Below are positions 1 to 33,761 of a stretch of 33,761 nt of DNA, piece by piece. The position numbers were made by a program, and so were the translations under genes. Where the stretch lies: assembly GCA_004356305.1 (NCBI GenBank), contig SMXJ01000111.1:1-33761 (forward strand), read 5' to 3'. The stretch's first letter is position 1. The number at the start of each line of letters is the position of its first letter. Source of the stretch: Bacteroidota bacterium (GTDB taxonomy: Bacteria; Bacteroidota; Bacteroidia; Flavobacteriales; Flavobacteriaceae). The notes below the pieces were generated by a model. The model was not told where the DNA came from, made no database searches, and saw nothing but the letters and a program-made list of their open reading frames with translations.

Positions 1-1
1 G

Positions 2-547
2 GAAGCACGAAATAAGTGCGTTGAGAGCATTATTTCAGTAATGGGGAATTTAAATCCACATTTACGGGATGTACCCGATTTTCAGCATAAATTATGGGAT
101 CAATTGTTTATTATTTCAGATTTTAAACTGGTTGTAGATTCTCCCTTTCCCATACCATCAAGAGAAGAATTGGCGGCACGACCTGAACCTCTTGATTATC
201 CTCAAAATTACCCTAAGTATCGATTCTACGGAAACAACATCAAACGTATGATCGATGTGGCTGTTAGCTGGGAAGATGGTGATATGAAGATCGGACTGGT
301 CTTGACCATTGCCAACCATATGAAGAAATGTTTCTTGAATTGGAACAAAGATACCGTAGAAGACGATGTGATATTTAAGCATTTGTATGAACTTTCTGAC
401 GGGAAGATCGATCTGCGTAATAGCGATGAAGATCTTTCAGATTCGCAACAATTGCTCAAGAGTAAAAAGCGATTTAGCAAGCAGTTTACGGGCAAGAGTA
501 AAGGCGGTGGTAAGAATAGCAGTAATCGCAATCGTAAACGCTACTAA
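2..547 (+). CDS. DUF4290 domain-containing protein (5' truncated by window edge)
   Basis: The frame stays open upstream of ATG 41 to the window start (EARNKCVESIISVMGNLNPHLRDVPDFQHKLWDQLF...). The sequence resembles DUF4290 proteins of Bacteroidota (YGNNIKRMIDVAVSWEDGDMKIGLVLTIANHMKKCFLNWN). It lies directly upstream of murA. Confidence 0.8.
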   Translation, partial: EARNKCVESIISVMGNLNPHLRDVPDFQHKLWDQLFIISDFKLVVDSPFPIPSREELAARPEPLDYPQNYPKYRFYGNNIKRMIDVAVSWEDGDMKIGLVLTIANHMKKCFLNWNKDTVEDDVIFKHLYELSDGKIDLRNSDEDLSDSQQLLKSKKRFSKQFTGKSKGGGKNSSNRNRKRY

Positions 548-568
548 GTTAGTCCACTCTAGATTTTT

Positions 569-1879
569 ATGGGAACTTTTAAAATAGATGGCGGACACTC
601 TTTAAAAGGTGAAATTCGCCCACAAGGCTCTAAAAATGAATCCTTACAAATAATTTGCGCCACATTATTAACTTCAGAGGAAGTTATTATTGATAATATT
701 CCTGATATCCTGGATGTCGATAAATTGATTAGCATTTTAGGGGATCTGGGCGTGAAAACTCAAAAGTTAAGTAAAGGAAAGTACTCTTTTAAAGCAGATG
801 AAATAAACCTGGAGTACTTAGATTCGAAGGTCTTTAGACAAGATGGCGGTTCACTTCGTGGTTCTATTATGATCGTAGGGCCATTGTTGGCCAGATTTGG
901 AAAAGGATACATCCCCCGTCCCGGCGGTGATAAGATTGGCCGCCGCAGACTGGATACTCACTTTCAGGGGTTTATTAAATTAGGCGCAAAATTTCGTTAC
1001 AATAAGGAAGATCGTTTTTACGAAGTAGAAGCGCCGGATGGGTTGAAGGGAGCCTATATGTTGCTGGACCAGGCCTCTGTGACCGGGACCGCAAATATTG
1101 TGATGGCTGCAGTCTTAGCCAGTGGTACTACTACAATTTACAATGCGGCTTGTGAACCTTACATTCAGCAACTATGTAATATGTTGAACTCGATGGGAGC
1201 GAATATCGATGGAGTAGGTTCCAATTTATTGACAATTGAAGGCGTGGAAAGCTTAAAAGGTTGTTCTCATAGAATCCTTCCCGATATGGTTGAAATAGGT
1301 AGTTGGATAGGTTTGGCCGCTATGACTCATTCTGAAATTACGATAAAAGATGTAAGTTGGGAGAATTTAGGCTTGATTCCGGATACTTTTAGAAAGTTGG
1401 GAATTACTTTAGAAAAGAGAGGAGAGGATATTTATATTCCTGCACAAGACCGTTACGAAATTCAGGGGTATATTGACGATTCGACACTCACGATTTCTGA
1501 TGCACCCTGGCCGGGCTTTACACCAGATCTGTTGAGCGTGGTTTTGGTGGTGTGTACCCAAGCCAAAGGAAGTGTACTTATTCATCAAAAAATGTTCGAA
1601 AGTCGTCTGTTCTTTGTGGATAAACTAATTGATATGGGAGCGAGGATTATTCTTTGTGATCCTCACCGCGCTGCAGTGATAGGGCATAACTTCGAATCTG
1701 ATCTGAGAGCAACCACTATGGTTTCGCCCGATATTCGGGCGGGTATTTCCTTATTGATCGCGGCTCTTTCTGCAAAAGGGATTAGTACCATACACAATAT
1801 TGAACAGATCGATCGTGGTTATGAGAATATAGATGAACGATTAAGGGCAATTGGTGCCAGGATCACTAGAATTGATTAG
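569..1879 (+). CDS. murA: UDP-N-acetylglucosamine 1-carboxyvinyltransferase
   Basis: 436-aa EPSP synthase/MurA-type protein: GEIRPQGSKNESLQIICATLLTSEEVIIDNIPDILDV, RPGGDKIGRRRLDTHFQGFIKLGA, ATTMVSPDIRAGISLLIAALSAKG. Confidence 0.95.
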   Translation: MGTFKIDGGHSLKGEIRPQGSKNESLQIICATLLTSEEVIIDNIPDILDVDKLISILGDLGVKTQKLSKGKYSFKADEINLEYLDSKVFRQDGGSLRGSIMIVGPLLARFGKGYIPRPGGDKIGRRRLDTHFQGFIKLGAKFRYNKEDRFYEVEAPDGLKGAYMLLDQASVTGTANIVMAAVLASGTTTIYNAACEPYIQQLCNMLNSMGANIDGVGSNLLTIEGVESLKGCSHRILPDMVEIGSWIGLAAMTHSEITIKDVSWENLGLIPDTFRKLGITLEKRGEDIYIPAQDRYEIQGYIDDSTLTISDAPWPGFTPDLLSVVLVVCTQAKGSVLIHQKMFESRLFFVDKLIDMGARIILCDPHRAAVIGHNFESDLRATTMVSPDIRAGISLLIAALSAKGISTIHNIEQIDRGYENIDERLRAIGARITRID

Positions 1880-1891
1880 TTGCAAAAAACA

Positions 1892-2470
1892 TTATGCGTT
1901 TTTATTCTTGATGATCTCGTCCTGCAGTTTTCTTCGCAATTGTTGTTCTCTTTCAAGTGCTTGTTGTCTGTGAGTTTCGAATTCTTCGTCCGTTTCGGTT
2001 AGTTTTAATTTAGCTGCCTTGGTGATCACATTACTATTTTTGAATTTAAACAAAAGATATAGCACAACTAATACTAGTAACCCAATAATACCCCACATGG
2101 TAATTTTGTAAATAGTTTTATTGATCAGAGCTCCAAAGAGGTTAATACCATCTTGATTTTCTATAGATGTATTCAATTCTGTTTGAAGACTAGACATACT
2201 TTGGGTGAGCGTGTCAATTTTACTTTTTTGCAAAGCTATCGTTCCCTGCGCATTTTCAAGATCTTTTTTAATCGAGGCAATGGAATCCTCAACGTTCTTT
2301 TTGAGATTGTTGAGTTTGTATATTTTAACCACTTTGTATTCTTCATAGCGGTTAGATTTATCAATGACATCAACAAATAGCTCTTCGAGAGTAGTGGTTT
2401 TTTGCTGGGCAATCGCTGGAAGTACATACAATGCAAAGCATACCGTAAGAAGGAGAATTTTCAGTTTCAT
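1892..2470 (-). CDS. Membrane protein with signal peptide, coiled coil and one TM helix (Bacteroidota family often labelled 'tRNA (guanine-N1)-methyltransferase')
   Basis: MKLKILLLTVCFALYVLPAIAQ signal peptide. Coiled coil (SIASIKKDLENAQGTIALQKSKIDTLTQSMSSLQTELN), TM helix (MWGIIGLLVLVVLYLLF), charged C-terminus. The preferred ATG at 2470 is downstream of the ORF-track start. Confidence 0.7.
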   Translation of the reverse strand: MKLKILLLTVCFALYVLPAIAQQKTTTLEELFVDVIDKSNRYEEYKVVKIYKLNNLKKNVEDSIASIKKDLENAQGTIALQKSKIDTLTQSMSSLQTELNTSIENQDGINLFGALINKTIYKITMWGIIGLLVLVVLYLLFKFKNSNVITKAAKLKLTETDEEFETHRQQALEREQQLRRKLQDEIIKNKNA

Positions 2471-2553
2471 AATGAGGGGATATGGTTTGTTATGGCAAAG
2501 TAACCTCAAAAAAGAAGAATAATTGTTACCGATAGCGATTAATTTTGTTAAAA

Positions 2554-2790
2554 TTATTCAGCCTGAACCAATTCCTTATTCATCGTATAACTCAATGCTC
2601 CTGATGGACATTTCTTTATTTGGGAGATGATCTTACTTGATGGGGCACCGTCGAGGTCTATCCATGGAATGACCGTAGTTCTAAATACTGACGATAATCC
2701 GTTCGCACATTTCTCGGCGTGAATGCATTTAGTAGGTTCAAAAGTAACAGTAATTTCTTCGTTGGTAAATTGGTTATTATCGGTTTCCAT
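2554..2790 (-). CDS. YjdI-like divergent 4Fe-4S mono-cluster protein
   Basis: 78 aa: FEPTKCIHAEKCANGLSSVFRTTVIPWIDLDGAPSSKIISQIKKCPSGALSY, the Fer4_19/YjdI-type Cys pattern. Confidence 0.8.
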   Translation of the reverse strand: METDNNQFTNEEITVTFEPTKCIHAEKCANGLSSVFRTTVIPWIDLDGAPSSKIISQIKKCPSGALSYTMNKELVQAE

Positions 2791-2825
2791 AAGCGTTGAT
2801 TTGGGGGATATGTAACTACTTAATT

Positions 2826-2880
2826 TTCAATAATATCGATAAATATATACATTTAATCGGATAAATATATAATTATTGAA
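2826..2880. promoter_or_regulatory. Candidate operator: 9-bp inverted repeat enclosing two direct repeats
   Basis: TTCAATAAT (2826-2834) and ATTATTGAA (2872-2880) are perfect inverted repeats. Inside are ATCGATAAATATATA (2835-2849) and ATCGGATAAATATATA (2856-2871). Confidence 0.4.
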
Positions 2881-3134
2881 GAAAATACTTACAAATATTT
2901 AATATAAAGTGAAATTATAAGTGTTTAAAACCCGTTGTGGGAGAATGTAATTCCGAAGTGGAGGAAATTGTTTTTTCATTCGAAGAAAGTGATATAATTC
3001 GCTACTTCTTCCTGTTTTATCAGGTTTCAGTAATTTGAATATTTTTATTAAGTACACCAGCATTTTATTTTTTGCTGTAAATGTACTACAGAAACTGAGT
3101 AACAGCCAAGAGGAAGAAGAAGATTAACAGTTAT

Positions 3135-3803
3135 TTAGCAATCCTCATCACAGCACGGATAGTCTTTAACCAATTTACAACTCGTCACGGCCAATAGTGC
3201 CCTTATGACAGTAGCTAAAATGTATAACCATAAATGCTTCAAATGGCCGGAAACCACTGCCGGAGAAAAAGATCTGACAGGATTCATCGAAGCAAATGTG
3301 ATGGGACCCGCCATCAAGGCTTCAAGAAGGACAATGCCGCCTATGGCTATTCCTGCCAAAATTCCCATCTCTTTAGAGCTGGTGGATATGTTGATAATCA
3401 CTTGCATCAAAAAGAAGGTGAGCGGTACTTCCATTATAAATATCCTTAAAACATCTATTTGTGGTAGGGTGGACCCCAATAGTTCATTTTCAGGAAAAAG
3501 GAATAAAAGGATCCCACCCGCCGCGAATGCACCAAGAATTTGCAAAATACAACAGGCCGGAACTTCTTTCCACGGAATTTTTTTAGCGAAGACGAAACCA
3601 ATAGTGACCGCCGGGTTTATATGTGCGCCACTTATTTCGCCAAAAGCGACGATCATTCCCATGACTATGAGTCCGAAGGTCATCGCAATGCCCACATGCG
3701 TCATCGTGGCACCCGTAAACTCATTGATGACAATCACACCTGTACCACAAAAAACCAAACTAAAGGTTCCAATGGCTTCGGCGATATAACCCTTTTTTAT
3801 CAT
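3135..3803 (-). CDS. MIP/aquaporin family channel
   Basis: 222 aa. First half GAHINPAVTIGF, second half ASMNPVRSFSPAVVSG (NPA/NPV). Six-TM hydrophobic pattern and Cys-rich C-terminus DYPCCDEDC. Confidence 0.9.
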   Translation of the reverse strand: MIKKGYIAEAIGTFSLVFCGTGVIVINEFTGATMTHVGIAMTFGLIVMGMIVAFGEISGAHINPAVTIGFVFAKKIPWKEVPACCILQILGAFAAGGILLFLFPENELLGSTLPQIDVLRIFIMEVPLTFFLMQVIINISTSSKEMGILAGIAIGGIVLLEALMAGPITFASMNPVRSFSPAVVSGHLKHLWLYILATVIRALLAVTSCKLVKDYPCCDEDC

Positions 3804-3915
3804 GCAACAAAAGCAACATAGTTTCGCATGCTATTTTTATGTTTTTGTTAACGATTAAAAAATGGGCAAATCGTACCTTCGTGCAAATCGTAAAAAACTG
3901 TAAATAAAAACCACA

Positions 3916-4761
3916 ATGAAAAATTTAATTCTATTAGTTTGTGTAGGCTTATTTGCCATGGGAGCCTATGCCCAGATTAAGACCCCGGCACCTAGTCCAT
4001 TTCAGAAAATCGAACAAAAAGTTGGTTTAACTGATGTTACATTGGAGTACTCCCGTCCTTCTATGAAAGGGAGAAAGATCTTTGGAGGATTGGTTCCTCT
4101 TAATGAAATTTGGCGCACAGGAGCCAACGAAAACACAAAGATCACCTTTAGTGATGACGTGATAGTGGGAGATGTAACCTTGAAAGCAGGGAGCTATGCT
4201 ATTTATACCAAACCAAATACGGAAAATTGGGAGGTTATCTTTTATAGCGATGCAGGAAATTGGGGAACACCTCAAGAGTGGGACCCTGCTAAAGTAGCGG
4301 TTACTTTAAAGGTGCAAACCTATCCTATGCCTATGTCTATCGAGACGTTCACCATGACATTTGATAATCTCAAAAATGACTCTGCGGTCATGGGGATTCT
4401 ATGGGAAAATCTTTACGTTGGTGTACCGATAATGTTTAAAACTGACGAGTTGGTAACCGCAAGTATAGAAAATGCAATGAACGGCCCTTCTGCAGGAGAC
4501 TACTTCAATTCGGCGGTATATTACTTAGAAGCCGGAAAGGACATCAACAAAGCGAAAATGTGGATTGACAAAGCCATTGTGATGCGTGAAAAGCCAGCCT
4601 TTTGGTTCCACAGACAACAGTCGTTGATCTATGCCAAAGCCGGTGACAAAGAAGGGGCGGTGAAAGCTGCCCAAACTTCGTTAAAATTGGCTAAAGAAGC
4701 CGGTAACGATGATTATGTAGCATTAAATACCAAATCATTAAAAGAATGGGGATCCATGTAA
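3916..4761 (+). CDS. DUF2911 domain-containing secreted protein
   Basis: Signal peptide MKNLILLVCVGLFAMGAYAQ. DUF2911-like core (VTLEYSRPSMKGRKIFGGLVPLNEIWRTGANENTKITFSDDV...) followed by a TPR-like C-terminus. Confidence 0.85.
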   Translation: MKNLILLVCVGLFAMGAYAQIKTPAPSPFQKIEQKVGLTDVTLEYSRPSMKGRKIFGGLVPLNEIWRTGANENTKITFSDDVIVGDVTLKAGSYAIYTKPNTENWEVIFYSDAGNWGTPQEWDPAKVAVTLKVQTYPMPMSIETFTMTFDNLKNDSAVMGILWENLYVGVPIMFKTDELVTASIENAMNGPSAGDYFNSAVYYLEAGKDINKAKMWIDKAIVMREKPAFWFHRQQSLIYAKAGDKEGAVKAAQTSLKLAKEAGNDDYVALNTKSLKEWGSM

Positions 4762-4783
4762 TTTCCAAATAAATAATGTACAT

Positions 4784-4812
4784 AAAAACGCCCTTTATAC
4801 AGGGCGTTTTTT
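4784..4812 (+). terminator. Rho-independent terminator (possibly bidirectional)
   Basis: AAAAACGCCCT-ttatac-AGGGCGTTTTTT, perfect stem with flanking A and T tracts, 23 nt after the DUF2911 stop. Confidence 0.9.
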
Positions 4813-5012
4813 GTTGGTTATTATTTTAATAATTGAAGAAAATTTAATTAAATCAAAGGTTTTATCGTTACTATTGGTAGTTGTAAACGTAATTGACTAT
4901 TTTCGAATTCTGTAAATTTGTGACTGAAATTGTAATTATTATTTGCGAACACCTTACAATTAGTTTACATTTATAAATTGAAAAATTAAATCAAATTAAA
5001 ATTTAGAAAATT

Positions 5013-5156
5013 ATGGAAGGATATTGTGTAAAGTGTAAGTCGAAAAGAGAAATTCAAAATGGTGCAGAAGTTACTATGAAAAATGGCCGTAGAGCCATGA
5101 AAGGAACATGCCCAACTTGCGGAACAGGGATGTTTCGGATATTGGGGAAAGCTTAG
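5013..5156 (+). CDS. DUF5679-like small zinc-ribbon protein (47 aa)
   Basis: Not in the ORF track. Translation MEGYCVKCKSKREIQNGAEVTMKNGRRAMKGTCPTCGTGMFRILGKA*, with two CxxC knuckles. Confidence 0.9.
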   Translation: MEGYCVKCKSKREIQNGAEVTMKNGRRAMKGTCPTCGTGMFRILGKA

Positions 5157-5193
5157 GTTAGTCAAGCTTACATAGTTTAATTCTCTACAACAT

Positions 5194-5269
5194 TCAAGTA
5201 TTTGTTTATTGAGCGGAATGATATGTCATGTCAAGCTTTGGGGTGGAAAATCGTTCCGCTTATACTTGA
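5194..5269. other. Long bulged stem-loop, possible structured RNA
   Basis: Outer arms TCAAGTAT (5194-5201) and ATACTTGA (5262-5269). Inner arms AGCGGAATGAT (5212-5222) and ATCGTTCCGCT (5250-5260), with one G-U wobble. Confidence 0.5.
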
Positions 5270-5279
5270 CCATTCTCAT

Positions 5280-5347
5280 AAAGATAAATAACAGAATTGG
5301 CGGCGCCGAATTATAGTTGTTGTTGGCGAAAGTTATTTATTTTTTTT
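5280..5347 (+). terminator. Large stem-loop followed by a T-tract (candidate terminator)
   Basis: AAAGATAAATAAC (5280-5292) pairs with GTTATTTATTTTTT (5332-5347). There is an inner GC-rich palindrome GGCGCC and the 3' arm runs into a T-tract. Confidence 0.4.
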
Positions 5348-5379
5348 AGCTAGAGATCTACCTTATCGAGCGGTTATTT

Positions 5380-7059
5380 TCAGCCGTTCCTTTTAGGAAG
5401 TACGTATTGCAACAAGATTGCTATACCCATAACAAGTAAACAGCCCAAAGCATTCAACCATAAATAGGGTATAATGTCTATATACCAAACATAGGCTACC
5501 GTTAGCTGTGTGATAATAGCCGCGATAAATGTTGCCTTGCCTTTTACAAACTTTATAAAAAAGGCCAGTAGGAAAACACCCAGTATATTTCCATAGAAAA
5601 TAGAACCGATAATATTGACCAATTGTATCAAATTGTCAAATAAATTGGCTACACACGCCACCAATATGGCGATCACACCCCAAAGCAGGGTAAACCATTT
5701 ACTCACGCGTACATAGTGCTTTTCATCCCGGCCTTCATTATTTCGTTTATACAGATCGATGGCTGTCGTAGAGCCTAACGCATTCAACTCACTGGCAGTT
5801 GATGACATGGCAGCACTCAGGATCACGGCCAGTAGAAGGCCTATCAATCCACGTGGGAGGTTGTTTAAAATAAAGTGAATGAACACATAATCCTTATCGT
5901 TGGTTTCAGCATTAGGATTGGCTTGTTTGATAAGTACTTTCGACCGGTCCCTTAGTTCGGTGTCAGTAGTATTTAAAGTTTGGATCTGTTTGATAAGCTG
6001 TTCTTTCTTCGCGGCGTCTTCGGTACGCGCAAATTTAAGCTGTACGGCTTTGATATCGGTCTCTAAGATCTGTTTTTCGGCTTGCAGATCGCGATATTGC
6101 TCTGCGTATTCACTGTTCATCACATTTTTTTCGGCGGCAGGATTAAAGTTCAATGGAGAGCTGTTAAATTGGTAAAAGACAAATACCATCACTCCAATCA
6201 ACAGAATAAAGAACTGCATAGGCACTTTTAGAAGTCCGTTCATGATTAGCCCCATCTGACTCTCTCGCACCGATTTCCCCGATAAATAACGTTGCACCTG
6301 ACTTTGATCTGTCCCAAAATAGGCGAGCATTAGAAAACTACCCCCTATGAGACCCGTCCAGATAGTATATCGATTCTCCAGATCGAAGGAGAAATCTAAA
6401 ACTTCCATTTTACCGTTGGCTCCTGCAATTTCCAAAGCTTTGGTAAAAGAAATGTCTAATGGGAGGTAATTGAGAATGATCAAAAATGCCATGAACATTC
6501 CGGCAAAAATGATCGCCATCTGATACTTTTGCGTAATGTTGACGGCTTTGGTGCCACCGCTCACAGTATAGATCACCACCAGTGTACCGATGATGATATT
6601 TAAATAGATCAAATTCCAGCCCAATACGGCTGAGAGAATAATAGCAGGCGCAAAAATGGTGATCCCTGCAGCCATGCCACGTTGCATTAAAAAGAAAATG
6701 GCGGTTAGCGTCCTGGTTTTTAGGTCAAAACGGCTTTCTAGAAATTCATAGGCTGTAAAGACCTTGAGTTTGTGGTAGAGCGGGATAAAAACCAAACAGA
6801 TCACCACCATAGCAATCGGTAATCCGAAGTAAAATTGTACAAAACCCATCCCATCATGAAAGGCTTGTCCGGGAGTGGATAAAAAAGTGATCGCACTCGC
6901 TTGGGTTGCCATTACACTCAAACCTACGGTCCACCATTTCGCTTCATTTCCACCTTTGATGTAATCGGTTATGTTTTTATTGCCACGACTTTTGTAGGTG
7001 CCATAACCCACAATAAATAGTAAAGTCCCAATTAAAATACCCCAATCGATCGTTCCCAT
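5380..7059 (-). CDS. Sodium:solute symporter (SSS family)
   Basis: 559 aa multi-TM: WWTVGLSVMATQASAITFLSTPGQAFHDGMGFVQFYFGLP..., GLLLAVILSAAMSSTASELNALGSTTAIDLYKR. Confidence 0.92.
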   Translation of the reverse strand: MGTIDWGILIGTLLFIVGYGTYKSRGNKNITDYIKGGNEAKWWTVGLSVMATQASAITFLSTPGQAFHDGMGFVQFYFGLPIAMVVICLVFIPLYHKLKVFTAYEFLESRFDLKTRTLTAIFFLMQRGMAAGITIFAPAIILSAVLGWNLIYLNIIIGTLVVIYTVSGGTKAVNITQKYQMAIIFAGMFMAFLIILNYLPLDISFTKALEIAGANGKMEVLDFSFDLENRYTIWTGLIGGSFLMLAYFGTDQSQVQRYLSGKSVRESQMGLIMNGLLKVPMQFFILLIGVMVFVFYQFNSSPLNFNPAAEKNVMNSEYAEQYRDLQAEKQILETDIKAVQLKFARTEDAAKKEQLIKQIQTLNTTDTELRDRSKVLIKQANPNAETNDKDYVFIHFILNNLPRGLIGLLLAVILSAAMSSTASELNALGSTTAIDLYKRNNEGRDEKHYVRVSKWFTLLWGVIAILVACVANLFDNLIQLVNIIGSIFYGNILGVFLLAFFIKFVKGKATFIAAIITQLTVAYVWYIDIIPYLWLNALGCLLVMGIAILLQYVLPKRNG

Positions 7060-7060
7060 A

Positions 7061-7189
7061 CTAGGCGTAACTTTTCATTATAAAATAGAACAAGACTATG
7101 TAGATCACATTGATAAGCAACACTAAGGTGTAGCTCTTTTTCCAGATGAATTTATCCACAGTTTCTTCGCTATGATGTTCTTTTTCCAT
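7061..7189 (-). CDS. 42-aa single-TM protein upstream of the SSS symporter
   Basis: Not in the ORF track. Reverse-strand translation MEKEHHSEETVDKFIWKKSYTLVLLINVIYIVLFYFIMKSYA*. Its TAG is one nucleotide from the symporter ATG (TAG-T-ATG). Confidence 0.75.
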   Translation of the reverse strand: MEKEHHSEETVDKFIWKKSYTLVLLINVIYIVLFYFIMKSYA

Positions 7190-7223
7190 TTTTATAATCG
7201 AAATTTGATTTCAAAGAATACCT

Positions 7224-7315
7224 TTCACTATTCACTATTTCCGCCTTTGTTACACTTCGGACGGACAAGCACTATTCACGTCTCATATCTCACATCTTAA
7301 ATCTCACTACTCATT
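7224..7315. repeat. Degenerate heptamer tandem repeats
   Basis: TTCACTA TTCACTA (7224-7237), then TCTCATA TCTCACA TCTTAAA TCTCACT ACTCATT (7281-7315). The array overlaps the PIG-L stop codon (7307-7309). Confidence 0.6.
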
Positions 7316-9814
7316 TCCCAAAGATAATAAGTTAGCAAACAATCGATATGCGCCCGATACACCTGCCGGTAATTCTCTAAAAAAACTTAATCCCGTATAC
7401 ACATAATACCCTTTTCCATAGCTCGCTATGAGTAGGGAACCTTGGGTTTCTGGGTATTCTTTGTCATGCATCCCTAAGATAGGGGTGAATTCCGGCGCCC
7501 ATTCGTTCGGGAAATACAATCCGCGTTCTTGGACCCAACCTTCAAAATCGGATTGAGTGATCTTATTGGGTCGGTTAAGTGCGGGATGTTTTGGCGCAAG
7601 AATGGTTACCTCTGAAAATTCATCTGTTACACGGTCGCGGGATAATTTCAAAGGATAGGGTGCCAGGTCGGTTGTTAACAATCTGTGACTCGTATTATAT
7701 TGAAGTAACAGTGTGCCACCGTTGTAAACATATTCGTTCAATTGTGGTTGTTTGAATTTTAGTTCAGCTACCGTATTGTAAGCTCTAATTCCTACAACAA
7801 CGGCATCGAATCTCTTGAGGTTTTCTGCCGAAATTTCCGAAGGAATTATAGTGGTAACGGTATATCCGATCTGCTTCAAACTCTCCGGAATCGCATCTCC
7901 GGCGCCATTGATATATCCAATGTTCTCTCCTCGCTTTTCAATGGGGATACGTACTACTTTGGCCTGCGAAGGCATTAGAACACTTTGAAATGGAATGTGG
8001 TCGTAATCGATAGTGATCAATTCCTTATCATGATAAGTATCGCCCACCTGAAGCAATGGTTTGATATAGCCTTCACTTTGGTCTTTGGGAGGTGTAATGG
8101 TAAAGACAACCGTTTGTGTAGTACCTTTTGGGCCTATTGAAAAGGTATGTTGCGAAGGTGAAACCACCCAACCTTTAGGGTGCTGTAAATTCACCGTCCC
8201 GGTAATATTTTCGCGACCCGCCTTTACGATCACCGGAATTTCCCTCGGCGTTTCATCGGAGAATATCAATACTTTTTCCGGGATGGAGGAGGTCACTTCC
8301 GGAAGGACCTGGAACGGACGATATACTTCACCCTTTACGGGATCATTGAATTTATATACGATGTTTTTTATAATACTTATTTCCTTACCTGCGATCGATA
8401 GATTGAATTGAACAGGAAACCGCTGAGTCTGCTCGGGCAATCCAATCAGGTCTTTATCATCCACCCGATACATTCCTAATGTACCTGTGACCTTCAACCA
8501 ATAAGGAGCACTAGTTTCTGAAACATTAAAGGTTTGATCTGTGCTTAATATGGAATGTTTTTTATTTTCTGAAAGTGGCGTAGGAACAAATTGGGAAGGA
8601 AATTGGATGACCGTCGAACTGATCGAATTGAGCTGCATGGTCACTTTCGACCGATTAATTACCTCGACTGAAACGGTTACATCACCTTTTGGAGACACAC
8701 TTTGCTGGTCTGCCACCGCCTCGAGGAACAAACCGGAACAATCTAAGATGAGTTGTTTTATTTCTTCCGTTTTAATAGCTTTCCAATGATCATCTTTCAA
8801 ATCTTGAATCAATTCATAGGCCTCCATCAATTGAGGAACAACTAAGGATGGATCGGTAAAATCGAAGTCTTTCTCGGCTTGGGATAAGATATTTCCTATG
8901 GTGGTACCCCCTTCAACACGAGACCAGCTAGTGTTGATCCCGTCAAACAAATTGGATCTGTCTTGTGGAAAATCGCCTTTTAAGAATTCAAGATATTCGG
9001 TTTGGCTGCCACGGCTTCCTGTGCTGCCAAAGCCCTGGGATTTATGCATACTACTACTCAGGGAAGCAATTTCACCATTGGACAGCCCCAGGCTTGGATA
9101 GTAGCCTCCGGTTTCTATTTCTACGAGGTTGGATTTGTCTGCTTTTTCGAAATTTTCTCTACTTCCATAGAACCACCAGGAGGTGTTAAAAAACAGTCTC
9201 TTGGGTTGCCATGTTCCATATTGTTTCGCTGTTTCAGTAAACTTACTTGAATCACTAACCAGATCAAAAGCTTCGAAGCTCAGCATAGCCGAAGAGGTAT
9301 GGTGTCCATGTGTGGATCCTGGGTTGCGGTGATTGAATCTGTTTATAATAATGTCCGGCTTAAATTTTCGTATAGCCCGCACTACATCGTTCATTACTTC
9401 CTCCTTGTTCCAGATAGTGAGTGTTTCATCGGGGTGCTTGGAATATCCAAAATCATTGGCGCGTGTAAATAGTTGGCTTCCGCCATCGATACCACGAGCC
9501 GCTAATAACTCTTGGGTTCGTATCACACCCAATAATTCTCTGATCTCCGGTCCTATCAAATTTTGTCCTCCATCGCCTCGGGTCAATGATAAATAAGCGG
9601 TGCGCGCTTTAACTTCATTAGAAAAATAGGAAATGAGACGAGTGTTTTCATCATCCGGGTGGGCACCTATGTATATGGCCGATCCCAGGAAATTCAGCTT
9701 TTGTAAATTGTGATGGATTTCAGATGCTGATAACTTTTGGGGCTTTTGAGCGAAAATAGCGGATGATAAGAGGTATGCTGCTAAAAAATGAAAAAATAAT
9801 TTTTTAAAAATCAC
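7307..9814 (-). CDS. Secreted PIG-L (LmbE-like) family deacetylase, multidomain
   Basis: 835 aa. GTG start and signal peptide FFHFLAAYLLSSAIFAQ. Zinc motifs AHPDDE and GSTHGHH. C-terminal NEW3-like Ig segment and a GATase-like Rossmann segment (RFDAVVVGIRAYN). Confidence 0.9.
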   Translation of the reverse strand: MIFKKLFFHFLAAYLLSSAIFAQKPQKLSASEIHHNLQKLNFLGSAIYIGAHPDDENTRLISYFSNEVKARTAYLSLTRGDGGQNLIGPEIRELLGVIRTQELLAARGIDGGSQLFTRANDFGYSKHPDETLTIWNKEEVMNDVVRAIRKFKPDIIINRFNHRNPGSTHGHHTSSAMLSFEAFDLVSDSSKFTETAKQYGTWQPKRLFFNTSWWFYGSRENFEKADKSNLVEIETGGYYPSLGLSNGEIASLSSSMHKSQGFGSTGSRGSQTEYLEFLKGDFPQDRSNLFDGINTSWSRVEGGTTIGNILSQAEKDFDFTDPSLVVPQLMEAYELIQDLKDDHWKAIKTEEIKQLILDCSGLFLEAVADQQSVSPKGDVTVSVEVINRSKVTMQLNSISSTVIQFPSQFVPTPLSENKKHSILSTDQTFNVSETSAPYWLKVTGTLGMYRVDDKDLIGLPEQTQRFPVQFNLSIAGKEISIIKNIVYKFNDPVKGEVYRPFQVLPEVTSSIPEKVLIFSDETPREIPVIVKAGRENITGTVNLQHPKGWVVSPSQHTFSIGPKGTTQTVVFTITPPKDQSEGYIKPLLQVGDTYHDKELITIDYDHIPFQSVLMPSQAKVVRIPIEKRGENIGYINGAGDAIPESLKQIGYTVTTIIPSEISAENLKRFDAVVVGIRAYNTVAELKFKQPQLNEYVYNGGTLLLQYNTSHRLLTTDLAPYPLKLSRDRVTDEFSEVTILAPKHPALNRPNKITQSDFEGWVQERGLYFPNEWAPEFTPILGMHDKEYPETQGSLLIASYGKGYYVYTGLSFFRELPAGVSGAYRLFANLLSLGNE

Positions 9815-9904
9815 AGTGATGTTTTTTGATGAGGCTCAAAGATATCGAAAATAGGGATTTGGGATAACGACTTGGCATTTCTTTAACAACTAGCGATCAT
9901 CCAA

Positions 9905-10819
9905 TTATAACGAAAGAGAATCCCGCAATCGCAAATATTTGTTACTGTTCTGTCCCCAATATGCTGTTTTTAAACGTTTCATTTTCACCGCTGTTGTAAT
10001 GAGTCCATTGGCATGTGTTTCTTCCCAACGCTCGATGGTGTATGGAAAATCACTACTGAAGTATATTTTCAATTCTCTTTTTAGACCCTGGTAGGTAAGC
10101 GTGTAAGTGGAAATAGAATCCCCCTTCACTAAATTTCCGGAAGCCTTGTGCGCTGCAATTTTTCGATGACTCATCCTGAAATATTCGAAGCTAGGCAAAA
10201 TCGTAATTTCTCCCGTTGGCAGTTCTTCGGGATTCATTCGTATACGGTTCCATAATTCACTTTCGAGCCAGGACTTGGGCATGATTATTTCCTGGTCTGC
10301 CTCACCTTCAAAATAGGAGTGGACCTCAATTTCAAAACTCTTTTTATTATTGAGCTGTAAATATACTTGTCCGCACCATTCCTGTACGGAGTGTGTTATT
10401 TTAAGTGCGTGACCGGTCGAATTAACAGGGCTGAATGTACTCGTCATTACTGAATATGGATATATCCCTGTGAGATATTTTTTGGTAATGTTTAATTTGA
10501 GAACAGGAATGTTCTCTTCCGAATATTGATTTGCCTTTACCTGTACTTTGGGTAAGAAGTCTTCAGTTACAAAAACGGTTACCGAGGTGCCGTTGCGCAA
10601 CTCTCCATATCGTTCTTGAGTAAGTTTATAGGACGTAATTTCGGCGACCCCCTGATACCAATAGTCTTTAAAATCGTCGGAGATGTTTCTGTAATGGGAG
10701 GATTTCGTGCCTTGATCAGGTTCTAAATCAAAAGCTAGCGAGTCCTTTTCCGAAGAATTACAGGCCATTAAAAAAGAAAATGTTATCGATAGTATGGAAA
10801 CAAGACGTATAGTTTTCAT
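9905..10819 (-). CDS. Conserved lipoprotein of unknown function
   Basis: Lipobox-like LMAC within MKTIRLVSILSITFSFLMACNSSEK. Downstream of maf on the same strand. Confidence 0.75.
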   Translation of the reverse strand: MKTIRLVSILSITFSFLMACNSSEKDSLAFDLEPDQGTKSSHYRNISDDFKDYWYQGVAEITSYKLTQERYGELRNGTSVTVFVTEDFLPKVQVKANQYSEENIPVLKLNITKKYLTGIYPYSVMTSTFSPVNSTGHALKITHSVQEWCGQVYLQLNNKKSFEIEVHSYFEGEADQEIIMPKSWLESELWNRIRMNPEELPTGEITILPSFEYFRMSHRKIAAHKASGNLVKGDSISTYTLTYQGLKRELKIYFSSDFPYTIERWEETHANGLITTAVKMKRLKTAYWGQNSNKYLRLRDSLSL

Positions 10820-10851
10820 GGCAGAAGATTTTCTGCGAAATTACTATATAA

Positions 10852-11439
10852 TTAACCGTTGGCAATCTCCATTAACCTTTTATACACAAGTCGGGTTGGC
10901 AGACCCATTACGTTGAAATAAGAGCCCTCCAAACGGTCGATCCCTATACAGCCCAACCATTCCTGAACCCCGTAACTACCTGCCTTGTCCAAGGGTGAGT
11001 AGGCGTTGAGGTAGTAGTCTATTTCGGCCTCGTTGAGTTCCTTGAACCAAACTTTGGTGGTGTCGTGTATAACTTCCTGAAAGTTTTTCGAAGTAAAGCA
11101 CACCGATGTTATCACCTCGTGCATTTCGCCACTCAAACTGAGCAGCATTTCTTTGGCTTCTTTCAGGTTTGCAGGTTTACCGATAGCGATCCCGTCCATC
11201 CAAACCAGGGTGTCACTGGTGATGATTATTTCGTTGGTTTTTACGTTTTTGAATGCAGTGGCCTTTAATCGAGCCAAATGATCGGTTATTTCTATTCCCT
11301 TAAGAGTAGGTGGGTAGAATTCATCTACCTCGCGAACATCAATACTAAAATCTATGTCCAGATTTTTAAACAGTTCCTGCCTTCGAGGAGAGCCGGAGGC
11401 TAGAATTATCTTATAATCTTTAAGTTTTGTTTTTAACAT
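10852..11439 (-). CDS. maf: Maf family nucleotide pyrophosphatase
   Basis: ILASGSPRRQELFKNLDIDFSI, ITSDTLVWMDGIAIGKPANLKEAKEMLLSLSG, DKAGSYGVQEWLGCIGIDRLEGSYFNVMGLP. Confidence 0.95.
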   Translation of the reverse strand: MLKTKLKDYKIILASGSPRRQELFKNLDIDFSIDVREVDEFYPPTLKGIEITDHLARLKATAFKNVKTNEIIITSDTLVWMDGIAIGKPANLKEAKEMLLSLSGEMHEVITSVCFTSKNFQEVIHDTTKVWFKELNEAEIDYYLNAYSPLDKAGSYGVQEWLGCIGIDRLEGSYFNVMGLPTRLVYKRLMEIANG

Positions 11440-11444
11440 ACTTT

Positions 11445-11540
11445 TTCAGTATTCAATATTTGTTGATTCGTTTAATCGTGGAATAGTTGAGCTGTTACTC
11501 CCAACTTCGGCCTTCAATCTTCAATCTTTTCACTCTTCAC
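11445..11540. repeat. Degenerate heptamer tandem repeats
   Basis: TTCAGTA TTCAATA (11445-11458), then TTCAATC TTCAATC TTTTCAC TCTTCAC (11513-11540). The array overlaps the stop codon of the UbiA gene (11537-11539). Confidence 0.6.
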
Positions 11541-12478
11541 AGTTTGATAATAACTTCAGCGTAAAAAATAATGGAACAAATTCCGGTTAGCATCACAACT
11601 TTTAATATAATTGAAAGCACCCCAAAGTGTTTATTGTTTTCAGCATTCCAGGCTTTGATACAAAAAAACAAAATAGGAGCTGCCACCAAGAACACAAAAT
11701 ATAAAACCACTTTTTGGTAGTTGTATAGTACGAAGTAGGTGTAGAGCAATACGCATAATAGTGCGATCACGCCGAGCACAAATACTACGTTCACAGTACG
11801 TCGCCGTCCCAAAACAATGGGCAGTGTTTTGCGGCCACCGTTTTTATCCCCGTCGATATCCTGCAAATCCTTTACGATCTCCCTGATAAAATTAATAAAA
11901 AAGGCAAACCCCGCGTACATCAATATTGCCTGCGAGCTCAAAACCTGAGACTCTTTTAGTTCGGTATCGATGGCGGGAAATATATCGAATAGAATTAGAA
12001 TTAATAGAATCGATGCTACCAATACGGAAATCAAAATATTTCCCAGGAGGAACATCGATTTCAATTGGGTAGCATACACATACAATAGGGCGGAAATAAC
12101 TATAAATACCGCAGCTAAGCCCGGGTGGTCTAAGAGATTGGACAGATAAAACCCGACACCCACGCCTAAGATATTTAAAATGATATAGAAATTATAGGCC
12201 GATTTTTCTGTTATTCTCCTACCTACAATTACTTGCTGGGGTTTGTTGATACGATCTATATTCACATCAAAAATATCGTTGATCACGTTGCCGGCGGCCG
12301 CGATACAAACGGTTGCAAAAACTAACAACCTGAATCGGAAATTATCCAGCGATACCTGTACATCGAGCGTTTCCAACAATCCGTATTTTATAATTCCCTG
12401 TACGAGGATGATCAGAAGAAGATTGACAGGTCGGGTAAGTTTTAAAAAGCTAATCATATTTTGCGCTGGTACTGCCAT
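11537..12478 (-). CDS. UbiA-family prenyltransferase (geranylgeranylglycerol-phosphate geranylgeranyltransferase-like)
   Basis: Asp-rich motifs NVINDIFDVNIDRINKPQ and DLQDIDGDKNGGRKTLP, multi-TM. The likely start may be the internal ATG at 12457 (MISFLKLTRPVN). Confidence 0.85.
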   Translation of the reverse strand: MAVPAQNMISFLKLTRPVNLLLIILVQGIIKYGLLETLDVQVSLDNFRFRLLVFATVCIAAAGNVINDIFDVNIDRINKPQQVIVGRRITEKSAYNFYIILNILGVGVGFYLSNLLDHPGLAAVFIVISALLYVYATQLKSMFLLGNILISVLVASILLILILFDIFPAIDTELKESQVLSSQAILMYAGFAFFINFIREIVKDLQDIDGDKNGGRKTLPIVLGRRRTVNVVFVLGVIALLCVLLYTYFVLYNYQKVVLYFVFLVAAPILFFCIKAWNAENNKHFGVLSIILKVVMLTGICSIIFYAEVIIKL

Positions 12479-12983
12479 TGCTCACCCATTTTCCTTGCAC
12501 TTTCAATACTTGTTCAATTATGTCACGTACCGCACCTTGCCCTCCTTTTCTATGCGAAATGTACTTACAAATATCTTTAATTTCGGGTACAGCATCCTGC
12601 GGACAGCAGGGTAACCCAACCAGTTGCATGGCATCCAGATCGGGCACATCATCTCCCATATAGAGAACATTATCAGTCTGTATCTTTTTGCTGCTAAAGT
12701 ATTCGTTCAGGATATTGATCTTGTGATAGGCGCCCAGATGAATGTCTGTGATCCCCAATCCCTCCAGGCGTATGCGTACTCCTTCATTGGTTCCGCCACT
12801 GATAATACAAATATTGAATTTGTGATCAACCGCGGTTTTAAGTGCAAAGCCATCTTTTACGCTCATTTTTCGAAACATCTCACCCTCGGTATTTATAATG
12901 ATGGAACCATCGGTCAAGACACCATCCACGTCAAAAACGAAGGTGGTGATGTGTTGCAGATATTCTTTATAGCTTTTTTCCAT
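12450..12983 (-). CDS. kdsC: HAD-superfamily KdsC-like phosphatase (3-deoxy-D-manno-octulosonate 8-phosphate phosphatase family)
   Basis: TTFVFDVDGVLTDGSI, FKMSVKDGFALK-type core (MFRKMSVKDGFALKTAV), IISGGTNEGVRIRLEGLGI, YMGDDVPDLDAMQLVGLPCCPQDA. Confidence 0.85.
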   Translation of the reverse strand: MEKSYKEYLQHITTFVFDVDGVLTDGSIIINTEGEMFRKMSVKDGFALKTAVDHKFNICIISGGTNEGVRIRLEGLGITDIHLGAYHKINILNEYFSSKKIQTDNVLYMGDDVPDLDAMQLVGLPCCPQDAVPEIKDICKYISHRKGGQGAVRDIIEQVLKVQGKWVSNGSTSAKYD

Positions 12984-13728
12984 GTGCCTGTTGTATGGAT
13001 TTTGTTATGATTTTATAAATGTCCTTATACCAATCATTGTTGAGCAAATCTAAGTGTTTTTCAATTGTTTTTTTGTCTTTTCTTTTCGCGGGGCCCGTTT
13101 GTGATTCACTCGGCGATAAACTTTTGATCTTATTTGCGGTTTCTATGATGAGCGGTTTCAGTAAATCGAAATCAAGGTGATTTTCAGAAACGATATCTTC
13201 GGAAATATGGTACAAATGGTTGGTGAAATTATTTATAAAAACCGCAGCCAAATGAAGCTTTCGGCGATCTTCCGAGATTATTTCGACGGTTTTTTCAGAA
13301 ATACAACCCGCTATTTTTTGTAGTGTTTTCAGGTCTGAAGTGTTCGACGCTTCCACGCAAATTGGAATATTTATAAAATCGATATCACGATCTTTTGAAA
13401 AAGTTTGCAGTGGATAAAATACACCCTTCCTGTTTTTTTCTGAAAGTATTTGTATGTCGACACTACCGGAAGTATGAACCACCAATCTGTTGTGAAATGG
13501 TAGTTTTTCTGAAAAGCCTTTGATGTCATCATCAGGAATTGCAATTATATAGACATCGGATTCTTTGATCTCCGATAGTTGACTTGTGAAATCGGTTTTG
13601 AATTCTAAAGGGATCGTTCCCAGTGAGCGGTTATATATTTGAACGATCTCGACTTCCCCGGTACCTGAAAAAGCGGCATATAAATGCCGCGCAACATTTC
13701 CGAAGCCTAAAATCGCCACTTTGATCAT
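12967..13728 (-). CDS. Rossmann-like and DUF2520 domain-containing protein
   Basis: VAILGFGNVARHLYAAF, IIAIPDDDIKGFSEKLP, VHTSGSVDIQIL, GVFYPLQTFSKDR. Confidence 0.88.
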   Translation of the reverse strand: MIKVAILGFGNVARHLYAAFSGTGEVEIVQIYNRSLGTIPLEFKTDFTSQLSEIKESDVYIIAIPDDDIKGFSEKLPFHNRLVVHTSGSVDIQILSEKNRKGVFYPLQTFSKDRDIDFINIPICVEASNTSDLKTLQKIAGCISEKTVEIISEDRRKLHLAAVFINNFTNHLYHISEDIVSENHLDFDLLKPLIIETANKIKSLSPSESQTGPAKRKDKKTIEKHLDLLNNDWYKDIYKIITKSIQQAHGKKL

Positions 13729-13924
13729 AGGACGAAGGTAATAACTTTTTAGAAGGATTTTATCTTTGAGATAGCACTATCTTTAACAGGATATTTCGAA
13801 TTTAATACTATGAAGGATATTTGAAGCGTGAAAAATCCAACAGTGAGAATAATACTAATACCTTAACAGAATTTAAATAGAAAATCTAGCAGCAATTAAC
13901 TAAATTTGCGCAAAATTCGCTCTC

Positions 13925-16900
13925 ATGCAAAAGAAGCTTGCCGACATCCTTTTCTCTACACGTCTTACCGCTATTTTATTCATTACTTTTGCTGTTTCTA
14001 TGGCGGTTGGTACGTTTATGGATGCCTCCTCTGATACCTCTCCTACGCCGTATTCACGTGAGATGATCTATAATGCCTGGTGGTTTGAAGCCATTATGGT
14101 ATTTTTCGTGATCAATTTTGTGGGGAATTTATTTCGGTTTCGATTGTATAGAAGAAAAAAATGGGCGACTCTTACATTTCATTTGGCATTTATTTTAATT
14201 CTAATAGGGGCTTTCGTAACACGTTACATCGGATACGAAGGATTAATGCCTATACGGGAAGGTGCAACCGAAAGTACATTTCTCTCTAAAGAAACATACC
14301 TAAAAGTTTTTATCGATGGGGATTATGAGGTCGATGGTGTTGCACAAAGAAGAAAAGTACCACAGAAAAAACTGGACCTTTCTGAGCGGTTGAGCAATAA
14401 ATTTACGATCGAAACGGATTACAACAAACAACCTATAACAATTTCATATAAAGATTTTATATCGAATGTAAAGGAGGGATTTATTCCTTCCGAAAATGGG
14501 GATGAGTATCTTAAAATAGTGGAGGCGGGTGATGGCGACAGGCATGATCACTGGCTTAAGGTAGGTAGTGAAACGCTTATTCATAATATTGCGTTTACCA
14601 TTAACAATCCGAAAGCCGGGGCGATCAATATTTTTGTTACTGATAATGAATATACGATTGAAAGTCCTTTTGAAGGGTCCTTTCTGCGAATGGCAGATCA
14701 ATTCCAAGGACAGGTAGTTGCAGATAGCGTACAGCCATTGAACCTGCGTTCCTTATACCAGGTTGCTAATATGGCCTTTGTTTTCCCCGAACCGGTTTCC
14801 AAAGGTAGCTATGGAATTATAAAAGCACCGGCGCCGGAGAAAACAAATCAGGATGTCCTGATAGTTGAAGTAACTTCGCTGGATGAAACCAAAACTGTAG
14901 AGCTCATCGGGGGGCAATATATCGCATCAGATCCCGAGAGTGTTGATATCGCAGGATTGAAAGTGTACCTAAGCTATGGTGCTGAAATATATCAATTGCC
15001 TTTCAGCATTACTTTAAACGATTTCATAGCGGATAAATATCCCGGTACCGAAACCGGCTATTCTGCGTTTAGATCCAAGATCACAGTGAACAACAGCGAA
15101 AGTGATTTTTACGATTACGATATTTATATGAACAATGTGTTAGATCACAAGGGTTTTCGCTTTTTTCAAGCTTCTTTTCATCCGGATGAAAAAGGTACCG
15201 TTCTTTCAGTAAATCACGATTTCTGGGGGACCTGGATCACCTATATCGGTTATTTTCTGCTTTATTTCGGCTTATTGTCTATACTTTTCAATCGTAATAC
15301 GCGCTTTGCCGATCTAAGGAGAATGCTAACTATAGTGAAAGATAAAAAGGCCAACATCACTACGGTGCTGTTATTATTTCTCTCTGTTTCCGGTTTTGCA
15401 CAGGAGAAAGATCATATCCAAAGAGCAACTCTTCAACAAATAGATTCTATTGTTTTTGCAAATGCCGTGAATAAAGAACACGCAGCGAAGTTTGGCAGGT
15501 TGGTGCTTCAGGATAATGGAAGGATGAAACCCATCAATACATTCGCGAGTGAATTACTTCGGAAGGTGAGTGGTAAGAATACCTATGGCGACCTGGATGC
15601 CAATCAGGTCTTTTTGTCGATGGTCCAAATTCCACAACTCTGGTTCGAGGTCCCATTGATGAAATTGGACTGGCGGAACGATAGTATCAAAAAGATATTG
15701 GGTGTGCCTAAGGATGTATCGAAAGCATCCATTATTGATATGCTGGATGAAAATATGCAGAACAAAATAGGTCCTTATCTCCAGGAGGCCAGCATAAAAA
15801 TGAATCCCAATCAGTTTGAAAAGGACTTCATTAAATTGGGCCAAAAGTCCTATTTACTCGATCAGGCATTGAGCGGTGGGATCCTAAAGATCTTTCCTGT
15901 TCCCGGCGATCTAAATAACAAATGGATTTCCAATGCAGAACTTTCACAATCGAATATCAGGGGAAAGGATTCTGTTTTTATCTCAGAAATTATCTCAGGA
16001 TACCGTCTTACTTTAGATTATGCCAGACAGAGTAATGATTACAGTCAGGCAGATAAAGTGCTGGATCTTATCATAGAATACCAACAAAAGTATGGCGGTG
16101 AAGTGTTGCTTTCAGATAACAAAATAGACGCGGAGATCTTTTACAATAAAGCAAATCTATTCAATAGATTGTATCACTACTTCGCCATGTTTGGGTTTTT
16201 CATGTTCAGCTTTATAATTGTTCAGATCTTTTATGAGAATAGGGTAGTAAACTTTTCAGTAAAATTCTTTAAAGTGTGCATTTGGGCCTTATTTCTACTT
16301 ATGACGGCAGGATTGATAGCGCGTTGGTACATTAGTGGTCACGCACCCTGGAGCGATGCTTATGAGAGCGTGATCTATGTGAGCTGGGCCACAGTCCTTT
16401 TTGGATTGGTATTTGGAAGAAAGAGTGATCTTACCGTAGCTTCCACCGCCTTTGTCGCATCCATTTTGCTTTGGGTAGCGCATTTAAATTGGTTGGATCC
16501 ATCGATTGCCAATTTACAGCCCGTTTTGGATAGTTATTGGTTGATGATACATGTTGCGGTGATCGTAGCGAGTTACGGACCCTTTACGTTAGGCTGGATA
16601 CTTGGGATCACTGCGTTGCTGCTGATGGTGTTTACCACCAAAAAGAACAAGTCGAAAATGGACCTGAACATCAAGGAAATTACCATTATTACTGAAATGG
16701 CACTTACCGTAGGTTTGGTCATGTTGGCAATCGGTAATTTTCTAGGAGGACAATGGGCCAATGAGAGTTGGGGGCGCTATTGGGGGTGGGATCCAAAAGA
16801 GACCTGGGCACTTATAAGTATTATGGTATACGCTTTTGTCATACACATGCGATTGGTTCCCGGTCTTAGGGGAAGATGGTTTTTTAATGTCATGGCAGTC

Positions 16901-17086
16901 TTTGCTTTTGCGTCCATATTGATGACGTATTTTGGTGTGAATTTCTATTTAACCGGACTACATTCATATGCGAGCGGAGATGTTCCGGTTACTCCCGGAT
17001 TTGTGTTCTACTTGACGGCATTTTTATTGCTGTTGTCTGTGGTATCCTATTTTCAGTACAAAAAACACTACAAAAAAAAAGGATAA
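13925..17086 (+). CDS. ccsA: Cytochrome c biogenesis protein, CcsB/ResB-CcsA fusion
   Basis: 1053 aa. N-terminal ResB-like TM region. C-terminal CcsA with the WWD-type segment WGRYWGWDPKETWALISIMVYAFVIHMRL. Confidence 0.92.
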   Translation: MQKKLADILFSTRLTAILFITFAVSMAVGTFMDASSDTSPTPYSREMIYNAWWFEAIMVFFVINFVGNLFRFRLYRRKKWATLTFHLAFILILIGAFVTRYIGYEGLMPIREGATESTFLSKETYLKVFIDGDYEVDGVAQRRKVPQKKLDLSERLSNKFTIETDYNKQPITISYKDFISNVKEGFIPSENGDEYLKIVEAGDGDRHDHWLKVGSETLIHNIAFTINNPKAGAINIFVTDNEYTIESPFEGSFLRMADQFQGQVVADSVQPLNLRSLYQVANMAFVFPEPVSKGSYGIIKAPAPEKTNQDVLIVEVTSLDETKTVELIGGQYIASDPESVDIAGLKVYLSYGAEIYQLPFSITLNDFIADKYPGTETGYSAFRSKITVNNSESDFYDYDIYMNNVLDHKGFRFFQASFHPDEKGTVLSVNHDFWGTWITYIGYFLLYFGLLSILFNRNTRFADLRRMLTIVKDKKANITTVLLLFLSVSGFAQEKDHIQRATLQQIDSIVFANAVNKEHAAKFGRLVLQDNGRMKPINTFASELLRKVSGKNTYGDLDANQVFLSMVQIPQLWFEVPLMKLDWRNDSIKKILGVPKDVSKASIIDMLDENMQNKIGPYLQEASIKMNPNQFEKDFIKLGQKSYLLDQALSGGILKIFPVPGDLNNKWISNAELSQSNIRGKDSVFISEIISGYRLTLDYARQSNDYSQADKVLDLIIEYQQKYGGEVLLSDNKIDAEIFYNKANLFNRLYHYFAMFGFFMFSFIIVQIFYENRVVNFSVKFFKVCIWALFLLMTAGLIARWYISGHAPWSDAYESVIYVSWATVLFGLVFGRKSDLTVASTAFVASILLWVAHLNWLDPSIANLQPVLDSYWLMIHVAVIVASYGPFTLGWILGITALLLMVFTTKKNKSKMDLNIKEITIITEMALTVGLVMLAIGNFLGGQWANESWGRYWGWDPKETWALISIMVYAFVIHMRLVPGLRGRWFFNVMAVFAFASILMTYFGVNFYLTGLHSYASGDVPVTPGFVFYLTAFLLLLSVVSYFQYKKHYKKKG

Positions 17087-17104
17087 GCAGTTACACTTAT
17101 CCTT
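17072..17104 (-). terminator. Terminator for the minus-strand 7TM gene, overlapping the ccsA 3' end
   Basis: AAGGATAAG (17079-17087) and CTTATCCTT (17096-17104) form a perfect 9-bp stem. On the minus strand it is followed by a T9 tract (plus-strand A9 at 17072-17080). Confidence 0.75.
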
Positions 17105-17159
17105 CTCGCCATAATAAAAACAATCGTTGATCAGGTTTTAATATCCTAACAGGGACCGG

Positions 17160-18467
17160 CTAATTATAGATGTAATCCGGTTGCGAATCTACCATACGGT
17201 AATCCTGTTGTATATGTTCGCCTATCTCCAGTTTTACGTATAATTCTTTGGTCAATTCTTCGATTTCATATTCGGTTGATTTGAGTTTTCTAGCAATTTT
17301 GGTGTTGTCCTTTCCTTCGGAAATATATTGTAATAACTTAATTTCAAGACCGTCGAGATCATAATGCATAATTAAATTCTCCAGGTATACATCTTCCACT
17401 AGTTTTTCGGTCTTTTCACGTGCGGATAATACTTCTTGTCTTTTCAAGAAAATACGTAGTTCCGCTTGTCGAAGAATAACCTCCTCTTTGATCGCTTGCA
17501 TACGATACATGATCGCATAGGTGATAATCAACATCTCGGCAATAGCAGCGGCTTTTATATGAATAGTTTGGGTCGCTAAAAAGTCAATACCCAATTGGTT
17601 GAAGACAAAAAAGTCCAGGCAGAACAACAGAGGAATAAATGAAGCTATGGCATAAAACTTTGCAAAATTCTTTCTACTGAATAAATACACTCCCGCCAGG
17701 AAGTAAGTTCCAAGAACACCAAATAACAGACCATTTGTAATATTGATAAAGTCGGCATTCGCGGTGATCCAACCTGCGGTCAATAAAAAAGCAGCAGCTC
17801 CTAACAACGAAAGGGTGAAGTATTTTAATTTTGGTAAAAATTCGCCTAGCAATAGATATTTTGAAGCAAACAAGGCACTAAATGCAGTCGCTACGAATAA
17901 GAACAATGTTTGATTATTAAAAAGGTTCTCTGCGTTATCCAATCCGAACAATGAGAAAAGTCCATCACTAAAGAATAGTAGTAAGGACATACTCGCCAAC
18001 GTAAATGAATAGAACAAAAATGTTTTTTCTTCAAAGAGAAAGAAACATACCAGATTGAGTAAAACCAGCATCGATGCAAAGCCATAATACAATCCTTGTC
18101 TGAAAATGGTTTGAGTATCCTCGGAAGCTTCATTTCGTAACGTAGAATTTTTTTCAATCACCGTCGAAAAACTTATACCGCCTCCAGTATTATTTTTGTA
18201 GGAATTTTCTGAAAAATTAAAATTTTCGCCAAAATTCCCAAAACTTTTATCATAATAGAATGTTCCATCGACAGGGATCATATAAAGTGATGGATACAAG
18301 TAGTTGTATTGACCATTAAAGTCACCGCCGTTTTTGCCCTGAAAGGTAGAACTATCATAGGTTTGAAGGCTGATGCTATTGGTTTTGATCTCCACTCGAA
18401 CTACCTTCTTTTTTGCCTGAACATTAAGACAGAAAAGCAAGGTAAAAAGTAATAATACTGACCTCAT
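17160..18467 (-). CDS. 7TM-DISM-like membrane protein with coiled coil and C-terminal LuxR-like HTH
   Basis: Signal peptide, about seven TM helices and a coiled-coil linker, then LDGLEIKLLQYISEGKDNTKIARKLKSTEYEIEELTKELYVKLEI, which matches the GerE/LuxR HTH pattern. Confidence 0.7.
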   Translation of the reverse strand: MRSVLLLFTLLFCLNVQAKKKVVRVEIKTNSISLQTYDSSTFQGKNGGDFNGQYNYLYPSLYMIPVDGTFYYDKSFGNFGENFNFSENSYKNNTGGGISFSTVIEKNSTLRNEASEDTQTIFRQGLYYGFASMLVLLNLVCFFLFEEKTFLFYSFTLASMSLLLFFSDGLFSLFGLDNAENLFNNQTLFLFVATAFSALFASKYLLLGEFLPKLKYFTLSLLGAAAFLLTAGWITANADFINITNGLLFGVLGTYFLAGVYLFSRKNFAKFYAIASFIPLLFCLDFFVFNQLGIDFLATQTIHIKAAAIAEMLIITYAIMYRMQAIKEEVILRQAELRIFLKRQEVLSAREKTEKLVEDVYLENLIMHYDLDGLEIKLLQYISEGKDNTKIARKLKSTEYEIEELTKELYVKLEIGEHIQQDYRMVDSQPDYIYN

Positions 18468-18656
18468 TTTAAGTAGGTTTTACAAATTTGGGTAGTTCAA
18501 TATACAAAAAAATTACACTTTACCTAATTAAATTGCATTTGGTCGATATAGGCACCTTTAAACACCTAATCATTTGTAGGATAATTCTTATAAATCCAAT
18601 AAAAATTGACCGTTCATGATAGACCGCCTATTTAGTATATTTTAAGCTGTAGATTT

Positions 18657-20048
18657 TTATTCGCCTACCATGTTTTCGGGTTTTACCCATGCGTCAAATT
18701 CTGAAGCTGTGAGATAGCCCAGATTTATAGCTTCTTCTTTTAAAGTAGTGCCATTTTTATGTGCAGTATTCGCAATTTCGGCGGCTTTATGATAGCCAAT
18801 TTTCGTGTTCAAAGCAGTAACGAGCATCAATGAATTGTCCAATAATCGCTTGATTACCTCATAATTTGGTTGGATTCCTTGAACGCAATTAATATCAAAG
18901 GACACGCACGAATCGCCTAGCAGTTGTGCAGAATGTAAGATATTGGCTGCCATTAACGGTTTGAATACATTTAACTCGTAATGACCCTGCATACCACCGA
19001 TACTTATGGCTACATCGTTACCCAATACCTGGGCACATACCATGGTTAAAGCTTCACATTGAGTTGGATTTACCTTTCCGGGCATGATAGAAGAACCGGG
19101 TTCGTTAGCAGGAATAGTTATTTCTCCAATTCCGCTTCTGGGGCCACTCGCCAACATCCGGATATCATTTGCAATTTTATTCAGGGATACAGCTAATTGT
19201 TTTAATGCTCCATGCGATTCGACAAGGGCGTCGTGAGCTGCCAGAGCTTCAAATTTGTTCTCTGCGGAAATAAATGGGAGTCCCGTAAATTGGGCGATAT
19301 AGGCTGAAACTATATCCGCATATCCCTTTGGAGTGTTTATTCCCGTGCCCACTGCTGTCCCGCCTAAGGCTAATTGTGAAAGATGTTCCAGGGTGTTTTT
19401 CAGGGCTTTTATACCGTGCTTCAATTGCGCTGCATATCCGCTGAATTCCTGCCCAAGTGTTAGGGGAGTGGCATCCATCAAGTGAGTGCGTCCAATTTTA
19501 ACACAACTACTGAACTCCGTTGATTTATTTAGTAGGGTAGCCTGTAATTGTTTTACACCCGGGAGGGTCACCTCAACTATTTTCTTGTAAGCAGCAATAT
19601 GCATTCCGGTAGGAAAGGTATCGTTGGAAGATTGCGACTGGTTCACGTCGTCATTGGGCTGAAGTGTTTTCTCACCTTCGCCAATGGTTTTTCCGGCCAA
19701 TTGATGCGCCCGATTAGCGATCACCTCATTTACATTCATATTACTTTGAGTACCACTGCCGGTTTGCCAAATTACCAACGGAAATTGATCGTCGTGTTTT
19801 CCTTCCAGGATCTCATCACAAACTTTTGCGATCAAATCTCTTTTTTCTTCAGTTAAGACACCTAATTCACAATTGGTATAGGCCGCAGCTTTTTTCAGAT
19901 AAGCGAAACCATAGACCACTTCCAAAGGCATAGAAGCAGGAGCTCCAATTTTAAAGTTATTACGTGAACGTTCCGTTTGAGCGCCCCAAAGTTTATCGGA
20001 CGGTACCTGTACCTCGCCCATCGTATCTTTTTCGATCCTGAATGCCAT
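18657..20048 (-). CDS. fumC: Class II fumarate hydratase
   Basis: [51 protein letters not shown], signature [20 protein letters not shown]. Start 20048 is preferred because the ORF-track start (20072) lies in the promoter -7 element. Confidence 0.95.
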
Positions 20049-20069
20049 ATGTGTTTTTCTTAGACCCTG

Positions 20070-20100
20070 CAAAGGTACGAAATCGTCTATTTGTACTCAA
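20070..20100 (-). promoter_or_regulatory. Bacteroidota-type promoter for fumC
   Basis: Minus strand TTG (20100-20098), N20, TACCTTTG (20077-20070), matching the TTG-N(17-23)-TANNTTTG consensus. Confidence 0.7.
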
Positions 20101-20143
20101 CTTCACAGCTGTTTAATTCATGTGAATAAATCGGTTGGAATTA

Positions 20144-20175
20144 TTGTTTTTTCTGAAAAATTCACTTTATCTTTG
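20144..20175 (+). promoter_or_regulatory. Bacteroidota-type promoter for the 57-aa ORF
   Basis: TTG (20144-20146), N21, TATCTTTG (20168-20175), 22 nt before ATG 20198. Confidence 0.65.
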
Positions 20176-20197
20176 CCGAAACAAAACACCCTGTATC

Positions 20198-20371
20198 ATG
20201 TTCGATTTCGGTCAATATTTGGGATTTCTTGCATTCCTGACCATTTTAACCATAGGATTTTGGTTGATGTTCTTCCTGATTGCATTTATTCCGTACTGGT
20301 TAGGAGGAACTTTGCTGGAGATTTTTAGAATGAAGCGTGAAGCCAAACGTAAGGCCAGAGAAGAATCTTGA
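20198..20371 (+). CDS. Small membrane protein (57 aa), unknown function
   Basis: MFDFGQYLGFLAFLTILTIGFWLMFFLIAFIPYWLGGTLLEIFRMKREAKRKAREES. Hydrophobic core with basic tail. Start chosen downstream of the promoter. Confidence 0.65.
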   Translation: MFDFGQYLGFLAFLTILTIGFWLMFFLIAFIPYWLGGTLLEIFRMKREAKRKAREES

Positions 20372-20419
20372 TCAATTTTTCATATTAATGTAAATAGGAG
20401 TTCAATCGAACTTCCTTTT

Positions 20420-22894
20420 TTATCCTCCAAAACCACCTTCTTCTTCAAATTCAGCTCCTCGACCGTTGCGTTGCCGTTCCTTTTTTTGGTTAAATCGATA
20501 CGTAAAATTCAAATTAATTTGTCGTTCTCTCCATTGAAATTCACTATAACTCCTAAAAGTATCAGTTAGTGTAACCGATTTTCTTTTTCTCGAGTTCAAC
20601 AGATCGCTTACACTAATACCAATAGTAGCATTGTCTTTTAGAAAGTCTTTACTTACCCCGAGGTTTATAGAAAAAATACCTTCGCTCTCCGTTTGTGAAT
20701 TGTTTCGTGGACCGCGATAAAAAGCATTGGTCTGCCATTCTATCCGAGCGGGGAGTGTCACCTTAATGCTCAATCGCGAAAACCAACTGGTATCTTCGGC
20801 ACCATAGTCTACACCATTGAAATCACCTTCGGTAACAAATCTAAATATATTTAAACTGCCGTTTAACCGCAACCATTTGGCAGCGTTAAATAGCATCCCG
20901 GCTTCAAATCCATATCGCTGATTTGTCGCCAGATTAATTGGTATACTACGTATGATCGGGATACCGTTTGAAGTCAGCTCACCGGTATCTTCACGGATGC
21001 GGGTAAACGCACCGGTCTCATATTGATAATAAACGGACGATGTTAAAGTGATTTTTTCCCAGCGATTTAGGTAGCCAAGATCAAAGGCACTAGCGTAGGC
21101 AGGATCCAGACCCGGGTTTCCTTGAAATACATTCGCTTCACTCGAACGGGATGGAAATGGATTTAAAAACCAATGTCTTGGCCGGTTGATCCTCCTGTTG
21201 TATCCGAAGGTGATATTTTCTTTTTCGTTCAATTCATAAACAAGATTTACCGTAGGAAAGAGCCCGATAAAATCCTTATCGAAGTTTATATTGAATTCAT
21301 CATTATTAGAAACATCTTCTCCCGTCACTTCACCTTTTAAAGAAGTGGATTCCATTCGAAGACCTAAAAGAAATGAAAAATCTCCAATCTTGTTACCATA
21401 TTGAGTATAAAATGCTTGTACATTTTGTTTATAGGTAAATAAATTGGATATGCTGTCATTTCTCACAAAGACTCCTGTCGTCCCCACTTCTTCCAAAAGC
21501 ACGTAGTCTGTGATCTTTTTTTCGAATTTGCCTCTATATCCGGCCTCAAATTGGGCATTTTCTCCTATGGGTCGCACGTAGTCCAATTGCGCTAAATACT
21601 CGGTATTATCTTCTTCCTCAGAAATATCTTCAGATGGAAGAATTGTGGTTATCGGGAAAGTATTTCGTTCAACGATAAATGAATTATGAGTTTCTGTGTC
21701 CCTTTCAAACTGCAGATCCGTTGTAAGCTCATGGCCTTTGTCATCAAACCTATTCGTATAATTTAATGAGATCTGATACCCAAAATCATCTTCAGTTTCA
21801 GTTTCAGTTCTTATTCTGGAAATATTTAATATGTTCTGTTCATCAAATTCATCAGTGAAATTATTTATCACATCCTCATCGGATCCTAAATGCATAAATA
21901 CGGAAGCAGTAATCGACGATTTTTCAGTGATGAAATATTCCATTCCTAAATTAGTGTTGAATCGTCTGCTAGAACGATCATACTCCCGTTCTTCAATGAC
22001 TAATGGGTTTTCTACGGTATCTGAAAAGAAATTATTTTCGAAAATAGCATTTCCGGGAGACTTCCTATATCGATACCCGGAGCTATTAAAAATATTGAAT
22101 TTTTCGGTTCTAAGATTTATATTTCCCGACAAACCAAAACTGAATGGGTTCCCAATACTCGTTAGAATAGAACCGTTTAATCCTAGTGTTTTTTCCTGTC
22201 TTAGGACAATATTTAATATACCTGCAGTACCTTCTGCATCATATCGAGCCGACGGTGAAGTGATGACCTCTATACGATCTATAGATTCGGCAGGTAGTTG
22301 CCTAAGTGCATCCGTAGATCCAAATCCCGCGAGGGCTGAAGGTCTACCATTGATCAGGATCCGAACGTTTTCATTACCTCGCAGGGCGATAGTCCCATCC
22401 AAATCTACTGTTACCGAGGGCACATTATTTAAGGCGTCTCCTATAGTAGCTCCACTAGTGGTAAGGTCTTTTCCAATATGATATATTTTTTTATCGAGGC
22501 GTATTTGTACTTCGGTAGTTTCGGCGCGTATAACGATTTCGTCTAAAATTTCAGAATCCAACGATAGTGACATAGTTGGAAGTTTGGTATTCTTAAAAAT
22601 TCTTTGATTGGTTAAGGATTTGGTCTTATAAGAAATAAACTCGAAATGAATGGTATATACACCCTTGGGAACTTCGATATTGTAATTGCCTTTAGGATCG
22701 GTGATTCCCCCTTCGATTATTTTATCATCTTTGTCTACAAACACGATGGTAGCATACTCTAGTGGTAGATTAGTGCCCTTTTCCACGACTTTTCCTGTTA
22801 CCCTAACCTTGGCCGTATTATCACTGGAATTTCCACGCTGTGCAAAAAATAACGTAGATATAAGTAGAAATAGGACGCATATGGGTAGTCTCAT
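20420..22894 (-). CDS. TonB-dependent receptor-like outer-membrane beta-barrel protein with CarboxypepD_reg-like domain
   Basis: Signal peptide, VRVTGKVVEKGTNLPLEYATIVFVD, plug (GDALNNVPSVTVDLDGTIALRGNENVRILINGRPSAL), C-terminal beta barrel. Confidence 0.9.
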   Translation of the reverse strand: MRLPICVLFLLISTLFFAQRGNSSDNTAKVRVTGKVVEKGTNLPLEYATIVFVDKDDKIIEGGITDPKGNYNIEVPKGVYTIHFEFISYKTKSLTNQRIFKNTKLPTMSLSLDSEILDEIVIRAETTEVQIRLDKKIYHIGKDLTTSGATIGDALNNVPSVTVDLDGTIALRGNENVRILINGRPSALAGFGSTDALRQLPAESIDRIEVITSPSARYDAEGTAGILNIVLRQEKTLGLNGSILTSIGNPFSFGLSGNINLRTEKFNIFNSSGYRYRKSPGNAIFENNFFSDTVENPLVIEEREYDRSSRRFNTNLGMEYFITEKSSITASVFMHLGSDEDVINNFTDEFDEQNILNISRIRTETETEDDFGYQISLNYTNRFDDKGHELTTDLQFERDTETHNSFIVERNTFPITTILPSEDISEEEDNTEYLAQLDYVRPIGENAQFEAGYRGKFEKKITDYVLLEEVGTTGVFVRNDSISNLFTYKQNVQAFYTQYGNKIGDFSFLLGLRMESTSLKGEVTGEDVSNNDEFNINFDKDFIGLFPTVNLVYELNEKENITFGYNRRINRPRHWFLNPFPSRSSEANVFQGNPGLDPAYASAFDLGYLNRWEKITLTSSVYYQYETGAFTRIREDTGELTSNGIPIIRSIPINLATNQRYGFEAGMLFNAAKWLRLNGSLNIFRFVTEGDFNGVDYGAEDTSWFSRLSIKVTLPARIEWQTNAFYRGPRNNSQTESEGIFSINLGVSKDFLKDNATIGISVSDLLNSRKRKSVTLTDTFRSYSEFQWRERQINLNFTYRFNQKKERQRNGRGAEFEEEGGFGG

Positions 22895-23033
22895 GTCAGT
22901 TCAAAGATATTTGACCACGAAAGTACATTATGGTTTGGTGACGTTTGCAAAATTTTTGTTAAAAGCGAATCGTCTATAAGAGTTCGATATTTGAAAAGAC
23001 AAAACAAGCTCTGTTATTAGATCTTAAATTTAA

Positions 23034-23381
23034 TTATAATATCTCAAAAACCCGTTCCGGTGGCCTGCCTATAACAGCCTTATCACCATTTATTACGATA
23101 GGCCGTTGCATTAATGCCGGGTACTCTATCAAAGCATTAATTATTTCTGAATCGCTTAGTTTCTTGCCGGCAAAAATACTTTTCCAGATAGCTTCATTCT
23201 GACGAACCAACTCAATGGGATTGAATTTTAAAAGTTTCAATATCTTTTTTAATTTTTCTACTGAAAGTGGCTCGTTCATATATTTTACGGATGAGAATTC
23301 ATGTTTCGAAGTTTCCAAAAAATTCAGGCACTCTCGGGATTTACTGCATCTGGGGTTGTGGTAGATCTCTATCATACTCAA
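23034..23381 (-). CDS. arsC: Arsenate reductase (ArsC/Spx family, glutaredoxin-type)
   Basis: IEIYHNPRCSKSRECLNFLE, IEYPALMQRPIVINGDKAVIGRPPERVFEIL. Confidence 0.88.
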   Translation of the reverse strand: MSMIEIYHNPRCSKSRECLNFLETSKHEFSSVKYMNEPLSVEKLKKILKLLKFNPIELVRQNEAIWKSIFAGKKLSDSEIINALIEYPALMQRPIVINGDKAVIGRPPERVFEIL

Positions 23382-23448
23382 TTGTTAATTTTTTTTATCT
23401 ATTATTTCTTTAAGTTTTAGACTTAAATGTCTGCAATTACAAGGCTAC

Positions 23449-23946
23449 TTAAATTTCTAATTCGTCAAGTTCCTGTCTATAATCATACTGCAGATCCTCG
23501 TGCAGTCCGGTGATCTTATTTTCGATCAATAAGATCTGTCGTTCATATAGATTGACCATTGCGACACTGTTTTTTATGGAAGGCTTGAAATTAATCAGAA
23601 CTTTACAAAAATAGATCAGTAGTTCTACTTCCGTTTCTTTTTTTGATGAATAGCGTATAAATTTTTTGGTCTCTCTCAGAATCTTTCGAATGCTTTTTTT
23701 TACGTAATAGAAACTAGCAGTATTTACTTCTGAAAACCGCTCTGAAATATATTCTTTAACGTGAGTGACATAGCCGGTTTCATCTTCAGCCTCAAAGAGT
23801 AAATAGGTGAGTAACTCCTTATTCTCTTTTTTAAACCGTACCAACCGAAGGCACAATGTTTTCAATTCTTCCGAAGAGCGAAATTCTAATTCTTTTTTGA
23901 TCTGGGAGACGGTGGCCGGTTTCATAAAAACAGGGATTGCTGGCAA
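23449..23946 (-). CDS. Conserved hypothetical protein
   Basis: 165-aa alpha-helical charged protein. A likely internal start is MKPATVSQIKKELEF at 23925. Confidence 0.6.
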   Translation of the reverse strand: MPAIPVFMKPATVSQIKKELEFRSSEELKTLCLRLVRFKKENKELLTYLLFEAEDETGYVTHVKEYISERFSEVNTASFYYVKKSIRKILRETKKFIRYSSKKETEVELLIYFCKVLINFKPSIKNSVAMVNLYERQILLIENKITGLHEDLQYDYRQELDELEI

Positions 23947-24117
23947 TGCCTTTACTATTGATTTAGAAGCAGCAATATACTAAATCGCCTCATGCTTTTA
24001 AGATGGTTCCATCAACTAATTACCTCTGAATATACGATTCAGTCGAAACTCCTCGCGATCTGTAAAAAGGGACCCCCAAACCTATCTTGAACGAGGAAGA
24101 GATGTCGACATACCCTA

Positions 24118-24738
24118 CTAAAGTTCAACTCCCAGATCATCCAGTTGATGTACTAGTTTTTCGGCATTCTTAAAATGAATTCCTTTGATCCCAACTGACT
24201 CACAACCTTTGATATTTTTTGCACTATCATCGATGAATAAGGCTTCATCTCTGTTGATATTGTAACGTGAGATCAATAGTTCATAAATTTCAGGAAAAGG
24301 TTTGCGCATGCCTTCTTGTCCACTTACCAGGATGCCATCGAACCATTGCAGCCATGTGAATTTTGCGATGGCTTTCGGCCAGGTTTCCGAACTCCAATTG
24401 GTAAGCGCCAGTACACGATAATCAGGATCCCCAACAAGTTTTTTTAAGATCCCCAACGTATCTTCATAAGCAAATCCCAGCATTTCTCCCCAACGGCCGT
24501 AATACATTCGAATCAATTCTTCGTATTCCGGGAACATTGTAACGCGCTCTTCGGTAGCCGTTGCAAGCGGATAACCGGCATCCTGATTTGCATTCCAGTC
24601 CCAGGCACAAATGTGATCGAGAAACCAATCCATTTTTACTCTGTCACCCCTAAATTCCTTTAAAAAAACATACTCCGGACTCCAGTCTATGAGCACACCG
24701 CCCAGGTCAAAGATAATGGTGGTGATCTTTTTTTGCAT
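24118..24738 (-). CDS. HAD family hydrolase (HAD-IA type)
   Basis: TIIFDLGGVLIDWSPEYVF, LALTNWSSETWPKA, MRKPFPEIYELLISRYNINRDEALFIDDSAKNIKGCESVG. Confidence 0.92.
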   Translation of the reverse strand: MQKKITTIIFDLGGVLIDWSPEYVFLKEFRGDRVKMDWFLDHICAWDWNANQDAGYPLATATEERVTMFPEYEELIRMYYGRWGEMLGFAYEDTLGILKKLVGDPDYRVLALTNWSSETWPKAIAKFTWLQWFDGILVSGQEGMRKPFPEIYELLISRYNINRDEALFIDDSAKNIKGCESVGIKGIHFKNAEKLVHQLDDLGVEL

Positions 24739-24749
24739 AGTGTAATTTA

Positions 24750-25829
24750 CTACTTTGGAAACAAGCTTTTATCCAAACCGGGTACAATACGCAGGGCATT
24801 CTTATAATACACCTTTTTTAAAACATCATCGGGTAGATCCAAGCCATACATGGCCCAAAAGGCATGGTATTTTTTGTGATATGGAAAATACTCATCGTCG
24901 CTTTCCAAAACCCGGAAGTAGGTTGGAAACTCTTCAGGTTTCCAGCTGTCCTTTCCGAAGAGAATTCGGTCCTGGTACTTTATGAAAAAGGCCTTTGCTT
25001 CACGTGGTTGACGGCCCAATTCAGCGATAATAGCGCCAATACCCACATTCATATTGGGTATATCATCAAGCAATTCTCCCAGTTTTCCCAAATCGTTGGC
25101 AAGCCATCCCATATGAGCGTTAATAAACGTAGTATTTGGGTTTTTTCTGAACATATTGTGCTGCTCGTCCATAAGTTGTTCCCAGGGAACAGGATTGTCC
25201 GGGCCACGTTTTCTACGGGGTCGTAGTTTAAGCTCCAGCCACCGTTCGTTATCGCCGTCAAATTCATCCCAAAAAGGCTTGGGGTCGGCTGTATGAATAA
25301 GAACCGGAATTCCCAACTCTCCACATTTAGCCCAAATAGGGTACAGGCGGACATCGTCTACCGCAACTCTTTTCCCCGCCTTATCGGTATATCGTAAACC
25401 AAGGCTTTTATATATCTTAAGCCCCCTCGCACCACTCGCAACATCTTCTTCCAACTGTGACAAGGTTTTTTCTATCCATCCTGTCACACCGATCCCGTCA
25501 AAATCTATGTTGGCAAAAACTACGAATCGATTCGAATAATTATCCTTTATATTTTGCACGCTTTTTTTTAAATCATCTCCGGAGCGTCCACTAAGGTTTA
25601 CCATGATCCTCATATTGAGAATGTCCATTGCCAAAATCACCGGCGTCAGATCCTGATTTGCCATTCGGTATTGATGTCCGTGAACATCGATAAAAGGATA
25701 TTTGGCTTTTGTAAGAATTTCACCGGGAACTACCAGGGTGGAAGCAGGGTTGTATTCTTCGAAGGTAAGATCCTGGGCAAAGGTAACCATGCTAACCAGG
25801 AAAATAAGTAGTGTTATGTTTCGATACAT
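24750..25829 (-). CDS. Secreted amidohydrolase family protein
   Basis: Signal peptide MYRNITLLIFLVSMVTFAQ, FIDVHGHQYR, IPVLIHTADPKPFWDE, TTFINAHMGWLANDL, RILFGKDSWKPEEFP. Confidence 0.85.
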   Translation of the reverse strand: MYRNITLLIFLVSMVTFAQDLTFEEYNPASTLVVPGEILTKAKYPFIDVHGHQYRMANQDLTPVILAMDILNMRIMVNLSGRSGDDLKKSVQNIKDNYSNRFVVFANIDFDGIGVTGWIEKTLSQLEEDVASGARGLKIYKSLGLRYTDKAGKRVAVDDVRLYPIWAKCGELGIPVLIHTADPKPFWDEFDGDNERWLELKLRPRRKRGPDNPVPWEQLMDEQHNMFRKNPNTTFINAHMGWLANDLGKLGELLDDIPNMNVGIGAIIAELGRQPREAKAFFIKYQDRILFGKDSWKPEEFPTYFRVLESDDEYFPYHKKYHAFWAMYGLDLPDDVLKKVYYKNALRIVPGLDKSLFPK

Positions 25830-25932
25830 AGAGTCGTTATTTATTCCGCCTTAAATGTAAAAATATGAATAGAAGCTAAGAAGGTTTTAGGATGGGTTTA
25901 ACTTATTTGACCGCTAATTCTAGGAACATCAA

Positions 25933-27040
25933 TTACAGTTCATCGGTTTTCTCACCCTGTCCCGTCATCATTAGATATGCTTTCAAAAAACCGTTGATAT
26001 CTCCATCCAAAACCGCCTCGGTATTTCCGGTTTCATGAGCTGTGCGTACATCCTTCACCAGTTTATAGGGGTGGAGCACATAGTTGCGTATTTGTGAACC
26101 CCACTCGATAGCCATTTTACCGTCCTCGATCGCATCACGTTGAGCCTGTTGTTTACGAAGTTCTATTTCATAGAGTTGTGACTTCAACATCTGCATCGCT
26201 TTTTCACGGTTTTCCAACTGAGAGCGGGTTTCAGAGTTATGTATAACGATCCCACTGGGGTGGTGGGTCAAAATAGCCTTGGTCTCAACCTTGTTGACAT
26301 TCTGTCCACCGGCACCACCACTACGGGCGAAGTCCCAGGAGATCTCGGCCGGGTTTATATCTATCTCGATGCTGTCATCTACGAGTGGATACACATATAC
26401 ACTTGCAAAACTTGTATGCCTTTTCGCGTTGCTGTCAAAAGGTGATATACGGACCAGGCGGTGGACACCGTTTTCACTTTTTAACCAACCGAAGGCGAAT
26501 TCTCCTTCTATTTCGAGGGTGACTGTTTTTATACCTGCCACGTCTCCGGCCTGATAGTTGAGCTCCTTTACTTTATAGCCGTTTTTCTCAGCCCACATCA
26601 TATACATACGCATGAGCATTTGTGCCCAGTCGCAGCTTTCGGTACCACCGGCTCCGGCTGTTATTTGAAGTACAGCGCTCAGATCGTCTCCTTCCTCGCT
26701 CAACATATTCCGGAATTCCAGTGCTTCGATAGATTCCAATGCCTGGGTGTAGCTGGCTTCGACATTTTTTGCTTCACCTTCGCCTTCTTTGAAGAATTCA
26801 TAGATCACTTCAGCATCATCGGTTAAATGAATGGCTTTTTCATAGTCCCCCACCCATTTCTTTTTGTTCCGAAGCAGCCTCATAAAAGCCTCGGCCTCTT
26901 GTGGGTTATTCCAAAAATTAGGGTCAAATGTTTTCTCCTCGTCGTTGGAGATCTCTATGCGTTTGCCTTCAACGTCAAAGATACCTCCTCAACGCATCCA
27001 GGCGATTTCTAAGATCTGTTAAGTGATCGGTTGTCATCAT
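25933..27040 (-). CDS. prfB: Peptide chain release factor 2 (programmed +1 frameshift)
   Basis: The N-terminal segment MMTTDHLTDLRNRLDALRRYL ends at an in-frame TGA (26977-26975). A +1 shift joins DVEGKRIEISNDEEKTFDPNFWNNPQEAEAFMRLLRNKKKW... to the tracked ORF. Contains GGQ (RSGGAGGQNVNKVETKAILTHHPSGI). Confidence 0.95.
26974..26989 (-). promoter_or_regulatory. RF2 programmed frameshift element
   Basis: Minus strand AGGAGG-TAT-CTT-TGA-C: internal SD-like AGGAGG (26989-26984), slippery CTT (26980-26978), stop TGA. Confidence 0.93.
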
Positions 27041-27382
27041 AATTTTGTCCGCCCTTTTACTATCACTTTGGATAAACTCCGGCGGAAATATTTGGTTAAA
27101 CACTAAGAATTTGATGTAAAAATAGAATTAAACTTTTCAAGCCGAAATAAATTTAAAGATATTTTAGTAGTTTAGATGGCTCCCCTATTTAAATCATTGT
27201 TAATTATGATAAGAAATACCTTTGAAAGTTATCCGGAGAAGTATAAGATGAGCAGAACGCAAAATTTTTCTGATGAAAACCCGATTGTGAGCTATGAATG
27301 TTCGGTTTTTAGCGACACAAAATAAAGATCGAAGTAGGAATCTTGCTTCATAAAACCTGGATAAAAAAAATAATTTCACGAC

Positions 27383-28000
27383 ATGAAAAAAATTGTACTT
27401 CTATCGGCGATATGTATCACAAGCCTCGGCTTTGGTCAAAATGATGAAGGGTACGTCGATGACCTGACTCAGGAGTTTACTCAAAAGCTAGGCGAGCGAA
27501 ACATCACAAATTATTATACGGTTAAGCGTTATTGTTCAGGAATGATAGAGATGTTTAAATTACCAGGAAGAGTATGTACTTCCAAAGGCACTTATTTTGA
27601 AGTGTATGTAGTTTGGAAGGAAGAGGATGGGGCGTTCATCAAAAAAATTGACAATTGCAGCTTGTATTATAGTGTAAGGCTTTCAGATGATAAGTTGTAT
27701 GATTTTTTTATTTCCAATCGCAACGCTTTGGAAAGTGAAGTGCTAAAGAAATATAAATCTGCTACTTACTCGGGCGAACCGGAATTGCGGAAAAAACCAC
27801 AGCCGTGTTTTAGAAGTTTTCAGTTTACCGAAGGGGAAACAACTTATTCCAAGAGCTATAATTTATTCGATATTAGTAATGATAGCGATGGGGAAAATCT
27901 GAATTATGAATTCAATAACCGATTAAAAGTGGTTATACTAGACTCGATGTTAGATGAAGTATTGGCTGTTTCCGAAGATAAAATGAAACGACAAATTTAA
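27383..28000 (+). CDS. Secreted hypothetical protein
   Basis: MKKIVLLSAICITSLGFGQ signal peptide; 205 aa. Immediately upstream of the threonine aldolase gene (16-nt gap). Confidence 0.7.
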   Translation: MKKIVLLSAICITSLGFGQNDEGYVDDLTQEFTQKLGERNITNYYTVKRYCSGMIEMFKLPGRVCTSKGTYFEVYVVWKEEDGAFIKKIDNCSLYYSVRLSDDKLYDFFISNRNALESEVLKKYKSATYSGEPELRKKPQPCFRSFQFTEGETTYSKSYNLFDISNDSDGENLNYEFNNRLKVVILDSMLDEVLAVSEDKMKRQI

Positions 28001-28016
28001 AGGATATCCATAAATA

Positions 28017-29039
28017 ATGATTGACCTAAGAAGTGATACAGTAACTAAACCAACACCTGAAATGCTTCAATATATATTGAAAGCGGAAGTGGGAGATGAC
28101 GTATATAAAGAAGATCCTACGGTGAACGAACTCGAACGCAGAATGACCGAGTTGTTTGAAATGGATGAAGCCTTGTTCTTTCCCAGTGGGAGTATGGCGA
28201 ACCAGGCGGCCATAAAACTACACACCCAGCCCGGAGAACAACTTATTTGTCACAACTATTCACACGTATTTAATTATGAGGGCGGTGGTGTTTCCTTTAA
28301 CAGTGGTGTTTCTTGCAAACTTATCGATGGAGATAGAGGGATGATCACCGCATCAAGCGTGGAAGCCGCTATCAATCCCCCGGATTTTTATCACAGCCCG
28401 TTAACATCTTTGGTATGTGTTGAGAATACGACTAACAAAGGAGGGGGAGCCTGTTATGAATTCTCCGAACTGGAAAAGATAAAGTCTGTTTGTGATAATC
28501 ACGGACTCAAATACCATCTTGACGGCGCTCGATTGATGAATGCATTGGTGGCCAAGAATGAAGATCCAACGCGGTACGGATTGTTATTCGATACTATTTC
28601 TGTGTGTTTTAGCAAAGGCCTGGGTGCACCACTTGGAACCGTTTTAATCGGGAAAAAAGAAGTAATGCAAAATGCGATACGAGTTCGAAAAGTATTGGGT
28701 GGAGGCATGCGGCAAATTGGATATATGGCTGCTGCCGGACTCTATGCTTTGGATAACAATATTGAGCGCCTGGCTGAAGACCACCAGCGAGCGCTGGAAA
28801 TAGCTTTGGTTCTAAAAGGACTGGCATATATTAAAGATGTTGAAACAACAGAAACCAATATTGTGATCTTTCAGTTGGAAGATGATATAAAAGATGAGAA
28901 GTTCATAAACGACCTGGCAGCGCAACATATAAAGATAAGTGATATGGGACAAGGGAAATTGCGTATGGTTACCCATCTCGACTACACTCAGGAAATGCAT
29001 GAAACACTTTTGGAAATATTAGATGATTATAGCAAATAA
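28017..29039 (+). CDS. ltaE: Low-specificity L-threonine aldolase family (PLP-dependent, beta-eliminating lyase)
   Basis: MIDLRSDTVTKPTPEML, GDDVYKEDPTVNELE, YHLDGARLMNALVA, SVCFSKGLGAPLGTVLIG. Confidence 0.9.
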   Translation: MIDLRSDTVTKPTPEMLQYILKAEVGDDVYKEDPTVNELERRMTELFEMDEALFFPSGSMANQAAIKLHTQPGEQLICHNYSHVFNYEGGGVSFNSGVSCKLIDGDRGMITASSVEAAINPPDFYHSPLTSLVCVENTTNKGGGACYEFSELEKIKSVCDNHGLKYHLDGARLMNALVAKNEDPTRYGLLFDTISVCFSKGLGAPLGTVLIGKKEVMQNAIRVRKVLGGGMRQIGYMAAAGLYALDNNIERLAEDHQRALEIALVLKGLAYIKDVETTETNIVIFQLEDDIKDEKFINDLAAQHIKISDMGQGKLRMVTHLDYTQEMHETLLEILDDYSK

Positions 29040-29079
29040 AAAAAGCTCTTCCGGATAACTATATGGAGGAACTTTTTTT
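29038..29079 (+). terminator. Rho-independent terminator after ltaE
   Basis: AAAAAAGCTCTTCC-loop-GGAGGAACTTTTTTT: near-perfect stem (one mismatch, one wobble) followed by a T-tract. Confidence 0.75.
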
Positions 29080-29179
29080 ATTTACCCATCATTCCGATAA
29101 TATCACCAAACATGATTTTGATTTTTTAATTGACCACAAATTTACTATTTTGGATGACTATTAAAAAAACTAACGACCG

Positions 29180-31315
29180 ATGAAATATATTGCCTTCATT
29201 TCACTACTATCACTTATTTTTGCAACTTCCTGTAATAATAAAGAAACTTCAGAAACACCCATGATTATAATGGCTCCAAAAGCAGATAAAATTACAAAGA
29301 ACCTGGAAATGCATGATGATCTGCGTGTCGATAACTATTATTGGCTCAATGACAGGGATAATGAAGAGGTAATTGATTATCTGGAAAGAGAGAACGACTA
29401 CTATAATAAAATGACAGCTCACACTAAAGACTTTCAAAAGGATCTGTTTGAAGAGATGAAAGGTCGTATTAAAGAAGACGATGAGTCGGTTCCTTATTTT
29501 TATAACGGCTACTATTATATCACCCGATTTGAAACGGGCAAGGATTATCCAATTTATTCACGAAAGAAAGATTCGTTGGAGGCCGAGGAAGAGGTTATGT
29601 TCGATGTGAACGAAATGGCCAAAGATTATTCCTACTATAATTTACGAGGCCTCAATATAAGTCCGGATAATAAATGGGTAGCATTTGGGGTTGATACATT
29701 GAGCCGTAGAAAGTACACACTTTATATCAAAAATCTGGAAACCGGAGAAATCCTTAGTGACTCTATCACCCTAACCACGGGCGACTCTACTTGGGCAAAT
29801 GATAATAAGACTCTTTTTTACACCAGGAAAGATGAGCAAACGCTTCGTTCGAACAAAATTTACAAACACAAGCTGGGGCATGAGTCCTCGAAAGATGTTT
29901 TAATTTATACCGAAGAAGATGAGACCTTCGGAACTTATGTGTACAAGACCAAAAGTGATAAATATCTGGTGATCGGCAGCTACAGTACTTTGACTTCCGA
30001 ATTTCAGATCCTGGACGCGAATACTCCGGATGCGAAATTTAAAATATTCCAGTCCAGAACACGCGGATTGGAATATGGTATCTCTCACTTCGGAAGTGAT
30101 TTTTATATAGTAACGAATAAAGATGATGCGACCAATTTTAAACTCATGAAGACTGATGAAAATGCCACCGGTATGGAAAATTGGGAGGAATTGATCGAAC
30201 ATCGACCTGAAGTACTTCTGGAAGGCATCGATATATTTAAGGACTATTTGGTGTTGAGTGAACGGAATAATGGTTTGAATAAAATACGTATCAAGCGTTG
30301 GGATGATGCCGAAGATTACTACCTGCCATTCGACAACGAAACCTATACAGCGGATACATTTCAAAATATAGAATTTAATACTAAGATCCTTCGCTATAAT
30401 TATAATTCGTTGACGACTCCTTCTTCCGTGATCGATTTCAATATGGAAACGCAGGAAAAAGATGTCAAGAAAGAAACCGAAGTATTGGGCGGGAAATTCA
30501 ATAAAGATAATTATGAGTCCAAGCGCATATGGGCAACAGCTGCAGATGGCACAAAAATCCCTGTTTCTATGGTCTATAGGAAAGGAATGAAGCTAAATGG
30601 CGAGAATCCACTGCTTTTGTATGCTTATGGCTCCTATGGAGCAACCATAGACCCATATTTCTCCTCAGTGCGTCTAAGTCTGCTGGATCGTGGCTTTATC
30701 TATGCTATCGCTCATGTCCGGGGGGGTCAGTATTTGGGTCGTGAGTGGTATGAAAATGGAAAATTATTATTCAAAAAGAACACCTTCACCGATTTTGTAG
30801 ATGCCTCGAAGTATCTCATTTCTGAAAAATATACGTCCAAAGATCATCTTTATGCCTCAGGAGGGTCCGCGGGAGGTTTATTGATGGGCGCGATAGTGAA
30901 CATTGCACCGGAGATCTATAACGGTGTTGTAGCCGCAGTTCCATTTGTGGATATTGTTACCACTATGCTGGATGATACGATCCCTTTAACCACCGGGGAA
31001 TATGACGAATGGGGGAATCCGAACGAAAAGGAATATTATGATTATATTAAATCATATTCTCCTTACGACAATGTAGAGGCCAAATCCTATCCAAATATGC
31101 TTGTAACCACGGGACTTCACGACTCACAAGTTCAATATTGGGAACCTGCGAAATGGGTTGCTAAATTGCGAGATTACAAAACGGGAAATAATTTATTGCT
31201 GCTGCATACGAACATGGACGCAGGACACGGCGGTGCATCGGGTCGTTTTGAGGCACTAAAAGAAGTGGCCATGGATTATGGGTTTTTACTCGATATGGAA
31301 GGAATTAAAGAGTAA
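29180..31315 (+). CDS. S9 family peptidase (prolyl oligopeptidase / oligopeptidase B-like), lipoprotein
   Basis: Lipobox-like signal MKYIAFISLLSLIFATSC. Catalytic region YASGGSAGGLLMGAIVN, TGLHDSQVQYWEPAKW, GHGGASGR. Confidence 0.92.
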   Translation: MKYIAFISLLSLIFATSCNNKETSETPMIIMAPKADKITKNLEMHDDLRVDNYYWLNDRDNEEVIDYLERENDYYNKMTAHTKDFQKDLFEEMKGRIKEDDESVPYFYNGYYYITRFETGKDYPIYSRKKDSLEAEEEVMFDVNEMAKDYSYYNLRGLNISPDNKWVAFGVDTLSRRKYTLYIKNLETGEILSDSITLTTGDSTWANDNKTLFYTRKDEQTLRSNKIYKHKLGHESSKDVLIYTEEDETFGTYVYKTKSDKYLVIGSYSTLTSEFQILDANTPDAKFKIFQSRTRGLEYGISHFGSDFYIVTNKDDATNFKLMKTDENATGMENWEELIEHRPEVLLEGIDIFKDYLVLSERNNGLNKIRIKRWDDAEDYYLPFDNETYTADTFQNIEFNTKILRYNYNSLTTPSSVIDFNMETQEKDVKKETEVLGGKFNKDNYESKRIWATAADGTKIPVSMVYRKGMKLNGENPLLLYAYGSYGATIDPYFSSVRLSLLDRGFIYAIAHVRGGQYLGREWYENGKLLFKKNTFTDFVDASKYLISEKYTSKDHLYASGGSAGGLLMGAIVNIAPEIYNGVVAAVPFVDIVTTMLDDTIPLTTGEYDEWGNPNEKEYYDYIKSYSPYDNVEAKSYPNMLVTTGLHDSQVQYWEPAKWVAKLRDYKTGNNLLLLHTNMDAGHGGASGRFEALKEVAMDYGFLLDMEGIKE

Positions 31316-31390
31316 TTCAAAATTTTGAAGTACCTTTGTCCTGATTTAAATGATAGGACAATTCCTTGATTTTTAATTAAAACTCCCTAT

Positions 31391-32425
31391 ATGAAGAACA
31401 TACAGGCTCAAGAAAATGTGTTGGAACTTATTGGAAATACTCCCCTAATTAAGATTAGTCGCATAACTTCACAAATGGCCGGTAATTTTTATGCTAAAGT
31501 CGAAGCATTTAACCCCGGGCATTCCGTAAAAGACCGAATTGCACTTTATATCATCGAAGAAGCCGAAAAGGAGGGTATCCTTAAACCCGGATATACTATT
31601 ATCGAAACCACAAGTGGTAATACCGGTTTTAGCGTTGCTATGGTGAGCATTTTAAAAGGATATAAATGTATTTTGGCAGTAAGTTCAAAATCCTCTTCCG
31701 AAAAAATAGATATGTTGAAGACCATGGGTGCAAAAGTGTATGTTTGTCCTGCCCATGTACAAGCAGATGATCCCAGATCGTATTATGAAGTTGCAAAACA
31801 ACTACAAAGAGATACACCCAATTCAATATATATCAATCAATATTTCAATGAGCAGAACATAGATGCTCACTATCATACTACCGGACCGGAAATTTGGGAT
31901 CAAACAAACGGTAAGATCACTCATTTGGTGGCTTGCAGTGGAACCGGAGGTACTATTTCGGGGACGGGTCGTTTCTTAAAAGAACAAAACCCATCTATCA
32001 AAATAATAGGGATTGATGCCTATGGATCTGTAATTCAGAAATACCATGAAACCGGAGAATTTGATAAGGATGAGATCTATCCTTACCGTATTGAAGGTCT
32101 GGGTAAGAATTTAATACCTTCGGCAACCGATTTTGATTGTATCGATTCGTTTACCAAAGTGACCGATGAAGAAAGTGCCCATACCGCACGGGAACTGGCC
32201 AAAACCGAAGGGTTGTTTTTAGGCTATACAAGTGGTGCGGCGATGCAAGGAATAAAACAATTGAGTGAAGAAGGGGCTTTTGACACAGAAAGTGTAGTTG
32301 TGGTTATATTCCCGGATCATGGGTCGCGATATATGGGCAAGGTCTATAACGATAAATGGATGGCGCAACAAGGATTTATGGATGCCGAATCTCTAAAAGC
32401 GGAGTCGATTCAATACATAAAGTAA
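31391..32425 (+). CDS. PLP-dependent cysteine synthase / cystathionine beta-synthase family protein (candidate cysteate synthase)
   Basis: [32 protein letters not shown] (PLP lysine), [44 protein letters not shown]. Confidence 0.88.
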
Positions 32426-32447
32426 TAGAAAATAAGTATTTATATAT

Positions 32448-32475
32448 ACCGCTACTGAATGTAGCGGTTTTTTTA
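32448..32475 (+). terminator. Rho-independent terminator
   Basis: ACCGCTAC-tgaat-GTAGCGGT followed by TTTTTT: perfect 8-bp stem. Confidence 0.9.
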
Positions 32476-32561
32476 TGTTAATTTCTTTCTAAATAATGAG
32501 TATGGCTATCCTACATAAAATACTTATTTTTGCAACTCGTATTTGAAATTAATTCAAATTG

Positions 32562-33761
32562 ATGAGAGATTTATTTGATAAAATTTACAAGGACAAAGGC
32601 CCTTTGGGGAAATGGGCTGAAGTGGCCGAAGGATATTTCGTTTTTCCTAAATTAGAAGGACCCATTTCCAACCGTATGAAATTCAACGGGAAAGAGGTAA
32701 TTACCTGGAGTGTAAATGATTATCTGGGGCTGGCCAATCACCCCGAAGTGAGGAAGGTTGACGCCGAGGCTGGAGCTAAATACGGATCGGCTTACCCAAT
32801 GGGTGCTCGTATGATGAGTGGACATACAGATCTTCACGAACAATTACAGGACGAATTGGCTGCCTTCGTGAGTAAAGATGCGGCTTATTTGCTCAATTTT
32901 GGTTATCAAGGAATGGTTTCTACCATCGATGCCTTGGTTTCAAAAGATGATGTGATCGTATATGATGTGGATGCCCATGCTTGCATAATCGATGGAGTGC
33001 GTTTGCATTTAGGGCAACGCTTCACCTACAGACATAACGATTTGGAAAGTATCGAGAAGAACTTGAAACGTGCCGAGAAGGTTGCTGCGAAAACAGGTGG
33101 AGGTATTCTATTAATTACGGAAGGAGTTTTTGGGATGCGAGGGGAGCAAGGCAATTTAAAAGAAATAGTTGCTTTAAAGAAAAAATATAATTTTCGTTTT
33201 TTTGTTGATGATGCTCACGGTTTTGGAACTCTTGGTAAAACAGGGGCAGGGGCAGGTGAGGAGCAAGGGGTGCAAGATGATATCGATGTGTATTTCGCGA
33301 CGTTTGCCAAAGCGATGGCTAGCACCGGAGCCTTTATTGCCGCTGATGAAGAGATCATCAATTATTTAAAATATAATTTACGCTCTCAGATGTTTGCTAA
33401 ATCATTGCAAATGCAATTGGTAGTTGGAGTTTTAAAGCGTTTGGATATGATACGCTCAAGTACCAACTTCAAGGATAAACTTTGGAAAAATGTAAATGCG
33501 TTACAAGGCGGCTTGCGTGAACGGGGATTCGATCTGGGGACCACTCAAAGTTGTGTGACACCGGTCTATCTAAAAGGATCTGTGCCTGAAGCCATGGCTT
33601 TGGTAAAAGACTTACGTGAAAACTATGGTGTTTTCACTTCTATTGTTGTATACCCGGTTGTTCCAAAAGGACTCATTTTATTGCGTATGATCCCAACTGC
33701 ATCACATACCATACAGGATATTGAACAAACCTTAGAAGCCTTCTCTGCCATTCGGGAACGA
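32562..33761 (+). CDS. Alpha-oxoamine synthase / serine palmitoyltransferase-like PLP enzyme (3' truncated by window edge)
   Basis: Open ATG frame of 400 codons to the window end: MRDLFDKIYKDKGPLGKWAEVAEGYFVFPKLEGPISNRMKFNGKEVITWSVNDYLGLANHPEV..., FFVDDAHGFGTLGKTGAG, VYFATFAKAMASTGAFIA (PLP lysine). Confidence 0.9.
   Translation, partial: MRDLFDKIYKDKGPLGKWAEVAEGYFVFPKLEGPISNRMKFNGKEVITWSVNDYLGLANHPEVRKVDAEAGAKYGSAYPMGARMMSGHTDLHEQLQDELAAFVSKDAAYLLNFGYQGMVSTIDALVSKDDVIVYDVDAHACIIDGVRLHLGQRFTYRHNDLESIEKNLKRAEKVAAKTGGGILLITEGVFGMRGEQGNLKEIVALKKKYNFRFFVDDAHGFGTLGKTGAGAGEEQGVQDDIDVYFATFAKAMASTGAFIAADEEIINYLKYNLRSQMFAKSLQMQLVVGVLKRLDMIRSSTNFKDKLWKNVNALQGGLRERGFDLGTTQSCVTPVYLKGSVPEAMALVKDLRENYGVFTSIVVYPVVPKGLILLRMIPTASHTIQDIEQTLEAFSAIRER

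Follow-up and report, generated by a model that had tools for sequence, protein, structure and literature searches.

A 42-residue protein with a single transmembrane (TM) helix, encoded directly before a sodium:solute symporter (SSS) gene, is likely to be an accessory (β) subunit of that symporter, packing against it by a conserved helix face and acting as a stabilizing scaffold. Somewhat less certain, and still probable, is that the unnamed family of 33-45-residue single-TM proteins around it forms a near-constant β subunit of a Bacteroidota SSS clade, representing an independently evolved MAP17-type arrangement within a PIG-L-symporter module. The relevant features of the window (the whole 33,761-nucleotide stretch of DNA that was analysed) are as follows:

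5380..7059, minus strand: 559-aa sodium:solute symporter of the SSF/SSS type; among solved structures closest to SMCT1/NIS/SMVT/SiaT; helical-hairpin insert at residues about 300-388
7057..7063, minus strand: coupling junction, with the TAG stop at 7063-7061, one T at 7060 and the symporter ATG at 7059-7057
7061..7189, minus strand: candidate small subunit of 42 aa, with one TM segment (about 20-38) inside a helix covering 9-41; the N-terminus, rich in K/R, is predicted to be cytoplasmic and the C-terminus periplasmic
7307..9814, minus strand: PIG-L family deacetylase of 835 aa, secreted, with an AHPDDE motif and an N-terminus resembling a signal peptide; its gene usually lies next upstream of the small one

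The Small Open Reading Frame and its Junction with the Symporter

The small ORF runs from an ATG at 7189 to a TAG stop at 7063-7061 and is translated as MEKEHHSEETVDKFIWKKSYTLVLLINVIYIVLFYFIMKSYA. The first-pass annotation of this DNA gave its sequence and coordinates exactly and left out the strand, which is the minus strand (7189 to 7061); the plus strand of 7061-7189 contains no open frame. Read in this direction, the TAG-T-ATG spacing to the symporter start is as described there, and the coupling of the ORF to the symporter is supported. Of 130 loci in the class and phylum set, 72 have a stop that overlaps the symporter start by exactly 4 nt, and this overlap is the commonest arrangement outside Flavobacteriaceae. 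The small protein and the symporter are probably co-translated from the same mRNA through the coupled stop and start codons.

Conservation and Selection

With the 42-aa sequence alone as the query, a search recovers relatives of the small ORF from every genome of the genus (9/9) and from 316 of 400 sampled Flavobacteriaceae genomes, which represent 197 of 237 genera. An alignment of 35 members shows W16, N27, Y30, and F34 to be invariant. Over 75 independent nearest pairs, dN is 0.18 and dS 1.29 (dN/dS 0.14), and pS and pN are 0.616 and 0.160, with pN below pS in 75/75. Because of this ratio, and of its direction in every pair, the small ORF is a real protein-coding gene under purifying selection. 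The coding status proposed from the sequence, for which a dN/dS calculation had been suggested, is borne out by this value and by conservation across the phylum. An ORF of a mere 42 codons might arise by chance in non-coding DNA, and the same phylum-wide conservation and selection already refute that explanation, whose probability is close to nil.

Anatomy of the Small Protein

The AF2 model consists of one helix spanning residues 9-41, with a pLDDT of about 94 over residues 21-40, in agreement with the single TM segment first assigned. The conservation moment has its maximum at exactly 100 degrees per residue, a value that 0/5000 shuffles reach, and the conserved positions line one face of the helix, W16-Y20-V23/L24-N27-Y30/I31-F34-M38. 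The W/Y/F positions are kept across classes. The small-protein family typically measures 33-45 aa. Lysines and arginines average 2.3 around W16 and 0.5 after M38; by the positive-inside rule, this excess of positive charge toward the N-terminus predicts an N-in/C-out topology.

These features bear on whether the peptide has a function at all. The tight stop/start coupling, and the prevalence of 4-nt overlaps outside the family Flavobacteriaceae, would also suit a cis-acting leader: translating it would open or target the mRNA for symporter synthesis, and the peptide itself would be functionless. Purifying selection on the amino acids, the retention of W/Y/F positions across classes and the concentration of conservation on one helix face all argue against a leader, and so do four loci (L115, L224, L241, and L257) that keep the ORF despite the tens of bases separating it from the symporter. 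A functionless leader is thus quite improbable, and a functional membrane protein is the preferred reading.

Linkage to the Symporter across Bacteroidota

The gene order PIG-L, small ORF, SSS was found in 37/37 of the first loci read, with the symporter immediately downstream of the small ORF. Later surveys were queried with the symporter, not with the small protein, in order to make absence visible. Directly in front of the symporter, the profile finds the small ORF in 79 of the best 80 loci from genomes of named species; in the 80th, from Aquimarina megaterium (L115), reading of the sequence reveals MEKKDEKREWKKLYSAVLIANAVYILLFYFITNSYS about 50 nt upstream, which brings the count to 80/80. 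In a class-wide sample the profile search detects the small ORF in 98 of 120 symporter loci. Inspection by eye adds one locus of this sample in which it lies about 190 nt upstream and three with a plausible divergent form, and one further locus is cut by the contig end. Thirteen loci from other classes of the phylum also carry the small ORF. Outside Flavobacteriaceae its common form is KPPxFKSWKxxYxxVxxxLxxLIxLFYLFTxxFS.

The first-pass annotation had named a frame unconserved upstream of orthologous symporters as the outcome that would speak against it; instead, the surveys find the frame beside the symporter throughout the phylum. A profile search of the 2.0 Mb of fetched loci returns 288 hits in 288 loci, one in each. 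The small ORF is absent from beside the four other SSS genes of the same genome, and from two paralogous SSS loci (L289 and L290).

A different SSS subgroup, with the N-terminus MHWIDWxVLxAFLAYTxWDG, occurs in four loci of family f98, which lies outside the class. A distinct version of the small ORF, MEENTDNTNWNRTYWIVFIWGIVCVILFWIFTAIFNQP, accompanies it, with no PIG-L match upstream. Since this subgroup also has a small ORF, the small-subunit family may extend to further SSS clades.

The PIG-L Neighbour

Linkage alone is ambiguous as to the partner of the small protein, because 74 of the 80 named loci also contain a neighbouring PIG-L gene upstream. This neighbourhood would allow the small protein to be a membrane anchor or partner of the deacetylase. 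In six Tenacibaculum genomes, however, PIG-L is encoded elsewhere and the small ORF still precedes the symporter; the surroundings of the relocated PIG-L, which is 59-60% identical to the window protein, yielded no small ORF. In the f98 loci, too, the small gene and the symporter occur together with no adjacent PIG-L. The relocation largely refutes a partnership with PIG-L, which is left with a very slight probability. As the small gene stayed with the symporter when PIG-L moved, its partner is this particular symporter clade; its genetic linkage (80/80 and 98/120) is specific to the transporter, as expected of an accessory subunit of an SSS protein.

Across the family the PIG-L proteins share about 50% identity or more, and their genes almost always lie beside that of the symporter. 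Together PIG-L and the symporter form an apparent deacetylase-symporter module of Bacteroidota, so far unnamed. Judging from linkage and family membership, PIG-L is likely to convert an N-acylated substrate in the periplasm into a product that the symporter imports. Two further genes are found around the module. One codes for a DUF2911 protein (window 3916-4761, plus strand), lies on the opposite strand and is conserved as a neighbour in 55 of the 80 named loci. Upstream of PIG-L lies the gene of a 304-aa lipoprotein-like protein (window 9905-10819, minus strand), which matches no Pfam family and has same-strand relatives in 34 of the 80.

Loci without the Small ORF

All six sampled loci of genus g306 contain the symporter with no small ORF detected beside it; PIG-L is within the fetched stretch in three of them. 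In some g306 loci PIG-L directly precedes the symporter, and the genus amounts to a natural knockout of the small ORF. Nine other loci (L191, L193, L232, L259, L261, L264, L267, L270, and L285) likewise have no recognisable small ORF next to the symporter. In g306 and in these nine loci, the symporter can apparently do without the small gene. The "obligate" subunit initially suggested is therefore too strong a description: because some lineages are without it, the small gene is near-universal rather than strictly obligate.

These lineages would also be compatible with a regulator of the symporter (e.g., one affecting its stability, or a conditional inhibitor) in place of a stoichiometric subunit. 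Many bacterial single-TM proteins of under 50 aa modulate larger membrane complexes, which adds to the case for regulation. On the other hand, the small gene keeps the same position beside the symporter throughout, unlike a gene under separate regulation, and it is retained across the phylum. A regulatory role is accordingly judged unlikely, albeit the least unlikely of the alternatives considered here, and a subunit is favoured.

Relation to Known Accessory Subunits

Small membrane proteins whose genes adjoin an SSS gene are known from three systems: YjcH/DUF485 with ActP, YhdT/DUF997 with PanF, and DUF4212/Na_symport_sm with VC_2705-type symporters. These known small subunits are about 80-105 aa long and have two TMs. 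The present system resembles them in having a small membrane protein gene directly beside that of an SSS symporter, but its product, at 33-45 aa and with one TM, differs in size and architecture. When 45 members were compared with Pfam and NCBIfam, no family was matched, and DUF485, DUF997, DUF4212, and TIGR03647 gave nothing at E ≤ 0.1. The family profile has no match among PDB sequences at E ≤ 1. Weak Pfam/NCBIfam matches (DUF6366, TMEM234, ABC2_membrane_2, and others) lie far under the cut-off and differ between members, and were set aside as chance TM matches. The unlikeness to the known SSS small-subunit families, noticed at first sight of the sequence, thus holds for both profile and TM number.

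In other bacterial membrane complexes, single helices of 30-50 aa such as CydX, AcrZ, and KdpF pack on a large membrane protein: an oxidase, an RND pump, and a P-type ATPase, respectively. The Pfam scan reveals no sequence relation of these helices to the small protein.

A closer parallel comes from eukaryotes. MAP17 (PDZK1IP1) contacts TM13 of human SGLT2 through a single TM and has been termed an essential auxiliary subunit (PMC10803289). MAP17 is described as essential both to activity and to surface expression or stability, with roles in folding, in localisation, and as a fixed scaffold (PMC10803289). The small protein would likewise be a single-TM accessory protein of an SSS (SLC5) transporter. 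No sequence similarity to MAP17 was found (no Pfam match, and none in PDB at E ≤ 1). The two systems also differ in that MAP17 is encoded separately, in a eukaryote, and has an SGLT-type partner, whereas the symporter here is closer to SMCT1/NIS/SMVT. Because no Pfam/NCBIfam family or PDB sequence is matched, the small protein, as judged by sequence, belongs neither to the known SSS small-subunit families nor to MAP17; it probably works like them. No description of the operon or of the small-protein family was found in the open-access literature.

The Symporter and a Proposed Mechanism

The symporter belongs to the SSF family (PF00474, 135.8 bits against a cut-off of 22.8) and also matches TIGR00813 (229 bits, cut-off 184). 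A PLSDB search for an annotated relative returned none. Its clade carries a charged insert of roughly 90 aa (residues about 300-388) that remains unaligned to the solved SSS relatives. The insert is modelled as a two-helix hairpin (319-345 and 349-380) with a pLDDT of about 90, within a model whose remainder is of moderate confidence (mean pLDDT 68). Possibly the insert is periplasmic, and PIG-L or a different partner could be in contact with it.

In the proposed mechanism, the small protein would be synthesised immediately ahead of the symporter, probably on one shared mRNA by way of the coupled stop and start, and would insert in an N-in/C-out orientation. The face W16 to M38 would then pack against the symporter. 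Most likely it would serve as a fixed scaffold helix that aids folding, membrane retention, or cycling of the symporter, comparable to MAP17 on SGLT2. The periplasmic PIG-L probably prepares the symporter substrate and would not be the partner of the small protein.

Coevolution was also analysed. In a mean-field DCA of 169 pairs (Neff 69), the top inter-protein pair is M38 of the small protein with V220 of the SSS (z 10.9), and 7 of 14 changes at small-protein position 38 fall on branches that also change at SSS position 220. This pair ranks 73rd of 8190 in a co-change test of all pairs, and no interface is claimed from it. Gene fusions of the small protein with SSS or with PIG-L are absent from the fetched loci.

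Implications

Bacterial SSS transporters are usually taken as one-chain machines, and when a review of prokaryotic SSS proteins was searched for terms denoting an accessory or small subunit, none of them occurred (PMC7918813). The small-protein family, absent from Pfam and NCBIfam, can be added to them directly. If the proposed subunit is real, a component may have been missing when these symporters were expressed heterologously, solved as structures, or studied through mutant phenotypes. It would also offer a bacterial, genetically simple model for the question posed by SGLT2-MAP17, namely what job a single accessory helix performs.
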